This document shows positions 1 through 64,000 of a stretch of 64,000 nucleotides of DNA, one piece after another. Within the stretch, counting starts at the first letter, position 1, and each line of letters starts with the position of its first letter. The position numbers were made by a program, and so were the translations under genes. Location: contig JACQZI010000023.1 in the NCBI GenBank assembly GCA_016207825.1, positions 1-64,000 on the forward strand, read 5' to 3'. The notes beneath the pieces were generated by a model that saw only the letters and a list, made by a program, of their open reading frames with translations, had not been told where the DNA came from and made no database searches. The stretch comes from Planctomycetota bacterium. Lineage in GTDB: Bacteria > Planctomycetota > MHYJ01 > JACQXL01 > JACQZI01.

Positions 1-470
1 AACTGGTTGGTGCCGACGGTAATAGCAAACTGTTTGCTTACATTTGCCCCGCCGAAACAGTGGGCGGTCAAGGTGAAAGTGACAACTCCGGTCTGGGTGG
101 GCGAGCCGACTATTTTTATCTGACCGGGCAAACGCGCGGTATAATAATTATAGCCCTGGTCATACCATTCAAAGGCTTCTGTGCCGTTCGGGTTTGTGGT
201 TTGCAGGCTCATCCCGGCAGGCAAAGCACCGGCGGAGATTGTCCAGTAATAACCTGAGCCCGCGGGCCAATCGCCGTATTCTCCGTCAACTACCGTGGCG
301 TTAAACACTGTGCCGTCTGCGGCATTAATTTGTGTATTATATGCAGTATTAAGCAAGGCATCAGGCAAGGGGGAATTTGTGGTGATGGTTGGGTCGGCAA
401 AGGCGAGGTTTGCAGCGGCTATACATATTAATATAGTAATACTAAGGGTTGCTATTTTAGCTCTGCGCAT
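1..470 (-). CDS. Secreted protein with putative Ig-like (He_PIG) domain, 3' end outside window
   Basis: Reverse-strand reading frame, open for 156 codons from the ATG at 470 to the window edge. An AAGGAG ribosome site sits 7 bases before this start. The first 25 or so residues are a signal peptide (positive MRRAK, then a hydrophobic core ending LAFA). Residues 35-150 match the putative-Ig (He_PIG) pattern: an LP..LLNTAY opening, a YYWTISAGALPAGMSL core, a GSPTQTGVVTFTLTA strand pair and a final FAITV strand. Such domains are usual in large exported or cell-surface proteins. Only the N-terminus is visible, so total length and function are unknown. The gene diverges from the TonB receptor that follows. 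Confidence 0.75.
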   Translation of the reverse strand, partial: MRRAKIATLSITILICIAAANLAFADPTITTNSPLPDALLNTAYNTQINAADGTVFNATVVDGEYGDWPAGSGYYWTISAGALPAGMSLQTTNPNGTEAFEWYDQGYNYYTARLPGQIKIVGSPTQTGVVTFTLTAHCFGGANVSKQFAITVGTNQ

Positions 471-675
471 ATGAAAACTCCTTATATTATGCAGATTGAT
501 TATTCGTTAGAATGGGATTATAGAAATTCAGTTTATTTCTGTCAAGGATAATATTTACTATCTGCCTATTTTTCTTTATCTTTATTTAATATCTACCTGG
601 CTGAAACATTTTCCGCCTAATGCCGACTTGTTTATACTTGCCGTATACCCGGCAAAGGGAAACAAAATCATCTTA

Positions 676-700
676 ATTCTTGCTTCTTCACTGCAAGAAT
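676..700 (+). promoter_or_regulatory. Hairpin in the TonB receptor leader
   Basis: Perfect 8-bp inverted repeat (ATTCTTGC / GCAAGAAT) with a 9-base loop, ending 35 bases before the receptor start codon. There is no T-run, so it is more likely a leader structure or protein-binding site than a terminator. I do not see a cobalamin riboswitch core. Confidence 0.35.
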
Positions 701-735
701 GATATCGTATTTCCTCATTTCAGAAAGGAAAATAA

Positions 736-2607
736 ATGAAACATCTTTTAGTAATATTCATCGTCATCATTTTGTTTTCACCGGCAACAGCGCCTGCCCA
801 TGCCGAAGAACCGGTTACTGCCGAAGAAATCGTGGTTACCGCCAAACGCATACCACAGCCTCAATCCGAAATACCGGATAATATTTCCATTCTCACGGCT
901 GAAGAACTGGAACAAATGCCGGTAAATGACCTGGCTGAGGCATTAAATCTTGTAACCGGAGTAGATATCCAGGGCAGGGGCCAATTCGGGCAGCCTTCTT
1001 CCGTCACCATCCAGGGCTGCGAGGCACGCCACGTCCGCGTAATGGTCGACGGCGTCCTTCTCAATTCACAGGGTAACGCCTTTGCCGACCCTTCACAGAT
1101 ACCTATCGAAAACGTGGAACGGATAGAAATAATCAAAGGCGCTGCTTCATCTATCTGGGGTTCTTCTTTGGGAGGCGTAATTAATGTAGTAACCAAATCC
1201 CCTAAAGACCCTGTTTCCAAAGCCGGGCTGGGTTTATCATACGGCTGGGGGCCTTATGAATTCTGGAAACGCAATCTTGAGATTTCCGGCGCAACCGGGA
1301 AATTAGGTTATTATTTATGGGAAAGCAGCCTTGACACCAACGGCGAATTCCGCGACAATAGCGAAATCACCGACCGCCGTTTCAGCGCCAAGTTTAACTA
1401 TGCCATTATGGATAATGCCTCCATTGAAGCCGCTTTCCATTATAACGGGGCGGATATCGGCGGATTCGAATTCACGACCCAGGGATTCGGCGAGGATTAT
1501 TTATACCTTACCCGCTACGGCTACCTTAAATTTTCCCTTAATCCCAAAAGCTGGTGGGATATTAATGCCGCTGCCAAGTTTTCCAGCCAGTCAAGCACGC
1601 TGGAACGTTTTATGCTAAACACCGGCGCCGTCACCAAGGTTGATACAACAGACTCATTTTCCGGAATGGACATTGCCTCCAGGCTTACACCATTCAAAGG
1701 ACACACTATTATCGCCGGGACAGATTTAGGGCGTGACAAACTGGAATCAGACCAGATTGCCGATGAAGAAATATTAAGGCGGCAGGGATATTATGCAAAC
1801 TACACCATAATCCTGTCTGAAAGATACGATATAAACTTCGGCGGGCGTTATGACGACAACGCCGCTTTCGGCAAACAGTTCAGCCCTTCAGCCGGTTTGG
1901 TTTACCACCTGCCTTATTGGGAAACGGATATTCGCGCCTCGGCGGCAAAAGCCTTTAACGCACCGCCCTTGCTTTACAAATATATCAGCGGCAATCCCTT
2001 CCTGGTGGCGAACGAAACCCTTAAAGCCGAACGCGCCGTGGTGTATGAAGCCGGTGTCGAAACCAAACCGATAACCGGGCTCTGGCTCAAATTCTCCGCC
2101 TACCGGGCTGAGGTAAAAGACCAGGTCAATTTCGTTTTGGTCGTACCGCCGTGGACTTCCATGGCCGATAATATTGACCGCGTCCGGCGCCAGGGCATGG
2201 AGGCAGAAACAAATTATGATATCATGAAAAACCTTCAAGCTCAGGCAGGCTGGTCAATCAACCGTATCCAGAACCGTGAAACAGGAAAGATTGTCCAGGG
2301 CAACGGCGCCGCCCGCCTGACTTATAACTTAGGGCTTAATTATAATTATGGCGATAAATTAAACTGTAACCTCAAAGGACATTATCACTTCTGGAACCAG
2401 CCTGTTACCGCCAACCCATTAGACCGAAGGTTTATATGGGACGCCCATATAAATTACGATTTGAGTAACTTATTGGGTGAAAAATCAGGTAAACGTATAA
2501 ACTGCTTCCTTAACATTTATAATATCTTTAACCGGCAATACTGGTATGACCAAATACTCCCTTTTCCAGGGAGGAGGCTGGAATTCGGGATGGGATACGA
2601 TTTTTAA
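736..2607 (+). CDS. TonB-dependent outer-membrane receptor
   Basis: A 623-residue outer-membrane receptor for active uptake of a siderophore, cobalamin or similar ligand, energised by TonB. A signal peptide spans residues 1-23. EEIVVTAKR at about 30-38 looks like a TonB box. The plug domain follows (about 40-155: SILTAEELEQMP, VTGVDIQGRGQFGQP, VERIEIIKGAASSIWGS, GGVINVVTK). The rest is a beta-barrel with alternating aromatic strands, ending in a terminal Phe as expected for BAM-dependent insertion. Length and layout are close to BtuB-type receptors, but the ligand cannot be read from sequence. AGAAAGGA lies 6 bases before the ATG. It stands alone: no TonB/ExbBD or ABC transporter genes are nearby. 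Confidence 0.9.
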   Translation: MKHLLVIFIVIILFSPATAPAHAEEPVTAEEIVVTAKRIPQPQSEIPDNISILTAEELEQMPVNDLAEALNLVTGVDIQGRGQFGQPSSVTIQGCEARHVRVMVDGVLLNSQGNAFADPSQIPIENVERIEIIKGAASSIWGSSLGGVINVVTKSPKDPVSKAGLGLSYGWGPYEFWKRNLEISGATGKLGYYLWESSLDTNGEFRDNSEITDRRFSAKFNYAIMDNASIEAAFHYNGADIGGFEFTTQGFGEDYLYLTRYGYLKFSLNPKSWWDINAAAKFSSQSSTLERFMLNTGAVTKVDTTDSFSGMDIASRLTPFKGHTIIAGTDLGRDKLESDQIADEEILRRQGYYANYTIILSERYDINFGGRYDDNAAFGKQFSPSAGLVYHLPYWETDIRASAAKAFNAPPLLYKYISGNPFLVANETLKAERAVVYEAGVETKPITGLWLKFSAYRAEVKDQVNFVLVVPPWTSMADNIDRVRRQGMEAETNYDIMKNLQAQAGWSINRIQNRETGKIVQGNGAARLTYNLGLNYNYGDKLNCNLKGHYHFWNQPVTANPLDRRFIWDAHINYDLSNLLGEKSGKRINCFLNIYNIFNRQYWYDQILPFPGRRLEFGMGYDF

Positions 2608-2710
2608 CCCCTTCCTAACCATATACTTTACCCAACCACTTATAATTAAAGGAATTAGGACAAGGGCATTATAGGCCACCATTTACATTTGACTATTTTT
2701 CCCCATTTTT

Positions 2711-2779
2711 AGGGCAAAAACCGGTTTCATGCACAAGTTCTTGTGCATGATGCACAAGAACTTGTGCAAAAAAAGCCCT
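2711..2779. repeat. Large self-complementary hairpin (18-bp perfect arms), probable bidirectional terminator
   Basis: Two 18-base arms, 2730-2747 and 2751-2768, are perfect reverse complements separated by TGA. Each arm is itself almost palindromic (GCACAAG TT CTTGTGC). Outside them AGGGC (2711-2715) can pair with GCCCT (2775-2779), and an A-run follows the inner arm. It lies between the TonB receptor and the next operon, where a terminator is expected. The doubled palindrome is stronger than needed for termination and could also bind a dimeric regulator. Confidence 0.6.
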
Positions 2780-2907
2780 CCTTTCAGCCGCTTTTTGATT
2801 GATTTCTATTTTCCCTAAATTTATTTACACATCCTAATGTCTTATAAATCATAAGATAGAACGACAAAAATGAAAATATACGCAAAAAACGACAAAATTA
2901 TACTCTT

Positions 2908-2923
2908 TTGGCACGAAAACTGC
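2908..2923 (+). promoter_or_regulatory. Sigma-54 (-24/-12) promoter candidate
   Basis: TTGGCAC at 2908-2914 and TGC at 2921-2923 have the exact GG-to-GC spacing of a -24/-12 element; only one T of the usual TTGC is changed. The predicted start is near 2934, about 40 bases before the start codon at 2975. This promoter would drive the overlapping HTH / HTH / HD-GYP / hybrid-kinase operon. No sigma-54 activator (AAA+) gene is visible in the window. Confidence 0.6.
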
Positions 2924-2974
2924 ATAATATAACTGAAATAAGCTTAAATTAACATGATTTTAGGAGGGAAAAAT

Positions 2975-3286
2975 ATGTTATCACAACCTCTACCAAATAC
3001 CATCTGGCGGCTTTTGACAGCCAAGGATATTGCCCCGCTTATAGGCGTCCACGAACGAAAGGTTTATCAATTAGCCCAGGAAGGCAAAATACCCGCCACA
3101 AAGGTTGGCGGCACCTGGCGCTTTGATGTTGATACCATCAAGAAATGGTTCAAAAAGCAAATGGTCAATAATTGCTCTCATAGCCCAAGCCGGAAAAGCT
3201 CATCGGACGGGCCGGCTCGCCCTGAGCTCCCCGCCGAAGGCTCACTGCCTAATAGCGAAGAGGACTCGAAAGGAAAAGCATCATGA
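2975..3286 (+). CDS. Excisionase/MerR-like helix-turn-helix protein
   Basis: A 103-residue DNA-binding protein. Residues 10-58 form the excisionase-type winged HTH seen in MerR-like regulators (LLTAKDIAPLIGVHERKVYQ, then EGKIPATKVGGTWRFDVDTIKKWF). The remaining 45 residues are polar and low in complexity (PARPELPAEGSLPNSEED), probably disordered. An upstream ATG at 2954 exists, but AGGAGGG at 2962-2968 points clearly to 2975. It is the first gene of a four-gene overlapping operon ending in a hybrid kinase. Its stop overlaps the next start (ATGA), so translation is coupled. Its target is not evident. Confidence 0.75.
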   Translation: MLSQPLPNTIWRLLTAKDIAPLIGVHERKVYQLAQEGKIPATKVGGTWRFDVDTIKKWFKKQMVNNCSHSPSRKSSSDGPARPELPAEGSLPNSEEDSKGKAS

Positions 3287-3549
3287 CTATTAACCAGATT
3301 ACCCTTTCGAAAATAGCGCGCCTGTTTACGGACCGGCCGGAAACCCGGGTCACGGCGCGTGGAATAGCCGCCTACCTCGGGGAAAACACCATCGAGGTAG
3401 AAAAGGTGCTGGAATATCTGGTCCAAAACGCAGTGCTTATCTCAAACGGAGAAGGCGAATTTAAAGTTTATAAATACGCTAGGGCAATTCATCAAAACCG
3501 GATAGCAACAGAGAGGAAGCAACATGAATCACAAAATACTGGTTATTGA
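3283..3549 (+). CDS. Small winged-helix-like protein
   Basis: An 88-residue predicted helical protein. Residues 5-65 look like a winged helix: SKIARLFTDRPETRVTARGIAAYLG, then VEKVLEYLVQNAVLISNGEGEFKVYKY, the last part resembling the wing. It overlaps its upstream neighbour by 4 bases and the downstream response regulator by 26 bases, so the three are co-translated. In this operon it may act as a transcriptional partner or anti-factor for the HD-GYP regulator. I recognise no named family. Confidence 0.6.
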   Translation: MTINQITLSKIARLFTDRPETRVTARGIAAYLGENTIEVEKVLEYLVQNAVLISNGEGEFKVYKYARAIHQNRIATERKQHESQNTGY

Positions 3550-4489
3550 CGACGACTCAGGGATAAGGGAATTCTTAAGAGAAACCCTCTCCAAGCTCGG
3601 CTACCGGGTTTTCTGCGCACAATCCGGCGAAGAAGCCGTGGAAACTGCCACCCGCAACACACCGGACCTGGCCATCTGCGATGTGGTAATGCCTAACATG
3701 GACGGGCTGGAAACCCTGAACCGCCTGAAAAAACTCAATACGGACATACCGGTAATAATGATAAGCGGCGTCAGCACCCACGAAATGCTCATCAACGCTA
3801 TCAACCAGGGCGCACTGGATTTTATCTCCAAGCCCTTTAGCCTCATCCAGATTAAACAGGTAATCAAACAGGCGCTGAACCAACGGGCAAATAAACCAGC
3901 GGACGGTCGCTCACCCATGACCCACCTCATGCGCGAAGGATATCTTACATTATTAAGCATGGTCAATACTATGCTCGAAATAAAAAATTCGTACCTGCGT
4001 AACCACAGCCAAAAAGTAGCGGAACACTCCCACCGGATTGCCATGGCAATGAAACTGCCCGATGAACAGGTTGAGGTAATCCATTACGCCGCGCTCCTGC
4101 ATGATATCGGCAAGGTCGGCGTAAACGATGCGGTGCTCCTGAAACCGGGCAAGCTCGATGAATACGAATGGCTTGATATCAAATCCCACCCCCTTATCGG
4201 CCGGAGCATGATAGAACCGATAAAACTATTCCGAGCCGAAGAACCGCTGATATACCACCATCACGAATGGTTTGACGGCACGGGATACCCGGATAAACTA
4301 GGCGACGAAAAAATACCGTTGGGGGCGCGGATAATCAGCATTGCCGACGCCTATGACGCAATGACCTCCGAACGCCCTTACCGCAAGGCAATGGTTCCCA
4401 AAACCGCCCTGAAGATAATCGAGGAATCATGCGGAAAGCAGTTTGACCCTAAAATAGGCAAGACGTTTATTAGCATAGTTAAGGAGTAA
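3524..4489 (+). CDS. Response regulator with HD-GYP c-di-GMP phosphodiesterase domain
   Basis: 321 residues. The N-terminal receiver domain (1-120) has acidic pocket D9-D11, phosphoacceptor D53 and the conserved Lys in FISKPFS. A linker leads to a complete HD-GYP domain (about 150-320), with H193-D194 in LLHDIGKVG and G254-Y255-P256 in HHHEWFDGTGYP. Known HD-GYP enzymes hydrolyse c-di-GMP, so the likely output is lowering of c-di-GMP in response to phosphorylation. AGAGAGGAAG lies before the start. The hybrid kinase starts 4 bases after the stop and is the likely partner. The opposing activity in this window is the GGEEF cyclase at 41499. Confidence 0.92.
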   Translation: MNHKILVIDDDSGIREFLRETLSKLGYRVFCAQSGEEAVETATRNTPDLAICDVVMPNMDGLETLNRLKKLNTDIPVIMISGVSTHEMLINAINQGALDFISKPFSLIQIKQVIKQALNQRANKPADGRSPMTHLMREGYLTLLSMVNTMLEIKNSYLRNHSQKVAEHSHRIAMAMKLPDEQVEVIHYAALLHDIGKVGVNDAVLLKPGKLDEYEWLDIKSHPLIGRSMIEPIKLFRAEEPLIYHHHEWFDGTGYPDKLGDEKIPLGARIISIADAYDAMTSERPYRKAMVPKTALKIIEESCGKQFDPKIGKTFISIVKE

Positions 4490-4492
4490 ATC

Positions 4493-7400
4493 GTGACAGA
4501 ATATCTTTCGGAAAAACCGCTCTTACTACGGACCAGGAAAAATGTAATCGTTACATTAAGGGGTATCGTTTTTGCCATCATTTACCTGATTCTCCTCCAG
4601 GAACGCGGGCTCCACCACCTGCCCATAGCATTCTGGGTAATTACTTTATTATTCGTCATCTCGGAATTCGTATACATCTTCGAGAGCCACACACACTTTC
4701 TTATCCAGCGCATCTTGGGCTGGATTTTCATTTTCGATGCGGTCTTAATCGGGCTGGCCATATATTTCCTGTCCGTAAAATCAACCCTGCTTTTTATCGC
4801 CTATTTTTCCGTGATTGCCATTGCCGCCATCTCCAAAAGCGTCCGGATGGCTTTCATCATCACCTTCCTGATAAGCGTTTTTTACCTGTTTCTCTCCATC
4901 CAACAGGGTAATTTTATCTTTACTGAATTTATTACCCGCCCCCTCTTCTTTTTCGGAGTCGCTATCTTTGCCAGCTACCTTTCCGAAGAAAGCTCCACCC
5001 ACCGCAGGGAACAAAAGAAAACCGAAGAGATGATAAAAAACATACCTTATACCGGCAGTTACCAAAGCAACTTTAAAGGCGATTTCGTTTATGTAACCGA
5101 ATCATTTGCCCGGATGCTCGAATACGACTCCCCGGAAGAATTAAAAAGCGTAGATATCTTAAAACTGTATAAAAACCCGGAAGATAGGACACGCTTGATG
5201 AAAGAGCTTAAAAGAAGCGGCCATGTTACCGGCTTTGAGGTCGAATTGCTTACCAAGACGGGAAAAACCAAGCATCTGCTCATAAACGGCATATTGGAGG
5301 GGGAAATCATATCCGGAGTAAATATGGATATCACCGAACACAAGAAAGCGGAAAAGGAAATAGCCATGCGTTCCACCCTCTTGGATAACGCGACGGATTC
5401 TATTTTCGTCCATGACGAAAACGGCCGGTTCATCTACGCCAATAAAGCCGCTTACGAAACACGCGGCTACACCAAAGAAGAATTCATGAGAATTTCCCTC
5501 GCCGATTTGGATACGCCCGAATACGCCAGGCTAATCCCGTTGCGCATGAAAGAAATATCGGAAAAAGGCAGCCTGATGTTCGAAGCCGCCCATCGCAAGA
5601 AAGACGGCTCCATCATGCCCCTTGAAATCCATGTCTCGACCATTGGATTGGGCGGCAAACAATATTTCCTGTCCGTCCTGCGCGATATCACCGAACGCAA
5701 GAAAGCGGAAGAAACACTGCGTAAAAGCGAAGAACACTTCCGCTCCTTATTCAATAATATGCTGAACGGTTTTGCCTATTGCCGGATGATATTCGAAAAC
5801 GGCAAGCCGAAAGATTTTGTCTGTCTCGACGTCAACAGCGCCTTCGAATCGCTGACCGGGTTGAAAAACGTGGTCGGCAAAAAAGTAACCGCACTCATAC
5901 CGGGCATCAGGGAATCAAGCCCGGATATATTTGAAATCTACGGCCGGGTGGCGCTGACCGGCATCCCTGAACGCTTTGAAACCTACGTTGAAGGCTTGAA
6001 AATGTGGTTCGCGGTTTCGGTCTACAGCTCGCAAAAGGAGCACTTCGTCGCGGTCTTTGACGTTATCACCGAACGGAAATTGGCTGAAGAAAAAATCAGG
6101 AAAAGCCGGGATATAGAAGCCGCCATCAATTCAATCCTTAAAATCTCCCTTGAAAACATCCCGCTTGAGGATATCCTGAGGAAAACGCTTGATGCCATCC
6201 TTTCCATTCCATGGCTGTCTCTTCAATCGTGCGGGGCAATATTCCTTACGGAAGGGACGGATACCCTGGTAATGAAAACACAGAATAACATCCATCCGGG
6301 ATTACTGGAAAAATGCGCCCGCATCCCTTTCGGCAAGTGCGTATGCGGGAAAGCCGCCTCCAGCCGGGAAATCCAGTTCTGCGATAAGATTAACCAAGAA
6401 CACGAAACCACTTACCCGGGCATAATTCCGCACGGGCATTACTGCGTCCCGATTGTCTTCAATAATAAGACTCTCGGCGTCATCAACCTCTATATAAAAG
6501 AAGGGCAAAAACAGGACGAAAAAGAAGTAGAGCTCCTTTCCGCAATCGCTAATACGCTTACCGGCATTATCCAGCGCAAACAAGCTGAAAAAGAACTCGT
6601 CCAAAACGAGGAAAAATTCCGCTCGCTCGTCCAGAACCTCTCGGATATCATCATCGTCATGGACGATAAAATGGCGGTCAAATATATCTCACCCTCGGTG
6701 GAAAGTATCCTCGGTTATAAACCTGATGATTTTATCGGCAAATCACCCATGGACCATGTCCATCCAAACGATATCTCCTCAACCGCGGAATCATTCGCCG
6801 AAACCCTGAAAAAACCCGGCATTAACCCGCCCTTTAACCTGCGCATCAGGGATAAAAAAGGCAAGTGGGTCTGTTTTGAAACCATCGGGAATAATCTCCT
6901 CGGTAATCCTGTTATCAACGGAATCGTGGTGACTGCCCGCGACGTCACCGAACAGCAAAGGGCCCATGAGGAAATGCATAAGCTTTCCAACGTGGTCGAA
7001 CAAACCGCGGACCTCGTCCTTATCACGGATAAAGATGGCTTTATCCAGTACACCAACCCGGCTTTCGAAAAGCTCACCGGCTATAAAGGAAAAGAGCTTG
7101 CCGAAGGCAAAACTCCCAGGATCCTTAAATCCGAGCGACACGATAAAACGTTTTATGAAAATATGTGGCGCACCATCCTTTCCGGCAAGCCCTTCAGCGC
7201 GGAGTTTACCAACCGGAAAAAGAACGGGGAATTGTATTACGAGGAAAAAACCATCACCCCCGTAAAAGACGCGCGCGGCATTATTACCAGCTTCGTCTCT
7301 ATCGGAGACGATATCACCGCACAAAAGAATATGGAAAACCAGCTCATGCAATCACAGAAAATGGAAGCCGTCGGCTCCCTGGCCGGGGGAATCGCCCATG

Positions 7401-8482
7401 ACTTCAACAACATCCTCACCACCATCCAGGGGTATACGGATTTGGTCATGGAGGAACTGGACAGGCAATCGCCCCTTTACGAAGATATGGAGCATATCAA
7501 AAACGCCTCGCGCCGGGCAACCAAGCTAACCCATCAACTCCTGCTTTTCAGCCGTAAAAAACCCAGGGAGCTTGCCAATATAGATATCAATACCATCATT
7601 GATAATATGCTCCCCATGTTACAGCGGATGATAGGCGAAAATATAAAGATATTGCCTGAACTGGCGGCCGGGCCATCCATGATAAAAGCGGATGAAGGCA
7701 ATATCGAACAAGTCCTTATGAATACAGTGATAAACGCCCGCGACGCTATGTCCAAAGGCGGCATCATTAATCTTAAAACGGAAAACTTATCCATAGACGA
7801 GGAATACTGCAAAAACGTAATACAGGCGCGGCCCGGCGAGTTTATCTGCCTTTCCATCACCGATACCGGAGCCGGCATCGATAAGGGAACAATCTCCCGT
7901 ATCTTTGAACCGTTTTTCACTACAAAAGAAAAAGGCAAAGGCACCGGGCTGGGGCTGGCAACCGTTTACGGCATCGTCAAACAACATCAAGGCTGGATAA
8001 ATGTCTATAGCGAACCCGGCCACGGAACCACCTTCAGGGTTTACCTGCCGGTAACCAAGGAAACGACGCAAACGAAAAAGAAATCCGATATAATCACGCC
8101 GGAAAAAGGCAATGGGGAAAAGATACTCCTGGTGGAAGATGACGATGCCATACGCGACTTCACCTTTAAAATACTCAGCAAAAACGGCTATCACGTATCG
8201 CCCGCTTCCATGGTAAAAGAGGCGCTGGATATCTTCCTCAAAGAAAAAGGGGGTTTTGACCTCTTGTTAAGCGACATGGTCCTGCCGGATAAAACCGGAC
8301 TTGAACTGGCCGAACAGCTGCGCACGGCCAAACCTAACTTGCCGATTATTATGTCGAGCGGATATACGGATAATAAAATCGGGTTAAACGGCCCGGCGGA
8401 AAAAGGCTATAAATTCATCCAGAAACCCTATAATACCTTACATCTATTAAAAATGATAAAGGAGACCCTTATAAGTAAGTAG
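4493..8482 (+). CDS. Membrane multi-PAS/GAF hybrid sensor histidine kinase
   Basis: 1329 residues, GTG start with AAGGAG 6 bases upstream. About 5-6 membrane segments occupy residues 20-165. Then come PAS domains (about 172-285, 290-405, 408-535), a GAF domain (about 540-695), two more PAS domains (700-820, 825-945), HisKA with phospho-acceptor H969 (GGIAHDFNNIL), an HATPase domain (N box NTVINARDAM, GTGLGLATVYG) and a receiver with D1261. The GAF carries a Cys/His set (C608, C616, C618, H647, C651) shared with the kinase at 13228. It is fourth in the operon after the HD-GYP regulator. The membrane domain is nearly identical to that of the 36939 kinase, so the two are paralogues with different sensor modules. 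Confidence 0.92.
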   Translation: MTEYLSEKPLLLRTRKNVIVTLRGIVFAIIYLILLQERGLHHLPIAFWVITLLFVISEFVYIFESHTHFLIQRILGWIFIFDAVLIGLAIYFLSVKSTLLFIAYFSVIAIAAISKSVRMAFIITFLISVFYLFLSIQQGNFIFTEFITRPLFFFGVAIFASYLSEESSTHRREQKKTEEMIKNIPYTGSYQSNFKGDFVYVTESFARMLEYDSPEELKSVDILKLYKNPEDRTRLMKELKRSGHVTGFEVELLTKTGKTKHLLINGILEGEIISGVNMDITEHKKAEKEIAMRSTLLDNATDSIFVHDENGRFIYANKAAYETRGYTKEEFMRISLADLDTPEYARLIPLRMKEISEKGSLMFEAAHRKKDGSIMPLEIHVSTIGLGGKQYFLSVLRDITERKKAEETLRKSEEHFRSLFNNMLNGFAYCRMIFENGKPKDFVCLDVNSAFESLTGLKNVVGKKVTALIPGIRESSPDIFEIYGRVALTGIPERFETYVEGLKMWFAVSVYSSQKEHFVAVFDVITERKLAEEKIRKSRDIEAAINSILKISLENIPLEDILRKTLDAILSIPWLSLQSCGAIFLTEGTDTLVMKTQNNIHPGLLEKCARIPFGKCVCGKAASSREIQFCDKINQEHETTYPGIIPHGHYCVPIVFNNKTLGVINLYIKEGQKQDEKEVELLSAIANTLTGIIQRKQAEKELVQNEEKFRSLVQNLSDIIIVMDDKMAVKYISPSVESILGYKPDDFIGKSPMDHVHPNDISSTAESFAETLKKPGINPPFNLRIRDKKGKWVCFETIGNNLLGNPVINGIVVTARDVTEQQRAHEEMHKLSNVVEQTADLVLITDKDGFIQYTNPAFEKLTGYKGKELAEGKTPRILKSERHDKTFYENMWRTILSGKPFSAEFTNRKKNGELYYEEKTITPVKDARGIITSFVSIGDDITAQKNMENQLMQSQKMEAVGSLAGGIAHDFNNILTTIQGYTDLVMEELDRQSPLYEDMEHIKNASRRATKLTHQLLLFSRKKPRELANIDINTIIDNMLPMLQRMIGENIKILPELAAGPSMIKADEGNIEQVLMNTVINARDAMSKGGIINLKTENLSIDEEYCKNVIQARPGEFICLSITDTGAGIDKGTISRIFEPFFTTKEKGKGTGLGLATVYGIVKQHQGWINVYSEPGHGTTFRVYLPVTKETTQTKKKSDIITPEKGNGEKILLVEDDDAIRDFTFKILSKNGYHVSPASMVKEALDIFLKEKGGFDLLLSDMVLPDKTGLELAEQLRTAKPNLPIIMSSGYTDNKIGLNGPAEKGYKFIQKPYNTLHLLKMIKETLISK

Positions 8483-8551
8483 CGAGTAACCAGTAGTCAG
8501 TAGAAAGATAACAGGAAAAGGGAAAAAGAAAGGAATTATATTAATCAGATA

Positions 8552-8652
8552 AATCCGCCCTGCTCCGAAATATTATATTAATAAGGAGTTCCCGACGAAG
8601 GAGCGGGGCTAAATCCGTTGAGAGCACGAAATCCCCGATGAGGGGGTGTACA
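8552..8652. repeat. Dispersed 101-bp repeat, copy A
   Basis: An almost identical sequence recurs at 12846-12975. Inside are CCCGACGAAGGAGCGGGG-type and AAATCCCCGATGAGGGGG-type imperfect palindromes. The copy ends just before the ribosome site of the response regulator at 8665, so it forms most of that gene's leader. Short pieces also occur at 11735-11765, 12708-12760 and 15350-15375. Confidence 0.7.
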
Positions 8653-8664
8653 GAAAGGAAAACC

Positions 8665-9018
8665 ATGAAAAAGATATTAGTAGTTGATGATGATATCGCC
8701 ATCCTGGGCGTCTTAGACCGCCTGCTCAGCAAAAAGGGATATAAAATAATTTCGGCATCAGACGGTGCAACCGCCTTGGTAAAGGTAATGGAACAATCGC
8801 CTGATTTGGTAATCCTCGATTATAAAATGACCCTGGTAGGCGGGCTTGAGGTATTAAGGAAGACAAAGGCGTTTAACGGCAAAATCAAAATAATCATGCT
8901 GACCGGCTTTGCCACCGAGGGACTGGAAAAAAGCGCCCGCGATTTCGGTGCGGACGGATTCCTGGAAAAAGGAATACCGACCGATTCATTGGTTAAATCT
9001 ATTGAAGCTATGCTCTAA
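8665..9018 (+). CDS. Single-domain response regulator (REC only)
   Basis: A 117-residue receiver domain with no output domain: KKILVVDDDIAILGVLD acidic pocket, phosphoacceptor Asp in LVILDYKMT, then MLTGF and a FLEKG segment supplying the Lys. The proline usual after the acceptor region (MPG) is replaced by TLVGG. The start follows AGAAAGGA and fits the family's usual N-terminus better than an upstream in-frame ATG at 8638. Such proteins work as phosphorelay intermediates or bind partners directly. The hybrid kinase just upstream is an obvious candidate, but a dispersed repeat separates the genes, so co-transcription is uncertain. Confidence 0.88.
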   Translation: MKKILVVDDDIAILGVLDRLLSKKGYKIISASDGATALVKVMEQSPDLVILDYKMTLVGGLEVLRKTKAFNGKIKIIMLTGFATEGLEKSARDFGADGFLEKGIPTDSLVKSIEAML

Positions 9019-9042
9019 ACATCGGGCAGAAAGGAATAAATC

Positions 9043-9435
9043 ATGGACACTGCGATTAAAGAAATTCAGATTGTCATGATAGATAAGGATAAGATTGAAA
9101 AGAACGACTCCTTTTCCAACGCCTACAGTTATCCTTTCAAACTTACCTCCACGCCGGATGCTGTCTGGGTGGAACAATTCGTTAAAACCTATGACACGGT
9201 CGAAGACCCCAAAAAAAGGAAAATGTATGTAGCCGACGATTATATCATGCTGATTATGGCGGCCGATGACAACAAGCAAAAGCACATAGATATCGTCAAA
9301 TGCCTGGTCTTTGAAACGAACAGCCGATACAAGAAAATATGCCGGGAAAAACAAGACAGGGAAGCCAAACAACAGCAAGACAAGGACAACCAATTACTCA
9401 ACTTAAAAGATGAAACGGCTAAGTTTAATATTTAA
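9043..9435 (+). CDS. Hypothetical protein with charged C-terminal helix
   Basis: 130 residues, no family recognised. The first 90 residues look folded (alternating hydrophobics, VWVEQFVKTYD, MYVADDYIMLIMAADD). The last 40 are highly charged and Gln/Lys rich (KKICREKQDREAKQQQDKDNQ), likely one long helix. GAAAGGAA precedes the ATG at normal distance, and the gene follows the REC-only regulator by 24 bases, so the two probably share a transcript. It could be a partner of that regulator; this is inference from position only. Confidence 0.6.
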   Translation: MDTAIKEIQIVMIDKDKIEKNDSFSNAYSYPFKLTSTPDAVWVEQFVKTYDTVEDPKKRKMYVADDYIMLIMAADDNKQKHIDIVKCLVFETNSRYKKICREKQDREAKQQQDKDNQLLNLKDETAKFNI

Positions 9436-9463
9436 CATCGACTTGAAAGGAACTTATAAACAT

Positions 9464-10024
9464 ATGACCAACAAAATATTTATTCTCTGTGTTCTCTGTG
9501 CCTCTGCGGCAATCATTACTGGATGCGGCATTCCCCCGCCGCTTGCTGCGGAAAACCCCTACCTTGCCGGAGCAAAAGAATATGAAACCAGCGGCGACTA
9601 CGACAAGGCGATTAACGAATACACCCTGGCAATCGGGCATGATATCAATAATGCGCTCCTTTACCAGTGCCGCGGCGATGCCTACGCCAAAAAAGGGCAT
9701 GATGACCTGGCGATTTCCGATTATACCAGGGCCATCGCGCTTCACCCGGAATTCTATTTCGCCTATTACTCGCGCGGAATCTGCTACCGAAATAAAAAGG
9801 ATTATGATTCGGCCATCGCCGACCAGTCCAGGGCGCTCGAACTCAAACCGGACTTTGCACAATCATACTGCGAACGGGGATGGTCATATCACGCCAAATG
9901 CTCGTATGATATGGCAATGGACGATTTCAGGAAGGCGCTGGAATTAGACCCGCATAATAACAAGGCGCAAAAGACCAAGGATACATTGGAAAAAATGATA
10001 AAGACAAGCGACCCGCAGGAATGA
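9464..10024 (+). CDS. TPR-repeat lipoprotein
   Basis: 186 residues. A lipoprotein signal peptide ends in the lipobox ITGC, so C21 would be lipidated after cleavage. Residues 30-180 are about four tetratricopeptide repeats (EYETSGDYDKAINEYTLAI, AYAKKGHDDLAISDYTRAI, CYRNKKDYDSAIADQSRAL, SYHAKCSYDMAMDDFRKAL), each with the conserved Gly/Ala/Tyr pattern. These form a protein-binding solenoid on the periplasmic face of a membrane. The ATG at 9464 is preferred over 9410 because it follows GAAAGGAAC and gives an intact signal peptide. The partner is unknown. Confidence 0.85.
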   Translation: MTNKIFILCVLCASAAIITGCGIPPPLAAENPYLAGAKEYETSGDYDKAINEYTLAIGHDINNALLYQCRGDAYAKKGHDDLAISDYTRAIALHPEFYFAYYSRGICYRNKKDYDSAIADQSRALELKPDFAQSYCERGWSYHAKCSYDMAMDDFRKALELDPHNNKAQKTKDTLEKMIKTSDPQE

Positions 10025-10049
10025 AAGACGAGGGACGAAAGGGAAAAAT

Positions 10050-10241
10050 ATGGCCGGACAAAAATCAATTGGCAACCAGTATGAAACGTGCAAATATGCA
10101 ACCACTGCCTCAATCAACAGCGTTGCGGATAAAACGGCAGGGAAAGCAATCAAACGGCCCTGGTGCAAACTGCAAAGGAATACCCTGCTCCGGGGGCCGC
10201 GGTGTTTCAGTGAAAAATGCAGCGCGCATGAGGAAAAATGA
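10050..10241 (+). CDS. Possible small Cys-containing protein (doubtful)
   Basis: A 63-residue frame that opens with a plausible ribosome site (AAAGGG) after the TPR gene. It has four Cys residues (C14, C39, C52, C57) and a basic middle (KAIKRPWCKLQR). I recognise no family. An overlapping frame at 10021 is less protein-like. The 394-base stretch between the TPR gene and the GIY-YIG gene holds otherwise only a strong promoter at 10329-10356, so this may be a real small gene or a decayed one. Confidence 0.3.
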   Translation: MAGQKSIGNQYETCKYATTASINSVADKTAGKAIKRPWCKLQRNTLLRGPRCFSEKCSAHEEK

Positions 10242-10328
10242 AAACTAAAGACGCATGGCGAGAAACGGGAAAAAAATATTACGGAATTAAAAAATTTGGT
10301 ACCCGCCTGACCGGGAGCGTCGGGCAAG

Positions 10329-10356
10329 TTGACTTTTTTTTATAAATATGTATAAT
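10329..10356 (+). promoter_or_regulatory. Sigma-70-type promoter for the GIY-YIG gene
   Basis: TTGACT (10329-10334), 16-base spacer, TATAAT (10351-10356). The predicted start near 10363 leaves a leader of about 55 bases carrying AAGGAG before the ATG at 10419. Confidence 0.75.
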
Positions 10357-10418
10357 GGGCATTATCACACCGTGGTGCAGGACATAAAAAGCCCAAAGTA
10401 AATTAACAAGGAGCTTTT

Positions 10419-10832
10419 ATGGACAGCAAAACGATACATCTTAAGTTCGAAGTGTGCCGGCGCGAACCGAATATCGGGAAAATCCCCGAAAAGCCCGGCA
10501 TCTACGTCGTCTATGAATGTTCGCACGCCATCTTGGCGGATACCCTCGACCTGCTCGATGTGGTTTATATCGGCTCGGCGACTAATGCCAACGGACGGAT
10601 TGCGCATCACGAGAAATGGACCGAATGGAGAAAGCATTGCGGCGATTCAAACCAGCTCTGCTTCTTTTTCGCGCCGATTGCGAAAGACAGGAAAAGGACC
10701 GAGGCCGCGCTTATCTACAAGCATAAGCCGCCGGTTAATGATGAATACAAGCATGAATTCCCGTTCGGGGAAACCACGATAATCCTTAGCGGCAAGACCG
10801 GATTGTTGCGCACGTATTTTACGGTCAGATGA
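10419..10832 (+). CDS. GIY-YIG domain nuclease-like protein
   Basis: 137 residues with a GIY-YIG fold: G27-I28-Y29, then Y50-I51-G52, a conserved Arg (R60 in NANGRIAHH) and the catalytic Glu (E95 in RTEAALIYKHKPPVN). The final segment, NPPVN-like and then FPFGETTIILSG, resembles stand-alone GIY-YIG proteins of about 130-140 residues. Members cut DNA, but the role of these small free-standing forms is often unknown. AAGGAG sits 5 bases before the ATG and a good promoter is just upstream, so it is a single-gene unit. Confidence 0.82.
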   Translation: MDSKTIHLKFEVCRREPNIGKIPEKPGIYVVYECSHAILADTLDLLDVVYIGSATNANGRIAHHEKWTEWRKHCGDSNQLCFFFAPIAKDRKRTEAALIYKHKPPVNDEYKHEFPFGETTIILSGKTGLLRTYFTVR

Positions 10833-10865
10833 AAATAAATCTTTGGCTGTTTAAAAAATTACCTA

Positions 10866-10892
10866 TTGACTTTTCCGGTTTTTGTGTATAAT
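10866..10892 (+). promoter_or_regulatory. Promoter, copy 1 of a conserved three-locus module
   Basis: TTGACT (10866-10871) and TATAAT (10887-10892) with a 15-base spacer. The spacer and flanks (GACTTTTCCGGTTTTTGTG, then TAATAGT) are nearly the same as at 11790-11815 and 15465-15490, upstream of fic and of the five-gene operon. Confidence 0.65.
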
Positions 10893-10938
10893 AGTCATAA
10901 TAACTATAAATTAAGTAAATAGAGAGGGGGTGAAAAAG

Positions 10939-11175
10939 ATGCAAAAGGAAATCGGGGAAAATGCCGGCAAGCTCTGGCATGTTCTGGGCAAAAACGGGGA
11001 AGTCCCTTTGGCGAACCTTCCCAAATTAACCAGCCTTAAAGAGGCGGAGGCCTATCTGGCCGCCGGCTGGTTGGCGCGGGAAAACAAGGTCAGGTTCAAC
11101 AATAAGAACAAAAACCATTACGTGGCTTTGACCGAAGGAGAACTGAACGCTTATAAGCGGACAAGTTCCAAATAA
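10939..11175 (+). CDS. Small winged-helix protein (DUF2582-like)
   Basis: 78 residues from the ATG at 10939. A GTG at 10930 is possible, but GAGGGG at 10924-10929 would touch it. The pattern IGENAGKLWHVLGKNGEVPLAN, then LKEAEAYLAAGWLAREN, is typical of a small winged-helix family (DUF2582) found as stand-alone proteins, often in anaerobes. They probably bind DNA, but no target is established. The last 15 residues are basic and polar. The gene has its own promoter from the conserved module. The phasin-like gene follows after 110 bases containing an imperfect GC-rich hairpin. Confidence 0.75.
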   Translation: MQKEIGENAGKLWHVLGKNGEVPLANLPKLTSLKEAEAYLAAGWLARENKVRFNNKNKNHYVALTEGELNAYKRTSSK

Positions 11176-11285
11176 CGAATCGTCGGCAGGTCCCAATCCC
11201 GACCCCCGCGCTTATGGGGAGTTGGGGTTGGGTCACGGACGAAGGGAAAAAACACTCGATAGCAGTTAAAAGAAAGGAGCTATTT

Positions 11286-11588
11286 ATGGGCATGCACCAA
11301 CCGGTCGATATGTTCGACCCGCAAAAAATCATCCAGGAGGTCTTCAAGCTGAACAAGGCCTATTGGCTGAACTCCATGGAAATGATGGCGGCCTTCCAGG
11401 ACCAGGCGATGTCGGTCGTTAATACCATGATGGAACAGGGAATGGTCACCCAGCAAGGCAGCAGGAAGGCCTTCCAGGACTGGCTGGAAAAGGCAAAAGA
11501 GGCGCAGGAAGAATACGCCGAGACCATGAAGACCAACCTGAAAAAAGCCGAGGCGATGTTTAATCCGAACGCGAAGACGGAAAAGTAA
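11286..11588 (+). CDS. Small amphipathic helical protein, phasin-like
   Basis: 100 residues, nearly all predicted amphipathic helix, Met/Ala/Glu rich: FDPQKIIQEVFKLNKAYWL, then MMAAFQDQAMSVVNTMMEQ and WLEKAKEAQEEYAETMKTN. This composition and length resemble phasins that coat polyhydroxyalkanoate granules, though no PHA synthase is in the window. AAAGGAG lies 6 bases before the ATG. The 3' side is a stutter of TCGTCCCTCGT-like units. Alternatives are a coiled-coil adaptor or a membrane-surface protein. Confidence 0.6.
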   Translation: MGMHQPVDMFDPQKIIQEVFKLNKAYWLNSMEMMAAFQDQAMSVVNTMMEQGMVTQQGSRKAFQDWLEKAKEAQEEYAETMKTNLKKAEAMFNPNAKTEK

Positions 11589-11675
11589 GCGTCTCTCGCA
11601 GGTTCGTCCCTCGTCTTTCGTGGGTTCGTCCCTCGTAGGCTCGTCCCTCGTCTCTCGTAGGCTCGTCCCTCGTAG
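11589..11675. repeat. Short stuttering direct repeats (TCGTCCCTCGT units)
   Basis: Four units of G(G/T)TCGTCCCTCGT separated alternately by short and longer copies of CTTTCGTGG / CTCTCGTAG, directly after the phasin-like stop codon. The remaining bases up to the fic start hold a fragment of the dispersed palindromic repeat (11735-11765) and the promoter module. Confidence 0.6.
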
Positions 11676-11789
11676 GTGTATCTCAATGGGATAATGAGGC
11701 AGGAGAAAGGAAGGAATTGAGCATGCGTAGCCTTTGGCGGAGTCCCGACGAAGGCATCGGGGTGCTTCTTCGTGAACTTAGCGGGAAAA

Positions 11790-11815
11790 GACTTTTTCCG
11801 GTTTTTGCGTATAAT
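11790..11815 (+). promoter_or_regulatory. Promoter, copy 2 of the conserved module (fic)
   Basis: GACTTTTTCCGGTTTTTGCG followed by TATAAT at 11810-11815. Only 14 bases separate the -10 from the fic ATG and there is no ribosome site, so the transcript would be almost leaderless. Confidence 0.6.
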
Positions 11816-11829
11816 AGTATAATATAATT

Positions 11830-12489
11830 ATGGCAAAAAACAGATATCAGACAAACGGCTTAGCGGAAAACCAGCCAGCCCGACAGAATTGGTCTGGCGG
11901 GTTCGAGTCCGGTTCAGGCAAGCGGGTCTTGAAGAACCTGCCCGGCATAAAATCCAGGCGTCTTATTGAAAAGGAAGAAACCATCGCCCTCTTTAAAACC
12001 GAAGAATGGGCTTCCGGCTTTTTCTCCAAAACCCACCGTTTTACCGCGGATGATATCCGGAAAGTCCATAAGGTGTTCCTGGGCAAAATCTATCCCTGGG
12101 CAGGCAATTACCGCAATGTCAATATCAGCAAAGGCGATTTCCCCTTTGCCTTTACCCGTCAAATCCCGCATTTAATGGAAAGCTTTTCCCGTGATATTTT
12201 AGCCGAATACACGCCCTGCACTTTCAAGGACAAGGAAAAGATAATAGAAGCCATAGCCGTCGTCCATGCGGAATTGTTATTGATACATCCTTTCAGGGAA
12301 GGCAACGGCAGGCTCGCCCGTTTATTGGCTAACCTGATGGCGTTCCAGGCTGATTTGCCGTCCCTTGATTTCGGGATTATCAAAGGTAAAACCAGGTTAA
12401 AGTATTACCGGGCGATTCAAAAGGCATTGGCCAAGAATTATGAACCGATAAAGGACTTGATAAAGAAAGCTCTTCAACGCGCTTTATGA
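11830..12489 (+). CDS. Fic domain AMP-transferase-like protein
   Basis: 219 residues. Fic proteins transfer AMP (or another nucleotide part) from NTP to target proteins. The catalytic loop HPFREGNGR is intact (H153, E157, N159, R161). It is preceded by the flap-type segment (WAGNYRNVNISKGDFPFA), so an active enzyme is expected. An inhibitory [S/T]xxxE[G/N] helix is not seen inside this protein. Such a motif is present in the small antisense gene whose 3' end overlaps by 16 bases. Residues 15-25 (PARQNWSGG) are encoded by a palindromic element also found in the gene at 51595. No Shine-Dalgarno is seen. Confidence 0.9.
   Translation: MAKNRYQTNGLAENQPARQNWSGGFESGSGKRVLKNLPGIKSRRLIEKEETIALFKTEEWASGFFSKTHRFTADDIRKVHKVFLGKIYPWAGNYRNVNISKGDFPFAFTRQIPHLMESFSRDILAEYTPCTFKDKEKIIEAIAVVHAELLLIHPFREGNGRLARLLANLMAFQADLPSLDFGIIKGKTRLKYYRAIQKALAKNYEPIKDLIKKALQRAL
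11875..11901. repeat. In-frame palindromic element inside fic
   Basis: Arms CCAGCCCGAC and GTCTGGCGGG form an imperfect hairpin inside the fic coding sequence, encoding PARQNWSGG. The same arms with the same mismatch position occur at 18141-18167 (intergenic) and 53185-53205 (inside another gene, same reading phase). Confidence 0.6.
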
Positions 12490-12656
12490 TTACGTGCTGA
12501 AGAACGTCTGGCTGTTTGCTGTAGGTCGCTGCAATAGATGCCTTCTATACGGGAGGAGGCAATGGTATCGCGTATGAACATTTTAAGGCGGCTCCGGCTC
12601 TTTTTAAGATACGGGTTGGTATCAATGAGCCGCTTGCCGTTGCCGTTGGTTTTCAT
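12474..12656 (-). CDS. Small protein with Fic-inhibitory SxxxEG motif, antitoxin candidate
   Basis: 60 residues on the reverse strand, converging on fic and overlapping its last 16 bases. It contains NPYLKK and then FIRDTIASSRIEGI: S34-xxx-E38-G39 matches the inhibitory motif by which class I Fic antitoxins such as VbhA block ATP binding. Short proteins with an NPYL...SSxxIEG layout are common in other bacteria, which supports a real gene. A longer upstream frame starts at 12716, but a strong promoter (12663-12691) lies inside it and places transcription at or next to the ATG at 12656, so the message is leaderless or nearly so. Convergent placement is unlike the usual antitoxin-toxin operon. 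Confidence 0.65.
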   Translation of the reverse strand: MKTNGNGKRLIDTNPYLKKSRSRLKMFIRDTIASSRIEGIYCSDLQQTARRSSARNHKAR

Positions 12657-12662
12657 GGCAAT

Positions 12663-12691
12663 ATTATAACATAGGAGAAAGGAAAAGACAA
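12663..12691 (-). promoter_or_regulatory. Promoter of the antisense Fic-antitoxin candidate
   Basis: Read on the reverse strand: TTGTCT (12691-12686), exactly 17 bases, TATAAT (12668-12663), then six bases to the ATG. Confidence 0.7.
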
Positions 12692-12845
12692 GTAAAAGAT
12701 GAACACCCCGCTCCAATTTAATATTATTAATAGGGAGTCCCCGCCAGTAGGCAGGGGGCGAATCGCACGAATAGGAACGAATACCACGAATTAATTAATC
12801 CCCTCTAACAAGAGGGGAATAAAAGGGATGTGTTATAATCCGCGG

Positions 12846-12975
12846 AATCCGCCCTGCTCCGAAATATTATATTAATAAGGAGTCCCCGACGAAGGAGCGG
12901 GGCTAAATCCGTTGAGAGTACGAAATCCCCGACGAGGGGGTTGAGAGCACGAAATCCCCGATGAGGGGGTGTACA
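12846..12975. repeat. Dispersed repeat, copy B, with an extra tandem unit
   Basis: Matches copy A (8552-8652) along its length but carries one additional 29-base unit (TTGAGAGTACGAAATCCCCG...), so this part is tandemly duplicated here. The surrounding 12657-13227 stretch has no gene I can support. It also holds smaller palindromes: an AGGCGG/CCGCCT hairpin at 13013-13028 and GGCGG/CCGCC at 13169-13185, just before the kinase. Confidence 0.7.
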
Positions 12976-13227
12976 AAAAATGAATAAAGAGCTCCGAAAT
13001 TACGGTACGTCTTAAGGCGGCTGACCGCCTCTACCGGCAGGCAATGAGTCCGTCCGTTGCCAAAAATCATGAAAGAAGAAAGTAATATGCAATTTGACGC
13101 CCAAGTTGTTAAGGCGTTTTTAAGTAGTATTTAATCCAAAAAAAGAAGATTATATAGGAACATAAAGGGCGGTGCGAAGCCGCCAAGATACAATATATAA
13201 ATATTGCAACATGAGAAAGTGAAAATT

Positions 13228-15315
13228 ATGGCACAATTAAAAAGCACCGCCGAAAAACAGGGCATCAATATCGCAAACGACCCGGTTGTCCAGGATATCA
13301 TAGATTCTTTCCCGTTTTATGTCATGCTGGTCGACGAAAACCACCATATCGTCATGGCAAACGAAAAGGTCAAAGACGTATTAGGCGTCAACCCCAAGGA
13401 AATTATCGGACAGCATTGCGCCAGGGCAATCCACGGTATCGACGGTCGGTATGACGGCTGCCCGCTCGAAGAATCCATGGAAAAAGGCGGCTGTGCAGTC
13501 GAGAAGGAAATATTCGAGCCTAAATTAGGGCGCTGGTTCAAATCCGCAATTTATCCTACGGATTACCGGACCGAAGGCGGCAAAAAAATATTCGTCCACA
13601 TGACCCACGATATCACTGCCCAAAAAGAGGCCGAAGAAGAAATCAGGCACAACTACGACATACAGAGCGCGGCAAACGCCATCCTGCGCCTTTCACTGCA
13701 GGATATCACGACAGAACAGTTCCTCCAGAAAGCGCTTGAGCTGATACTGGGCATTCCCTGGCTTGTGTTCGAGAGGAAAGGATGCATATTCCTGGCCGAC
13801 GAAAATTCCGGTTCGCTGGTCATGGTCGCGCAGCACGGGCTTACCGAATCTATCCGCAATGCCTGCGCCCGGCTTCCGTTCGGCAAATGCATCTGCGGGC
13901 AGGCCGCCGTGAAACGCGAATTGCAGTTCGTCAATAAGATAGACAAACGCCATGAAATAAGCTACGAAAATATCACCCCGCACGGCCATTACTGCAACCC
14001 GATTCTCCTGAACAATAAAACGGTCGGGGTGATTAATCTCTACATTAAAGAAAGCCATCCTTTCAGCCGGAAAGAAAAGGAGTTCCTGGACGCCATATCC
14101 AATACCCTGGCCGGTGTAATCCAGCGCCACGTAATCCAGCAGGAAAAAGAAAAGATGCAGGGACAGCTTATCCAGGCGCAAAAGATAGAAGCCATCGGCA
14201 CCTTGGCCGGCGGCGTGGCGCACGACTTCAATAATATCCTCGCGGCTATCAGCGGCAATGCCCAGTTAATCAGGATGAACCTTTCGCCGGAAAACGAAAA
14301 CTACCAATTGACGCAAGCTATCGAGAGCTCCTCCCAGAGGGGCGCCACCTTGACCCGGAAACTGCTCGATTTCACCAGGAAAGCGACAACCATGACCACG
14401 GCCTCCATAAACCTGAACGAAACCATCAATGAGGTAATCGAACTCCTCAAACGCACCATCGAGAAAAACGCCGTTATCACGCTGAACCTCGCCCCCTCTT
14501 TGCATAATATTACCGGCGACCCCTCGCAAATATACCAATCTATCCTGAACCTGTGCATCAATGCCCGCGATGCCATCATGGAACGCGGCAAAGGTGAAAT
14601 AATCATAGAAACCTGCAACAAGGACTTATCCGCCGATGATATCAAGCTCTATCCCAAGGCGCAGCCGGGCAGGTATGTCATGCTGGCGGTTTCGGATACC
14701 GGAATCGGCATGGACCAGGAAACCGTCCGGCACATCTTCGAACCGTTTTTTACCACCAAACCTATAGGCAAAGGCAGCGGGCTGGGATTATCGGTAACCT
14801 ACGGCATTATCAAATCCCATAACGGCTTTGTCACGGTTTACAGCGAAAAGAACATCGGCACCAGCTTTAAAATATATTTCCCCGCCAACGGTGGACAGGC
14901 CGCCGCAAAACAGGAAGCCCCGAAAAGGGAAACCGCCCTGGCAAAAGGCAAAGGCTCTGTGCTGATTGCCGATGACGAAGAGCCTATCAGGAAGATGGCA
15001 AAAACCCTGCTGGAGCGCGCCGGCTATGAAGCCGTAATCGCCGCGGACGGTGAAAAGGCCTTTGAAATATACCGCCAACAGAAAAACCGGTTTGATATGG
15101 TCCTCCTGGATTTAATCATGCCCGGCTGGAGCGGGCTGGACACCCTAAAAGCCATGAAGAAGATTAACCCGAAAGTGAAAGTCCTGATTTCCTCCGGCTA
15201 TAGCAGTGACGGCACGAATGAGGAAATAATCAATTTGGGGATTAACGGATTCATCCAAAAACCTTATATCATCAAGGAATTACTGGAAGAGATAAAAAGA
15301 ATCATGGCGCAGTGA
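13228..15315 (+). CDS. Cytosolic PAS-GAF hybrid sensor histidine kinase
   Basis: 695 residues, no membrane segment. A PAS domain (about 20-135, with GQHCARAIHG and GRYDGCPLEE cysteines) is followed by a GAF domain (about 140-305), HisKA with H332 (GGVAHDFNNIL), an HATPase domain (LNLCINARDAI, GSGLGLSVTYGI) and a C-terminal receiver with D628 (LLDLIMPGWSG). The GAF keeps C213, C221, C223, H252, H254 and C256, the same set as in the membrane kinase at 4493, suggesting a shared redox or metal input. A TTG start at 13204 is possible; the ATG at 13228 is chosen. It is flanked by repeats and has no adjacent output gene. Confidence 0.9.
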   Translation: MAQLKSTAEKQGINIANDPVVQDIIDSFPFYVMLVDENHHIVMANEKVKDVLGVNPKEIIGQHCARAIHGIDGRYDGCPLEESMEKGGCAVEKEIFEPKLGRWFKSAIYPTDYRTEGGKKIFVHMTHDITAQKEAEEEIRHNYDIQSAANAILRLSLQDITTEQFLQKALELILGIPWLVFERKGCIFLADENSGSLVMVAQHGLTESIRNACARLPFGKCICGQAAVKRELQFVNKIDKRHEISYENITPHGHYCNPILLNNKTVGVINLYIKESHPFSRKEKEFLDAISNTLAGVIQRHVIQQEKEKMQGQLIQAQKIEAIGTLAGGVAHDFNNILAAISGNAQLIRMNLSPENENYQLTQAIESSSQRGATLTRKLLDFTRKATTMTTASINLNETINEVIELLKRTIEKNAVITLNLAPSLHNITGDPSQIYQSILNLCINARDAIMERGKGEIIIETCNKDLSADDIKLYPKAQPGRYVMLAVSDTGIGMDQETVRHIFEPFFTTKPIGKGSGLGLSVTYGIIKSHNGFVTVYSEKNIGTSFKIYFPANGGQAAAKQEAPKRETALAKGKGSVLIADDEEPIRKMAKTLLERAGYEAVIAADGEKAFEIYRQQKNRFDMVLLDLIMPGWSGLDTLKAMKKINPKVKVLISSGYSSDGTNEEIINLGINGFIQKPYIIKELLEEIKRIMAQ

Positions 15316-15367
15316 AACGAATACGGAAAGAAAACATGAACACCCCGAATAACCCCGCTCCTTCGTC

Positions 15368-15430
15368 TCGGGGGCACCTGTCTGCCGTAGCACAGGCAGG
15401 CCCGATTATCGGGAGTCCTCGTAGGGGGTC
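15368..15430. repeat. Palindromic intergenic repeat (GGGGACACC / CCCGATTAT family)
   Basis: Contains GGGGGCACCTG, a CTGCC/GGCAG hairpin, CCCGATTATCGGGAG and TCCTCGTAGGGGG. Related copies: 59242-59280, 60088-60112 and, partly, 62783-62810. The family occurs only between genes in this window. Confidence 0.55.
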
Positions 15431-15464
15431 GGGAGTCCCTGAGGGTAGGCATTGGGTGGTGAAA

Positions 15465-15490
15465 AGACTTTTGCCGATTTTGCGTATATT
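15465..15490 (+). promoter_or_regulatory. Promoter, copy 3 of the conserved module (five-gene operon)
   Basis: AGACTTTTGCCGATTTTGCG then TATATT (15485-15490). Downstream, a perfect hairpin CCCCGAT-GTA-ATCGGGG (15506-15522) sits just before the AAAGGAG ribosome site at 15526-15532 and could modulate translation of the first gene. Confidence 0.55.
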
Positions 15491-15538
15491 AGTGTGAATA
15501 AAGAGCCCCGATGTAATCGGGGAGCAAAGGAGAAAAAT

Positions 15539-15763
15539 ATGGCGTTAATAAAGTGCCCTGAATGCCAGTACGATGTTTCTGATAAAGCGGCTTTTTGCTT
15601 AAAGTGTGGATATCCTTTTCAAACCAAGAAAACGAGCAAAACCCCAGAAAACCCTGTCCCATACTCTAGGTTTAAGGAAGTAAATGATAAAAACAAAGTG
15701 CTTATGGAAGAAAACAGCAAGTTGAAAGAAAAAATTAAAGAATCAATAAAGAAAGGAGAGTAA
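15539..15763 (+). CDS. Zinc-ribbon protein with coiled coil
   Basis: 74 residues. A zinc ribbon lies at the N-terminus (CPECQYDVSDKAAFCLKCG: two CxxC knuckles), then a Pro-rich linker and a charged helix (KVLMEENSKLKEKIKESIKK) likely to form a coiled coil. The ATG at 15539 follows AAAGGAG; an upstream frame to 15452 would run through the promoter. It is first in an operon of five small genes (15539-17096), all AT-rich compared with neighbours and separated by 1 base or overlapping, except for a 41-base gap before the fourth. The function is unknown. The ribbon type is shared with gene four. Confidence 0.75.
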   Translation: MALIKCPECQYDVSDKAAFCLKCGYPFQTKKTSKTPENPVPYSRFKEVNDKNKVLMEENSKLKEKIKESIKKGE

Positions 15764-15764
15764 A

Positions 15765-16034
15765 ATGCCTACTTTACAAGAATTAGCACAAAGGTATTTA
15801 GAAAAACTACGGACTGCAAATAACATAACGATTGCGGCCGAAGAGATTATTGAAGAAATGGAGAAATTGACTTATAGCAACTCAAATACGCCTATTTCAA
15901 GTGAGGATAAAAAACTAATTCTTAATAGTATGCTGACTATAAAAGATAAAGTTGTAATTAAAGAAGCAGATAATAAGAATTATCTTCAAATGATTAACTA
16001 TATTAGACAAAGATTGGAAGGAGGCAAAAAATGA
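15765..16034 (+). CDS. Hypothetical helical protein (five-gene operon, gene 2)
   Basis: 89 residues, all predicted helix, acidic, no membrane segment or known motif (LQELAQRYLEKLRTANN, IIEEMEKLTY, MINYIRQRLEG). It starts one base after the previous stop, and its stop overlaps the next start by 4 bases, so the three are co-translated. Codon use is AT-rich (AAT, ATA, AAA) like the rest of this operon. I do not recognise it. Confidence 0.7.
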   Translation: MPTLQELAQRYLEKLRTANNITIAAEEIIEEMEKLTYSNSNTPISSEDKKLILNSMLTIKDKVVIKEADNKNYLQMINYIRQRLEGGKK

Positions 16035-16492
16035 CTGTCTATGAAATAATCTCAACCGTTATAGCCATTGGAGCATTTGTGGTTTCGTTTATTGCCCTAC
16101 GAAAATCAAGTTCGGCATCTACAGCCAATATTGAACTGTATATAAACGAACGAATTACCAATACGAAAGAAAAAGTAAGTGAAATATCTATAAAAATAGC
16201 CGATTTACCAGCAATAATGGGTTCTGCACATCCTGCCTATAATAAAACCATTGAAGCGTATAAAAATATATTTGATTCTACTGTTGAGAATAATTTGAAT
16301 GCTTATGAAAATGCCTGCGCTATATATATAGATGGTAAAATCGACAAAGATAGGTTTAAGAAAACTTACAAAACAGAAATAAGACAACTTGTTGAAAATG
16401 AAGGAATGAAAAGGTATTTTGAACCTGCAACCACATCAAGATTTAAAGCAATACTTAAAGTATATAAAGAATGGGAAGATTTAGAGAAATAG
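16031..16492 (+). CDS. Membrane-anchored helical protein (operon gene 3)
   Basis: 153 residues. One N-terminal membrane helix (about 3-23, YEIISTVIAIGAFVVSFIAL) is followed by a cytoplasmic helical domain of about 125 residues (NIELYINERITNTKEKVSEI, then YKNIFDSTVENNLNAYENAC). The layout, an anchor plus a helical bundle with many conserved-looking Tyr/Asn, recalls small uncharacterised proteins of defence or stress islands, but I cannot name a family. The start overlaps the previous stop (ATGA). Confidence 0.7.
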   Translation: MTVYEIISTVIAIGAFVVSFIALRKSSSASTANIELYINERITNTKEKVSEISIKIADLPAIMGSAHPAYNKTIEAYKNIFDSTVENNLNAYENACAIYIDGKIDKDRFKKTYKTEIRQLVENEGMKRYFEPATTSRFKAILKVYKEWEDLEK

Positions 16493-16533
16493 ACTCTATT
16501 AAACAGAAAGACTCATAATCAAGGAGGATTAAT

Positions 16534-16761
16534 ATGCCTAATAAATGCCCTAAATGTGGTCGTTTTTTAGCCGAGGATGAAACTCACTGCTCTTGTGGTT
16601 ATAAAGATGATGTTGAACTTAAAACAACTGGCGGCTTGGTTGGTGGTGCCATTCTTGGTGCTTCTATCGGTGGCTTGCCTGGTGCAATCATCGGAGGTAT
16701 TATTGGTGGTATTCTTGGGAATGAAGCAGGCAAATCAAAGCAGGGAGGTAACAAAAAATGA
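16534..16761 (+). CDS. Zinc-ribbon protein with glycine-zipper membrane segment (operon gene 4)
   Basis: 75 residues: a zinc ribbon (CPKCGRFLAEDETHCSCG) then a Gly-rich hydrophobic stretch (about 33-66, GGLVGGAILGASIGGLPGAI and a GGIIGGILG repeat) of the glycine-zipper type, which can span or oligomerise in membranes. The tail is basic. CAAGGAGG lies 7 bases upstream. The ribbon pairs it with gene one of the operon, one soluble and one membrane-linked. The next gene overlaps by 4 bases. Confidence 0.72.
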   Translation: MPNKCPKCGRFLAEDETHCSCGYKDDVELKTTGGLVGGAILGASIGGLPGAIIGGIIGGILGNEAGKSKQGGNKK

Positions 16762-17096
16762 TAAACCTAGATAAAATTGTTACTATTCCATCTATCATAT
16801 TAAGCGGCATTTTAATAATTATCTATCTTATCCGATGTCTTCAACGAAAAACAACACCAAGGTTAACTATTATTATAAATTGCTTTTTTATTGGCAGTGG
16901 TATTGTATGCGGTATTTTACTCTTTGCTAGCTCTATTCTCCCTGATTTACGTTCAGTACTATCTAATATTGATTTATACATCGCAATAAGTGGAGTTGCT
17001 GTATTATGTGTTTCAATTATCCCCATTAAAAATGAAGTATTTTTATATTCAAAATCTAAAGAAGATGTATCCGGTAATTCTGACGACACAAAATAG
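16758..17096 (+). CDS. Three-helix membrane protein (operon gene 5)
   Basis: 112 residues with three hydrophobic segments (about 10-27 IPSIILSGILIIIYLI; 36-57 LTIIINCFFIGSGIVCGILL; 72-90 LYIAISGVAVLCVSII) and a polar C-terminus. It is the last gene of the operon, overlapping gene four (ATGA). A perfect 10-bp hairpin at 17123-17158 follows. Function unknown. Confidence 0.7.
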   Translation: MINLDKIVTIPSIILSGILIIIYLIRCLQRKTTPRLTIIINCFFIGSGIVCGILLFASSILPDLRSVLSNIDLYIAISGVAVLCVSIIPIKNEVFLYSKSKEDVSGNSDDTK

Positions 17097-17122
17097 ATTA
17101 AGAAGTAGTATGCTATTCGGGA

Positions 17123-17158
17123 GACGCCTTACCGAATTGGGGAATTGAGTAAGGCGTC
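17123..17158 (+). terminator. Hairpin after the five-gene operon
   Basis: GACGCCTTAC / GTAAGGCGTC, perfect 10-bp stem with a 16-base loop, 26 bases after the last stop codon. No clear T-run follows, so factor-dependent termination or 3'-end protection is possible. Confidence 0.5.
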
Positions 17159-17217
17159 CCCGGAATTCGCCAAAGGGTAATAAGGAATATTGTATTGGAA
17201 TTTTGACTGATTGGGCG

Positions 17218-17286
17218 ATGCTGTTTCACCTTTTAGTAACAATAGCACTAGTATTTATTGTATGTATGAGATATGTAATCCGGTGA
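17218..17286 (+). CDS. Possible 22-residue hydrophobic peptide
   Basis: A short frame giving ML, His, then a hydrophobic run LLVTIALVFIVC and a basic end (MRYVIR). A single membrane helix with a short basic tail is typical of type I toxin peptides and other small membrane proteins. AAGGAA at 17182-17187 is too far for a clear ribosome site. A perfect 10-bp hairpin (17291-17313, CGTCCCGACG arms) follows at once. It lies in the 250-base gap after the AT-rich operon. Confidence 0.25.
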   Translation: MLFHLLVTIALVFIVCMRYVIR

Positions 17287-17290
17287 CACC

Positions 17291-17313
17291 CGTCCCGACG
17301 TTACGTCGGGACG
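17291..17313. repeat. Perfect palindromic element CGTCCCGACG / CGTCGGGACG
   Basis: Stem of 10 bp, loop TTA. Relatives of the CCCGA(C/T)..(G/A)TCGGG type: 15506-15522, 18104-18122, 19091-19104 (inside a gene) and 20166-20185. Confidence 0.65.
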
Positions 17314-17346
17314 AGGCAGGCAATACTAATTATGGAGGATTTGATT

Positions 17347-17682
17347 ATGCCGAAAGATAAGATAAAAAAGATGGCTGACTCTGAAACAATGCAGTGGTTC
17401 AAGAACTCTATCATGGCAAGCCCACGGTCCTGCGCAAAAATGAAGGAAATCGTTACCTATTACCTGCATAAGCGAATCCTCAAAGCCAGGCATCCGGATA
17501 TACACCAGCTCCGGGAAGCCGAAAATCTTCTGCATCTAATCTCCGTGGCTGAGAAAACATTCAAAGACGCTAAGATTGTCAACGGCAAGGAGTTGTTTGA
17601 ATACGCTGACGATACAAAAAAATACAGGCCCATGGATGATAAACCAAAATGGGAAACCAAACATAAATTCAAAGTTCAATAG
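17347..17682 (+). CDS. Hypothetical helical protein
   Basis: 111 residues from the ATG at 17347, which follows GGAGG by 8 bases (an upstream in-frame ATG at 17332 overlaps the ribosome site). Helical and basic: MQWFKNSIMASPRSCAKMKE, YYLHKRILKARHPDIHQLRE. The DNA composition is GC-richer than the preceding operon, so a separate acquisition. No family recognised. It opens a loose row of unknown genes leading to a tail-fibre-like protein at 19222. Confidence 0.55.
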   Translation: MPKDKIKKMADSETMQWFKNSIMASPRSCAKMKEIVTYYLHKRILKARHPDIHQLREAENLLHLISVAEKTFKDAKIVNGKELFEYADDTKKYRPMDDKPKWETKHKFKVQ

Positions 17683-17786
17683 TTCATATGTTCAATAGGC
17701 AGGATGAATCCTGAAATTAATGAAGTATCCCGCGCCACGACGCGAATGATTCAGTCAAGTGGGCGTCGGGAAGCGGGATCTACGGC

Positions 17787-17804
17787 CCCCCGAAAGCTTT
17801 CGGG
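17787..17804. repeat. Perfect 18-base palindrome
   Basis: CCCCGAAAGCTTTCGGGG, fully self-complementary, just upstream of the ribosome site (GAGGAGGTG) of the next gene. Related to the CCCGA...TCGGG palindromes nearby. Confidence 0.6.
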
Positions 17805-17821
17805 GCGCCTTCGAGGAGGTG

Positions 17822-18028
17822 ATGTTTAATGTGAGTGAGTCACGCTGGCAAAACATGGAACAGGCTCAGGCTAAGCTTGATGCCCTCTTCAGGGAATTGG
17901 TTGACTACCCCGGCTTCGGAGAACTCCACGTCGATGTCAAAACCCTGAAAAAAGGCGACAAGGAAGTGGTCTTGTCATCCGGTAAGCAATACCGCTTTGT
18001 GCTTAAACTCAAGAAAGAAACCGGCTAA
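17822..18028 (+). CDS. Hypothetical small protein
   Basis: 68 residues from the ATG at 17822; a GTG at 17831 would space better from GAGGAGGTG. A longer frame from 17759 would translate the palindrome and is unlikely. The sequence has an N-terminal helix (SRWQNMEQAQAKLDALFREL) and a C-terminal beta part (FGELHVDVKTLKKGDKEVVL, YRFVLKLKK). No family recognised. It precedes a cluster of palindromic elements and a 21-bp tandem array. Confidence 0.5.
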   Translation: MFNVSESRWQNMEQAQAKLDALFRELVDYPGFGELHVDVKTLKKGDKEVVLSSGKQYRFVLKLKKETG

Positions 18029-18206
18029 AAAAATGACGCTGGACCCTGCGACGCAGGGGTATCCAAGGGCGATGTTTCGGCCGCCCGCATGGGCGAGCCT
18101 CGGCCCCGACATAATGTCGGGGAGGGCATATCGAAAATCACCTGCCCGAATGGCTCGTTCAGGCGGGCCTCTCAAAATCATAGGTTATCTTAGTAACCCG
18201 GAAATA
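18029..18206. repeat. Cluster of at least four different palindromic elements
   Basis: Hairpins in order: CCCTGC/GCAGGG at about 18045-18059; GCCCG/GGGC near 18093-18103; perfect CCCCGACA-TAA-TGTCGGGG at 18104-18122; CCTGCCCGAA...TTCAGGCGGG at 18141-18167, the same element that lies in frame inside fic and the 51595 gene. No gene is visible here. Confidence 0.65.
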
Positions 18207-18416
18207 TAACCCGAATTGCTGGCAATCTAACCCGAATTGCTGGCAATCTAACTCGTATTGCTGGCAATCTAACTCGTATTGCCGACAATCTAACACGGAT
18301 TGCCAACAATCTAACACGGATTGCCAACAATCTAACACGTATTGCTGGCAATCTAAACTGTATTGTCAGCAATCTAATCCGTATTGCTAACAATCTAACC
18401 CGGATTGCTAACAATA
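18207..18416. repeat. Tandem array, 10 x 21 bp
   Basis: Ten contiguous 21-base units, each starting TAAC and holding an ATTGC..GCAAT-type dyad (for example TAACCCGAATTGCTGGCAAT plus C). All units keep exact length while bases drift, with neighbouring units most alike (5 and 6 are identical). A reverse-strand frame through it gives a seven-residue repeat but has no ribosome site. It ends 32 bases before the gene at 18449. Confidence 0.85.
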
Positions 18417-18448
18417 CAACCTGTTTGAAGAGAAAGGAGAAGTGAATT

Positions 18449-19141
18449 ATGGGATTGACAAGAAAAACGGACTGGATACCGACCCAGAACGACGACATTT
18501 ATAACAAGGTGAAGAGTTACCTGGAGCTGATTGCGGCAAATAAGGTTGCCTGGGGCATACCGGACATCGCGATTACCCCGCTGACTGACCTCCAGGCCGA
18601 ATTTAACCCGCTCTATGACAAGATTCAGGATAAGCGCCGCCGGACCAGCGCGGATGTCACGGACTTCCGGGACTGCAAAAAGCGCCTGCTGGACGAGTGG
18701 AGGGCATTCCATAAGGAAAACGTCCGCGGTAACCGGAAAATCAGCCCTGGAGACCTGTCCATTTTAGTCGGCAAGGAATATGACACCGAGCCGACGCCCA
18801 GGGCCAAGATTGAGCTCACCCCCTATGTCAACCTCAAGCCCGCCGCCAGCGGCGTCATTGAAGTCCGGTCACAAACCGAAAAAGACGCCACCCGGGTGAG
18901 CATGCTCGCAATCGCCGACGGAATTGAATGCCGGTACGCCATCGTGCCCAAAGGCGAGATGCCGCCGTCCGGCTACGAGGATGCCAAAAGCACCGTCGTA
19001 TCCAGAAAGGCGCGCTTCACCATCACCGTAGGCGACAAGAACTCCGGCGACAGTTTTTACGGCTTTTTCCGCTGGGTGAATACCAGCAGTCCCGATAAAT
19101 CGGGTCCCTGGACCAAGGCGATTCATGTGGTAATTGCGTAG
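18449..19141 (+). CDS. Hypothetical protein, helical N-terminus and beta C-terminus
   Basis: 230 residues. The N-terminal half (1-115) is helical: DIYNKVKSYLELIAANKVAW, RTSADVTDFRDCKKRLLDEW. The remainder is beta-rich (ASGVIEVRSQTEKDATRVSM, RKARFTITVGDKNSGDSFYG, PWTKAIHVVIA), resembling an Ig/fibronectin-like fold. Similar two-part proteins of unknown role occur in environmental Bacteroidetes-type genomes (from memory). A palindromic element at 19091-19104 is read in frame as SPDKSGP. AAAGGAG lies 8 bases before the ATG. The tail-fibre-like gene follows. Confidence 0.55.
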   Translation: MGLTRKTDWIPTQNDDIYNKVKSYLELIAANKVAWGIPDIAITPLTDLQAEFNPLYDKIQDKRRRTSADVTDFRDCKKRLLDEWRAFHKENVRGNRKISPGDLSILVGKEYDTEPTPRAKIELTPYVNLKPAASGVIEVRSQTEKDATRVSMLAIADGIECRYAIVPKGEMPPSGYEDAKSTVVSRKARFTITVGDKNSGDSFYGFFRWVNTSSPDKSGPWTKAIHVVIA

Positions 19142-19221
19142 CGTAGAGCATAGGGGCTTAGAGCATGGAGTTACTATACGCTCTATGCTCTTTGCTCCAT
19201 GCTTTGAAAGGAGTTTGAATT

Positions 19222-20157
19222 ATGGCATTAAATCCAGGTGAAGTAAAGACCGAACACATCTCAACCGGCGCGGTAACCACCCCGAAGATTGGGGAGTTGC
19301 AGGTTACAAGTTCCAAGTTACAAGACGGAAGTGTCAAGACAGAAAAAATCGCTACCGGCGCGGTGACCGGCTCAAAAATCGCCGATGGCACGGTCTACGG
19401 GTCTAAGTTGCGCGACGGCGCGGTCAAGGCTGAAAAGATTGCCGCCGGTGCAGTCACGACCGCTAAGATTGGAGAGTTACAAGTTACAGGTTCCAGGTTA
19501 CAAGACAAAGCAGTAACCACAGAAAAGATTGCCACGGGAGCGGTGACCACGGTAAAAATCGCCAATGGCTCGGTCACTCCGGCAAAACTTTCCTTCACTC
19601 CCCCATCTGTCGCCCGGCCTCTTGTGCCGCCCTTGGTCGCCGCGGAATTAGGCACCAATTGTGTGGAGGAGGATAAGATTGCGGCTGGCGCAGTAATCAG
19701 CAGCAAGTTAGCAGTAAACAGTGTGGAGACGGACAAGATAAAAGACGGGGCGGTCACTCCGGCGAAATTGTCTTTTACACCAGCTGGCGGCTCGCAGATA
19801 GTCGATTTCAGCCAGAACCTGCCGGTCTACCAAAACGCGGGGAGTGACGATTTCGGCTTGCAGGTGGATTTATCCGCGCTTGTGCCGGACGGGGCTAAGG
19901 CAATCTTCGTCGAGCTGGAGCATCAGGCGGGCCAGGTGATGAACTTCGGCGCGATTGCCTGGGTGGGCGGGCCGTCCAATTACTACGCGGTGAGAGCCGC
20001 TTTATTGGCGGGAACAACGGATACCGGATATCCGGTTTGTAACGCGGGCAAGGTGGAGCTGGCCGTCAAGACGCCGACCAGGAAAGTCTTCGTCACCGCG
20101 GAAAGGAACGGGAAACAAACCACAGTAAACGTATACCTATTGGGTTGGATAATATAA
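19222..20157 (+). CDS. Tail-fibre-like repeat protein
   Basis: 311 residues. Residues 1-190 are a repeating pattern of about ten residues (TEKIATGAVTTAKIGELQVT, SKLQDGSV, DKIKDGAVTPAKL), as in phage tail fibres and related trimeric beta-helix fibres. Residues 195-311 form a beta-rich tip (FSQNLPVYQNAGSDDFGLQV, KAIFVELEHQAG, NVYLLGWII). Two repeats are encoded by GTTACAAGTTCCAAGTTACA-like DNA, a stutter of the kind otherwise seen between genes. GAAAGGAG precedes the ATG. No other clear phage structural gene is present, so it may be a host surface fibre rather than a prophage part. Confidence 0.7.
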   Translation: MALNPGEVKTEHISTGAVTTPKIGELQVTSSKLQDGSVKTEKIATGAVTGSKIADGTVYGSKLRDGAVKAEKIAAGAVTTAKIGELQVTGSRLQDKAVTTEKIATGAVTTVKIANGSVTPAKLSFTPPSVARPLVPPLVAAELGTNCVEEDKIAAGAVISSKLAVNSVETDKIKDGAVTPAKLSFTPAGGSQIVDFSQNLPVYQNAGSDDFGLQVDLSALVPDGAKAIFVELEHQAGQVMNFGAIAWVGGPSNYYAVRAALLAGTTDTGYPVCNAGKVELAVKTPTRKVFVTAERNGKQTTVNVYLLGWII

Positions 20158-20240
20158 AGGAAGTATCCCGACGCTTCGGTCGGGACGCTTGATTATGTTT
20201 GATTATTGTAGAAGCGGGATGGGTAATTTGAAACAATGAC

Positions 20241-20318
20241 CCCGCACCTACTTTACGAGAGCCGGCACTAAACTATAGTAGAGGTGTTGTAGGGTTGTTT
20301 TACAAAAGTAGGTGCGGG
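20241..20318. repeat. 14-bp perfect inverted repeat enclosing 50 bases
   Basis: CCCGCACCTACTTT (20241-20254) and its exact complement (20305-20318) enclose 50 bases with a CTATAG core. It lies in the 220-base gap between the fibre-like gene and the response regulator. It could be a structured RNA, a terminator-like stem or the ends of a tiny non-autonomous element. Confidence 0.55.
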
Positions 20319-20340
20319 ACATTAATACCCGCTTATTTAT

Positions 20341-20369
20341 TTGACTTGATAAACGCCAATTATTAAGAT
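20341..20369 (+). promoter_or_regulatory. Promoter of the REC protein at 20389
   Basis: TTGACT (20341-20346), 17-base spacer, TAAGAT (20364-20369). The start codon follows within about 20 bases and no ribosome site is seen. Confidence 0.5.
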
Positions 20370-20388
20370 AGTGTAAATTTTTATGCCT

Positions 20389-20769
20389 ATGCCTTATTCG
20401 AAACCGGTGATAATGGTAGTGGATGACGACCCGGATGTTTGCGCCCTATTGAAACATTCCCTGGTCAACCACAAATGGGAAGTGAGCGTTTTTGAAAACC
20501 CGCAAGCCGCCCTCGAATACGGGAAGAACAACCGGATTGACCTGGTAATAACGGATATTAATATGCCCCAGATGACCGGGCAGGAATTAATCCGGGAAAT
20601 AAAAAGCGCCAAGCCGGAGATTCCGGTCATCGTCATGTCCAGCGCGATTAACCCGTATATCATGGAAGAAACCGCCCTGCACGGGGTGGTGGATTATTTC
20701 AGGAAGCCTTTTGACCTGACCGCGCTTAAAAACCGGATTATGGCAAAACTCTCCCTGGCTTCTGAATAA
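20389..20769 (+). CDS. Single-domain response regulator (REC only)
   Basis: 126 residues. Receiver domain with acidic pocket VVDDDPD, phosphoacceptor Asp in LVITDINMPQMTG, MSSA switch region and FRKPFD with the conserved Lys. It has no output domain. It is a close paralogue of the protein at 40911 (shared YSKPVIMVVDDDP start, YGKNNRIDL, VDYFRKPFDL), and the ATG at 20389 is chosen over 20383 because it matches the start of that paralogue. Two tandem-receiver proteins follow on the same strand; the kinase partner cannot be told from position. Confidence 0.85.
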   Translation: MPYSKPVIMVVDDDPDVCALLKHSLVNHKWEVSVFENPQAALEYGKNNRIDLVITDINMPQMTGQELIREIKSAKPEIPVIVMSSAINPYIMEETALHGVVDYFRKPFDLTALKNRIMAKLSLASE

Positions 20770-20855
20770 CTCAAGTTTTCCAATCTTAGGATAATCACTC
20801 ACGGCGTATTAGTATTTTCTTGCAAAAAATATGCTAAAATGGTGCAATAGGGGTC

Positions 20856-21617
20856 ATGCAAAAAGTTCATGTCATGGTGATTGACGACGACCTGGCTATC
20901 CGGGAGTTATTATACCGCATCCTTGCCAAGAAGGATTATGAAGTGACCACCGCGGTCGGCGCGGAACAGGCATTGCAATTGCTGGAGAAAGAGAAGCCCG
21001 ATTTAATCGTGGTCGATTTGAAAATGCCCGGAATGGACGGCCTCTCATTCGTAAAGAAAATCCGCACCTGGGATAAAAGCCTGCCGATAATCATGCTGAC
21101 CGGGTTCGGCGATGAGCTGGTCGAACTGGAAGCTAAAAAAGCCGGTGTCCAGGCTTTCTTGAGGAAAGACATGGGCATAAACCTCTTCACGGAATCGGTC
21201 AATAAGCTAATCGACCCGAAACGCCTCGCCCAAAAACGGGAGGCGAAACGCGATTACATCATGGTCGTGGACGACGACGCGGAAGTCCGCTCTTTGCTCC
21301 AAAAATTCCTGGTGAAAAAGGATTACGAAGTCGCCTCTTTCCAGACGGCTGAACAAGCGCTGGAAGAAATCGATAAAAGGAAGCCGCACCTCGTGCTGCT
21401 GGATATCAACCTGCCCGGAATGGACGGCATCACCGCGCTGAAGAAACTGAAAGAAAACCATAAAGATATCGGCGTCATCATGATAAGCAGCAATACGGAA
21501 CTGGAAACCGCGAAACAATCCGTCTCCATGGGCGCTTATGATTACATCATGAAGCCTTTTAACATGGAATACCTGGAACTGTGCGTCTTGACCAAGATAT
21601 TTTTGGGGGAAAACTGA
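20856..21617 (+). CDS. Tandem double-receiver protein
   Basis: 253 residues made of two receiver domains (about 3-120 and 130-250). Each has its acidic pocket (VIDDDLAIRE; VVDDDAEVRS), an acceptor Asp (LIVVDLKMPGMDG; LVLLDINLPGMDG) and a Lys (FLRKD; IMKPF). No DNA-binding or enzyme domain is present. Such proteins may route phosphate between kinases or act as sinks. The sequence before the start, TTTCTTGCAAAAA then TAAAATG, is repeated before the cyclase at 41499, which also follows a paralogous REC gene. Confidence 0.85.
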   Translation: MQKVHVMVIDDDLAIRELLYRILAKKDYEVTTAVGAEQALQLLEKEKPDLIVVDLKMPGMDGLSFVKKIRTWDKSLPIIMLTGFGDELVELEAKKAGVQAFLRKDMGINLFTESVNKLIDPKRLAQKREAKRDYIMVVDDDAEVRSLLQKFLVKKDYEVASFQTAEQALEEIDKRKPHLVLLDINLPGMDGITALKKLKENHKDIGVIMISSNTELETAKQSVSMGAYDYIMKPFNMEYLELCVLTKIFLGEN

Positions 21618-21622
21618 ATCCT

Positions 21623-22447
21623 ATGACAGAGGAAAACGACGACCATAAAATAGAAGGCGCCATCAGGAAAGTCCTGGTCGTGGATGACGACCCGGAAATA
21701 AGGGACCTGCTTTACCGGGTGCTTACCAAGGAAAATTACCAGGTGGCGACCATGCCAAGCGGTTCGGCGGCGCTGGAGTATCTTAAAAACCAACGGCCGG
21801 ATATCATTCTCCTCGACCAGCGCATGCCCGGAATGGACGGACTGGAGACACTTAAGCAAATCCGGGAGTTCGATAAGGACCTGCCGACCATCATGCTGAC
21901 CGGTTACGGGACAGCAGACCTGGAAATTGCCGCGCTGAAAATGGGCATGAGCGATTTTTTAAGGAAAGGCTCTTCCGCCCCGAAACTCTTAAAGACCATG
22001 GATGAGGTGATAAAGAAACAAAAAGCAATCCAGGCCGGCAAACAGCCCAAACAGGGAGGCGGGAACATAATCATCGTGGATGACGAGGCGGAAATCAGGC
22101 AGCTTATGGAAAAATTCCTCCTGAGGCAGGGTTATACGGTCAGGAATGCCCGTTCAGGTGAAGAAGCACTGGAGATATTGAAGAAAGGCGAGTTCAAGCC
22201 TGATTTAATATTGATGGATATAAAATTAACCGGCATGGACGGCCTGGTTACGCTCAAGGAAATCAAAAAGCTTAATAATGCTTTAGGGGTAATCGTAGTA
22301 AGCGGAGAGCTTGCCCCGCAGATTAAACAACAGGCGCTGGAATTGGGCGCGCTGGATTATATCTATAAACCGGTCGATTTGGAATTACTGCACCTGACCA
22401 TCCGCATCCGTGCTTCTGAAGCACAGTCAAACCGGGTGAATTCATAA
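21623..22447 (+). CDS. Tandem double-receiver protein
   Basis: 274 residues, two receivers (about 15-130 and 145-265). Acceptor Asp residues are in IILLDQRMPGMDG and LILMDIKLTGMDG, and Lys in FLRKG and IYKPVD. It starts 5 bases after the preceding double-receiver gene and shares its architecture (RDLLYRVLTKENYQV versus RELLYRILAKKDYEV), so the pair looks like a local duplication. It has no output domain. With the two genes before it, five receiver domains lie in a row, probably one signalling unit. Confidence 0.85.
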   Translation: MTEENDDHKIEGAIRKVLVVDDDPEIRDLLYRVLTKENYQVATMPSGSAALEYLKNQRPDIILLDQRMPGMDGLETLKQIREFDKDLPTIMLTGYGTADLEIAALKMGMSDFLRKGSSAPKLLKTMDEVIKKQKAIQAGKQPKQGGGNIIIVDDEAEIRQLMEKFLLRQGYTVRNARSGEEALEILKKGEFKPDLILMDIKLTGMDGLVTLKEIKKLNNALGVIVVSGELAPQIKQQALELGALDYIYKPVDLELLHLTIRIRASEAQSNRVNS

Positions 22448-22547
22448 TACGTTGCTTCTTCCACCGGGCGGAAATTCATGCGTGGATTTTCTCTTTGACA
22501 GTGACGGGGGTTTTCAAGCCACGGGAGGCTAAGAGTCTACGAGGCTA

Positions 22548-22586
22548 AAAGAGGGAGTGGATTCCGCAGGATGCGCCCCCCTCTTT
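22548..22586 (-). terminator. Terminator of the delta-60 repeat gene
   Basis: On the reverse strand AAAGAGGG, starting in the stop codon, pairs with CCCTCTTT after a 23-base loop and is followed by a short T-run. Confidence 0.6.
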
Positions 22587-23883
22587 ATTCATACCTGGCC
22601 AAGGTGAAATAGAAATTGACGCCGTCAGGAGAGCTGTAGCCGCCGATTACCAGCTTGCCGTCCGCCTGTATTTTCAAGGCATAACCATTGGCCTGAATAC
22701 CGACTAGCTCCAGTATTATGCCATTAGTGCCGAAGGCGCTGTCAATCGTCCCGTTGGAGTTGTAGCGCGCCAGGAGGAATTTGGTAACCGCCGCACTGCC
22801 GGCAAAGCCCCCCACCACTATCTTGCCGTCCGCCTGCACGGCGATTGAGGCGTATCCGACAGTGGTATATGTGGGAATGGCGATGAGAACCGACCCGTTC
22901 GTGCCGAAGGCCGTATCAAGCGTCCCATTGGCATTATAGCGAAGAATCACGCCGTAATATTCGGCCGCCGGCCCTTTGGTGAATCCGCAAATGAGAATCT
23001 TGCCATCATCCTGGAGCGCCAGGTCGTAGGCGGAATCATCGTTGCCTCCGGTCCCCAGCGTAGTGGTGACCACCCCGTTCGTGCCGAAGGCCGTATCAAG
23101 CGTCCCGGTAATGGTGTAACGCGCCAAGCCGATAGACTTATTGTTCCCGCCGCCGGCCGCCAGAATAGTGCCGTCATGCAGGATTTCCACAGCCCTGAAC
23201 CCGGTTAAAACGGAGCTGGTAACCACCCCATCCGTATCAAAGGTTAGGTCAAGCGCCCCGCTTGCGGTGTAGCGCACCAGGACAGAGACAAAATCAAGCC
23301 CGCTGGCGGACGTGCCGCCCAGGATAATCTTGCCATCCGCCTGTATCTTCACATCACTAGAGGAGCAAGACGTCCCGACGGTCGTGGTAACGATTCCGTT
23401 TATGCCGAATGCCGCGTCAAGCGCACCGGTAATAGTATAACGCGCCAGGTCGATTATATTATCGCCGCCGACGGTGCCGTATCCACCGGCGACTATCTTG
23501 CCGTCCGCCTGGAAGGCGAGAGAATTGCACGCATCGCCCGGCGTTAAGGTCGTGGTCACCACTCCGGCCGTGCCGAATGCCGCGTCAAGCGCGCCGCTTG
23601 CGGTGTAGCGCGCCAGGGTGAAAAACTGGTTGACTCCATTATAGGCAGACCCGCCCCCCACTATCTTGCCGTCCGGCTGGATACCTAACGCATTGAGAGC
23701 GGAGGAAGGCGCCAGGACGGCGGTGGTAACTACGCCGCTTGCGCCGAAATCCGTATCCTTGATACCGGCCGGATTGATGAGCGCGCTCGAACCGGCGGTT
23801 ATTTCTTCGACTTCGCCGCTGGAACAGCCGCCGTAGCAGGCAATGGCCAAGGCAGAGAATATTATTATCAACGTATTTTTCAT
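22585..23883 (-). CDS. Delta-60 repeat (beta-propeller-like) exported protein
   Basis: 432 residues. A signal sequence (MKNTLIIIFSALAIACYGGC) is followed by seven repeats of about 55 residues, each with LDAAFGTNGVVTTT, then IQADGKIVVGG and LARY. This is the delta-60 repeat of large exported proteins in delta-proteobacteria and relatives. Seven repeats suggest a closed seven-bladed propeller. The signal may be lipoprotein-type (C20), but the residue before GGC is not typical. The start at 23883 has AAGGGA upstream; a longer frame to 23916 is less likely. It stands alone, with its own terminator. Confidence 0.8.
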   Translation of the reverse strand: MKNTLIIIFSALAIACYGGCSSGEVEEITAGSSALINPAGIKDTDFGASGVVTTAVLAPSSALNALGIQPDGKIVGGGSAYNGVNQFFTLARYTASGALDAAFGTAGVVTTTLTPGDACNSLAFQADGKIVAGGYGTVGGDNIIDLARYTITGALDAAFGINGIVTTTVGTSCSSSDVKIQADGKIILGGTSASGLDFVSVLVRYTASGALDLTFDTDGVVTSSVLTGFRAVEILHDGTILAAGGGNNKSIGLARYTITGTLDTAFGTNGVVTTTLGTGGNDDSAYDLALQDDGKILICGFTKGPAAEYYGVILRYNANGTLDTAFGTNGSVLIAIPTYTTVGYASIAVQADGKIVVGGFAGSAAVTKFLLARYNSNGTIDSAFGTNGIILELVGIQANGYALKIQADGKLVIGGYSSPDGVNFYFTLARYE

Positions 23884-24058
23884 GTAAATCCCTTTCTTAA
23901 ACACAGGAAACTTCACACAAACGCATTACTATAGAGTAAAAACGGGCACCAGTCAAGAGAAAGAGGATTCCCTTCGTCAGGCTCAGGGTAAAACAGCAGC
24001 AATGAACAAGCAGTGAACAGCGCCGCTCCCTCCTCTTCATTTCGTTACTATTTTTCAC

Positions 24059-24086
24059 TTGACAAATAACCGTTATTTTGTAATGA
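24059..24086 (+). promoter_or_regulatory. Promoter and structured leader of the kinase at 24269
   Basis: TTGACA (24059-24064), 16 bases, TAATGA (24081-24086). The 180-base leader that follows can fold: CTCCGC/GCGGAG at 24110-24124, then a compound stem at about 24172-24208 (GGCCG/CGGCC outside CGGC-TTTT-GCCG). I could not match it to a known riboswitch. Confidence 0.5.
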
Positions 24087-24268
24087 TACGCAACAATCTG
24101 ACTAATCCCGCTCCGCAACGCGGAGAGGAAAATATGCCCGGCAATAAACTTCCCATAAAAACATAGGCTAATGGCCGATGCCGTGAACCGGCTTTTGCCG
24201 CTTACGGCCTTGAGAAAACGGCTTAAACATATGGTGCGTGAAAAACCGTAAATTAGGAGAGTGACGTT

Positions 24269-25333
24269 ATGAAAGACAAAATTAATACGACAACAAAGTT
24301 GCATCTCCTGGAAAAAAGCGAGTGGTCTCTCTGGATACTGGCTTTGGTTATCATCATCATTTACACTGTCTGTATCATGGTAGTTGCCCAGCCGGATATC
24401 TGGAACGACGTCATCTCGGGCGCGGCGCAGTCTACGTTTATAATTCTCGTTTCAAGCCTTTTCATCCTAACCGTCCTCTTATGCTTTTACATCATCTACC
24501 GCGAAAGGGTGATTAAGAAATTGCGGAAGGGGCTTTTTGCCGATGAACGCATGTCCGCCATGGCGCACCTGGCCGCGAGGATTACCCACGACTTAAACAA
24601 TAAAATGACCATTGCCACCGGCTTGGTCGAATTGGTTTTAAAATCAGACCTGCCCCGGGAAGTCAAATCCGACCTTGAAAATATCAATGCCCAGCATAAG
24701 GAAATAAACAGGCTCCTGGAAAATCTACTCGTTGCCGGCCGGCAGAAAAACTCCCTGAGCCAGTTAAAACAAGCCGATAAACATGAAGCCGTTGATTTAG
24801 CCGGCCTGGTTAAATCCGTCCTGGATTCGATGCAGGCTAAAATGACAGCCCATCATATTGTTCTTAATCATGCTATTCCGGAGTGGGCCACACCCGGAGA
24901 AAGCATACGGGTGAACGGTGACCGCCACCAGCTTTTTGAGGGATTCCTAAACCTTGTCAAAAACGCCGTCGAAGCCATGGAAAAAAGCGAACGAAAGGAA
25001 TTGATTGTTAGATATGAACGCTCGGCGGACAACAAGGTTCTCGTTCGTATTTCCGATACCGGCCCCGGAATCAAACCGGAAGTGATGAGAAATATTTTCG
25101 AGCCGTTTGTTACGACCAAGCAACCCGGAAAAGGAACCGGCTTGGGATTAAATATCACCAAATCTATCATCAGCCAACACGGCGGTAAAATCAGCGCGAA
25201 GAATAATACGGATAGAGGGGCGGCTTTTATCGTGGAATTATCAACGGTACACGCGGGAGATGCACCCACGCCTCCGTCCGGTGATGCCCGACCGCTTCGG
25301 GCTTCGGGTGAGACTCAGCCGAACCGCGCTTAG
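24269..25333 (+). CDS. Membrane sensor histidine kinase
   Basis: 354 residues. Two membrane helices (about 19-40 and 55-76) enclose a short periplasmic loop, so there is little room for an external sensor. HisKA has H107 (AARITHDLNNKM) and the HATPase domain has N (NLVKNAVEAM), G1 (ISDTGPGI), F (FEPFVTTKQPG) and G2 (GTGLGLNI) boxes. There is no receiver. The last 25 residues (DAPTPPSGDARPLRASGETQ) are low-complexity and encoded by a GCCCGA...TCGGGC palindrome, suggesting the C-terminus was extended by a palindromic element. AGGAG lies 8 bases before the ATG. Confidence 0.88.
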   Translation: MKDKINTTTKLHLLEKSEWSLWILALVIIIIYTVCIMVVAQPDIWNDVISGAAQSTFIILVSSLFILTVLLCFYIIYRERVIKKLRKGLFADERMSAMAHLAARITHDLNNKMTIATGLVELVLKSDLPREVKSDLENINAQHKEINRLLENLLVAGRQKNSLSQLKQADKHEAVDLAGLVKSVLDSMQAKMTAHHIVLNHAIPEWATPGESIRVNGDRHQLFEGFLNLVKNAVEAMEKSERKELIVRYERSADNKVLVRISDTGPGIKPEVMRNIFEPFVTTKQPGKGTGLGLNITKSIISQHGGKISAKNNTDRGAAFIVELSTVHAGDAPTPPSGDARPLRASGETQPNRA

Positions 25334-25415
25334 CCGAAGGGGGGTGAATCAGTAGCAAGGGATGGGGTAATTGCCCCCCGACCATTCAGCCGGAGGGCTT
25401 TAACGCCTTCAATAA

Positions 25416-28400
25416 TTAATCCTTGGGTTTTTCTTCAGGCGGCTGCTGTTCTTCTTTAGGCTCTTCATTAACTTCTTCCGGTTCGGTGTATTCTTCCATT
25501 GCCGGTGACTTTACCGCCTTGGGCTTAAGCTGGAAGCTTGCGGCGAAGTATTCCTTAAAGCCGAGCGCGACCGCAATTATCACGGTGACCATGACCGGCA
25601 CCCAGATGATAATGCTGAATATGGTTTTATATGATTCGCCAATCAGGGTGGAAATGCCCAAAATTACCAGGACCGCCACAAGAACCTTGCCCATCTTTTT
25701 CCACGAATCGCCGCCGGTCTTGAACCACAAGAACAGAGTGACCAGGACCGCGAGAATCACGAAGAGGCCGTTCACCATGTGGCTGAAACCGCTTTTCAGG
25801 TAATGGGCGTAGATATTGGCCGGGATATCCAGAGATATGAGAGTCTGGTAATAATAGGTCTTGGTGGTGGTGGGGATAGTGCCCGTATACATGGAGGAAG
25901 CGGAAGCAACATCACCGCCTTTGCCCGCGGGATAGCGGATGTTTTCCACCGCGCTGGTATTGCTTGATAATTGGTAAACCTGCTGTTCCTTCTGGTCGTT
26001 TGCCGCCGGGACATTTTCCACCTGCACAGCCGGCGCCTGTTCGTCATTCAGTTGGGCGATTAGCGGTTCGAACCTATCCACCTTTTCCATATTGCCCGCA
26101 TTCATGACCACCTCGTATTTATCCGGGATAGAAAGGCTCCAGCCCAGCCGCATGACCGGGATATTCATCGAGGGGCAGGTCAGGTTGATAATCCCGCTGG
26201 CGCCGAAGGCATCTATCTTATAGGCGTAACGGACGTTTACGACGAACGGCTTATCGGATTTGCTCTGCTGGGCAATCGGGATGAGGACGACGGAAGCGCC
26301 TTTTTCCACGGCCTTGAAACTGCTTTCATTGATGCCGGCAACGCGCACGTGCCAGATTTCCGTATTCGCCGGCAAATAAAGCCTGAGGTATTGTTCGCGG
26401 GTATTGCGTATTTTGCACAAGAGGTCGGTGATGAGCTGTCCATCCTTGCTGATGGTCGTGGATAAGCGGCACCCTTCGACGATGGCAACCAGGACTTCGG
26501 AGAATTCGTGCCGGCTGATATTTGCGGTAAGCGCATAAGGGTGCTTCAAGTAACGGAACGCCATGAGGATGGGGTAATCTATGCCGACTTTATAGGAAGC
26601 CGGTATTTCTTTTTCATCGAGGGGGGTGAGGTTTTCCGGCTTGGGATTGGAAAGTTCCATATCCGCCCGGGCGGCTAATGCCAGGTAGCCGGTTTCCCGT
26701 TCCACATCGAGCACCTTGATGCCGGTATAATTCAGCGGGGCGTATTCACTGGCGCCATCCGCGCCGGTCTTGCCCATTTCCACCTGGAAGGTAACGTAAA
26801 GGTAAAAGGTTCCCTGGCGCGGTGAATGGAGCTCCACGGTCCAGGCGGTTTCATCATCAGCAACCTTGCCTTTATGCTTGATATTCTCACCGTTAATATC
26901 TATGTTTTTGGCTTCAGGCGGGAACTGGAATTTGAAGTTGGAAACGCCGGCAAACTGGATATCGTATTTTAACGTCGCGCTGGTGTGGATGAGCGATTCC
27001 CCCACCGAAGCAAAGTGGAATGTTTCCACGGTAATATAGGACTTAATCTTTTCGACCAAAAGCGCCAGCGTCCAGCCGGATTCGTAATATTTATAAGCCA
27101 GGGTCAGGTTGGGCCGGGCCATGGTTGGGGGCAGGTCTTTCAGGTCTATTTCAATAAGTTTCGCCAGTTTGGAGGAATCGGTTTTTACCCTCAAGACCGG
27201 GTCAACGCTCAATGCCAGGTAGCCGTGTTCTTTAGAGGCGTCCAAAGCCTGCAAGCGCGGCAGTTCCATTCCTTTTTCCACGCTTGTCAGCATCTGCTCT
27301 GCCTTGAGCTGGAGGAGGTAATTGCCCTCCACCCGCGTGGCCAAGGTCACGGAAAGCGTCTCGGCAGCTTCGTCATAGCGCCAATCGTCGACGTTCGCGC
27401 CTTTCAATTCCGTAATATGCAGCGTCCTGGGCAGGCTCAGTTTCAGGTTAAAGACGCCGGCCTTGCGGATATCGTAAATGACATTCGAGGTAAGCTCCAG
27501 TTTGCGTTCGTCAATGGTGATGATGGTCTGGAACTCCACATTGACTTCCGGCTTGATGTCTTTTACGAACAGGTTTATTTCGTAAGGCTGTTTCAGGTAA
27601 CGGAAAGCGAGGTCGGGGAACGACTGCGGCAGGGGCGATTGGTTCTGCACCTGCTGCTGGGGAACCTGGAGCGGTGCCTGGCGCGAGCCGGGCACAGGCT
27701 GCGGCTTATCCGATTCGCCTTTGATTACCGTAAAAGGGAATTCACGGATATTTATCTGGTTGATATTTTTCAAGGAGGCTAATTCCACTTTCACGCCGCT
27801 CAAGGCGGAAACGGCCAGGTAGCCTTCTTCACGTTCTGTTTCCAGGGTTTTGATGATGGGGAACGGGACGGCTTTGGCGCTGCCTTCGGTCGCCTTTTCC
27901 GTGATTAACGACAGGTAATACTGCCCTTCTGCCTGCGAACGCAGATCTATGGTCAGGATATTGTCTTTTATCTGCCAGTTGTTGATATTTTCCCCGTTGA
28001 TATCTATAATCTTCAAGGATTCGGGCAGTTGTATCTTAAAATGGAAGACGCCGGATTCCCGGATGGTATACATGATATATGTATCCAGACGTATGCTGTC
28101 TTTGGAAGCGCGGCTTAAGGTGAGGATATCTGCAAAGACCTTGGGCGGTATTTCGTAGGCGGTCAAGGTCATGTTGAACGGCCTTTTCAAGTATTTGAAT
28201 GCCAAATCTATGCCCGCCACCCGCTGGGAAGGCAGGTCCTGGATATCTATCTGGGCGATATTTTCCATGGCGCCCGGCTCGACCCGGATGCCTTTTTTGG
28301 AGATGACGGAGATATACCCTTTTTCCCGGCTGACGCCCAACGGTTTTATTTTAGGCGGGGTAAATGAAATAGGCAGGGCTTCAAGCGTCTTTTCCAGGAT

Positions 28401-29270
28401 GAGTTGGATAGAATATGCCTTAGCCATGCCGCCGGAAGTTTCCACAACCAGGACTTTGCCCTCTTTGGGGTCGTCGCGGGTATCCCATTTCTTTATTTTA
28501 TCGCCGACCACGTCGATGATATTGAGGTCTTCGGAAAGGGCGATTTCAAAGCGGTCTATTTCGCCTATCAGGATGCTGTAATCTATGAAAGATTCTACCC
28601 GGATATTCCCTTTGCTGACCGTGTAAACGGTCCGCTGCTCGGCGAAATGGGTCGGCACGAAGAGGCGCTCGGTTTCGACCGTGGACCAGGAAACGGTCAC
28701 TGCCGGGTAAACGGTGTTAAAGACCATGACCTCGGTGGTATTGCCCTTGCTGGGAAGGACGCCGAAATTCACTTCGGGTGAAACGGATACCTTGGCGTCT
28801 TTCATGGGGAGCACCATCCGGACCGAGGCGTTTGCGGCGGGGATGAAAAAGACATTGACGGAATTACCCAGTTTTTCACTGCGTAAACGGGCGACGTGCT
28901 CGAATTCCAGGACGTAATCGCCTTTTTTATTGGCCATCAGGAAATAAGTATCCTGCTGGCGGTTAAGGATAATCTCCTTGGCATTACCTTTGCGGACCTT
29001 GAACGAGGTGAGCGAGGCATCCGAGGGAAACAGTTCTATCGAACGCCAGCCATCTTCCAGGATGGAAACGGAAATAGTGGTCTTGAAATTAGCCAGTTCA
29101 CCGGAGACCGTGCCGGAGGTTTCCATATTGGAAATGACGTATGAGGTAGCCGGCTTAGGCGGCGGGACCGGCGCCGGCGGGTCGCCCGCCCATAACAGGT
29201 TCAATATCAAGAACGGCAAAACAACCCATAGCCCTAAAACCGCGGCCCATCTTTTTTTCCTCGTTTCCAT
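25416..29270 (-). CDS. Giant exported membrane-anchored envelope protein (paralogue B)
   Basis: 1284 residues. A signal peptide (about 1-28) precedes about seven repeated extracytoplasmic beta modules of 130-150 residues. Each carries an LPESLKIIDINGENINNW-like strand pair, LTIDLRSQAEGQYYLSL and a following REEGYLAVS segment. About three membrane helices near 1130-1230 (MVNGLFVILAVLVTLFLW and others) lead to a Glu/Pro-rich cytoplasmic tail. The start has TAGGAGGTG. It lies 19 bases downstream of a related 1450-residue gene, so they form one operon. I recognise no family. The modular surface part suggests a scaffold, adhesin or polymer-binding role. Confidence 0.7.
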   Translation of the reverse strand: METRKKRWAAVLGLWVVLPFLILNLLWAGDPPAPVPPPKPATSYVISNMETSGTVSGELANFKTTISVSILEDGWRSIELFPSDASLTSFKVRKGNAKEIILNRQQDTYFLMANKKGDYVLEFEHVARLRSEKLGNSVNVFFIPAANASVRMVLPMKDAKVSVSPEVNFGVLPSKGNTTEVMVFNTVYPAVTVSWSTVETERLFVPTHFAEQRTVYTVSKGNIRVESFIDYSILIGEIDRFEIALSEDLNIIDVVGDKIKKWDTRDDPKEGKVLVVETSGGMAKAYSIQLILEKTLEALPISFTPPKIKPLGVSREKGYISVISKKGIRVEPGAMENIAQIDIQDLPSQRVAGIDLAFKYLKRPFNMTLTAYEIPPKVFADILTLSRASKDSIRLDTYIMYTIRESGVFHFKIQLPESLKIIDINGENINNWQIKDNILTIDLRSQAEGQYYLSLITEKATEGSAKAVPFPIIKTLETEREEGYLAVSALSGVKVELASLKNINQINIREFPFTVIKGESDKPQPVPGSRQAPLQVPQQQVQNQSPLPQSFPDLAFRYLKQPYEINLFVKDIKPEVNVEFQTIITIDERKLELTSNVIYDIRKAGVFNLKLSLPRTLHITELKGANVDDWRYDEAAETLSVTLATRVEGNYLLQLKAEQMLTSVEKGMELPRLQALDASKEHGYLALSVDPVLRVKTDSSKLAKLIEIDLKDLPPTMARPNLTLAYKYYESGWTLALLVEKIKSYITVETFHFASVGESLIHTSATLKYDIQFAGVSNFKFQFPPEAKNIDINGENIKHKGKVADDETAWTVELHSPRQGTFYLYVTFQVEMGKTGADGASEYAPLNYTGIKVLDVERETGYLALAARADMELSNPKPENLTPLDEKEIPASYKVGIDYPILMAFRYLKHPYALTANISRHEFSEVLVAIVEGCRLSTTISKDGQLITDLLCKIRNTREQYLRLYLPANTEIWHVRVAGINESSFKAVEKGASVVLIPIAQQSKSDKPFVVNVRYAYKIDAFGASGIINLTCPSMNIPVMRLGWSLSIPDKYEVVMNAGNMEKVDRFEPLIAQLNDEQAPAVQVENVPAANDQKEQQVYQLSSNTSAVENIRYPAGKGGDVASASSMYTGTIPTTTKTYYYQTLISLDIPANIYAHYLKSGFSHMVNGLFVILAVLVTLFLWFKTGGDSWKKMGKVLVAVLVILGISTLIGESYKTIFSIIIWVPVMVTVIIAVALGFKEYFAASFQLKPKAVKSPAMEEYTEPEEVNEEPKEEQQPPEEKPKD

Positions 29271-29289
29271 AACACACCTCCTATAATAA

Positions 29290-32200
29290 TTATTGACGAT
29301 TCAGAGATAAAAGTTTTTTACCCAAGATTAATGCAATAGAAGCGCCCAGGATGATGGCGAACCAAAAAGCGGTCCGCAGGAATTCATGGGCAAATCCCCC
29401 GGCAACCGATTGGGCAATGAAGAGAAGAATGATTGCGCCGGCCAGTCCGACTATTACGTGAAGAGGATTATAACGTGGAACCAGGAACAAGGCGGCACCT
29501 GCCATCAAGAGGCATATGAGCAATTGCAGGAATAATATCATGGAGGTGGAAAGCGTCGTAAACGAAATGGTTGCGATGGCTTTCCCCAAATAAGTGGATT
29601 GGAAACGGTAATAATCCGTTTGGTGAATCGGCAGGGAAACGGAAATAGCCAAGGCGCCTTTGCTCCTCCCCTGGCGGGTGCGGGAAAACACCTGGGGCGA
29701 TTGCGGCGTTTCCAGCCAGCCGGATTGCACTTTAGGCTGGTATACATCTGAAGGTGAAGGCGCTTCAACCGGCAAAGGCAAGGTAGCGGTTGAGCCGTCC
29801 GGCGGCAAGAGAGGAACCGGCGTTGCCTGCGGCTGGGGTGAAGGCTCGGGTTTAGATACAGGCGGAGAGGGAAGCCTGCGCCTGCCCCCTCTTGGTGACG
29901 AACCACTGCCTACCCCCATCGTATCATTAACTCCTTTTCCCTTCAACGGCTTGTCCGATACGAAATCGTATGAATCGCCTTCCGACGACTCGCCTGATAA
30001 GGACTTATATTCATCAACCTTTTTTTCCATTTCCTCCAGTTCTTTCAGGTCACCACGCTTGGTCAATCTTTCTTTTACCTTTTGGTAGCGTTCATCTTTC
30101 CTCGATTCCATATTCATGAGAGAAAGGTCTTCATTATCGGCTGTTTCAGAACGCTTGGTTTCTTCAGCATCTTTCCAGACAGGAGCAGATTCGGTAATTA
30201 TATCACGGGGAAGGTCCATCCCCAGAGAATCATCATGAGGCGGCGCATTATTGGCATACGGAAATTGCACCGATTTAACGGCATATATTTTATTTGATTC
30301 CGCTGACTTTTTCATTCCCACCGTAGAAGACGATATAAAGATGTAAAAGAGCCAGAATAAAACCACCGTGGCGGCCGGGGCAAATACCGCCCATCTTAAC
30401 AGCGGCTGTAATTTGATATGCAGGCGTGAGATGACGGCGCGCAGGATTTTGAGGATAATGATTGCAACGACGATAAAAGCCAGGAACAATAACAGGTAAA
30501 AAGCAAGACGCTTGGCAATGGGCGGGATGGCAGCCCATGCCTTGCGGATGAAAGAAAGGGCGCTGCTTCCAACGATGCCGGCAAGGCTTGGCTCTCCCAT
30601 GAACCGGTCTTCCAGGACAAGGTCCATATTGCCGGACTGGCTGGTAAGATAATAACCGGAAGGCAGGAACAAATGCCAGGCGGCATTATTGATATTCAAA
30701 TCTGTCTGGGGCATGGAAAGCGATAGTTTTTTCATGCCGGATAATTTCTTGATATCCTGGATATAAACGACCACCAAGGAAGCCAACTGGCCTTCAGGCG
30801 GGGTTTCGGCTGTTTTTTCCGCCATAAGGGGAATGAGCAATTTGCCGGTTTCTTTCCTGGTCGGCTTGACCGGTTTATCATTGAGATAAGCACCCCAGAG
30901 AATCGTCCCGGAAGGCAGTGTGACCGTGAGGTTCTGTTTTCCCTTGTTTTCTATTTTCATGTGGAAATAAGTAATCAGTTCGCCGTTATCGTGCAGGCGG
31001 GAATAGAGGTTGCTGTCGTATATCTTTGCCAGGAGTGTCTGGTTAAGTTCGTGGGCGGTAACCTTCAGCTTGAGGCGCGCTTTTTCCGAGGCATAAGAAA
31101 CGAAATAAACCGGCTGGGTGGGCAGCCACGCCAGGATATCATCGGCTATTTTCATTTCGGTGGTGTTGCTTACCTGCACGTTTTCTTTTTCCGTGATGCT
31201 CACCTCGTCACGCGGGTTATCGGAGGCAAGCACGACGGTGCTTTGGTTTAGGGAAGCGTTAACGGGCTGAAGCGGCGAAAATTCCGCACTTTCGGGCTCC
31301 ACGGTCAGTGCTTTTTCATAAACCACAACCAAGCGGTATGAGCCGACTTTCTGCCTGAGTTTTATTTCCCAGACGCCGTCTTTTTCTTCCATGTTCCGGA
31401 TATATTCCCCTCGGAATTCCGGATTGAGCGTCCCCGGAGGCAATTTTACCCGGAAGTAATTTACCGACCGCAACCCCTTGACAGAATAATCAACCAAATT
31501 AAAAGCGCGCAGCTGTCCCGGGCGAATGGCCAGGGCAGTGGAAACGACCGCATCAATCTGGACGGGCTCGGAAATTACCGCCAGCCCAACCGACCAATCC
31601 GGCAGCAGGCTGTAAAAAGCCAAACCCAACGGCGCTTGGTTAGCCAGGCTTAATACCTGGAGAGGCAGTTTATCAATACTCAATTCGCTAATATTATGTA
31701 AGGAGCCGCTTATCTTGAGAGAAACGCCCGGCCCGGTTGATATTGCCAGGTAGGTGGCAATTTTCTTTAAAGGCGCCCTGATATTTAACGGGGAAATGGC
31801 CAGTGTATCCGTTGTTTCCCGGCTTGCCGGGGAAGAAGTTATTTTTACGGTATGCCTGTCTTTGATGCCCTGGGTAAAGGTTATTTTGAGGGTATGCGAA
31901 CTGTTATCATATTCCCATATTTTAAGGCCGCTGGAATTAACCTGCGCGGGGGCAAAATCATCCGGCATGACAATATCCAGGTTGAAAAGGGCTTCCTTCC
32001 TGACCATAAAATCCAACTGTGTTTCCCGCGACAATGTGTTTTCCGTCTTATAGAGATGTTCATAAACCGCTAGTTCGACTTCCGGCTTTAATAATGAATT
32101 AATGAGTTTTACCTGCCAGTCGTTTTGGTTTGATTGGAAGGCAAAAGCCGGGTTGGCATCTTTAAGCCAGCCCGGTAATTGTTCCGGCGACAGCTGATTC

Positions 32201-33642
32201 ATCCGCTGGATTGATTCGATTTTGCTTTCCAGGTTGTCCGGTTTTACCGCCAATGCCGTTTCAAACCCGATTACATTATCGGGAATAATGGGCTCCAGGA
32301 CGAACGGTTCTCCAATCCGGCAGGGACTCTGTAATTCTACGGTAAAATCGATGTTTCCCAAAAGGAACCCGTTGAATAATACCTTGAGGACTTTATCTTT
32401 GAAATAATAGGTTTTGACCGCCGGCCCGTCGGCCGAGATGACCGAAAAGTTTTCCGGTATCTGCATGGCAACCGCATTGATGCCGGTATTCTTTATTTCC
32501 CATGACGTTTTTACGCGGGCGATGACAAAAGAAGGTTTCAGCGTATGGAGCATTTCTATTTTAGCATAGACACGCGGCACTTTTTGGGAAATGGAAGCGG
32601 TCAATTGCGCCGAAGGGTTTTCCCACCGATAAGCCATATTCGCCCGGCGATTGACTGCTCGGACATCTATTTGCTGCAAATTATCGGTTTCATCAATTGT
32701 CATATCAAGGTCTTTGGCAACACTGATTAATAACAAGCCGTTTTGTTTCGGGATATTAGATTCTTTAATCGGCTGGATGCGGGTTGGCTTATCGAATTCG
32801 AACGGGGTTTCCGTAACAAGCCGTAAAGAATACCTGCCCTCGGAGACCGCGTTATGGAGAAATACGTTGAGAATATCGCCGTCGGCGCCCTTTTCGATGA
32901 ACCAACGGTTAAGATTCTCTCCCTCCACTTTTAATAGAGTCGTCTTGCCTGTAAGCAGAAGGGAAATCCGAGAGAGAAACCGGTTCGTGATGTTAAAATC
33001 CAGGGATGTATCCGTTGTTATCAACCCGTTTTCGACGGAAGCAAACATCGTGCTATCAAGCAAGATGCCGTCCAGGCGCTGTTCCATGATTTCCCTGTCA
33101 CCCCATAAAACGGTGAATTCATCGGTCGTTTCCGAATTGAAAGTGATGACGGTGGCTTTACCTTTTTCTTTCTTTCGGTAAAGCATATCCGGCTTAAGCT
33201 GTATCCCAAGATTGGTTCCCGGCATGGTTATCTCTGTCGAAGCAAAAGTTGCCGGGATGACCGGGGCGACCAGCTTATACGCTTCATTTTCTTTTTCAAC
33301 CTTGAGCGGAATGGTCCCGGATATATTATACGCCCCTGCCTTCTGGAAAAGCAGTTTGTGCTGTTTATTATCCTTGGTCAGGATGCACAGTTTTGGAACG
33401 GCGGCTAAAGAAACCTGGTAGCGGGTTGAAGCAAGTTTGATTTCACACCATTTATCGGTATGGACAGTTATCTTCAGGGAAAACGAAAGGGTGGCTTTGT
33501 TAAGCCCATTGTTTACCGCGATGTTATAAGAAGCGTTCTCAACCGTATAATTTTCCGGGAGGGGCAATTCTTCCGAATTTAGCGCCCAGGGAAAAGAAAG
33601 AAGAATGCCGAGAATCGGAATCACGAATCGGAAGTGTTTCAT
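29290..33642 (-). CDS. Giant exported membrane-anchored envelope protein (paralogue A)
   Basis: 1450 residues. A signal peptide (1-22) and repeated beta modules related to those of the downstream gene (LNRWFIEKGADGDILNVFLH, ISVAKDLDMTI, YLAISTGPGVSLKI) make up the first two thirds. A membrane helix lies near 1080 (LAFYLLLFLAFIVVAIIIL) and another follows. Then comes a disordered Pro/Gly/Ser/Lys region of about 200 residues and several helices at the end (MILFLQLLICLLMAGAALFL, FWFAIILGASIALIL). GAGTGA precedes the ATG. Role unknown. The pairing, size and topology suggest one membrane complex with the neighbouring paralogue. Confidence 0.7.
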   Translation of the reverse strand: MKHFRFVIPILGILLSFPWALNSEELPLPENYTVENASYNIAVNNGLNKATLSFSLKITVHTDKWCEIKLASTRYQVSLAAVPKLCILTKDNKQHKLLFQKAGAYNISGTIPLKVEKENEAYKLVAPVIPATFASTEITMPGTNLGIQLKPDMLYRKKEKGKATVITFNSETTDEFTVLWGDREIMEQRLDGILLDSTMFASVENGLITTDTSLDFNITNRFLSRISLLLTGKTTLLKVEGENLNRWFIEKGADGDILNVFLHNAVSEGRYSLRLVTETPFEFDKPTRIQPIKESNIPKQNGLLLISVAKDLDMTIDETDNLQQIDVRAVNRRANMAYRWENPSAQLTASISQKVPRVYAKIEMLHTLKPSFVIARVKTSWEIKNTGINAVAMQIPENFSVISADGPAVKTYYFKDKVLKVLFNGFLLGNIDFTVELQSPCRIGEPFVLEPIIPDNVIGFETALAVKPDNLESKIESIQRMNQLSPEQLPGWLKDANPAFAFQSNQNDWQVKLINSLLKPEVELAVYEHLYKTENTLSRETQLDFMVRKEALFNLDIVMPDDFAPAQVNSSGLKIWEYDNSSHTLKITFTQGIKDRHTVKITSSPASRETTDTLAISPLNIRAPLKKIATYLAISTGPGVSLKISGSLHNISELSIDKLPLQVLSLANQAPLGLAFYSLLPDWSVGLAVISEPVQIDAVVSTALAIRPGQLRAFNLVDYSVKGLRSVNYFRVKLPPGTLNPEFRGEYIRNMEEKDGVWEIKLRQKVGSYRLVVVYEKALTVEPESAEFSPLQPVNASLNQSTVVLASDNPRDEVSITEKENVQVSNTTEMKIADDILAWLPTQPVYFVSYASEKARLKLKVTAHELNQTLLAKIYDSNLYSRLHDNGELITYFHMKIENKGKQNLTVTLPSGTILWGAYLNDKPVKPTRKETGKLLIPLMAEKTAETPPEGQLASLVVVYIQDIKKLSGMKKLSLSMPQTDLNINNAAWHLFLPSGYYLTSQSGNMDLVLEDRFMGEPSLAGIVGSSALSFIRKAWAAIPPIAKRLAFYLLLFLAFIVVAIIILKILRAVISRLHIKLQPLLRWAVFAPAATVVLFWLFYIFISSSTVGMKKSAESNKIYAVKSVQFPYANNAPPHDDSLGMDLPRDIITESAPVWKDAEETKRSETADNEDLSLMNMESRKDERYQKVKERLTKRGDLKELEEMEKKVDEYKSLSGESSEGDSYDFVSDKPLKGKGVNDTMGVGSGSSPRGGRRRLPSPPVSKPEPSPQPQATPVPLLPPDGSTATLPLPVEAPSPSDVYQPKVQSGWLETPQSPQVFSRTRQGRSKGALAISVSLPIHQTDYYRFQSTYLGKAIATISFTTLSTSMILFLQLLICLLMAGAALFLVPRYNPLHVIVGLAGAIILLFIAQSVAGGFAHEFLRTAFWFAIILGASIALILGKKLLSLNRQ

Positions 33643-33919
33643 AAATCACTCCTAATTTAATATCCCCAAACGACCAAGGTCAAGAAAAGACAACCTGTAT
33701 ATATAAACGAAAAATTACGATAAAAGTTCATAAAAAATATTTTCCATCATCAAATTAATATTAGCCACTTCTGTCATCTTCATCTGCCTTTCGATATATT
33801 AGACTGCGTTCACAATAAAACCTGCGGAAAAATCCAAGATTCAAAGAGATTTTCTTTTGTGCACGGGATAAATCAATCTAACCCGGAAGCAAATTCAGGA
33901 TTGCGCGGATTGGCTGATT

Positions 33920-34678
33920 TTATGGATTTGTTGTCGGAGCGGCCGCATCCAGAAACTTTCCATAGGCAGGTTGGTTTTTCAGCTTCAGCCGGCTCGCATC
34001 ACGAAAAATCCCCTGGATGACCGGGCGGCCGTCCAGTTTTATGATATTCGTGGTGAGGTGTGCCGGAATAAAACGCTTGTCTTTCCGGAGCAAATTAGAA
34101 ATGCTGTGTTTAACATACTCTACATGGCGGGCACGCCTGCGGAAACGCTTCATAAGCTCTTGATGGCGCCATTGGGGATATAACAAGCTAAGATGCCGTC
34201 CTATGAGTTTATCGGATGAATACCCGGTCAATTCCTCCGCTTTTTTGTTGCAATCAATAAAGTTGCCGGTTTTGATATCAGCCACCAGGATGGCATCGCC
34301 GGCGTGAGCGAATAGTTTTTTATAACGCCGTTCGGATTCCGACATGATTTTATAAACCTTGGGCCATTTAGCGATGGTAAGGTTGCCTTTCCCTTTCAAG
34401 CGAGCCTTCTTTACCAGATAATAAACCCGCTGGGCAGACGCGCCTTTTGCGACTTCGTAAACCAGATGGTCATCTATTTCCAATACATTGGCCAGGCTTA
34501 AAAGGCGTTCCACCCGCGGTATCGAATGTTTGCTGAACTTTAAATCATGGAAGTTTTTGACATCTATATTCCAGCGCTGGGCAATTCGCCGGTCGGTAAT
34601 CTTATTGCCTAATATCAGGCGAATGAATTGGTAGAGGTTGGAAAACCTGGGTGGAATGCTACTGCCCTGTTTACGCAT
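33920..34678 (-). CDS. HTH-PAS regulator
   Basis: 252 residues from the ATG at 34678; the frame stays open to an ATG at 34861, but those 61 extra residues lack a ribosome site and fill the divergent promoter region. Residues 10-100 form a helical DNA-binding-like domain (ITDRRIAQRWNIDVKNFHDL, IPRVERLLSLANVLEIDDHL). Residues 120-240 are a PAS domain (YKKLFAHAGDAILVADIKTG, AEELTGYSSDKLIGRHL). It is transcribed away from the hybrid kinase at 34934 and is likely a soluble sensor-regulator of it. Confidence 0.65.
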   Translation of the reverse strand: MRKQGSSIPPRFSNLYQFIRLILGNKITDRRIAQRWNIDVKNFHDLKFSKHSIPRVERLLSLANVLEIDDHLVYEVAKGASAQRVYYLVKKARLKGKGNLTIAKWPKVYKIMSESERRYKKLFAHAGDAILVADIKTGNFIDCNKKAEELTGYSSDKLIGRHLSLLYPQWRHQELMKRFRRRARHVEYVKHSISNLLRKDKRFIPAHLTTNIIKLDGRPVIQGIFRDASRLKLKNQPAYGKFLDAAAPTTNP

Positions 34679-34933
34679 AGTTAGATTTCTCTTGGTGATT
34701 TTAACAAGCTTTAATATATTAATCGGAAAATCCGGCGCCAGCCTTAAGCGGGAATCACGAACCATAAATTTTATTACCGAAGGATGCCAAGCCCTTACTG
34801 GTTTTACGCCTTGCCCAAGTTTTACCAAAGCTGCCGCCAATAATAATATTGCCAAAATCATAAAAAAAAGCTTGCAAGAAACTTTAAATAAGCTTTAATA
34901 AGCATAGCTAACCTTGCGGGATTTGGCGGAGAA

Positions 34934-36820
34934 ATGCGAATACATATTTCTCTCAAAATTGCTTTAGCCTTCTTTGCCGTTTTAACGGCTACTCTATCAT
35001 TTCTGGGCTGGTTCTTCATTCAGCATGAAGCAAACGTACTGGAAGATAAAATCAACGGGAGAATGTCCGAACTGGCCGGTGATATGGCCAAAGACAGCGA
35101 ACAATACATTTCAAACAACAATACCCAAAAACTATTCGAGTTAGCCGAAAAGGCCATCAAGCCAAAAGATATTACGGTGGTCCATATCACCAATGAGCAA
35201 GGCTCAATATTGGCGCTGGCGGAAAAGAATATTACCGGGCCGGCTGCGCAGGTTACCGCGCAGGTGGGAACCGCCCCCGGAAAGGTAATCGGCAAAGTCA
35301 TGATTACATATTCCCTAACCGATTTAAACCAGCATGTCAACTCCCTAAAAATAACTGCCCTATTTTTGATACTCATTCTCCTGGTTTTATCCGCGGCCCT
35401 GGTTTTTTACCTGGTTCATTCATCGGTTGCCTCCCCGATTAAGAAATTAATCTCAACCGGGCTTAAAGCCCTTCCGAGCGAGGCGGAAGGGAAACTTAAG
35501 TTAAAAGATAAGGATGAGTTAAGCGCCCTGGCAGATATTTTGAATGAGATGTCAGAAAACCTAAAAGTATTTGACCGCCAGATAACGGAATACAAGACTA
35601 TCATGGAACAGAAAGTGGATGAAAAGACCAAGGAACTTAAAGAGGCAACTGAAGGACTGCAGCAATCGAGCAAAATGGCAGCGATGGGAAGCTTAAGCGG
35701 CGGAATCGCGCATGATTTCAACAACATCCTCTTTGCCATTTTGGGCAATGCGGAACTGGTCAAAATGGAACTTACCCCGGGAAGCGACCGTTATAAAATA
35801 ATCGAAAACATCGAATCCCTGGCGCAGAAAGGCTCGCAATTAACACAGAAACTCCTTAGTTTCGCGCGCCGCGGTAAAATAAAAACCGCTCCGGTAAGCC
35901 TGAATAAAGTGGTTAGGGAAGTGGTGGATTTATTGGAACGCACCGTGGAAAAGATGATTCATATCGAGGTCAAGCTGGAATCAAGCCTGCCTTTTATAGA
36001 AGCCGATGCATCCCAATTATACCAGGTCATCCTAAATATCTGCCTCAATGCCAAGGAAGCGATGATACCCAAAGACGGCGGCAGGTTGTATATTGAAACC
36101 GGCACCAGGGAATTTTCCGAGGCCGAGCTCCGTGGCAATCCAGACGCCAAGGCAGGCAGATACGTATTTTGCTCCATTTCCGACGATGGCATCGGCATGG
36201 ATAAAACACAAGTGAGCCGTATTTTCGAACCTTTTTACACAACCAAGAAAAGCGGCAAAGGCATTGGCTTAGGGCTTGCCGTAACTTACGGCATTGTCAA
36301 AGAGCACAAAGGAATAATCACTGTCTTTAGCGAGCAAGGCAAAGGCTCACGCTTTGATGTCTACCTCCCAACTTCTAAAACGGTTACAATGCCTGCACAG
36401 TCTATTAAGACAGAAGCGGAGATCCGGAAAGTGCAAGGAACAATTTTGGTAATAGATGACGAACCGGAAGTCAGGGAAATGGTAAAAAGAGTATTGGAAA
36501 GATTCGGCTATCAGGTATTAACCGCATCAGACGGCCAAAAAGGGCTGGAAGCGTACGAACAGAATAAAGATAAAATAAGCCTGGTCATTCTCGACCTGAT
36601 TATGCCTGGTTGGAGCGGGCTGGAAACACTCAAAAGGCTAAAAGCATTATACCCAAAGGTGAAAGTACTGGTTTCAACCGGATACAGCGGCAGTGAACAG
36701 AACCAGGAAATCCTCAATGCCGGCTCAGCCGGATTTATTTATAAGCCCTACTCAATCAAACAGCTATTAGGCGAGGTAAGCCGGATTATTGCGTTAGATA
36801 TCCAATCGGTAAACCCGTAA
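34934..36820 (+). CDS. Membrane hybrid histidine kinase with HAMP and receiver
   Basis: 628 residues. A membrane helix at about 7-27, a periplasmic sensor of about 110 residues, a second helix (about 138-162), HAMP (165-215), a coiled coil, HisKA with H260 (GGIAHDFNNIL), HATPase (NICLNAKEAM, GIGLGLAVTYG) and a C-terminal receiver with D554 (LVILDLIMPGWSG). The catalytic and receiver parts closely resemble the soluble kinase at 13228, but the input is different. The G2 box reads GIGLG rather than GTGLG. It diverges from the HTH-PAS gene at 33920. Confidence 0.9.
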   Translation: MRIHISLKIALAFFAVLTATLSFLGWFFIQHEANVLEDKINGRMSELAGDMAKDSEQYISNNNTQKLFELAEKAIKPKDITVVHITNEQGSILALAEKNITGPAAQVTAQVGTAPGKVIGKVMITYSLTDLNQHVNSLKITALFLILILLVLSAALVFYLVHSSVASPIKKLISTGLKALPSEAEGKLKLKDKDELSALADILNEMSENLKVFDRQITEYKTIMEQKVDEKTKELKEATEGLQQSSKMAAMGSLSGGIAHDFNNILFAILGNAELVKMELTPGSDRYKIIENIESLAQKGSQLTQKLLSFARRGKIKTAPVSLNKVVREVVDLLERTVEKMIHIEVKLESSLPFIEADASQLYQVILNICLNAKEAMIPKDGGRLYIETGTREFSEAELRGNPDAKAGRYVFCSISDDGIGMDKTQVSRIFEPFYTTKKSGKGIGLGLAVTYGIVKEHKGIITVFSEQGKGSRFDVYLPTSKTVTMPAQSIKTEAEIRKVQGTILVIDDEPEVREMVKRVLERFGYQVLTASDGQKGLEAYEQNKDKISLVILDLIMPGWSGLETLKRLKALYPKVKVLVSTGYSGSEQNQEILNAGSAGFIYKPYSIKQLLGEVSRIIALDIQSVNP

Positions 36821-36897
36821 AAAATCCATAAGCCATAGGAAAAACGTAATCCGGATAATGCGGTAGATAAACCGTTTAAAATAATAAAGATTTACTA

Positions 36898-36924
36898 TTA
36901 ACTTTTCAGCGGATTTGGTATAAT
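36898..36924 (+). promoter_or_regulatory. Promoter of the kinase at 36939
   Basis: TTAACT (36898-36903), 15 bases, TATAAT (36919-36924). The ATG lies 14 bases after the -10 with no ribosome site, so a very short leader is expected. Confidence 0.5.
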
Positions 36925-36938
36925 TATGACGAACACTT

Positions 36939-39900
36939 ATGTACGACAAGATAATAACCAATCCGAATAAGCCGTTTCTATTAAATACCCGGAAAAACGT
37001 AATCGTTGCCTTAAGGCTTATCGTTTTCGCCATCATTTACCTGATTCTCCTGCAGGAACGGGGATTAAAGAACCTGCCGGTTGCTTTCTGGGTAATTACA
37101 CTGTTATTCGGCCTATCTGAATTGGTATACATCTTCGAGCGGCAAACACACTTTCTCCTACAGCGCATATTGGGCTGGATTTTTATTTTCGATGCAGTCT
37201 TAATCGGGCTGATAATTTACTTCCTTTCCGTAAAATCCACCCTGCTTTTTATTACCTATTTTTCCGTGATTGCCATTGCCGCCATTTCCAAAAGCGTCCG
37301 TATGGCTTTTATCATCACATTCTTGATAAGCGCTTTTTACCTGTTCATCTCTTTCGAGCAAGGTGATTTTGTCCTGACGGAGTTTCTAACCCGTCCCCTT
37401 TTCTTTTTCGGAGTCGCCATCTTTGCCAGCTACCTTTCCGAAGAAAGCGCTACCCACCGCAAGGAACAAAAGAAAACCGAAGGAATACTGGAAAACACAC
37501 CCTATGTCGGCAGCTACCAAAGCACCCTAGATGGGAATTTTATTTATGTCAACGAGGCGTTTGCCAAGATGCTCGAATATGATTCGGCGGAAGAACTGAA
37601 ACGGGTCAAAGTGATATCGATCTATAAAAATCCGGAAAACAGGAAACGTTTTATTAAAGCACTTAAAAAAGACGGGCAGATTAATAACTTTGAAGCTGAA
37701 TTGCTTACCAAAACCGGAAAAACTAGGAATATACTTATAAACGGAATATTGGATGGAGAAATCATATCCGGAGTGGATATGGATATCACCAGACTCAAGC
37801 AGACAGAGGAAACGTTACGCGAAAGCCAACGCCAGATTGAGTTCATTATAGGAGCCGCAAAAACAGAACTGGACATCATTGACAGAGAATTTAACCTGCA
37901 TTATGTCGACCCGGGTTGTGCCAAGAGAACCGGCGACTGGAAAGGGCGAAAATGCTACGAATATTATATGAACCGCAGTAAACCTTGCTCTAATTGCGAT
38001 GCCCCTAAGGCATTTGAAACCAAGCAGATTTTAACTAGAGAAGATTCGTTGGCTCACAACAATAACATATACACCCATGTCACAAGCATACCCTACCAAA
38101 ATAAAAACGGCGAATGGCTCCTGGCACAGGTAAACGTGGATATCACCGAGCGCAAAAAGATGGAAAACGCCCTGCTTGAAAGCCAAGGCCAGCTTCAGAT
38201 GGTCCTCAGGACGGCAAATATAGAAATAGATATAATTGACGAACAATTCAACCTCCATTATGTCGATTCAGAATGGCTCAAGAAAGCAGGTGGTTGGCAG
38301 GGGCGCAAATGCTACGAATATTACTGGGGACGCACTGACCTCTGCCCTCATTGCGAAGCCCTTGAAACATTTGAATCCAAGAAACCTTTCATTTTAGAAA
38401 GCCCGGCGGCTAATAATCCTGATAAATATGTGCTTATAACAGGTATTCCTTACCAGGATAAAAACGGCAAATGGCTTCTTGCGCAGATAACTATGGATAT
38501 TACCGCCCGCAAGAAGGCGGAAAACGCCCTGCTTGAAAGCCAACGCCAGATTGAATTCATTCTCGGAGCCGCAAAGACAAGATTGGATATTATTGACAGT
38601 CAATTCAATCTGCGCTATGTCGATCCGGAATGGTCCAAGATATTAGGAAACTGGGCCGGGCGGAAATGCTATGATTACGTCATGCACCGTAAAGAACCCT
38701 GCACTACCTGTAACGCCCCTAAGGCATTTGAAACCAAGCAGATTTTAGTTATCGAAGGCGGATTAAACGACGGGACTGGCATGCCTACCCTCGTTACAAG
38801 CATCCCATACCAGGATAAAAATGGTGAATGGCTGGTCGCCCAAGTAAGTGTCGACATCACAGAGCGTAAGAAGATGGAAAAAGTAATGAATGAAAGCGAG
38901 GCGCGTTTCCGGGGCTTCTTTGAATCCTCATCGGTCGGGATGATTATGACCGACCTTAACGCCCAGTTCGTTTTGGTCAACCCGGCCGCCTGCCGGATAC
39001 TCGGGTATACCAAAGAGGAGCTTATGGCTAAAACCTTCGCGGATATAACATATAAGGATGATTCTTTTAGAGCCATGGAAAATATTGCCAAACTTTTGGA
39101 TGGGACTATTGGTTCTTATATGGCGGAACGGCGGTACGTCCATAAGGATGGACAACTCATCTGGGGCCAATTAAACGTCGCGCTAGTGCGCGATAGTAAT
39201 AATAACCCGCTCCATTTTATCTGCCAATTATATGATATCACCGAACGTAAAACTACGGAAGAATCGCTGAAACTCAGCGAGGAAAAATACCGCACCATTA
39301 TTGAAAATACCGTGGATATAATTTATTCGACTAATATCGAAGGCGAGGTTACCTTTGTCAGTTCACAATGCGCTTCTTTAGGGTATAAACCGGAGGAAAT
39401 CATTGGCAAGCCGATTTCCTACTTCATTCATCCGGAAGATGTTAAAAGGGTGCTGGATGATTTACAAAAGGCTTTCCGGACCGGAGAGATGTTCCCGGTG
39501 AATTTCCGACTGCTTAAAAAGGACAATTCGTTCGTTTATGCGGAAGAAATCGGCAAGATTATTGAATCCCCAGATGGCAAGGTCAATTACATGGGAGTCA
39601 TTCGCGATATCACCCAGCAAAGGAAGCTCGAAGAGCAGTTGATGCAATCGCAGAAAATGGAAGCCGTCGGCCGGCTGGCCGGGGGGATCGCCCATGATTT
39701 CAACAATATTTTGGCGGTGATTAACGGTTACTGTTCGCTTTCCATGGATAATCTTAAGGAAAACGACCCGATAAAAGGCGATATGGAAGAAATCCTGAAG
39801 GCTTCAGAAAAGGCGACCATGCTCACCCAGCAACTCCTGTCCTTCAGCCGTAAGCAGATGATTCGTTCCAAGATAATAAATTTAAACACTCTGATTATGG

Positions 39901-40814
39901 ATACGGGGAAAATGCTTAAACGGATTATTAGCGAGAATATCAAACTGGTTACCATTATGGAAGAAGACCTTAAAGATATCAGCGCCGACCCGACCCAAAT
40001 GGAACAGGTAATCATCAATATGGTAGTCAACGCGCGCGATGCCATGCCTGAAGGCGGAACACTTTCCATTAAAACAGAAAATATCCGGCTGGACGAGGAT
40101 AGCATTAAGGTGATTCCGGAAAGCCGGTCAGGCGAATTCGTCAGGCTCTCCATCCAGGATACGGGCGTTGGAATGAGTAAAGAAACGATAGAACATGCCT
40201 TTGAACCGTTTTTTACGACCAAAGAATACGGTAAAGGTACGGGATTGGGATTGGCAACCGTTTACGGCATCGTCAAACAACATAAGGGTTGGGTAAACAT
40301 CTACAGCGAACAAGGCAAGGGAACGATTTTTAATATTTATTTGCCGGTGGCCGCGGAAAAAGGAGAAGAACCGGCTACCGGAATGGATAAAACCAGCTCA
40401 CATGCCCCAACCGCACAACACAGTGTTGGGATGGATAAACAAAATCAAAGTAAACGTATTCTGCTGGTGGAAGACGAGGAAGGCGTGCGTGAATTTATCT
40501 TACGAACCCTTACCAATAACAACTATCAGGTCTTCAAGGCGAAAACCGCCGGGGAAGCGCTGGATATATTCAACCGCGAGAAAGGTGATTTTGACCTCGT
40601 TTTCAGCGATATTGTCCTACCGGATAAAAACGGCGTCCAAATGGTTCTTGATTTTCTTGCTATTAAACCTGCTTTAAACATCATCTTGAGCAGCGGTTAC
40701 GCGGATGAGAAATCGCAATGGCCGGTTATCGAGGAAAAAGGGCTTCAGTTCATCCAGAAGCCATATACCACCCCGGAGCTTTTAAAGATGATTAAAGAAA
40801 CCATAAAATCATAG
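36939..40814 (+). CDS. Membrane hybrid kinase with three Cys-bearing PAS repeats
   Basis: 1291 residues. The N-terminal membrane domain (about 20-165) is almost the same as that of the 4493 kinase. A first PAS (about 175-285) is followed by three tandem PAS copies (about 290-650), each with GRKCY(E/D)Y and then C-x2-C: C339/C350/C353, C458/C469/C472 and C577/C588/C591, all spaced C-x10-C-x2-C. Two more PAS domains lead to HisKA with H919, HATPase (NMVVNARDAM, GTGLGLATVYG) and a receiver with D1224. The cysteine triplets could sense redox state or bind metal. The single REC gene at 40911 follows. Confidence 0.92.
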   Translation: MYDKIITNPNKPFLLNTRKNVIVALRLIVFAIIYLILLQERGLKNLPVAFWVITLLFGLSELVYIFERQTHFLLQRILGWIFIFDAVLIGLIIYFLSVKSTLLFITYFSVIAIAAISKSVRMAFIITFLISAFYLFISFEQGDFVLTEFLTRPLFFFGVAIFASYLSEESATHRKEQKKTEGILENTPYVGSYQSTLDGNFIYVNEAFAKMLEYDSAEELKRVKVISIYKNPENRKRFIKALKKDGQINNFEAELLTKTGKTRNILINGILDGEIISGVDMDITRLKQTEETLRESQRQIEFIIGAAKTELDIIDREFNLHYVDPGCAKRTGDWKGRKCYEYYMNRSKPCSNCDAPKAFETKQILTREDSLAHNNNIYTHVTSIPYQNKNGEWLLAQVNVDITERKKMENALLESQGQLQMVLRTANIEIDIIDEQFNLHYVDSEWLKKAGGWQGRKCYEYYWGRTDLCPHCEALETFESKKPFILESPAANNPDKYVLITGIPYQDKNGKWLLAQITMDITARKKAENALLESQRQIEFILGAAKTRLDIIDSQFNLRYVDPEWSKILGNWAGRKCYDYVMHRKEPCTTCNAPKAFETKQILVIEGGLNDGTGMPTLVTSIPYQDKNGEWLVAQVSVDITERKKMEKVMNESEARFRGFFESSSVGMIMTDLNAQFVLVNPAACRILGYTKEELMAKTFADITYKDDSFRAMENIAKLLDGTIGSYMAERRYVHKDGQLIWGQLNVALVRDSNNNPLHFICQLYDITERKTTEESLKLSEEKYRTIIENTVDIIYSTNIEGEVTFVSSQCASLGYKPEEIIGKPISYFIHPEDVKRVLDDLQKAFRTGEMFPVNFRLLKKDNSFVYAEEIGKIIESPDGKVNYMGVIRDITQQRKLEEQLMQSQKMEAVGRLAGGIAHDFNNILAVINGYCSLSMDNLKENDPIKGDMEEILKASEKATMLTQQLLSFSRKQMIRSKIINLNTLIMDTGKMLKRIISENIKLVTIMEEDLKDISADPTQMEQVIINMVVNARDAMPEGGTLSIKTENIRLDEDSIKVIPESRSGEFVRLSIQDTGVGMSKETIEHAFEPFFTTKEYGKGTGLGLATVYGIVKQHKGWVNIYSEQGKGTIFNIYLPVAAEKGEEPATGMDKTSSHAPTAQHSVGMDKQNQSKRILLVEDEEGVREFILRTLTNNNYQVFKAKTAGEALDIFNREKGDFDLVFSDIVLPDKNGVQMVLDFLAIKPALNIILSSGYADEKSQWPVIEEKGLQFIQKPYTTPELLKMIKETIKS

Positions 40815-40910
40815 CTTTATTCCTGCCAGATTAGAACTCCTCCAGGGAAATATTGCATAAAACGGCATTTTCACCTCTATGGGTATCGGTTTTTTGACGA
40901 TTCTATAAGG

Positions 40911-41291
40911 ATGATTTATTCAAAACCGGTGATCATGGTGGTGGATGACGACCCGGCGATTTGCGCACTCTTGAAACGTTCGCTGGTTAACAACAAATGG
41001 GAAGTGAACGTTTTTAATAGCCCACAAGAGGCGCTTGAATACGGGAAAAACAACCGTATAGATTTGATGATAACCGATATCTCTATGCCACAACTAACAG
41101 GAACGGAACTAATCAGCAAGATAAAAGCTTCAAAACCGGATATGCCGATTATTGTAATATCAAGCTCAATCAACGATGATGTCATAGAAAAAACCGCCAA
41201 ACATGGTTTGATCGATTATTTCAGAAAGCCTTTTGACCTAATCTCATTGAAAAACCGGGTTATAGCAAAACTTTCCCTGATTTCTAAATAA
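40911..41291 (+). CDS. Single-domain response regulator (REC only)
   Basis: 126 residues with acidic pocket VVDDDPA, acceptor Asp in LMITDISMPQLTG, SSS switch region and FRKPFD. Paralogue of the 20389 protein along its whole length. It sits 96 bases after the hybrid kinase and before the diguanylate cyclase, so it may link the two. The ATG overlaps an AAGG motif. The region between it and the cyclase (41292-41498) holds an AT-rich promoter-like stretch that resembles the one at 20810-20840. Confidence 0.85.
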   Translation: MIYSKPVIMVVDDDPAICALLKRSLVNNKWEVNVFNSPQEALEYGKNNRIDLMITDISMPQLTGTELISKIKASKPDMPIIVISSSINDDVIEKTAKHGLIDYFRKPFDLISLKNRVIAKLSLISK

Positions 41292-41498
41292 AACTCCACA
41301 GCTTTATTTGATATTCGTAATCACTATACACCGCTCTTCTAAAACCATGCCAGAACAATATTATTTCTTGTGGTATAGCAAAGAATTCGAAATTGTATTT
41401 TAGGCAAAACCAGAACATGAAACTTTCCTAACCACAGAAAATCATATTAAAGTTGTTACGTAATGATTTTCTTGCAAAAACCAGGTTAAAATGTTGAA

Positions 41499-42449
41499 AT
41501 GAGTATCATGTCAAAAGGATCAATTAACAACCAGCGTTTAAAATACAAACTGAGCATAATGTATGCGGTGATGACTATTATCCCGGTCCTGTTCCTGCTT
41601 TTCATCATACTACAGCTCCTATTTCCAGAACTGAAGGTTATCTTTAAATCCGATAATCTTTTCCTGACCCTTACCATCGGGGTAGGCGGAATACTTCTTA
41701 TGTCCTTTGCCGGAATCTTGCTCATGTACCGCTCGGTGCGCTCGCTGGAAAACCTTACCCATAGGACGGAAATATTCATGAAAGGGACGTCCGCCGAAAA
41801 CCCAACGGATATCCGGCTGGTTACGGATGACGAAACGGAAAAGATTTCCCACTATTTTACCAGCCTGGTCGGCGAACTGCAGAAGAAAATGGCAGAAGTA
41901 AATAAATATGCCATTGAACTGAGCGAGGCAAACAGGAAACTTAGCCAACTGGCTTTGAAAGACGGCTTGACCGATTTATTCAACCAGACTTATATTAAAG
42001 AACGTTTAGGGCAGGAATTCGCCCGCGCCAGGAAATTCAAGCATTCTTTGTCCGTAATGATGATCGACCTCGATAACTTTAAGGAGTTCAACGATAAATA
42101 CGGACATTTAAACGGCGATCATGCATTGAAAAAAGTGGCGGAAACAATCCTGCATAATATCCGCATTATGGACGTGGCAGGCAGGTACGGCGGAGAAGAG
42201 TTCATGGTGATTTTGCCGGAAACAGAAACTTCCATTGTCCAAGGAATCGGAGAGAAAATCAAGAATGCCGTGGCAAGTTTTCCGTTCATAGATACTACGG
42301 ACAACGAGCGCGGTCATCTCACTATAAGCGTAGGGATTACCACCTATCCAAATTCCGCGGATAACGGCAACGCCCTGATTGTCCAGGCGGATGAAGCCCT
42401 TTACCAGGCCAAGAGAAAAGGCAAAAACCAGGTTTTGACATATATCTAA
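41499..42449 (+). CDS. Membrane diguanylate cyclase (GGEEF)
   Basis: 316 residues (a second ATG lies at 41508). Two membrane helices (about 24-44 and 52-74) enclose a very short loop, then a HAMP-like segment (75-135) and a GGDEF domain (about 150-316). The signature is GGEEF starting at residue 231, with an RIMD inhibitory site exactly five residues before it, so feedback by c-di-GMP is likely. The metal-binding DLDNFKEFND segment is intact. It makes c-di-GMP from two GTP and opposes the HD-GYP phosphodiesterase at 3524. It is the probable output of the 36939-40911 signalling pair. Confidence 0.92.
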   Translation: MSIMSKGSINNQRLKYKLSIMYAVMTIIPVLFLLFIILQLLFPELKVIFKSDNLFLTLTIGVGGILLMSFAGILLMYRSVRSLENLTHRTEIFMKGTSAENPTDIRLVTDDETEKISHYFTSLVGELQKKMAEVNKYAIELSEANRKLSQLALKDGLTDLFNQTYIKERLGQEFARARKFKHSLSVMMIDLDNFKEFNDKYGHLNGDHALKKVAETILHNIRIMDVAGRYGGEEFMVILPETETSIVQGIGEKIKNAVASFPFIDTTDNERGHLTISVGITTYPNSADNGNALIVQADEALYQAKRKGKNQVLTYI

Positions 42450-42520
42450 TAGAGTTAATAATTACCTCTCTAATTCCCTAATATTTACCCTTCCATGCCC
42501 TAAACACAGGCGGTTTTATA

Positions 42521-42549
42521 TTGACTTTGGACTATTTTCAAGATAATAC
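42521..42549 (+). promoter_or_regulatory. Promoter of tRNA-Arg
   Basis: TTGACT (42521-42526), 17 bases, TAATAC (42544-42549), about 60 bases before the tRNA. Confidence 0.5.
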
Positions 42550-42609
42550 TACTTAACTAAAACCGGTTTCGAGGTGTGTGCCCGTAACGGATGCCCTCAT
42601 TTTCGAAAT

Positions 42610-42682
42610 GCTCCCGTAGCTCAATTGGATAGAGCACTGGCCTCCGGAGCCAGTGATACAGGTTCGAGTCCTGTCGGGGGTA
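42610..42682 (+). tRNA. tRNA-Arg (anticodon CCG)
   Basis: 73-base cloverleaf without encoded CCA. The acceptor GCTCCCG pairs with CGGGGGT, the D arm is GCTCAATTGGATAGAGC, the anticodon stem CTGGC/GCCAG has loop CTCCGGA (anticodon CCG), and the T arm holds GGTTCGAGTCC. It reads CGG codons. Confidence 0.95.
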
Positions 42683-42719
42683 ATAAAAAATACCGGCTAC
42701 TTTAATGTAAAGCTTAACG

Positions 42720-45062
42720 ATGCGCCGTAAAATATATTATCTTTTACTTACTGCTATCTATTTTCTGCTGTCTCCCCTTCTTGCCATTGCCCAGGAAAAA
42801 CCCCCCGAAAACGGGAAGGCACCCAAGGAAAACGAATTAAGCGCCTACATCAACTACAAAAAAGTCACGATTATCAAGGAAGAACCATTCATCGTCGCCT
42901 TTGAGGATGTCTTTGCATACCTGCCTGACCGGACTATCAAGGCGGATTACCTGATTGCCTGGCGATACGGCAAGGCTGAGGAAAAGGCCGAATTTCCTTT
43001 TGATGAAATCTACTGCGAAGGAAATATCCATATAACCATGGAAAAAGACACCATCCACGCGGAGCGGGCTTATTACAATCTTAAAAACGGACAGGGCATC
43101 ATAAAGAATATCGAATGGCGTACAGTCTTGACCGATGAAAATGGAAACGTTTCATCCAACAGCCTTCCGTTGGTAATACGCGCTGCCGAAATCATCCAGA
43201 CAACCCCAAATGTCTTTAAGGCTTATAAAGCATCCGTAACCACCTGCCCGCACGGCAAGCCGCATTATGATTTATTTGCCTGGAAAGTGGTTTTTACTAA
43301 GGTGGGCACGGATAAAACCATAAGCTTGTATCACATAATCCCAAGATACGAAGGCATCCCGTTTCTTTACGTTCCCTATATGTATAAAATAATCGGCAAC
43401 GATCCGCTTATCCGCTCGCTCCGCGGGGAGCGCAACACCCGTTTCGGATTCACGACCATTGTCGAACTGGGAGTCAATATAAACAAATATAAGTGTGATG
43501 AAAACGGGGAACCTGTCAAGGATAAAAACGGTTTTTACGTACCTAAACGCTGGGGAGATTTATCGCTTGAAAACGATTATTACAGGAAGCGCGGAATGGC
43601 CTGGAAGCCGGAGCTTGAATACAGATGGAATAATTACTACGGGAAAGTTGGCGGGTTTTATATAAGGGATAAAGGGCCTGACCCAGATAACGACTATGAT
43701 CGCCAGTTCCTGCCCATGGAAGAGGAAAAGCGGTGGCGCGTTAAGGTTTTTAACCGGCATTACAATTTCCTTGGTATTTCCGATTTAAGATACGATGTGG
43801 AATATTCAGGCATGAGCGACCGCAATGTCCTCTTGGAATATTTCGAGCAAGAAGCCAGGGAGGATAAAGAACAGGAAACTTACGCATACCTGCGCTGGAC
43901 AAAAGAAAACACCGGGCTGACATTCCTGGAACGCCCGCGCATAAATGATTTTCAAACACAAACCGAATATCTACCCCAAATAAAAGCGCAAGTTTTTAAA
44001 ATATCTAAGGATGTTTTCCTGCCACTTTATTTTTCTTCCTTTAATGAATTATCAAATATCAGGCGCAGGTTCGATGAGATCGACCCTCGTTCAAATATAC
44101 TTCGCCTAATCAGGTTTGATAGCCTTAATGAATTATCAACCTCTTTCGGGCTGAGGTCTGTCAATTTTACGCCTTTTGCTTCGGGAAGATTCACCACTTA
44201 CGAAAACGGCTCCCTGGAGGAAGGATACAAAGACCGCTTTATCGGTTCTCAAGGAATAAGGACTTTTAGCCAGTTTCATCGTTTTTTTAACACTGAGGCT
44301 CCTAAATTCGGCATAGACAAAATACATCATTTGCTGTCGCTTGACATCCGATATAGTAATAATATGGTCGTAACTAGCAAACCCGCGGAACTGATTCAAT
44401 ACGATAATACGGATAAGCTGGATTATTTTTCTGAGTATTATCTGGAAATTAGAAATAGGTTTGAAACCAGATGCGAAGAAAGATATTTCCAGTTTATGGA
44501 ACTCGGGTTAGCCGCGGAATATTACCCGAGACCCGGAAGGGATACGGTGGGCGAAAAAAGTTCAAATTACCTTTACCCAATGAACTGGATTACCTTATCT
44601 CCAGAAAACCCAACCGCAACCTTACCGGTTTTTCCCAAACGGCATCTTTCAAATATCAACATGGATTTAACCTTGACCCCCAGGGCTATATTTTCCGTAA
44701 ATTCAGATGCTGAATATAACACTTATAAAAAACTAATTGAGGTAATGAACAGCACATTAAACATCACCCCTTATCCGGAATGGAACCTGGGGTTTTTCCA
44801 CCATTACCTACGCGACCAAGCGAACACGGTCGGTTTTTCCCTATCCTGTAGCCCGATTGATAAATGGTGGCTTAAAATCTCCGAACAGTACGATTTCGAA
44901 TTAAATAAATTCAGTGCAATATCGTATAACCTCCAGCGCGATTTGCATGAGTTTTTATTGGAATTCGGGATAGTCAGGGATACGGGAAAAGACGAGTTTC
45001 TATTTTATGTTAATATAAGCCCGAAAGGGTTGTTCAAGCGGAAGATAGGATTTTCTTATTAA
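42720..45062 (+). CDS. lptD: LptD-like outer-membrane LPS assembly protein
   Basis: 780 residues. A signal peptide (1-24) is followed by an OstA/LptA-like beta-jellyroll (about 40-190: IKADYLIAWRYGKAEEK, YCEGNIHITMEKDTIHAERA, TTPNVFKAYKASVTTCPHGK) and a large beta-barrel with many aromatic strands ending KIGFSY. YEGIPFLYVPYM matches the conserved LptD junction (P-x-F-Y-x-P-Y). It would insert lipopolysaccharide into the outer leaflet. It lies just after tRNA-Arg, with UDP-glucose dehydrogenase next, so an envelope-sugar context. LptE and other Lpt genes are not in the window, and the Cys pairs of enterobacterial LptD are not evident. Confidence 0.75.
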   Translation: MRRKIYYLLLTAIYFLLSPLLAIAQEKPPENGKAPKENELSAYINYKKVTIIKEEPFIVAFEDVFAYLPDRTIKADYLIAWRYGKAEEKAEFPFDEIYCEGNIHITMEKDTIHAERAYYNLKNGQGIIKNIEWRTVLTDENGNVSSNSLPLVIRAAEIIQTTPNVFKAYKASVTTCPHGKPHYDLFAWKVVFTKVGTDKTISLYHIIPRYEGIPFLYVPYMYKIIGNDPLIRSLRGERNTRFGFTTIVELGVNINKYKCDENGEPVKDKNGFYVPKRWGDLSLENDYYRKRGMAWKPELEYRWNNYYGKVGGFYIRDKGPDPDNDYDRQFLPMEEEKRWRVKVFNRHYNFLGISDLRYDVEYSGMSDRNVLLEYFEQEAREDKEQETYAYLRWTKENTGLTFLERPRINDFQTQTEYLPQIKAQVFKISKDVFLPLYFSSFNELSNIRRRFDEIDPRSNILRLIRFDSLNELSTSFGLRSVNFTPFASGRFTTYENGSLEEGYKDRFIGSQGIRTFSQFHRFFNTEAPKFGIDKIHHLLSLDIRYSNNMVVTSKPAELIQYDNTDKLDYFSEYYLEIRNRFETRCEERYFQFMELGLAAEYYPRPGRDTVGEKSSNYLYPMNWITLSPENPTATLPVFPKRHLSNINMDLTLTPRAIFSVNSDAEYNTYKKLIEVMNSTLNITPYPEWNLGFFHHYLRDQANTVGFSLSCSPIDKWWLKISEQYDFELNKFSAISYNLQRDLHEFLLEFGIVRDTGKDEFLFYVNISPKGLFKRKIGFSY

Positions 45063-45089
45063 ACCATTTTTATCATCAAAGGACAATTT

Positions 45090-46382
45090 ATGAAACTAAC
45101 GATTATCGGAAGCGGACATGTCGGCCTCGTAACCGGATTATGCTTTGCCCGAAAAGGATACCAGGTGCTTTGCGTAGATAATGACAAAGAAAAAATATCC
45201 ATCCTAAAAAAAGGCATCGTCCCTTTTTATGAACCAGGGCTGGATAAGATGCTTAAGGACAGCATGCGTAAAAAATGCATTTCGTTTTCCACTTCGGTCA
45301 AAGAAGGCGTCAAACATGCCGAGGTGCTGTTTATCGCCGTAGGCACTCCTTTGGGTGATGACGGCTCAGCAGACCTTTCTTATATAGAAAATGTATGCCG
45401 TGGAATTGCCCGGTCATTGAAGGATTACCGGGTTATCGTGGAAAAAAGCACCGTCCCGGTCCGGACCGGCGAAAGAATGAAACGCCTGATAAAGAAATAT
45501 TCAGGCGGAGCTGATTTTGATATCGTTTCAAACCCGGAATTCCTGCAGGAAGGAAAGGCATTGAAAACAACTCTTTATCCGGACAGAATTATCATCGGCG
45601 TGGAATCCAAAAAAGCCGAACGCGTAATGAGAAGGCTATATGCCCGCTTTAAGGCACCGATAATCGTGACGGATTTGGCCAGCGCTGAGCTTATAAAACA
45701 TGCTTCCAATTCTTTCCTGGCGTTGAAAATCTCTTACATCAACGCGGTTGCCCGTGTCTGCGAATTGAGCGGAGCCGACGTAACGCAGGTAGCATACGGG
45801 ATAGGACTGGATAAACGGATCGGGCGGGAATTCCTGAAAGCCGGACTTGGTTACGGCGGATATTGCCTACCCAAAGATGTGGCGGCTTTTGCACACATCT
45901 CCGAACGCCTAGGCAATAAATTCGACCTTTTGCATGAAGTACAAAAAATAAACTTGGAACAACGTAAAATGTTTGTCGCAAAGGCGGAAAAAGCTTTGGG
46001 CTTGCTAAAGGGCAAGAAAATCGCGCTTTGGGGGCTTTCTTTTAAGCCCGATACGGATGATACCCGCGAATCGCCTGCCGTGGCAATCGCTGCCAGGCTT
46101 ATCAAGCTAGGTGCAAAAGTACAGGCGTATGACCCTAAAGTAAAGCCTTCTAAAATCCCTTCCCTTAGAAACCGGATAAAACTTTGCTCATCGCCTTACG
46201 AAGCGGTTAAAGAAACACACTGCCTTTTGATCGCTACGGACTGGGCTGAATTCAAAGAAGCCGATTTTAAGCGGATAAAGAAAGAAATGCTGCGCCCGAT
46301 AATCATAGACGGGCGAAATATGCTTGAGCCAAAAAATATGAAGAATCTTGGATTTGTCTATCACGGAATGGGGAAATCATAA
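45090..46382 (+). CDS. ugd: UDP-glucose 6-dehydrogenase
   Basis: 430 residues. It oxidises UDP-glucose to UDP-glucuronate with two NAD+, feeding capsule, exopolysaccharide or lipid glycan synthesis. An N-terminal Rossmann motif (IIGSGHVGLVTGLCFARKGY), EKSTVPVRTG, NPEFLQEGKAL, the dimer-core helix and catalytic C259 in GLGYGGYCLPKD are present, with a C-terminal GLSFKPDTDDTRESPA UDP-binding segment. Length is normal. It follows the LptD-like gene by 27 bases and precedes coaD by 20 bases, so it may be part of one operon. Confidence 0.95.
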   Translation: MKLTIIGSGHVGLVTGLCFARKGYQVLCVDNDKEKISILKKGIVPFYEPGLDKMLKDSMRKKCISFSTSVKEGVKHAEVLFIAVGTPLGDDGSADLSYIENVCRGIARSLKDYRVIVEKSTVPVRTGERMKRLIKKYSGGADFDIVSNPEFLQEGKALKTTLYPDRIIIGVESKKAERVMRRLYARFKAPIIVTDLASAELIKHASNSFLALKISYINAVARVCELSGADVTQVAYGIGLDKRIGREFLKAGLGYGGYCLPKDVAAFAHISERLGNKFDLLHEVQKINLEQRKMFVAKAEKALGLLKGKKIALWGLSFKPDTDDTRESPAVAIAARLIKLGAKVQAYDPKVKPSKIPSLRNRIKLCSSPYEAVKETHCLLIATDWAEFKEADFKRIKKEMLRPIIIDGRNMLEPKNMKNLGFVYHGMGKS

Positions 46383-46402
46383 AAACATAAGGAGGTTTAA
46401 AA

Positions 46403-46882
46403 ATGAGCAAAGCAATATACGCAGGTTCTTTTGACCCTGTAACCAAAGGACATATTGATGTTATTGAACGAGGGGGCAAGATTTTTTCCGAATTGATTGT
46501 AGCGGTAGCGGATAACCTTTCAAAACCGCCTATGTTTACCAAAGAAGAACGTATAAAAATGATAAAAAGCGGCGTAAAAAAGTATAAAAACGTCCGCGTT
46601 GATTCGTTCGAAGGGCTCTTGATAGATTATGTCCGTAAACAAAAAACAAATATCATATTAAGAGGCATCAGGACGATGTCAGATTTTGAATATGAATTTC
46701 AAATGGCGCTGACTAACCGGGCAATCGCACCGGATATCGAAACCGTATTTGTCATGACCTGTGAAAAGTTTTCTTATATAAGCTCCAGGCTCCTTAAAGA
46801 AGCCGCTATCTTGGGCGCTGATATATCAAAATTCGTCACCCCGGAAGTGTTGACGGAATTGAACAAAAAGATAAAGAGCTAA
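46403..46882 (+). CDS. coaD: Phosphopantetheine adenylyltransferase
   Basis: 159 residues. Catalyses the fourth step of CoA synthesis (4'-phosphopantetheine plus ATP to dephospho-CoA). Nucleotidyltransferase motif GSFDPVTKGH with H17, FTKEERIKMI, ILRGIRTMSDFEYEFQMALTN and SYISSRLLKEAA are all intact. AGGAGG sits 7 bases before the ATG. The FabZ-like gene begins 11 bases downstream; both draw on pantetheine-carried acyl chemistry. Normal family length. Confidence 0.96.
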   Translation: MSKAIYAGSFDPVTKGHIDVIERGGKIFSELIVAVADNLSKPPMFTKEERIKMIKSGVKKYKNVRVDSFEGLLIDYVRKQKTNIILRGIRTMSDFEYEFQMALTNRAIAPDIETVFVMTCEKFSYISSRLLKEAAILGADISKFVTPEVLTELNKKIKS

Positions 46883-46893
46883 AGGAGGATGCT

Positions 46894-47376
46894 ATGGCGC
46901 CTATTTTCCTTATCGGATTAGATCAGTTTGACATAACTAAAATCGTATTTGATTCTAAAGTAATCGAACAAGCCAACCCTCACCGGTTTGAAATGCGCTT
47001 ATTAGATGGAATTCTCCTGTTCAAGCCTGAGGAAGGATTAATTGTCGGTTATAAAGACAGCCGCCCTGATGAATTCTGGGTGCGCGGCCATATTCCCGGA
47101 CGGCCTCTTATGCCTGGCGTGTTAATGATAGAAGCGGCTGCCCAGCTAGCCAGCTTTTATTACAAAATGACGGAAGGGAAAAACGACCAGAGGTTTTTAG
47201 GGTTCGGGGGGGTCAATGACGTTAAATTCCGCCATACGGTTGTGCCGGGAGACAAGCTTATTATCCTGGGGAAATGCCTTGAAATGCGTTCCCAGCGGCG
47301 CATTATATTCGCCAGCCAGGGCGTGGTAAACGGCAAACTTGCGTTCGAATCGACTATTATCGGAATGGCCGTATAG
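46894..47376 (+). CDS. fabZ: FabZ-like 3-hydroxyacyl-ACP dehydratase
   Basis: 160 residues, hotdog fold. It removes water from 3-hydroxyacyl-ACP in fatty-acid elongation. The active site is visible: H66 in GHIPGRPLMPGVL and E80 in IEAAAQ. The N-terminus (about 30 residues before FRFDLLD-like LLDGILLFKP) is longer than in E. coli FabZ, as in other deep-branching bacteria. AAAGGAGG precedes the ATG. It is the last gene of the plus-strand run and converges on the secreted protein at 47435, with a hairpin between them. Confidence 0.85.
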   Translation: MAPIFLIGLDQFDITKIVFDSKVIEQANPHRFEMRLLDGILLFKPEEGLIVGYKDSRPDEFWVRGHIPGRPLMPGVLMIEAAAQLASFYYKMTEGKNDQRFLGFGGVNDVKFRHTVVPGDKLIILGKCLEMRSQRRIIFASQGVVNGKLAFESTIIGMAV

Positions 47377-47388
47377 AAATAATTTCAA

Positions 47389-47421
47389 GCTCTCCGGATT
47401 TATCATCGAAACATGGAGAGC
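47389..47421. terminator. Bidirectional terminator between convergent genes
   Basis: GCTCTCC (47389-47395) pairs with GGAGAGC (47415-47421) across a 19-base loop in the 58-base gap between the fabZ-like gene and the reverse-strand gene. Confidence 0.45.
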
Positions 47422-47434
47422 ATGCCTGATTTAA

Positions 47435-48523
47435 TTATTCTTCTCCAACCGGAACTAATTCTTCATCCGGCTCATCTATATCAATTTCAGGAGGCGTGTC
47501 ATCCTCTTTTTTGGATTCAGTCTTTTTATCTTTTAATTCTTTTCCTTCTTTCACATCCTTAATTGATTCTACTTCAAGGGATTCTCCTTTTTTTACTTTT
47601 TCCACAGCACTCTCAATGTCACCCTTTACCGGCAGATCATTGCTATCTTTAAGCAGATTTTGCAGGTTTGCAATGGTTTCTCTGCGATTTTCTTCATCAA
47701 CGCATCCCTTTTCCATGTATTTCCTGGCTATCTCGGAAAAACGGCGCCTCAACGGATCTTCAAATGTTTTTAGCTCTTTTTCCGCATTGACAAAACCTTT
47801 ATACCCGCGCCGGTTAGTCTTAATAACGCCGTTTAATTCTTTAATCAATTCAGTTTTATTTTCTTTTTCCTTCAGCTTCGCGATTTTCTCCCACCTTTTA
47901 TCCAAGTCTTCTATAATATCCTCGATTTTATCAGCCACTTTATCGAAAGCATCCAGCACTTTTTTGTTTGTCGGCGGAACAGGGATTTGCTCCATGAAAT
48001 TGCCGTATTGATCCAATATAACGGCAACCCCTCCTTTTTTAAGCTTATTAATTTTATAAAACTCGTTTATTTCGGGATCAACGATTTCCCCTTTTTTATT
48101 AACCTCTACAAAGATACTGGCGAATATAGCTTTTTCCTTAGAATACCTTACGATATCATTGTCATAATTGGGTGGGAACTGTTCTTTATCGGAAAAATAA
48201 AAGTACAGGAACAAAGGCTTTTGCTCTTCACGCATCAGGGAAAAAGATTCATCAAACCTCTCTGTCTTCCAGTTAATTTCCGCTTCCTCTATTGAAGAAT
48301 CGGTAGCAATGTTGTTATTATTGTTGTTGTTTTGCTGTTCCTGTTTTTTCTTCTCAGCTTCTTTTTTCACCTCTTCCACTTTCTTCTTTATTTCCTCTTT
48401 TTTCTGCTCCTTCTTAGGCGCGGGAGCGGGCTTCTTTTTACCCTCCGCTAAAACATCCGCGTTCGGGCAAATTATCATCGCCGCCAGGAAAGCCGTAAAT
48501 ATCAGCCACTTGCTTTTTAACAT
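47435..48523 (-). CDS. Exported thioredoxin-fold protein without CxxC, Lys/Glu-rich
   Basis: 362 residues. A signal peptide (1-27) is followed by a Lys/Glu coiled-coil (KKVEEVKKEAEKKKQEQQ) with a run of Asn residues. A thioredoxin-like domain (about 85-190: FDESFSLMREEQKPLFLYFY, IFASIFVEVNKKG, GGVAVILDQYGNFMEQ) has no CxxC at the expected place after LYFYFS, so it is unlikely to be a disulfide oxidoreductase. A helical part and an acidic tail (EIDIDEPDEELVPVGEE) finish it. A periplasmic binding or chaperone role is possible. It is separated by 63 bases from the phosphoesterase upstream. Confidence 0.7.
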   Translation of the reverse strand: MLKSKWLIFTAFLAAMIICPNADVLAEGKKKPAPAPKKEQKKEEIKKKVEEVKKEAEKKKQEQQNNNNNNNIATDSSIEEAEINWKTERFDESFSLMREEQKPLFLYFYFSDKEQFPPNYDNDIVRYSKEKAIFASIFVEVNKKGEIVDPEINEFYKINKLKKGGVAVILDQYGNFMEQIPVPPTNKKVLDAFDKVADKIEDIIEDLDKRWEKIAKLKEKENKTELIKELNGVIKTNRRGYKGFVNAEKELKTFEDPLRRRFSEIARKYMEKGCVDEENRRETIANLQNLLKDSNDLPVKGDIESAVEKVKKGESLEVESIKDVKEGKELKDKKTESKKEDDTPPEIDIDEPDEELVPVGEE

Positions 48524-48586
48524 ATGTTTTCTCCTATTTACATATCTATATATTAAACACCATTATAGCAAAAAAGTTGCGCAAAA

Positions 48587-49351
48587 TCAAGTGCCTTTTC
48601 TTAATCTTATCCACAAGGATTTATCCAGCGTCATCAGCGATTGCATCGTGGCAACCGTCTTTTCGATATCATAAACGACCCTCCGGTGAATCACGTTTGT
48701 GCCGTCGAAAATGGCATAAGACGCCCTCGGGTCACCGTCACGCGGCTGCCCGACCGAGCCGGGATTAATCAGCGTTTTGGTACCCAACAACAACGGATAC
48801 GTTTCATAATTCTGCCATTCGGGATGCACCAGGTAAAAATCAGACGTGCAAATATACGGAATGTGAGTATGCCCGACAAACCCGATAGTTTCAACCAGTT
48901 CGAAATTATATTTAAGGGACGCTTTCACCTCGGGCGTCAGGTTGAAGAAATCATCCTTCTTAATCACATATTCATCTATTTCGCCGCGAGGGGAACCATG
49001 CGTATAAATAACACCATCTCTTTTATATTCATACTGAAGGCTATCAAAGAAATGTTTTACCTGCGGATGCCTTTTGTTGTAATTGATAACTTCCTTAGTC
49101 CAGTTAATCGCCCTTTGCGCCGTCGGGTTAAAATTGGTTTTATCCTTGAAAAGCGCCAATTCATGGTTACCGTAAAGATTAATTATATTGTTTTCAAGAG
49201 ATTTAACGATGCATTCAACCGGATTCGGCCCGTAACCAACCAAGTCTCCCAGAGAAATTATTTCGGTAATACCCTGGGCTCTAACGTCATCCAGAACCGC
49301 CGTAAAGGCTTCTATATTGGAATGAACATCGGCAATAATGGCTTGTAACAT
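48587..49351 (-). CDS. Calcineurin-like metallophosphoesterase
   Basis: 254 residues with all metal-binding blocks: D8-x-H10 (IIADVHSN), D36 (LGDLVGYGPN), GNHE, YTHGSP and GHTH. It belongs to the YfcE/MJ0936-like group of small phosphodiesterases, whose substrates vary and cannot be assigned here. The tail carries a NPGSVGQPRDGDPRASYAIF segment typical of that group. The start has an AGAGG site. Downstream (reverse strand) lies the thioredoxin-fold protein. Confidence 0.88.
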   Translation of the reverse strand: MLQAIIADVHSNIEAFTAVLDDVRAQGITEIISLGDLVGYGPNPVECIVKSLENNIINLYGNHELALFKDKTNFNPTAQRAINWTKEVINYNKRHPQVKHFFDSLQYEYKRDGVIYTHGSPRGEIDEYVIKKDDFFNLTPEVKASLKYNFELVETIGFVGHTHIPYICTSDFYLVHPEWQNYETYPLLLGTKTLINPGSVGQPRDGDPRASYAIFDGTNVIHRRVVYDIEKTVATMQSLMTLDKSLWIRLRKGT

Positions 49352-49383
49352 ACCTCTAAAACACGAAACTAATAACCCGAAAA

Positions 49384-49406
49384 CACCCCGAATGCTTTCG
49401 GGGGTG
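49384..49406 (-). terminator. Terminator after the CODH/ACS gamma gene
   Basis: Reverse-strand hairpin CACCCCCGAAA / TTCGGGGTG with one bulged base, followed by TTTTC, 10 bases after the stop codon. Confidence 0.55.
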
Positions 49407-49415
49407 ATTCCGTGT

Positions 49416-50753
49416 TTACTTCCAGACGTTCTTTAAATATGACGGAATGGCTGAAGCCTCCCTCGGGCCGACCATTACCTGCCAACCTGATTCCGCTTCC
49501 AGCTTGCCGCTTAAGACTGCCACATAACCCGGAATAATCAGCTTTTTATGTTTTACCACTTCGGAAACCTTGTAATCGGCAATCGCCTTTGCAATTATTT
49601 TCTCATTAAACTTATCGGCCGCAAAGGCAGTCAGGACAGACATGCCTTCTGTATTGACAACCACAATATAAGTCGGTACTTTACTTGCCTCGATTTCCGG
49701 TTGCACCGTAAAATATGTAAGCGAGAAATTCGTCGTCACCAAAACCGGGGATTGGTCGGTGACATTCCCAACAGGATAAATCTTAGATTCCACCTGTATC
49801 GGTTTCTGCGGGTCGGTATAAATATTCTGCCTGAGGCTAACCAAAGCCAATCCCTGCCATAAAGAGGCTTCCGGCATGACCACAATGCCGGCATACTTGG
49901 CAATAAAAGTACCTGCAAAAAGCACGGACTGATATGTATCCACGGCCGGAGCGAATAAAATTATCGGGAAACCAAGCGGACGGAACGTTTTCTTTAAAGC
50001 CAATCGCCTGATTTGCGTAATATCCGAAAGTAATTTAGGCAGTTCCGTGCTTCCCGGATTTATAACCAACTCTTTTATGCCCAGTGCCGTAATCTTCGTG
50101 GTCAACTCAGCCAAATCATCCAGATTTTTTCCGCTAACGCCTAAAGGGCATTTATATTTCCTTGCGAGCTCTGCCATTGCCTGGTAATTTTCCGCATTTG
50201 CCCCGTAAAGCAATGGTCTCCGGTCTTCGCAAAGTTTTACGCCCGCTTCCATCACCGCCGGATTTGTGCTTACTAAAATAATCGCCAGTTTTGAATTCGC
50301 CGCAACCGTCTTGGCGGCTTCAGCAAATTTATCCGGATTATTGCTTTTATCTGTTACGGCAATAAGCTCAAATTTAACCTTCTTGCCAACCCGGTCGAAT
50401 TCTAGGGCATTGACACTTTTAACCTTCGCCGTAATATCTGAAGCCGAAAGGCTATCCGCAATCTCCACGGCCAAACCGGTCGGATGGTAAAATGTCTGTT
50501 CATGCCGGAAAAGGACCGTCTCGTTGCCGATTTCAACCTTATTATCTCCGGTTCCTATGGTCACCAACTGAATGGGCGGCATGGAGGCGCTGTCTAATTT
50601 ATTCTTCGCCTCGGCTGAAACATCCGGGCATTTATCCAGAGAAGCCTTCTTACTGGCTAAAGACATCGCAAAAGCCAGACAGGTGGGCACTCCGCATTTC
50701 CCGCAGTTTGTCTTGGGCAACATTTTATAGATATCTAACCCTGTCAATGCCAT
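49416..50753 (-). CDS. acsC: CO dehydrogenase/acetyl-CoA synthase gamma subunit (corrinoid iron-sulfur protein, large subunit)
   Basis: 445 residues. It carries the methyl group on a corrinoid for acetyl-CoA synthesis in the Wood-Ljungdahl pathway. The N-terminal [4Fe-4S] motif is C17-x2-C20-x4-C25-x16-C42 (NCGKCGVPTCLAFAMSLASK, then CPDV), followed by the TIM-barrel methyl-handling domain (PLLYGANAENYQAMAELARK, ELVINPGS) and the C-terminal corrinoid-binding part (TNFSLTYFTVQPEIE, KKLIIPGYVAVLSGKLEAES). The ATG at 50753 has AAAGGA; a TTG nine bases upstream is less likely. The other CODH/ACS genes are not adjacent: this subunit stands alone, next to the pyruvate oxidoreductase locus in divergent orientation. 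Confidence 0.93.
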   Translation of the reverse strand: MALTGLDIYKMLPKTNCGKCGVPTCLAFAMSLASKKASLDKCPDVSAEAKNKLDSASMPPIQLVTIGTGDNKVEIGNETVLFRHEQTFYHPTGLAVEIADSLSASDITAKVKSVNALEFDRVGKKVKFELIAVTDKSNNPDKFAEAAKTVAANSKLAIILVSTNPAVMEAGVKLCEDRRPLLYGANAENYQAMAELARKYKCPLGVSGKNLDDLAELTTKITALGIKELVINPGSTELPKLLSDITQIRRLALKKTFRPLGFPIILFAPAVDTYQSVLFAGTFIAKYAGIVVMPEASLWQGLALVSLRQNIYTDPQKPIQVESKIYPVGNVTDQSPVLVTTNFSLTYFTVQPEIEASKVPTYIVVVNTEGMSVLTAFAADKFNEKIIAKAIADYKVSEVVKHKKLIIPGYVAVLSGKLEAESGWQVMVGPREASAIPSYLKNVWK

Positions 50754-50958
50754 AATAAGCAATCCTTTTCTATTATCACTGACCGACGTTTAAAAATCAT
50801 ATACCCATGGGCAAAATCCGTCAAGAAAATTACTATCTGCTAACCTTAATGTGATTTTCAGTGGTTAGGAAATCTTCAAATATTCGTTCCTAAAACCCGA
50901 AAAGCCTAAGAATATTTTCCTATACCACAAGAAAAAACACTAATTAAAACCATTTTTC

Positions 50959-50988
50959 TTGACCCTTTTGATAAACTTGGTTTATACT
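50959..50988 (+). promoter_or_regulatory. Promoter of the pyruvate oxidoreductase locus
   Basis: TTGACC (50959-50964), 18 bases, TATACT (50983-50988), about 35 bases before the first ATG. The 270-base region shared with the divergent acsC gene is otherwise AT-rich without clear structure. Confidence 0.5.
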
Positions 50989-51022
50989 ATATGGACTTGC
51001 GATAGGAAACTGACAGATTATT

Positions 51023-51607
51023 ATGATTGAAATAAGATTCCACGGTCGAGGCGGACAGGGAGCAGTGGTTGCCTCGGAAATACTCGCCAACGCATTTTTC
51101 TTTGAAGACAATTCGGTCCAGACATTCCCGGAATTCGGAGTGGAACGCCGCGGCGCACCGGTGGCCGCCTATCTTCGCATAGATAAAACACAGGTCCTGG
51201 TCCGTTGCAAGATATACGAACCTGACCATATCATCGTCCTTGACCCGACACTGCTTAACGCGATTGATGTCACGGTGGGCTTAAAACCCAATGCCTGGAT
51301 TCTGGTCAACAGCAACCGCAAACCGGAAGAACTTGGGTTCCCTTCCAAATTCCGCGTGGCAACCATAGACGCGACCAGCCTGGCTATCAAATACAACCTG
51401 GGGCCGAGGACTTCCCCTATCGTCAATACGGCCATACTCGGCGCGTTTTCCAATATCAGCCGTTTTATGCCGATTAAAGTATCCATGGAAAGCATTTGCA
51501 AAGCCATTAAGAAAAAAGTCCCGATTCAAATGGAAAATAATATCAAAGCCGCCCAGGAAGCTTATAATTTAGTCGTAACTAAAGAGGCATTATTATGTCC
51601 AAAATAA
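51023..51607 (+). CDS. porG: Pyruvate:ferredoxin oxidoreductase gamma subunit
   Basis: 194 residues of the 2-oxoacid oxidoreductase gamma family ([49 protein letters not shown]). Together with the alpha and beta subunits downstream it oxidises pyruvate to acetyl-CoA or, with reduced ferredoxin, makes pyruvate from acetyl-CoA and CO2, which fits the acetyl-CoA pathway gene next to it. It overlaps the following gene by 13 bases. Confidence 0.92.
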
Positions 51608-53298
51608 AAGTTATTCCGACCACTTTAAAAGTAAAGCAACTCCCCCCGACAGCAATTTCCATGTCCAATATGCTCTTTAATAAAACCGGCTCCTGGCGCA
51701 ATTACAAACCGGAATATAACGAAAAACTACCGCCCTGCAACGCCGCCTGCCCGTCAGGTGAAAAAATACAGGGCTATCTCTATCTCGTAAAGAATCATAA
51801 GTTTGCCGAGGCATGGCAGCTTCTCAAACAGGATAATCCACTGCCGGCCGTCTGCGGGCGAGTCTGCTTCCACCCGTGCGAAGTGGAATGTAACCGCGGG
51901 GATTATGACGAATCAATCGGTATCCATAATGTCGAACGCATCATAGGCGATTACGGCCTCAAGCATAATTTGCGGGTTAAAACCGGTGCCAAGAGAAAAC
52001 AGCAAATCGCCATTATCGGCGGCGGACCAGCCGGAATATCCTGCGCCTACCATCTCGCAAAGATGGGTTATAAACCAACCATATTCGAGGCAGAAAGGCA
52101 ATTGGGCGGAATGCTCCAATACGGAATACCCTCTTACCGCCTGCCTAAAAATATACTCCAGAAGGAAATAAATTCCATCATAAAAATGGGCGTAAAGGTT
52201 AAAACCGGAATGCGCGTGGGCAAGAACCTCTTTATCGAAGAACTCGCCAATAAATACCATGCCGTCCTTATCGCCACCGGAGCGTATAAGGAAAGAGCGC
52301 TCGATATCCCGGGCGAAGAAACACGCGGCGTCATCGGGGCGCTGGATTTCCTGCATGAGGTGAATTCCGGGAAAAAGCCCAAAATATCCAAAGACGTGGT
52401 TATCATCGGAGGCGGCAACGCGGCAATGGACGCGGCGAGGAGCGCTTTAAGGATGGGCGCCCATCCAAAGGTTATCTACCGCCGGACCAGGAACGAAATG
52501 CCCGCCATCCCGGATGAAATACGCGATACCGAAGAGGAAAAAATAGATTTCGTCTTTCTGGCCGCTCCGGTCAAAGTTATCTCCAAAAACAATAAAGTTG
52601 TCGCGATTGAATGCATAAAAATGAAGCTCGGTTCTGCGGATTCCTCCGGACGCCGTAAACCCATTCCGGTTAAAGGCTCCAACTTCCGCATAAAAACCGG
52701 AACGATTATAAAAGCCATCGGAGAATCTCCCGAAACAAGCTTTATCCCGGCCAGTCTCCTTAAAGACAATCTGGTCTGCGTGGATAAATGGGGAATGACC
52801 GCACAAAACAATATCTTCGCGGCGGGCGATACGGTTACCGGGCCGAAAACGGTTGTCGAAGCCATCGGCGCGGGAAAACGCTCCGCTCAGGCAATTGATA
52901 AATACGTAAGAACCGGCACAGTATCATTCAAGGAAGTGCCTGAAATAAAACCGGTCCGGTTTGAACAGCTTAATACCGCTTATTTCGAACACGCCCCGCG
53001 CGTCTCGATGCCCCACCTGGAATTTAAAGAGCGGGTTAAGAGCACCAAAGAGGTATATCTGGGCTACAAGCCGAATGACGCCATAACCGAATCAGACCGG
53101 TGTTTCAGCTGCGGAGTCTGCAACTTCTGCGATAACTGCTGGGTCTTCTGTCCCGATATGGCAGTGATAAAAAAGAAAAGCAAACCTGCCCGACAGTCAG
53201 GCGGGTACGAATTCAATTACGATTATTGCAAAGGCTGCGGCATCTGCGCCTCGGAATGCCCCAGAAACGTAATTTCATTAGTTGAGGAGAAAAAGTAA
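51595..53298 (+). CDS. GltD-like flavoprotein fused to a 2x[4Fe-4S] ferredoxin, delta-type subunit
   Basis: 567 residues. An N-terminal Cys-rich domain (CNAACPSGEKIQGYL, PAVCGRVCFHPCEVECNRG) is followed by an FAD/NAD(P)H oxidoreductase like the small subunit of glutamate synthase (IIGGGPAGISCAYHLAKMGY, VVIIGGGNAAMDAARSALRM, IFAAGDTVTG). A C-terminal ferredoxin has two clusters (CFSCGVCNFCDNCWVFCP; CKGCGICASECP). It stands in the place of the usual small PorD ferredoxin and could pass electrons between pyruvate oxidation and NAD(P)H. In the linker between the clusters, residues PARQSGG are encoded by a palindromic element (53185-53205) also present in fic. Confidence 0.85.
   Translation: MSKIKVIPTTLKVKQLPPTAISMSNMLFNKTGSWRNYKPEYNEKLPPCNAACPSGEKIQGYLYLVKNHKFAEAWQLLKQDNPLPAVCGRVCFHPCEVECNRGDYDESIGIHNVERIIGDYGLKHNLRVKTGAKRKQQIAIIGGGPAGISCAYHLAKMGYKPTIFEAERQLGGMLQYGIPSYRLPKNILQKEINSIIKMGVKVKTGMRVGKNLFIEELANKYHAVLIATGAYKERALDIPGEETRGVIGALDFLHEVNSGKKPKISKDVVIIGGGNAAMDAARSALRMGAHPKVIYRRTRNEMPAIPDEIRDTEEEKIDFVFLAAPVKVISKNNKVVAIECIKMKLGSADSSGRRKPIPVKGSNFRIKTGTIIKAIGESPETSFIPASLLKDNLVCVDKWGMTAQNNIFAAGDTVTGPKTVVEAIGAGKRSAQAIDKYVRTGTVSFKEVPEIKPVRFEQLNTAYFEHAPRVSMPHLEFKERVKSTKEVYLGYKPNDAITESDRCFSCGVCNFCDNCWVFCPDMAVIKKKSKPARQSGGYEFNYDYCKGCGICASECPRNVISLVEEKK
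53185..53205. repeat. In-frame palindromic element inside the GltD-like gene
   Basis: Arms CCTGCCCGAC and GTCAGGCGGG around a single base, read as PARQSGG. Same arms (with loop of 7) at 18141-18167. Confidence 0.6.
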
Positions 53299-53342
53299 AT
53301 AAGTCTCTTAGGCTCTTAGCCTTTTAGACTTTTAGCCTTATT

Positions 53343-54500
53343 ATGAAAGAAGTAACCACCGGAAATCACGCGGTCTCTTACGGCGCGATGTTAAGCCGCG
53401 CGCAGGTAATCGCCGCATACCCGATTACCCCGCAGACCCAAATCGTGGAGTTACTCTCCAATTTCTGCGCCACGGGAAAACTCAAAGCCAAGTTTATCAA
53501 GGTGGAATCCGAACATTCGGTCATGGCGGCTTCTATCGGCGCATCTCTTGCCGGAGCGCGCGCCTTCACCGCTACCAGCGGACAGGGACTCGCCTTGATG
53601 CACGAAATGATACACTGGGCGGCTAACGGACGTCTCCCCATCGTCATGGCGGATGTCAACCGCTCCATGGCGCCCGGCTGGTCTATCTGGACCGACCAGA
53701 ACGATACCCTTTCCCAGCGCGATACCGGCTGGATACAGCTCTATTGCGAATCTTCCCAGGAAGTAACCGACAGCATCATCCAGGGATTCAAAATCGCCGA
53801 AAACGTCTACCTGCCGGTCATGGTCATCCTGGATGCCTTTGTGCTGTCGCATACTTCGGAAGTAATCGATTTGCCGGATATCAAACTGGTGGATAAATAC
53901 CTTCCGCCGTTCAAACCCAAAGACAAGCTGGATTTGAAAAACCCCCGCGCCTTCGGCGGATTGGTTACGCCGGACTTTAATTTCGAACTGAAATATAAAA
54001 TGCAGGAGGCCATGAATAAAACGATTCCGGTTGCCAAATGGGCCGACCGGGAATTCAAGCGCGTCATCGGCCGCTCCTACGGAATTATCGAAGCCTATAA
54101 ATGCGAAAAAGCGGATACTATTCTCGTCACTTCCGGCACGATTACCTCGACCAGCCGTTACGTAATAAACCAATTGCACGCCCAGGGCAAAAAGAACGTC
54201 GGGATATTGAAAATCAGGATGTTCCGCCCCTTCCCGGCAAAAGAAGTCGTCAGCGTCTTGGGCAAAGCCAAAAAGGTCGCCGTTATCGACCGCAATATCG
54301 GCTACGGGGTCGGCGGCATATTCTGCCAGGAAGTCAAGGCCGCTTTCGGGAATGAAAAGAAACACCCGGAATTCTTCAACTTCATTACCGGCATCGGCGG
54401 GCGAGACGTTACCCCAAAGGATATCCAAGGCATTATTGATTATACCGAAACCCATAAAAAGCCCAAAGAGGAAATCGTTTGGGTTGGATTGCGAAAATGA
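53343..54500 (+). CDS. porA: Pyruvate:ferredoxin oxidoreductase alpha subunit
   Basis: 385 residues. Pyrimidine-binding and domain II parts of the 2-oxoacid oxidoreductase: AYPITPQTQIVELLSNF, KVESEHSVMAASIGASLAGA, TSGQGLALMHEMIHWAANGR, and later VTSGTITSTSRYVINQL, VGILKIRMFRPFP. This matches the four-subunit (Por/Vor-type) enzyme rather than the single-chain one. The 44-base gap before it is made of repeating CTCTTAGGCTCTTAGCC-like units that leave no clear ribosome site, so initiation is unusual. Confidence 0.93.
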   Translation: MKEVTTGNHAVSYGAMLSRAQVIAAYPITPQTQIVELLSNFCATGKLKAKFIKVESEHSVMAASIGASLAGARAFTATSGQGLALMHEMIHWAANGRLPIVMADVNRSMAPGWSIWTDQNDTLSQRDTGWIQLYCESSQEVTDSIIQGFKIAENVYLPVMVILDAFVLSHTSEVIDLPDIKLVDKYLPPFKPKDKLDLKNPRAFGGLVTPDFNFELKYKMQEAMNKTIPVAKWADREFKRVIGRSYGIIEAYKCEKADTILVTSGTITSTSRYVINQLHAQGKKNVGILKIRMFRPFPAKEVVSVLGKAKKVAVIDRNIGYGVGGIFCQEVKAAFGNEKKHPEFFNFITGIGGRDVTPKDIQGIIDYTETHKKPKEEIVWVGLRK

Positions 54501-54665
54501 GTAGACACGAAAACATGAAAATGACCACGAAGACACGAAAAATAAATCCGTGTTTTTGTGTAGCATGCTTTCGTGCTTTCGTGTATTAGTATTAAATTTC
54601 GAGATTTCGTGTTTATATATTAACTATTTCGTGCTTTAGAGTATTAAGTTTCGTGATTTCGTGTT
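54501..54665. repeat. Stuttering TTTCGTG / CACGAAA intergenic repeat inside the por operon
   Basis: 165 bases between porA and porB made of imperfect short units: CACGAAAACATGAAAATG, then TTTCGTGCTTTCGTGT and ATTTCGTGTT. The two halves are roughly complementary and could fold into a long hairpin. No ribosome site is visible before the porB ATG. Confidence 0.6.
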
Positions 54666-55547
54666 ATGAGAAATGAAATACCGTTAGAAGAAAACCTGAA
54701 TTCAGGGCATCTGGCATGCCCCGGTTGCGGCGGCTCGCTTTCCATGCGCCTTGCCTTAAAGGCGCTCGGCAAGAAGACATATTTGGTCCTGACCGCCTGT
54801 TGCTGGTCGATTATAGACGGTCCCTTCCCATATTCAGCGGTTAAACTGCCGCTCATGCACACGGCGTTTGAAACCGCCGGCTCGGCATCTTCAGGCGTCC
54901 GCGCGGCATTAGACATCTTAGGCAAAAAAGATATTACCGTCATGGCATGGGCAGGCGACGGCGGAACGTTTGATATCGGGATACAAGCCCTTTCCGGCGC
55001 CGCGGAACGCAACGAAGACTTTATCTATTCCTGTTATGATAACGAGGCATACATGAATACCGGCATCCAGCGCTCTTCCGGCACGCCCTGGGGCGCCTGG
55101 ACCACCACCACCCCGGAAAGTAAAGGCGAGCAGAAAAAGAAAATGATGGAAATCATGGCCGCGCACCGGATTCCTTACGCCGCGACTCTCTCCCCGGCTT
55201 ATCCGGAAGATTTTATCCGGAAATACAAGAAAGCCAAATCCATTAAAGGCACTAAGTTCATGCACATACTTTCCCCCTGCCCGCCCGGATGGAAGACATC
55301 GTCAGAGCAATCAATGAAGCTCTCGCGGATGGCGGTTGAAAGCGGCGTTTTCCCGCTCTATGAAGTGGAAAACGGAACTAAGTATACGCTCAACTATCCT
55401 TCGGCAGACTTTAAAATCAAGCCGATTAACGAATACGTATCAATGCAGGGAAGATTCAGGCACCTCAACAAAGAGCAAATTAAGTTCATGCAGGAAAACG
55501 TCACCTCCGAATGGCAGCGGCTCTTGCGCAAACTCAAGTACGCGTAA
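54666..55547 (+). CDS. porB: Pyruvate:ferredoxin oxidoreductase beta subunit
   Basis: 293 residues, the thiamine-diphosphate-binding subunit: HLACPGCGGSLSMRLALKAL with cluster cysteines, MAWAGDGGTFDIGIQALSGA (TPP motif GDG...), YDNEAYMNTGIQRSSGTPWG, and ILSPCPPGW near the end. Together with porG, the GltD-like protein and porA it forms a complete enzyme. Gene order is gamma, GltD/ferredoxin, alpha, beta. Confidence 0.94.
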   Translation: MRNEIPLEENLNSGHLACPGCGGSLSMRLALKALGKKTYLVLTACCWSIIDGPFPYSAVKLPLMHTAFETAGSASSGVRAALDILGKKDITVMAWAGDGGTFDIGIQALSGAAERNEDFIYSCYDNEAYMNTGIQRSSGTPWGAWTTTTPESKGEQKKKMMEIMAAHRIPYAATLSPAYPEDFIRKYKKAKSIKGTKFMHILSPCPPGWKTSSEQSMKLSRMAVESGVFPLYEVENGTKYTLNYPSADFKIKPINEYVSMQGRFRHLNKEQIKFMQENVTSEWQRLLRKLKYA

Positions 55548-55639
55548 AGCTCTTCTCCTAACCTTTAACTTTTAACCTTTAACATGCGACTGTAAGGAGT
55601 CCCGATTTTATATCGGATAACATACAACCCCATTAAATA

Positions 55640-55667
55640 TTGACTCTTCCCGCGGGAAAGGTAGAAT
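55640..55667 (+). promoter_or_regulatory. Promoter with palindromic operator for the SIR2 gene
   Basis: TTGACT (55640-55645), 16 bases, TAGAAT (55662-55667). The spacer is filled by a perfect 12-base palindrome TTCCCGCGGGAA (55647-55658), well placed for repressor binding. Confidence 0.6.
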
Positions 55668-55719
55668 AGAAAATCAGTAATGCATCCTCTGAATAAGATA
55701 GATAATAAAGCGGATAATT

Positions 55720-56649
55720 ATGGGAAACACTTGTTTTTTATTGGGTGCTGGTTTTACTCATGCCGTTACGAACGGAAAAGCACCTTTGACCTCTGGTTTA
55801 GTACCGCTGATTAAAAATATAATTACGGATGATTTGCAAGATACTCTTAACCATGTTGGCGACAACATTGAATTATTTATTACTTTGTTGGATTTAGAGG
55901 AGCGCTACACCGTACAAAATGAACGCAGAGATAAAATCAGCGAATGCAAAAAGAAAGTGATCGATAAAATAATTGATTGCTATGATATAGATAAATTTAC
56001 TGAGCATTTTCCTTTATGCGAGTCATTCGTTAAGAAGGTCAGCGATAATGCTTGTATTTTAACGCTAAATTATGATTGTCTATTAGACAGATACTTATAT
56101 TTAAGTAAAAGATGGTCTCCGCACGGAGGATATTTTGCCCAGCAATTTCCTTCAAGCATAAAACATAATTCTAATCTAGATAATGTACTACTGTTAAAAT
56201 TACATGGTTCTTGCAACTTTAGGAATAATAGTGGGAATTTAGACTACCCTAATATTGAGGTTTCCAGCAAGATTTTCCCCAGCATTCATGCGGAAATAAA
56301 TACGCGGAATTATAAACGGGATGAGGGGGCTCATGTTTTAATTATGAGTTATTTAAAACAATATCATAATGGTATAATGATGCTATGGAGAGAAGCAATA
56401 GAAACATTGAAGAATGCTAATAGGCTTACTATTATAGGCTGTTCACTCCGAGATGAAGATATATTTCTAAGATACGCCTTATATCATTTTGGGACTAAAG
56501 AAAATACAGACAAATTCGTCATTGAAATAGTTGATAAGAATAAAAATAGTGGTGAAACGATAAAGTCAAAAATAGAAGAATTGGTTGGATTTCCTGAGAA
56601 ACAAGAGTATAAAATATATAATGACTTAAAGGAATATTTAGGGGATTGA
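55720..56649 (+). CDS. SIR2-like domain protein, defence candidate
   Basis: 309 residues. SIR2-family Rossmann signatures: FLLGAGFTHAVTNGKAPLTS (NAD-binding GAG), ILTLNYDCLLDRYL, LLKLHGSCNF (catalytic-type His after LKL) and LTIIGCSLRDEDIFLRYALY. Bacterial SIR2 proteins of this type often act in anti-phage defence by depleting NAD+. The gene is AT-rich, unlike the por operon before it, and has its own promoter with a palindromic operator, all consistent with transfer. No second defence gene is adjacent, so it would be a stand-alone system or a remnant. Confidence 0.8.
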   Translation: MGNTCFLLGAGFTHAVTNGKAPLTSGLVPLIKNIITDDLQDTLNHVGDNIELFITLLDLEERYTVQNERRDKISECKKKVIDKIIDCYDIDKFTEHFPLCESFVKKVSDNACILTLNYDCLLDRYLYLSKRWSPHGGYFAQQFPSSIKHNSNLDNVLLLKLHGSCNFRNNSGNLDYPNIEVSSKIFPSIHAEINTRNYKRDEGAHVLIMSYLKQYHNGIMMLWREAIETLKNANRLTIIGCSLRDEDIFLRYALYHFGTKENTDKFVIEIVDKNKNSGETIKSKIEELVGFPEKQEYKIYNDLKEYLGD

Positions 56650-56760
56650 GGGAAATAGCATACTGAACTATGAATTTTCTGAATAGTGACTCTGTATAGT
56701 GACTGAATAATTATAGATACCACGTCTTGTAATTCTCTTATGTAATAAAGCACGCTTTAC

Positions 56761-56848
56761 CTAAACCCGCAACTGCCATTTCCCTAATCCGCAAGAGCCA
56801 TTCCACCAATCGCCAAGAGCCATCCCTCTAACCCCCAAAAGCCATCCC
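56761..56848. repeat. Tandem array, 4 x 22 bp
   Basis: Four contiguous 22-base units of the pattern CTAATCCGCAAGAGCCATTC, drifting toward a C-rich end, followed by a CCTACCC...GGGTAGG hairpin (to about 56881). It lies between the SIR2 gene and an orphan gene. The rest of 56650-56967 holds the motif described at 56889. Confidence 0.75.
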
Positions 56849-56888
56849 CCTACCCTACCCCCCACCCCTAGAGCGGGGGTAGGTGTTC

Positions 56889-56921
56889 CTAACCGCCTTA
56901 TAAATCACATGATAGAAAGAC
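56889..56921 (+). promoter_or_regulatory. Upstream motif shared with the sigma-54 operon region
   Basis: CCTTATAAATCACATGATAG followed by AAAGACA closely matches TCTTATAAATCATAAGATAG plus AACGACA at 2839-2865; both are preceded by TCCTAA. Each precedes a gene by about 50-110 bases. Confidence 0.45.
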
Positions 56922-56967
56922 ACCTTTTTCGTGGGCGTTTTTGAGACCTTATGCTATATTATCTGAT

Positions 56968-57759
56968 ATGGAACTGCCAATCCTCTCTAAAATCAAGATA
57001 GCCGTCTTTATCCCTGAAGAGCCGCCCAAGGGATATCTGGAAAAATGGCGTGATTCCATGAAAAAAGCCGCCCCCAAAATGCGACTTGGCATCAAACAGG
57101 CAATCAGCGGGATAGGCGACTACGCCCAAAAAATAGCCAAGCCGGGCATAAAAGAAATGATTGAATGGCTTAATCAGGGTTACAAAACCAAAACAGGCAA
57201 GAACTATGAGAAAATTATCAACAATATGCTGGCGAATATTCCCAAAGGATACGCCCGGTATATGAAAAAAGTGACGCGGGCGTTTAAGGCGGTTAAAGGG
57301 AATAAGGCAGACCGTTTTGCCAAAATCATTGATGCCAAGTCTTATTGGGTTGCCTTAAGAAGAAGCCAATTGGTTCTGCCTTTTATCGGGTATAAGGATG
57401 TTATCAGGGGACTTGGCCCATTTTCCGCAAGGTGGCTAAACGGTGATTTGGCAGTGATGGAACTCCTTACCAAACAGGATAATTGCTACGGCACAAAACC
57501 CTTATTAATTACTGCGCCGGAAAAGGCAGGTGAATTCAGGAATAAGTTTGTCCAGCAAATCTCCAAGTCCGGCGCGCGGATTGTCCAATACGATTACGGC
57601 GATAAAATAATCCTGGAAGAAAATAAGGAAATGAACAAACTTATAAATAAATACGCCGACAAAGGCATTGCCGAATTCTCACCCGGGAAATCCTCTCATG
57701 TTGATTTTATATTGGAAGGCAATCAACTATTCCTCGATATCCAGGTCGCGCAAGTGTGA
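56968..57759 (+). CDS. Hypothetical basic helical protein
   Basis: 263 residues from the ATG at 56968 (a TTG at 56941 is possible). It is rich in Lys, helical in the first 120 residues (LEKWRDSMKKAAPKMRLGIK, YARYMKKVTRAFKAVKG), then mixed (YWVALRRSQLVLPFIGYKDV, SGARIVQYDYGDKIILEE). I recognise no family. TATATT 7 bases before the ATG suggests a nearly leaderless message. The GC content is closer to core genes than that of the SIR2 gene. Its neighbours give no functional hint. Confidence 0.6.
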   Translation: MELPILSKIKIAVFIPEEPPKGYLEKWRDSMKKAAPKMRLGIKQAISGIGDYAQKIAKPGIKEMIEWLNQGYKTKTGKNYEKIINNMLANIPKGYARYMKKVTRAFKAVKGNKADRFAKIIDAKSYWVALRRSQLVLPFIGYKDVIRGLGPFSARWLNGDLAVMELLTKQDNCYGTKPLLITAPEKAGEFRNKFVQQISKSGARIVQYDYGDKIILEENKEMNKLINKYADKGIAEFSPGKSSHVDFILEGNQLFLDIQVAQV

Positions 57760-57828
57760 AATCCGCCCCCAATACATTTTACTTGATTATTTCAGATTGA
57801 TATGATAATTTCATCCTACACTTACAAA

Positions 57829-57896
57829 GGAGAGGTGGCTGAGTAAAGTCGCCCGCCAGAGGCGGGTCCGCCTTCGGCGGAATAGCGGCGGTCTTG
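57829..57896 (+). pseudogene. Broken tRNA-Ser copy interrupted by palindromic elements
   Basis: The first 16 bases of tRNA-Ser (57829-57844, identical to 58189-58204) are followed by a 37-base insert with CCCGCC-AGA-GGCGGG and TCCGCC-TTC-GGCGGA palindromes. The match then resumes for 15 bases (57882-57896, same as 58210-58224) and is cut again by a second CCCGCC-AGA-GGCGGG. No tRNA can be made from it. Confidence 0.75.
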
Positions 57897-57927
57897 CCCG
57901 CCAGAGGCGGGAAATGTGAGATAAAAT

Positions 57928-58185
57928 ATGGCTTGTGTTTATATATTATACAGTAACACAACCAGGAAATTTTATATAGGCTCCAGCAGAGAAAATAATG
58001 CCGATAAAAGAATAAAGGCTCATAATAGCGGAAGAACTAAATCCACAAAATCCGGTCGTCCGTGGATACTTATTTCTATAGAACAACATACAACTTATAC
58101 GGATGCACGAAAAAGGGAACTATTCCTGAAATCAGGTGTCGGGCGTGCTTGGATTAAAGAGAAATTTGGTTACTACAAAGCATAA
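57928..58185 (+). CDS. GIY-YIG nuclease (URI-type) inserted at tRNA-Ser
   Basis: 85 residues, nearly only the GIY-YIG domain: C-V-Y (as GIY) at 3-5 in ACVYILYSNTTRKFYIGSSR with YIG at 16-18, Arg and Lys in ADKRIKAHNSGRTKSTKSGR, and E in ARKRELFLKSG. This is the small UvrC-N-like type common next to tRNA genes. Its stop codon is 3 bases before the intact tRNA-Ser. A broken copy of the same tRNA lies just before it, so the gene sits between a damaged and a restored tRNA, as expected for a cassette that inserts at this tRNA. No clear ribosome site. Confidence 0.85.
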   Translation: MACVYILYSNTTRKFYIGSSRENNADKRIKAHNSGRTKSTKSGRPWILISIEQHTTYTDARKRELFLKSGVGRAWIKEKFGYYKA

Positions 58186-58188
58186 ATA

Positions 58189-58275
58189 GGAGAGGTGGCT
58201 GAGTGGTCGATAGCGGCGGTCTTGAAAACCGTTGTGGGCGCAAGCCTACCGGGGGTTCGAATCCCTCCCTCTCCG
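58189..58275 (+). tRNA. tRNA-Ser (anticodon TGA)
   Basis: 87-base class II tRNA. The acceptor GGAGAGG pairs with CCTCTCC, the anticodon loop CTTGAAA gives TGA, a long variable arm (TGTGGGCGCAAGCCTACC) follows, and the T arm contains GGGGGTTCGAATCCCTC. No CCA is encoded. It is directly preceded by the GIY-YIG gene. Confidence 0.95.
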
Positions 58276-58335
58276 CGGTGAACCACGTTGGGTTCACCGC
58301 GAGCCGTAAACTTGAGCATAGCGAATAGTTTACGG
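58274..58335 (+). terminator. Two perfect hairpins after tRNA-Ser
   Basis: CGCGGTGAACC / GGTTCACCGCG (58274-58284, 58291-58301; 11 bp) and CCGTAAACT / AGTTTACGG (58304-58312, 58327-58335; 9 bp). The first starts at the tRNA 3' end and is a likely terminator or processing structure. The second lies just before the dppA start. Confidence 0.55.
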
Positions 58336-58369
58336 ACGCAACCATCATTAAACAGAAAGGACTAGAGTC

Positions 58370-59200
58370 ATGAAAGTATTCATCTCCTGCGATATAGAAG
58401 GCATTACCGGCGTAATCGAACGCTCCCAGACTGATTTCCATGGCAAAGATTACGATAAAGCCCGTGAATGGATGACCAACGAAGTCAATGCGGTCATTGA
58501 AGCGGCACTCGCCTGCAAAGCCACGAAGATTCTCGTGAACGACGCCCACGGCGATATGTTTAATCTACTGATTGATAAACTCAACCCAAAAGCCACCATT
58601 ATTTCCGGCAGCCATAAGCCGCTCGTGATGATGGAAGGGATTCAAGCCAGATTCGACGCCGCGGCATTTGTCGGATACCACGCGCGGGTCGGGACAACCG
58701 GCGGAGTGCTTGACCACACCATGTATGGAAGGGCCGTCCATGAATTCAGGATTAATAACCGCCTCTTCGGCGAGACCGGCATAAACGCCCTGATTGCCGG
58801 ACACTATAAAACACCGGTCGTTCTGGTCTGCGGTGATGATAAAACCGCGCGCGAGGCAAAGTCATTCCTCGGAAAAGTGGAAACGGTTGAGGTTAAGCGC
58901 GGCATCACCCGCTATGCCGCGGAATCGGTCCATCCGACTGAAGCGGTAAAACGGATTAAAGAAGCGGCGCTGGTCGCATTTAAGGATTATAAATCCTATA
59001 AGCCTTTCATAATGAAAGGGCCGCTTAATCTTGTCTTGGAATTTATGGATAGCGGAATGGCGGATGAGGCGAGCCTGATGCCCGGCACCAAGCGCCTTAA
59101 CGGGTTTAGGGTCGCCTACAAAGCGCGCGATATCGTCGAGCTCTGCCAGGCATCTATGGTCTTAATAACCCTGGCGGCGCAGACCCTGCCGAGGAAATGA
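58370..59200 (+). CDS. dppA: D-aminopeptidase (DppA/M55 family)
   Basis: 276 residues. Zinc metallopeptidase of family M55 that removes N-terminal D-amino acids, usually linked to D-Ala peptide recycling. Metal ligands D8 and E10 in SCDIEGITGV, NDAHGDMFN, GYHARVGTTGGVLDHTMYG and the FGETGINALIAGHYKTPVVLVCGDD block are intact. GAAAGGAC precedes the ATG. It is alone on this strand, with two hairpins upstream and repeats downstream (59201-59347: a palindromic element and ACCGCAAAGACGCAAAGGAC-type stutters). Confidence 0.92.
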   Translation: MKVFISCDIEGITGVIERSQTDFHGKDYDKAREWMTNEVNAVIEAALACKATKILVNDAHGDMFNLLIDKLNPKATIISGSHKPLVMMEGIQARFDAAAFVGYHARVGTTGGVLDHTMYGRAVHEFRINNRLFGETGINALIAGHYKTPVVLVCGDDKTAREAKSFLGKVETVEVKRGITRYAAESVHPTEAVKRIKEAALVAFKDYKSYKPFIMKGPLNLVLEFMDSGMADEASLMPGTKRLNGFRVAYKARDIVELCQASMVLITLAAQTLPRK

Positions 59201-59241
59201 GCCGAGAGCAACCACAGATTACATCCCACTCCATTTCATTT

Positions 59242-59280
59242 CGGGGACACCCGATTATTGGGAATCCTCGAAGGGGGCGG
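59242..59280. repeat. Palindromic intergenic repeat, GGGGACACC family
   Basis: CGGGGACACCCGATTATTGG, then GAATCCTCGAAGGGGGCGG. Related to 15368-15430 and 60088-60112. A CACCGCAAAGACGCAAAGG-type stutter follows at 59304-59327. Confidence 0.55.
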
Positions 59281-59347
59281 ATTACACGGAATAACATTGG
59301 GTTTCACCGCAAAGACGCAAAGGACGCAGAGATGATTACGCCAAAAT

Positions 59348-59770
59348 TCACAGAGTCTTTCTCAGTGAACGGAAAATATTGCTGATGGAAGTTATAATTA
59401 CTATTATAGCACCCAGACATAAAACAGCTAACAGAAAATAACCATACCCGCCTTCCAAAAGGGGAAAGTTTTGTATAAATCCGAATAAAAACAGACCGCC
59501 TATTAAGAAAACAACAGCCAAGCTCATAACTGAAGAAATTATTACCCATATCCTTGATAATTTATTCGGTATGATATCAAATATGGCGGCTGAGGCTACC
59601 ATAATAACAAAAAGTTCTATAATTATTTCTCCGCAAGAATACGCATCTATGCGAACTTTATGCGCTGATTCGGTTAATCCCCCCAACATGAACAAAAACT
59701 CAACGATGATTACGTAGATAGCCAAAGCTGTTAGTATGATTGATGCGGAGATTACAATGATTTTCTTCAT
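59348..59770 (-). CDS. Four-helix membrane protein, unknown
   Basis: 140 residues from the ATG at 59770. Four hydrophobic segments (IIVISASIILTALAIYVIIV; IIIELFVIMVASAAIFDII; IWVIISSVMSLAVVFLIGGL; YFLLAVLCLGAIIVIITSIS). A longer frame to 59812 passes through the promoter TTGACT/TATACT at 59793-59820 and is rejected. AT-rich. No family recognised. Confidence 0.65.
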   Translation of the reverse strand: MKKIIVISASIILTALAIYVIIVEFLFMLGGLTESAHKVRIDAYSCGEIIIELFVIMVASAAIFDIIPNKLSRIWVIISSVMSLAVVFLIGGLFLFGFIQNFPLLEGGYGYFLLAVLCLGAIIVIITSISNIFRSLRKTL

Positions 59771-59792
59771 ATACAGGATTTTTCTACGGTTA

Positions 59793-59820
59793 AGTATATC
59801 ACTATTTGTCATTAAGTCAA
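59793..59820 (-). promoter_or_regulatory. Promoter of the four-helix membrane protein
   Basis: Reverse strand: TTGACT (59820-59815), 16 bases, TATACT (59798-59793). Predicted start about 16 bases before the ATG at 59770. Confidence 0.6.
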
Positions 59821-59952
59821 GTGTAATTCACCTCGTTGGGTTGTTTCACCTGATTAATCGGCGTTTATCTGTGTAATCCGACTCTACCTGTTTAACATAA
59901 TCAGCTGCCTACACAAAAATTATTGATATCAGGCGTCCCATAAATGGGGTCG

Positions 59953-60112
59953 TCCCTGCCGACAGGCAGGGGCAGTTATTTAACTTATCCTTTTTCTTGA
60001 AAAGCGTATAAAATAATTGTAAGTTAATGGTCTTTTATATTAATAATATTATTGGAATATTGCCCCACTCATCCCGCAGTAACGGGACTCGGGGACGCCC
60101 GATTGATGCGGA
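59953..60112. other. metK leader region with palindromes and promoter
   Basis: Holds a CCCTGCC/GGCAGGG hairpin at 59955-59972, a weak promoter (TTATCC 59985-59990, TATAAA 60007-60012), a CCCG/CGGG stem and a GGGGACGCCCGATTGATG repeat copy at 60088-60112. I see no SAM riboswitch core. Confidence 0.4.
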
Positions 60113-60140
60113 GTTTAGCAGGGGCGAAAGGAGCTTAAAC

Positions 60141-61316
60141 ATGAATAGGCGCAAAAAGAGATTTTTCACTTCAGAAGCAGTTTGTATGGGACACCCTGAT
60201 AAAGTCTGCGACCAGATTTCAGATGCCGTTCTCGATGCCTTAATCGCCGATGACCCGTATTCGCGCGTTGCCTGCGAGACATCCGTTAAAACCGGCATGG
60301 TCCTCGTCTCGGGCGAAATCACCACCACGGCTTATGTGGAAATCCCGGATATCGTCCGCCAGACTATCAAAGAAATAGGCTATACAGACGCCTGCACGGG
60401 TTTCGATTATGAAACCTGCGCGGTCCTGACCTGCATCCAAAAGCAATCCGGCGATATCGCTTTGGGAGTCGATGAAAACAAGAAAAAAGGCAAAGATATC
60501 GGCGCGGGCGACCAGGGAATGATGTTCGGTTATGCCTGCAACGAAACGCCGGAACTAATGCCCCTCCCGATTTCCCTTGCACGTAAAATAGTCAATAAAT
60601 CCGCCGATATGCGCATCGAAAGCGATTTGCCTTATCTCCGGCCCGACGGCAAGACGCAAATTACCGTGGAATACTTTGATAATAAACCGGTCAGGGTTGA
60701 CACCGTCGTCCTTTCACTCCAGCATAACCCCGAGGTCAACTGCAGTAAACTCAAGGATGACTTGATTAATAAGATAATAAAACCGAGCATTCCGAAACAC
60801 CTTCTGGATAAAAAGACCAAGTATTATGTAAACCCGACCGGCAGGTTTGTCTTAGGCGGCCCTTACGCGGATGCGGGTCTGACCGGACGTAAAATAATCG
60901 TCGATACCTACGGCGGGATGGGACGCCACGGGGGCGGCGCATTCTCCGGCAAAGACCCGACCAAGGTAGACCGGAGCGCTTCCTACGCGGCGCGCCACGC
61001 GGCCAAGAATATCGTCGCCGCAGGATTAGCCGACCGTTGCGAAGTCCAACTGGCTTATGCCATCGGCGTTTCACAGCCGGTTGCCATCGACGTGGAAACA
61101 TTCGGCACGGGCAAGATACCGGAAGATAAAATCTCCGCGCTTCTTATGAAGCACTTTGACTTCTCCCCCAGCGGAATAATCGAGCGCCTTAAACTGCGCC
61201 GCCCGATTTATAAACAGACCGCCCGTTATGGACATTTCGGCCACAGCGGAGAAGGCTATACCTGGGAAAAGACGGATAAAGTTGCTCTTCTCAAGAAAGA
61301 AGCGAGGAGAATATAA
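60141..61316 (+). CDS. metK: S-adenosylmethionine synthetase
   Basis: 391 residues. Makes SAM from methionine and ATP. Intact motifs: [67 protein letters not shown] and [20 protein letters not shown]. The ATG at 60141 follows AAAGGAGC; a frame open to 60027 would translate the repeat region. It is followed after 113 bases (with CACGAATGGCACGAATG stutters) by ahcY, so methyl-cycle genes are clustered. Confidence 0.97.
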
Positions 61317-61429
61317 TACCAAATATTAATCACGAATGGCACGAATGAAACCAAATAAGATAAATATAAATTCTTATTCGCGTGATTCGTCATATTAGTG
61401 TGATTCGTGTTAAAAAAACAGGAGAGAAA

Positions 61430-62689
61430 ATGAAATACGACGTAAAAGATTTAAAGCTTGCCGCCAAGGGAAAAGGAAGAATCAATTGGGCAGATAAGCA
61501 CATGCCCGTCTTGCAGATGATTCGGGCGCGGTTTGCCAAGGAACAACCGCTTAAAGGTGTCCGTATTGCCGCCTGTTTGCATGTAACAAGCGAGACCGCG
61601 AACCTGATGAGAACCCTTAAAGCCGGCGGAGCACAACTGGCGCTCTGCGCTTCCAATCCGCTTTCGACGCAAGATGACGTCGCCGCCAGCCTGGTAAAAG
61701 ATTTCGGGATTTCCGTATTTTCCGTGCACGGGGAAGATAACAAGAAATATTATTCCCATATAGAAGCGCTCATCGCCACCAAGCCGCAGATTACCGTGGA
61801 TGACGGCGCGGATGTCGTTTCCACCATCCACTCCAAGCATAAGGATATGATAAAATACATCTATGCCGGCATGGAAGAAACCACCACCGGCGTAATCAGG
61901 ATGCGTGCCATGGCAAAAGACGGCGCTTTGCTTTATCCGATATTTTCCGTAAACGATGCCACGACCAAATATCTCTTTGACAACCGTTACGGCACGGGCC
62001 AATCCAGCGTAGACGGGATTCTGCGCGCGACCAATATTTTATACGCCGGCAAGACCGTGGTCGTCGGCGGTTACGGCTGGTGCGGACGCGGATTCGCCAT
62101 GCGCGCCAAGGGTATCGGCGCGCGGGTGATTGTTACCGAGGTCAATCCGCTTAAAGCCCTGGAAGCCACCATGGACGGCTATGAAGTCATGCCCATGAAA
62201 GAAGCCGCCAGGAAAGGCGATATCTTCTGCACCCTGACCGGCGATATCGATGTCATCACCGGTGAACACTTCCTGGCAATGAAAGACGGCGCGATTGTCT
62301 CCAATTCCGGCCACTTTAATGTCGAGCTCGATTTGGTCGCGCTGAAGAAACTCTCCAAGAAAATCAATAAGAACGTCCGCACCAATGTGGATGAATATAT
62401 CCTCAAAAACGGCAAGGCGATTTATGTCTTAGGCGAAGGGAGATTAGTGAACCTCGCCTGCGCCGAGGGGCATCCGGCAACTGTCATGGACATGAGCTTT
62501 GCCACGCAGGCATTGATGGCTGAATATTCGGTCAAGAACTACAAGAAGCTTTCTCCCAAGGTTTATTTAGTGCCGAATGAGATTGAGGACTGGATTTCCC
62601 GCCTGAAGCTCCAGACACTGGGCGTCAAGATAGACACCCTGAGCGAAAGGCAGAAAGAATATCTTTCTTCCTGGCAGGAAGGGACGTAG
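61430..62689 (+). CDS. ahcY: Adenosylhomocysteinase
   Basis: 419 residues. Hydrolyses S-adenosylhomocysteine to adenosine and homocysteine. Characteristic segments: HVTSETANLMRTLKAGGAQL, ASNPLSTQDDVAA, MEETTTGVIRM, NDATTKYLFDNRYGTGQS, NAD-binding VVGGYGWCGRGFA, and the C-terminal SERQKEYLSSWQEGT. It is the shorter bacterial/archaeal type without the long insertion. The start follows CAGGAGAG. Its last 30 bases, ending with the stop codon, are repeated exactly at 63297-63326, on the other side of the hicBA genes. Confidence 0.97.
   Translation: MKYDVKDLKLAAKGKGRINWADKHMPVLQMIRARFAKEQPLKGVRIAACLHVTSETANLMRTLKAGGAQLALCASNPLSTQDDVAASLVKDFGISVFSVHGEDNKKYYSHIEALIATKPQITVDDGADVVSTIHSKHKDMIKYIYAGMEETTTGVIRMRAMAKDGALLYPIFSVNDATTKYLFDNRYGTGQSSVDGILRATNILYAGKTVVVGGYGWCGRGFAMRAKGIGARVIVTEVNPLKALEATMDGYEVMPMKEAARKGDIFCTLTGDIDVITGEHFLAMKDGAIVSNSGHFNVELDLVALKKLSKKINKNVRTNVDEYILKNGKAIYVLGEGRLVNLACAEGHPATVMDMSFATQALMAEYSVKNYKKLSPKVYLVPNEIEDWISRLKLQTLGVKIDTLSERQKEYLSSWQEGT
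62660..62689 (+). repeat. 30-bp direct repeat, copy 1 (3' end of ahcY)
   Basis: Identical over 30 bases to 63297-63326, with a palindromic core CTTCCTGGCAGGAAG. The two copies bracket hicBA, 637 bp apart. Confidence 0.9.
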
Positions 62690-62763
62690 AGCTTTACCAC
62701 AGAGAACATCTATAGCCCGAGCTTTCTTATGCGTAATTAATTTACCAGTCAATCAATCCGAAA

Positions 62764-62985
62764 TTAGCACTCGAATTCACTGCGGGGGACACCTGATTGC
62801 CTGATTATTGATTGAAGCGTGCCTAATTTTATTTCAGGATGGTTTGGAACAGGAACGGTTATCGTAGTATGTTGAAGTTTTTTCTGCATTACGACATGGC
62901 TTCCGCGTTGGCGGACACGGACAAAGCCCTGTCTGACAAGAATCGCACAAACTTCCCTGCCGGAAAGGATTCGTAATTTAGCCAA
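62764..62985 (-). CDS. hicA: HicA-type mRNA interferase toxin
   Basis: 73 residues. HicA/YcfA double-stranded-RNA-binding-like toxin: SGREVCAILVRQGFVRVRQR, catalytic H30 in RGSHVVM, TITVPVPNHPEIKLGTLQSI, IRQSGVPRSEF. It overlaps the upstream hicB by 8 bases, giving the less common antitoxin-first order. The length is normal. Confidence 0.9.
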   Translation of the reverse strand: MAKLRILSGREVCAILVRQGFVRVRQRGSHVVMQKKLQHTTITVPVPNHPEIKLGTLQSIIRQSGVPRSEFEC

Positions 62986-63199
62986 TCGATACCTCCACCT
63001 GAGTTATATATACTTCGCCATGAAGCCGTTTTTTAATCTCTGATGGAGAAGCCGATTCGAAAAACAGCTCAATTGCCTCGCGGAGGTTATTACGTGCTTT
63101 TTCTATAGTATTTCCCTGGCTGGCGATATCCAGTTCGGGGCACAAAGCTACGTAATCTTTGCCTTCTTTTTCGATAACTGCGGTAAGTTGTTTGAGCAT
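62978..63199 (-). CDS. hicB: HicB-type antitoxin
   Basis: 73 residues. HicB fold (LTAVIEKEGKDYVALCPELD, SQGNTIEKARNNLREAIELF), which neutralises HicA. It is the short form: no C-terminal HTH or RHH domain is visible after VYITQVEVSIG, so DNA binding and autoregulation may be weak or need a partner. AAAGGAGG precedes the ATG. hicB and hicA form a two-gene islet between ahcY and guaB, bounded by the 30-bp direct repeats. Confidence 0.88.
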   Translation of the reverse strand: MLKQLTAVIEKEGKDYVALCPELDIASQGNTIEKARNNLREAIELFFESASPSEIKKRLHGEVYITQVEVSIG

Positions 63200-63296
63200 A
63201 AAATTAAACCTCCTTTTTCTATATTAGTCATTTGTATTATATCCCGCTATATGATAAATGTCAAAGGATTTTAGCTTAATCGGCTAGTTTAAACAG

Positions 63297-63326
63297 TATC
63301 TTTCTTCCTGGCAGGAAGGGACGTAG
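63297..63326 (+). repeat. 30-bp direct repeat, copy 2 (ghost of the ahcY end)
   Basis: Exact duplicate of the last 30 bases of ahcY including its stop codon; it is not preceded by any ahcY-like reading frame. Probably the original 3' end of ahcY, or the distal attachment site. Confidence 0.9.
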
Positions 63327-63390
63327 GTTTTTCGGTTATTATTACCTGACTCTTAACCATAAGGCTGGTTTTCTATACATCCATATTAAC

Positions 63391-63419
63391 TTGACAAAAC
63401 CGCTTTTGGATACTAATAT
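63391..63419 (+). promoter_or_regulatory. Promoter of guaB
   Basis: TTGACA (63391-63396), 17 bases, TAATAT (63414-63419). The ATG follows 14 bases after the -10 without a ribosome site. Confidence 0.65.
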
Positions 63420-63433
63420 ACTACGGCAAATCT

Positions 63434-64000
63434 ATGAATAAGATAATTCCGGAAAAAGGGATTACCTTTGACGACATCCTTTTAATCCCTGCCAGATCAG
63501 AAGTAGTACCTAGTGAGGTAAATACCTCCACCCTGTTCTCCCGCCATATCAAGATTAATATCCCGATATGCTCGGCGGCAATGGATACGGTTACCGAGGC
63601 AAACCTGGCTATCGCACTTGCCCAGGAAGGCGGAATCGGCATCATCCATAAAAACATGCCCATCGAGCAGCAGGCGCGCGAAGTCCATAAAGTAAAACGC
63701 TCCGCCAGCGGAATAATCATCGACCCGATTACGCTCCCCCCCACCGAAACAATCGGCAAAGCCAAAAGCATTATGCGGGAACATAATATTTCCGGCATCC
63801 CGATTGTAGAAGAGAATAAGCGTGTAGTCGGCATCCTAACCAACCGAGACCTAAGGTTCCAGAAATCCGATGACAAGAAAATAGAAGAGGTCATGACCAA
63901 AGAACATCTGATAACAGCCCAGCCGGGAACGACGCTTGAAAAAGCCCGTGAAATCCTCCATAAAAACAAGGTGGAAAAACTGCTCCTGGTGGATAAGAGC
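63434..64000 (+). CDS. guaB: IMP dehydrogenase, 3' end outside window
   Basis: 189 codons, open to the window edge. Oxidises IMP to XMP with NAD+, the committing step of GMP synthesis. IPEKGITFDDILLIPARSEV, NIPICSAAMDTVTEANLAIA, QEGGIGIIHKNMPIEQQARE are diagnostic, followed by the start of the tandem CBS domains (IMREHNISGIPIVEENKRVV, ILTNRDLRF). The catalytic Cys loop lies beyond the window. The start is the ATG at 63434; no other in-frame candidate matches the family. The promoter is very close and no Shine-Dalgarno is present. Confidence 0.95.
   Translation, partial: MNKIIPEKGITFDDILLIPARSEVVPSEVNTSTLFSRHIKINIPICSAAMDTVTEANLAIALAQEGGIGIIHKNMPIEQQAREVHKVKRSASGIIIDPITLPPTETIGKAKSIMREHNISGIPIVEENKRVVGILTNRDLRFQKSDDKKIEEVMTKEHLITAQPGTTLEKAREILHKNKVEKLLLVDKS

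Follow-up and report, generated by a model that had tools for sequence, protein, structure and literature searches.

A small GIY-YIG nuclease gene between a broken and an intact tRNA-Ser: a candidate tRNA-replacing cassette in bacterial chromosomes

Introduction

How does a small GIY-YIG nuclease gene come to lie between a broken and an intact copy of one and the same tRNA gene? The question is raised by a locus in a 64-kb stretch of a Planctomycetota genome (hereafter the window, by which we mean the whole stretch analysed). A first-pass annotation of this DNA, made from its letters, had proposed that a nuclease cassette targets the tRNA gene, restores it at one side and leaves at the other a damaged copy, which was later hit by palindromic elements.

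Two known systems provide a background for this question. Mobile endonuclease ORFs of fungal mitochondria (in atp6 of Allomyces, and in atp6, atp9, cox2 and nad3 of Glomus) replace the ends of genes (PMC3630166). SegB, a phage-borne, free-standing GIY-YIG homing endonuclease encoded beside tRNA genes, is described in the part of its report drawn on here as cleaving within tRNA genes, with a preference for the motif RAWTSGAAC, and its activity is said there to lead to tandem amplification of the segment that carries tRNA and nuclease (PMC13096335).

Results

Anatomy of the locus

Read 5' to 3', the window holds in tandem a broken 5' half of tRNA-Ser (57829-57911), a GIY-YIG gene (57928-58185) and an intact tRNA-Ser(TGA) (58189-58276), with the following parts:

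57778..57806, plus strand: promoter-like site TTTACT-17-TATGAT with TG before the second hexamer, a consensus match only, 5' of the broken copy
57829..57844, plus strand: broken native tRNA-Ser, nucleotides 1-16, identical to nucleotides 1-16 of the intact tRNA-Ser(TGA)
57845..57851, plus strand: D-loop of the broken copy with changed bases, AAAGTCG against GGTCG in the intact tRNA, read directly
57852..57881, plus strand: 30-bp double hairpin CCCGCC-AGA-GGCGGG TCCGCC-TTC-GGCGGA, a D-loop insert between TCG and ATA
57882..57896, plus strand: broken tRNA-Ser, nucleotides 22-36 by comparison with the intact tRNA (3' side of the D-stem to the anticodon)
57897..57911, plus strand: single hairpin CCCGCC-AGA-GGCGGG, an anticodon-loop insert between TTG and AAA
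57928..58185, plus strand: small GIY-YIG nuclease gene, 85 aa, UPF0213/SLX1-like, conserved core residues intact (PF01541, E 1e-13)
58189..58276, plus strand: intact tRNA-Ser(TGA), the cassette's functional tRNA and the sole gene with this anticodon in the genome

As the first reading had it, three bases separate the stop codon of the nuclease gene from the start of tRNA-Ser(TGA), and the 5' copy preserves 16 identical bases and then 15 more. Both of the CCCGCC-AGA-GGCGGG palindromes that were said to cut it are present, but the first insert consists of two adjacent hairpins, the partner being TCCGCC-TTC-GGCGGA. Beyond the single hairpin the broken copy continues with AAA, after which the sequence diverges into the ORF. 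The 16-mer GGAGAGGTGGCTGAGT is found at 57829-57844 and 58189-58204, with no other exact match in the 2.89-Mb genome, and the double hairpin, the single one of its kind in the window, gives two matches (one element, read on both strands) against none in 100 window shuffles, which is far above chance. One further promoter-like site occurs on that strand, within the nuclease gene, and shuffles of the region yield 1.0 such sites on average; the site at 57778..57806 is probably the promoter of the native tRNA gene and would now drive the cassette as a whole. All anticodons of the source genome except Met are represented by a single copy, so that loss of the cassette tRNA would deprive the host of this tRNA.

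Other features of the window may be recorded here. The ORF at 56974-57759, whose best Pfam match is below cut-off, shares 77% identity with a DNA copy at G000:C10:129650-130369, and a second, weaker copy lies at C7:292905. The ORF at 55720-56649 may be related to the SIR2-like proteins of defence systems, and two small ORFs on the minus strand at 62764-63199 have the look of a HicA-HicB toxin-antitoxin pair.

The nuclease

The 85-aa protein scores 51.5 bits against PF01541 (cut-off 22.6, E 1e-13), which places it in the GIY-YIG superfamily, and Y5, Y16, G18, R28 and E64 are invariant in an alignment of 15 relatives. Profile comparison ranks the UPF0213 proteins BH0048 (1zg2, E 2e-16) and EF2693 (1ywl, E 3e-14) ahead of SLX1 (E 2e-6), such that the protein is nearer to UPF0213 and SLX1 than to the intron endonucleases; the NCBIfam group I intron endonuclease profile gives 23.8 bits against a cut-off of 56. 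The solved UPF0213 proteins are annotated as hypothetical proteins, while SLX1 is the subunit of a structure-specific nuclease. The window protein comprises the catalytic domain alone, without a DNA-binding module, and as such its sequence specificity is doubtful. NCBIfam and Rfam annotation gave no existing name. A tblastn search recovered no phage relative of the protein at E≤1e-3, and we do not place it in the SegB family. Nor is the locus a group I intron, since no intron family was detected in 57700-58400 at E≤1 and the tRNA is present twice rather than being divided by an intron.

Recurrence beside tRNA genes

Three Ser-type proteins served as queries in the locus scan (an alignment of 15 proteins was too variable for scanning), so the resulting sample is biased towards tRNA-Ser types; the genome material covered consisted of regions around tRNAs and matches. 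A tRNA on the same strand lies within 400 bp of the nuclease gene in 60 of 72 distinct small GIY-YIG loci and one on the opposite strand in none of the 72, and the M55 peptidase, an unrelated control gene, has a tRNA neighbour in 0 of 16 cases. With a score of 30 or more taken as a call, a broken copy of the same tRNA is present near 50 of the 60 tRNA-linked loci, while reversed sequence, used as control, gave none (best score 24). Two pairs of locus numbers, L069 and L099 as well as L070 and L126, denote the same loci. These counts lend strong support to the original proposal of a nuclease cassette at the tRNA, with an intact copy to one side and a damaged copy to the other.

The source genome itself contains nine small GIY-YIG genes or pseudogenes, UvrC not counted. 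When these were checked for an adjoining tRNA, as the first-pass annotation had advised, five, the window's included, were found beside one on the same strand (Ser-TGA, Val-GAC, Leu-CAA, Leu-GAG and Val-CAC). The same arrangement is seen in relatives of the same order and in 50 loci of many phyla, among them Uhrbacteria, Buchananbacteria, Liptonbacteria, Omnitrophota, Elusimicrobiota, Bacteroidota, Nitrospirota and Planctomycetota; L125 is a Pedobacter locus. The commonest layout (32 loci) runs from 5' fragment through nuclease to intact tRNA, and its mirror image, from intact tRNA through nuclease to 3' fragment, occurs in eight. The tRNA copies are spaced about 280-500 bp apart, with the GIY-YIG gene as the only ORF between them, and tandem duplicate units are present at L072, L110, L119 and L124. 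L124 has, 100-430 bp 5' of its ORF, a tandem array of three tRNA-Pro-like units of 108 bp in which the anticodon arm is swapped for GTCGCC-NNN-GGCGAC, and an intact tRNA-Pro and the GIY-YIG gene come after the array; single-hairpin arm replacements of this kind also occur in L123, L130, L138 and L139.

Empty sites and the replacement tRNA

An element-free allele is available from a pair of genomes of the same genus, G000 and G001. At G000:C5:62478 one plain tRNA-Ala stands between flanks that are shared with L072 of G001, where the same flanks enclose a remnant, a GIY-YIG gene, an intact tRNA-Ala and two further copies that are hairpin-plugged in all three arms. Plain tRNA-Ser(TGA) genes with neither nuclease nor broken copy were found in six other genomes of the order, although without synteny. 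Empty sites of the kind that the first reading proposed to look for in relatives exist, but no syntenic one was found for the window's own tRNA-Ser, the same-genus genome being 56% complete and without a match over this tRNA. A partial tRNA-Ser in relatives devoid of the nuclease gene, which the first-pass annotation had named as evidence against its proposal, did not come to light.

The manner of insertion is particularly clear at L070 (Planctomycetota), where nucleotides 1-36 lie upstream and nucleotides 37-91 downstream of a module containing the nuclease and a complete tRNA-Ser. Together the two halves make up an entire tRNA-Ser, broken only by a hairpin and the cassette, and a hairpin and a short anticodon-arm repeat lie beside both of them; L105, L107, L119, L121 and L134 resemble this layout. 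At certain loci the cassette tRNA is visibly unlike the remnant, from which we conclude that the element replaces the native tRNA. In L134 the remnants GGAGAGG/CCTCTCC pair together, and the cassette tRNA has the differing GGAGGCG/CGCCTCC; in L007 remnants with GGGCAGT/ACTGCCC flank a tRNA-Val(CAC) with GGACGAT/ATCGTCC; and the intact tRNA of L072 lacks an encoded CCA and has another T-loop, the host 3' end being retained by the last plugged copy. An intact copy is therefore present at one side, as had been claimed, but it is not always simply the old gene restored. At most loci the overlap of remnant and intact tRNA is identical, and a foreign origin of the tRNA is accordingly demonstrated only at some.

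Elements of this type were also encountered at protein genes. In L005 (1430-1900) what looks like a sigma-factor gene has its 5' end disrupted by a GIY-YIG element, and an intact gene start follows directly, which is the broken/intact anatomy seen at the tRNAs. L087 (G004) has on the minus strand, at about 1360-1800, a purE-like gene whose 3' end carries a GIY-YIG element together with a palindromic element of 73 bp; a diverged second copy of that gene end lies downstream.

Hairpins and inverted repeats

Broken copies contain 49 inserts of at least 14 bp: the D-loop has 22 of them, the anticodon loop 13 and the T-loop 11, while one lies in a linker and two lie in stems; loops, which by estimate make up about a quarter of a tRNA, thus hold 46 of the 49. 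Insertion is mostly between TTG and A or between TCG and A where the D-loop or anticodon loop of a Ser-type tRNA is hit, and between TTC and GA in T-loops, at positions that are the same across different phyla. The double-hairpin type seen at 57852-57881 is present in D-loops of broken tRNAs of other phyla, and anticodon-loop inserts at the window's point recur in L070, L100, L103, L105, L107, L119 and L121. Such placement in loops, at positions common to several phyla, makes an incidental later hit an insufficient account, and we reject the view that the palindromes struck the damaged copy at random.

The hairpins are not confined to tRNA genes. Double hairpins of the window type are present in 9/9 genomes of the order and in 4/50 other genomes of the class and phylum, with one or two imperfect copies in each of the latter; most of the dispersed copies checked are not near a tRNA. 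As such, plugging could stem from a target preference of the hairpin family's own. Short GC-rich hairpins, often paired, dispersed and inserted in structured genes, are known as the double-hairpin elements of fungal mitochondria and as REP/RAYT elements. What sets the hairpins described here apart is their concentration in tRNA-remnant loops next to GIY-YIG genes. REP/RAYT systems are recognised by a Y1 transposase adjacent to the palindromes; no REP-type transposase was noticed in the cassettes, and the GIY-YIG ORF is the only one seen between the tRNA copies.

Terminal inverted repeats, CCCCGTTAGAGAT/ATCTCTAACGGGG, enclose the GIY-YIG copies L005 and L009. The repeats bound elements of two forms, one with a GIY-YIG gene (264-278 bp) and one that is short, AT-rich and without the gene (104-108 bp), which have their ends alone in common. 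Elements with these ends are:

G000:C18:39670-39933 (L216)
G000:C10:203306-203583 (L212)
C8:64759-64862 (L210)
C27:79551-79658 (L219)
C13:1218-1324

Two of the short forms adjoin tRNA-Pro genes or their broken copies. A palindrome-like insert, CGTTCGACTGAGCGCTCACGACGAAG, was also noticed within the uvrC coding sequence of L010, seemingly in frame, at about 1779-1815 of the reverse strand.

Target preference and decay

On a protein tree of 64 rows and few columns, the label Ser versus other requires 7 changes, where the minimum in 300 shuffles was 12. The tRNA-Ser association thus appears to be inherited along the nuclease tree, as target preference in a homing endonuclease would lead one to expect; no significant association is seen when the non-Ser rows are analysed by themselves, 47 of 300 shuffles reaching the observed value. 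In the clade of the window protein, which spans Planctomycetota, Uhrbacteria, Liptonbacteria, Buchananbacteria, Elusimicrobiota, Omnitrophota and Bacteroidota, all members for which a tRNA was detected are linked to tRNA-Ser.

Stops or frameshifts affect the nuclease genes of L008, L009, L116, L134 and L145. Furthermore, four tRNAs of the source genome (Asp-GTC, Pro-CGG, Pro-GGG and Pro-TGG, the last identified by eye) are accompanied by hairpin-plugged broken copies without a nuclease, and these are best read as decayed cassettes. Taken with the five nuclease-linked tRNAs, they bring the scarred genes to about nine of 46. Homing genes pass through a cycle of gain and decay, and the broken nuclease genes and nuclease-less remnants fit such a cycle.

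Discussion

We consider it probable that these loci are produced by a homing-type selfish cassette, composed of a minimal GIY-YIG nuclease and a replacement tRNA, which takes over tRNA genes and leaves loop-plugged remnants behind. The cassette would insert into, or next to, a particular kind of tRNA gene; its nuclease would cut tRNA genes, and repair from the cassette-bearing chromosome would spread the element. The cassette tRNA would then assume the function of the native gene, whose interrupted remnant would be left across the nuclease gene from it. Repeated cutting of that remnant may allow short hairpin elements to settle in its loops (D, anticodon and T), a plugging that would be tolerated there. 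In the functional copy such errors would kill the cell, and on this proposal that is why the functional copy stays clean. The tandem units in L072, L110, L119 and L124 would match a SegB-like amplification of tRNA and nuclease. What the sequences show directly is how the cassette is built and that it recurs, together with an empty site, several loci at which the replacement tRNA differs from the remnant, the tRNA-Ser association on the tree, the decay of nucleases and the near restriction of inserted hairpins to remnant loops. As such, the cassette part of the first-pass interpretation stands, while simple restoration of the tRNA and incidental palindromes do not.

Several points speak against this scheme. 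Classical homing enzymes interrupt their own site, but in the intact tRNA the presumed cut sites are retained, which counts against immunity of the classical type; the cassette would escape its own nuclease only if cells with lethal errors are purged, as proposed here, or if there is very little expression. The protein consists of a catalytic domain alone, the hairpin family occurs outside tRNAs as well, remnant and intact tRNA are identical in their overlap at most loci, and the window's own locus yielded no syntenic empty site. Searches of viral contigs, phages and plasmids turned up no useful vector.

The nearest mechanism appears to be gene-end replacement in fungal mitochondria, where, as with the cassette, an endonuclease gene enters an essential gene, supplies a foreign replacement part and leaves a native remnant (PMC3630166). 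Endonuclease, foreign part and remnant can all be recognised among the loci described here, which would seem to work alike; we claim no membership, for the replaced gene is a tRNA. The fungal ORFs swap the 3' ends of protein genes, whereas the cassette supplies a whole tRNA in bacterial chromosomes, and its remnants bear loop hairpins, unlike the mitochondrial elements. SegB and the cassette nuclease are alike in being GIY-YIG proteins that adjoin tRNA genes, and on the other strand the SegB motif resembles the T-arm sequence GTTCGAAT in which the T-loop inserts sit; in contrast to the cassette, neither a broken native copy nor hairpin plugs are mentioned in the part of the SegB report used here (PMC13096335). 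Replacement-tRNA cassettes or loop plugs in bacteria yielded no description in the open-access literature searched, and the arrangement seems not to have been described previously.

Other explanations merit consideration, and two turn on the hairpins. The GIY-YIG protein, being SLX1-like, might itself be the mobility enzyme of the hairpin elements, with tRNA loops preferred since tRNA genes form hairpins, and with duplication of the tRNA rescuing cells that have been hit. The rank of SLX1 as nearest solved relative after UPF0213, the loop inserts in most remnants, the occurrence of double hairpins in every genome of the order but few others and the inverted repeats that bound L005, L009 and gene-less elements alike would all suit such an enzyme. 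Yet the genome-level co-occurrence comes from one related order, the short and long elements agree at their ends only, most of the dispersed hairpins checked lie away from tRNAs, and hairpin sequences differ between loci that have similar nucleases; we regard this explanation as unlikely. Alternatively, the hairpins may be kept by selection, either because they block pairing of truncated and intact tRNA within a shared transcript or because they break up homology against recombination that would delete the cassette. A shared transcript would be in keeping with a promoter-like site 5' of the broken copy when the sole other one on the strand is inside the nuclease gene, and the division of the shared tRNA here into runs of 16 and 15 nt leaves little for homologous recombination; but long unbroken runs persist at some loci (36 and 55 nt in L070), and exact insertion in loops is not predicted by selection of this kind, which makes it quite unlikely.

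We think it very unlikely that a tandem duplication of the tRNA, with a neutral GIY-YIG passenger, left a redundant, unselected copy to decay and collect dispersed palindromes. While duplicate units do occur at four loci and hairpins are indeed dispersed outside tRNAs, such a process leaves unexplained the same-strand GIY-YIG gene between the copies at 50 loci, the tRNA-Ser association along the nuclease tree, the differing tRNAs of L134, L007 and L072, and the placement of inserts in loops rather than stems. Partial and intact tRNA copies also resemble the repeats of an attachment site, as though a recombinase had driven site-specific integration in the style of a genomic island. This is highly improbable: the interval of about 280-500 bp between the copies has no recombinase, both 5' and 3' fragments occur, and a whole tRNA lies inside the insert, in L070, L105, L107 and L119 between the halves of the remnant. 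For want of an integrase between the copies, where the sole ORF is GIY-YIG, we also reject a tRNA-integrating genomic island as the identity of the locus.

A bolder extension of the replacement-cassette reading, which we put forward as doubtful, is that the nuclease cuts tRNA loops, swaps in its own tRNA and makes the host dependent upon it, and that the same cutting inserts hairpins in tRNA loops and elsewhere, the hairpins perhaps being short non-coding derivatives of the nuclease elements; the whole would amount to a widespread two-part parasite of bacteria. If the replacement-cassette reading is right, essential tRNA genes in many poorly studied phyla would often not be vertically inherited but swapped by minute selfish elements, which would account for tRNA fragments and for single-copy tRNAs of odd origin, and bacterial chromosomes would join mitochondria and phages as sites of this mechanism. 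It would also offer a handle on the origin of dispersed palindromic repeats, namely whether a structure-specific nuclease creates or places them.

Follow-up and report, generated by a model that had tools for sequence, protein, structure and literature searches.

Orphan copies of gene ends beside hicBA toxin–antitoxin pairs: the ahcY locus of a planctomycete bacterium and a possible integrase-free route of insertion

How chromosomal toxin–antitoxin pairs move outside plasmids, phages and integrons is a question raised in a concrete form by a locus near the end of the 64,000-nucleotide stretch of DNA analysed here (the window), where a hicBA pair lies between two copies of the 3' end of the housekeeping gene ahcY. 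The locus is made up of the following features, given in window coordinates.

61430–62689, plus strand: ahcY, S-adenosylhomocysteine hydrolase, 419 codons, intact (PF05221/PF00670)
62660–62689, plus strand: left repeat copy, i.e., the last nine ahcY codons and the stop codon
62667–62681: 15-base near-palindrome inside the left copy
62690–63296, no strand assigned: inter-copy segment of 607 bp, with hicBA, its candidate promoter and short non-coding ends
62764–62985, minus strand: hicA toxin gene (PF07927, E = 3.8e-19)
62978–63199, minus strand: hicB-like antitoxin gene, 73 codons, with an 8-bp overlap with hicA
63236–63264, minus strand: candidate sigma-70 type promoter TTGACA-17-TATAAT, before hicB and within the insert (12 of 12 consensus positions)
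63297–63326, plus strand: right, orphan copy of the ahcY 3' end, with in-frame similarity from 63291
63434–64000, plus strand: guaB, IMP dehydrogenase, extending beyond the window (PF00478 and PF00571)

The direct repeat (TATCTTTCTTCCTGGCAGGAAGGGACGTAG) is exact over 30 bp, with 637 bp from start to start. The original prediction that the last 30 bases of ahcY, stop codon included, are duplicated here was correct: with up to three mismatches allowed, the 30-mer occurs at only two sites in the whole 2,885,524-bp assembly, both at the ahcY locus, and in a self-BLAST of the window the pair of copies reached E = 2.5e-8. Leftwards the repeat can be extended to 36 bp with two mismatches (AAAGAA vs. 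AAACAG), both within one codon (GAA/CAG, E/Q), such that K-E in the gene and K-Q in the orphan copy precede YLSSWQEGT and the stop, and the orphan copy reads in frame as KQYLSSWQEGT-stop. The left copy terminates precisely at the ahcY stop codon and the next base is not the same in the two copies; the homologous gene end is on the proximal side, and the orphan copy has an abrupt start, with non-homologous sequence before it. As far as its anatomy goes, the locus has homology at one junction and none at the other. With 30–36 bp, these direct repeats of host sequence are longer than usual transposon target duplications, and inspection of the ends of the 607-bp insert revealed no transposon-type terminal inverted repeats. 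Upstream of hicBA the reading frame of ahcY has been kept, as had been predicted, and its product shares 61–74% full-length identity with relatives, with the same C-terminus.

Reading-frame and profile analysis likewise agreed with the prediction that only a hicB–hicA pair, both genes on the minus strand, lies between the copies. The short HicB-like reading frame matches PF21748 (UPF0150) with E = 6.6e-4, which is under the Pfam cut-off; in tblastn it matches annotated HicB antitoxins on plasmids of Thermus, Leptospira, and Alicyclobacillus, and a HicB-like partner adjoins HicA in relatives too. Judged by its gene content, the pair is a HicBA type II toxin–antitoxin module. Neither the 30-bp repeat nor relatives of HicB were found in the viral contigs searched.

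The idea that a 637-bp cassette entered the 3' end of ahcY is only partly borne out. The hicBA pair looks like a small insert at a gene end, and insertion is much likelier than coincidence because the same layout recurs around other hicBA pairs (see below). At ahcY itself, however, insertion is not proven by comparison, since none of the relatives examined has the ahcY–guaB junction: no other case of ahcY next to guaB was found among 40 relatives retrieved via ahcY, eight via guaB and 80 loci of the genome collection. It is metK–ahcY that forms the conserved pair, and guaB does not follow ahcY in any of these relatives. The sole congener is a 56%-complete draft in which both ahcY and guaB are lacking. 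The spacer between metK and ahcY (window 61330–61420) contains, on inspection, many CACGAAT/GTGATTCG motifs that resemble dispersed intergenic repeats.

The original prediction considered integration of so small an element into the end of a housekeeping gene to be unusual, but about a quarter of the sampled hicA loci of the phylum turned out to be flanked by repeats. A BLAST scan (E 1e-4) reaching up to 1.2 kb from the toxin gene in another 114 hicA loci of the phylum gave direct repeats spanning the pair at 29 of them, vs. 26 of 708 random placements inside the same loci (Fisher p = 9e-13). The sample originally comprised 118 loci, 33 of them with repeats, from which four that had been chosen for their known repeats (L273, L277, L282, and L284) were excluded; the 708 control placements still include those of the excluded loci. 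All loci derive from draft genomes, and where the genomes are related their loci are only partly independent of each other. The repeats are 22–305 bp long, and most repeat-to-repeat distances are 460–730 bp, which leaves room for the pair and little else. A sample based on hicB gave a similar picture, with repeats at eight of 31 loci, the ahcY locus included, vs. one of 420 random gaps in other loci. For ParE toxins the pattern is weaker and the sample small (7 of 40 loci vs. 3 of 240 placements, p = 6e-5), and a likewise small non-toxin accessory control, loci of the glyoxalase family, yielded two of 39. This recurrence suggests that selfish gene pairs settle at gene ends, leaving the gene unbroken, without a recombinase of their own.

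What is duplicated is often the end of a neighbouring gene. In a strict test, which demanded in-frame stops that align with each other in the two copies, no more than 9 bp from the end of the homology, and one copy ending a long reading frame, 10 of the 114 loci had duplicated gene 3' ends, both copies stopping at the shared stop, compared with 2 of 708 controls (p = 1e-7). Examples are L206 (GANNL-stop, TGA/TAA), L233 (TGTRI-stop, TAG/TAA) and L235 (F(R/K)KW-stop, TAG/TAA), and three others (L262, L263, and L284) appear on inspection to be of the same type. Protein-coding genes are not the only hosts: at L223 (3615–4257) an intact tRNA-Ala(GGC) gene is directly followed by a hicA pair and then, within about 520 bp, by a 47-bp orphan tRNA 3' end with CCA, and L248 may, by eye, resemble it. 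Three loci (L193, the vsr-like L218, and L241) are mirror cases at gene 5' ends, which fit a homology-driven process rather than an integrase specific for 3' ends. The remaining repeat-flanked loci have non-coding or unassigned duplications, a few of which resemble integron attC sites.

The way in which the copies differ bears on their origin. For 17 loci with a clear frame, the ahcY locus included, the codon differences between copies comprise 74 synonymous and 53 non-synonymous ones, far from the approximately 25% synonymous changes expected without constraint (p = 2e-15); the count includes some bases past a stop codon, an effect that runs against the result. Stop codons, too, are swapped between copies (TGA/TAA, TAG/TAA, and TGA/TAG). 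The synonymous excess indicates that most orphan ends diverged as parts of functional genes before they met, and did not arise by decay of a fresh duplication. At ahcY the copies are one non-synonymous codon apart and are, therefore, too similar to tell donor from resident.

These observations lead us to a reading in which we place even confidence, neither more nor less: hicBA would have been inserted, independent of any integrase, through homologous recombination on one side, at the gene end, and end-joining on the other, and would since have been retained by addiction. The islet would be self-contained, consisting of two genes and their own promoter, with no dedicated recombinase. Donor DNA in which the 3' end of ahcY is joined to hicBA would pair by homology with the resident gene end, and the far end would be sealed by end-joining or template switching within the last codons of the resident gene. 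The product would be a full ahcY with donor-derived last codons, then hicBA, and then the displaced 3' end of the resident gene as an orphan. In the general case the donor would carry hicBA directly behind, or before, the same gene. In this form the route is the most parsimonious one. Loss of the pair by recombination between the copies would be counter-selected, as cells without hicBA would be poisoned. The enrichment of toxin–antitoxin pairs may thus arise because sequence between direct repeats is prone to be lost, a loss that is punished when an addiction pair is involved. If this is true, the housekeeping gene and the addiction pair are locked together. The model presupposes a donor in which hicBA is already beside ahcY, and first arrival is outside its reach; the first step at a new gene end would likely be a plain target duplication, with the pair captured at a break.

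Homology at one end combined with illegitimate joining at the other has been documented (PMC3240628), has been proposed for T6SS immunity gene arrays with displaced effector ends (PMC5361080) and has been inferred at a Helicobacter pylori junction with a 1577-bp duplication (PMC4615327). The cases in PMC3240628 and PMC5361080 share with ours one homologous end and displaced old 3' ends downstream of the new module, but here the module is an addiction pair, which enters downstream of genes that are unrelated, and of a tRNA gene, and leaves the host gene in place rather than replacing it. Against insertion by one-sided recombination weigh the rarity of homology-facilitated illegitimate recombination (3e-10 per recipient cell in Escherichia coli; PMC3240628), the lack of an empty ahcY–guaB site among the relatives mentioned above, and the three quarters of hicA loci that have no detectable repeat. 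The chromosomal hicAB of E. coli K-12, which has the same toxin family but differs from the pair at ahcY in its hicA-first order and longer HicB, also has no flanking direct repeats of at least 18 bp.

It could instead be that both copies derive from a single ahcY target that was duplicated upon insertion, an explanation that we consider unlikely, though it deserves serious attention. The identity of the ahcY copies over 30 bp, with a single codon apart beyond, is in line with it, and so is a pair of loci in two species of one genus, L211 and L256, which carry seemingly the same hicBA insertion behind a gene of approximately 500 codons. The orphan ends of 64 and 31 bp, respectively, are remnants that are identical to the gene in one species and decaying without constraint in the other (two synonymous and five non-synonymous differences). 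Judging from these sequences, the two loci probably go back to one common event with the pattern of a decaying duplicate, which fits plain target duplication rather than one-sided recombination; they form a natural pair for tracking the decay of an orphan copy. Long and variable target duplications have, moreover, been reported for restriction–modification genes (Nobusato et al., 2000; Furuta et al., 2010, as cited in PMC3874152, PMC3031569, and PMC1643837). However, the copies at most other loci differ mostly by synonymous changes and have swapped stop codons, which the decay of fresh duplicates does not give, and the homology usually does not go beyond the stop codon by more than a few bases or stops just short of it, whereas a duplicated single target would in many cases extend past it. 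The restriction–modification insertions are alike in that an addiction-type unit lies between direct host repeats of variable length with no transposase or integrase; they are unlike ours in that here the unit is a type II toxin–antitoxin pair, the repeats are often gene ends at stop codons, and the copies mostly differ as orthologues do and not as copies of one target.

Site-specific integration in trans, by a tyrosine recombinase encoded elsewhere and using attachment sites copied from gene ends as at tRNA genes, would account for the restoration of the gene end and for the tRNA 3' end with CCA at L223, and the genome does contain three tyrosine-recombinase genes. We nevertheless regard it as improbable. 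The cassette had been predicted to have no integrase of its own, and indeed none is encoded in the insert at ahcY, nor in any of the 500–700-bp inserts inspected; the targets are many and different, with gene 5' ends among them, and the repeats vary in length from 22 to 305 bp. The original prediction also pointed to a palindromic 15-base core in the repeat as a putative attachment core. The near-palindromic string exists, with arms of 6 bp and an empirical p of 0.03 for a window 30-mer, but it represents the codons for SSWQE, part of AhcY's strongly conserved C-terminus, and is, being coding sequence, no evidence for a recombinase; ahcY in other phyla carries this DNA unchanged or almost so (e.g., L089, GCTTCCTGGCAGGAAGGGACGTAG, and L059, GCCTCCTGGCAGGAGGGGACGTAA), and acidobacterial genomes are among those with a near-identical stretch. 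Palindromes are not overrepresented in the repeats of other hicBA loci (mean empirical p = 0.69), and the role of attachment core was, consequently, rejected. No core or element ends common to related copies were found either. In L117, which comes from the same order and has the nearest hicBA among the relatives compared, DNA similarity to the pair at ahcY (77% over 62768–63218) is confined to the two genes and the ribosome-binding site. Here, as in L206/L218/L243 and in L223/L275, members of one hicBA lineage lie beside different genes with homology in the pair only, and related units thus have no conserved ends. Integrative elements at the 3' ends of tRNA and protein genes do resemble our loci in that the gene end is restored on one side and the displaced end is on the other, but they differ from these units of only 500–700 bp, which lack an integrase and a detectable shared core and have many targets and repeats of variable length.

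An integron gene cassette was also considered for hicBA at ahcY and rejected, as inspection of the locus revealed no attC-like site. Among the other repeat-flanked loci, a scan that was strict, and probably too strict, detected attC on both flanks in none. By eye, hicBA and ParE pairs lie between attC-like repeats with GTTAGGC ends at L145 (1206–2028) and L304 (3227–4567); they would seem to be integron cassettes and belong to a single family of the phylum.

Still less probable, in our opinion, is that the repeats explain only the retention of the pair, not its movement, i.e., that slippage or unequal recombination duplicates gene ends everywhere and that a toxin–antitoxin pair between the copies prevents their deletion, which would be lethal. 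This would account for the excess of repeats at toxin loci over both random placements and the non-toxin gene, but it explains neither the arrival of a foreign pair between the copies nor their ortholog-like divergence. Finally, it seems very improbable that the right copy is an ordinary repeated element such as a terminator, or that it is left over from another ahcY gene or a product of chance. It does have a terminator-like match (a 9-pair stem followed by a T-rich tail), but its fold is no better than that of shuffled sequence (z = -0.85), for which reason we claim no terminator role; the genome has the sequence at these two sites only, the similarity of the copies far exceeds what chance would give, and other hicA loci repeat the layout.

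Returning to insertion by one-sided recombination, the route would leave a signature that can be measured, namely an orphan end that follows the pair and differs from the intact one mostly by synonymous changes, and is thereby testable. The signature also ties toxin–antitoxin pairs to restriction–modification genes, the other addiction systems, whose insertion with long target duplications has been reported. It may be that toxin–antitoxin pairs are, more generally, minimal integrase-free mobile elements that enter gene ends with a copy of the host terminus that they bring along or pick up, and that such “parking” at gene ends is a general route of their spread, at least in this phylum; we put this forward tentatively and would sooner doubt it than affirm it. 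We found no description of gene-end copies around toxin–antitoxin pairs as a class in the open-access literature, which is slight evidence of novelty. In Microcystis a ParDE-type module downstream of MaOC1 is fenced by identical direct repeats (PMC7935541) and is, like our pairs, a chromosomal toxin–antitoxin pair just behind a gene; its repeats differ, however, in that they are 152 bp long, begin 14 bp beyond the stop codon, include inverted repeats, and are not a gene end.

Two other repeats were observed elsewhere in the window. An intergenic sequence of approximately 100 bp (AATCCGCCCTGCTCCGAAATATTATATTAATAAGGAGT...GATGAGGGGGTGTACA) occurs twice, at 8552–8652, just upstream of a response-regulator-like reading frame, and, 4.3 kb away, at 12846–12975, where part of it is duplicated internally. 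The other repeat, promoter-like and 32 bp long (CTTTTTCCGGTTTTTGYGTATAATAG), is present at 10871–10902, before two small genes, and at 11794–11824, where it directly precedes a reading frame (11830–12489) that is Fic-like by eye and is adjoined by a small one on the opposite strand. Possibly, the latter two constitute a further pair of toxin type, preceded by the duplicated start of a gene.
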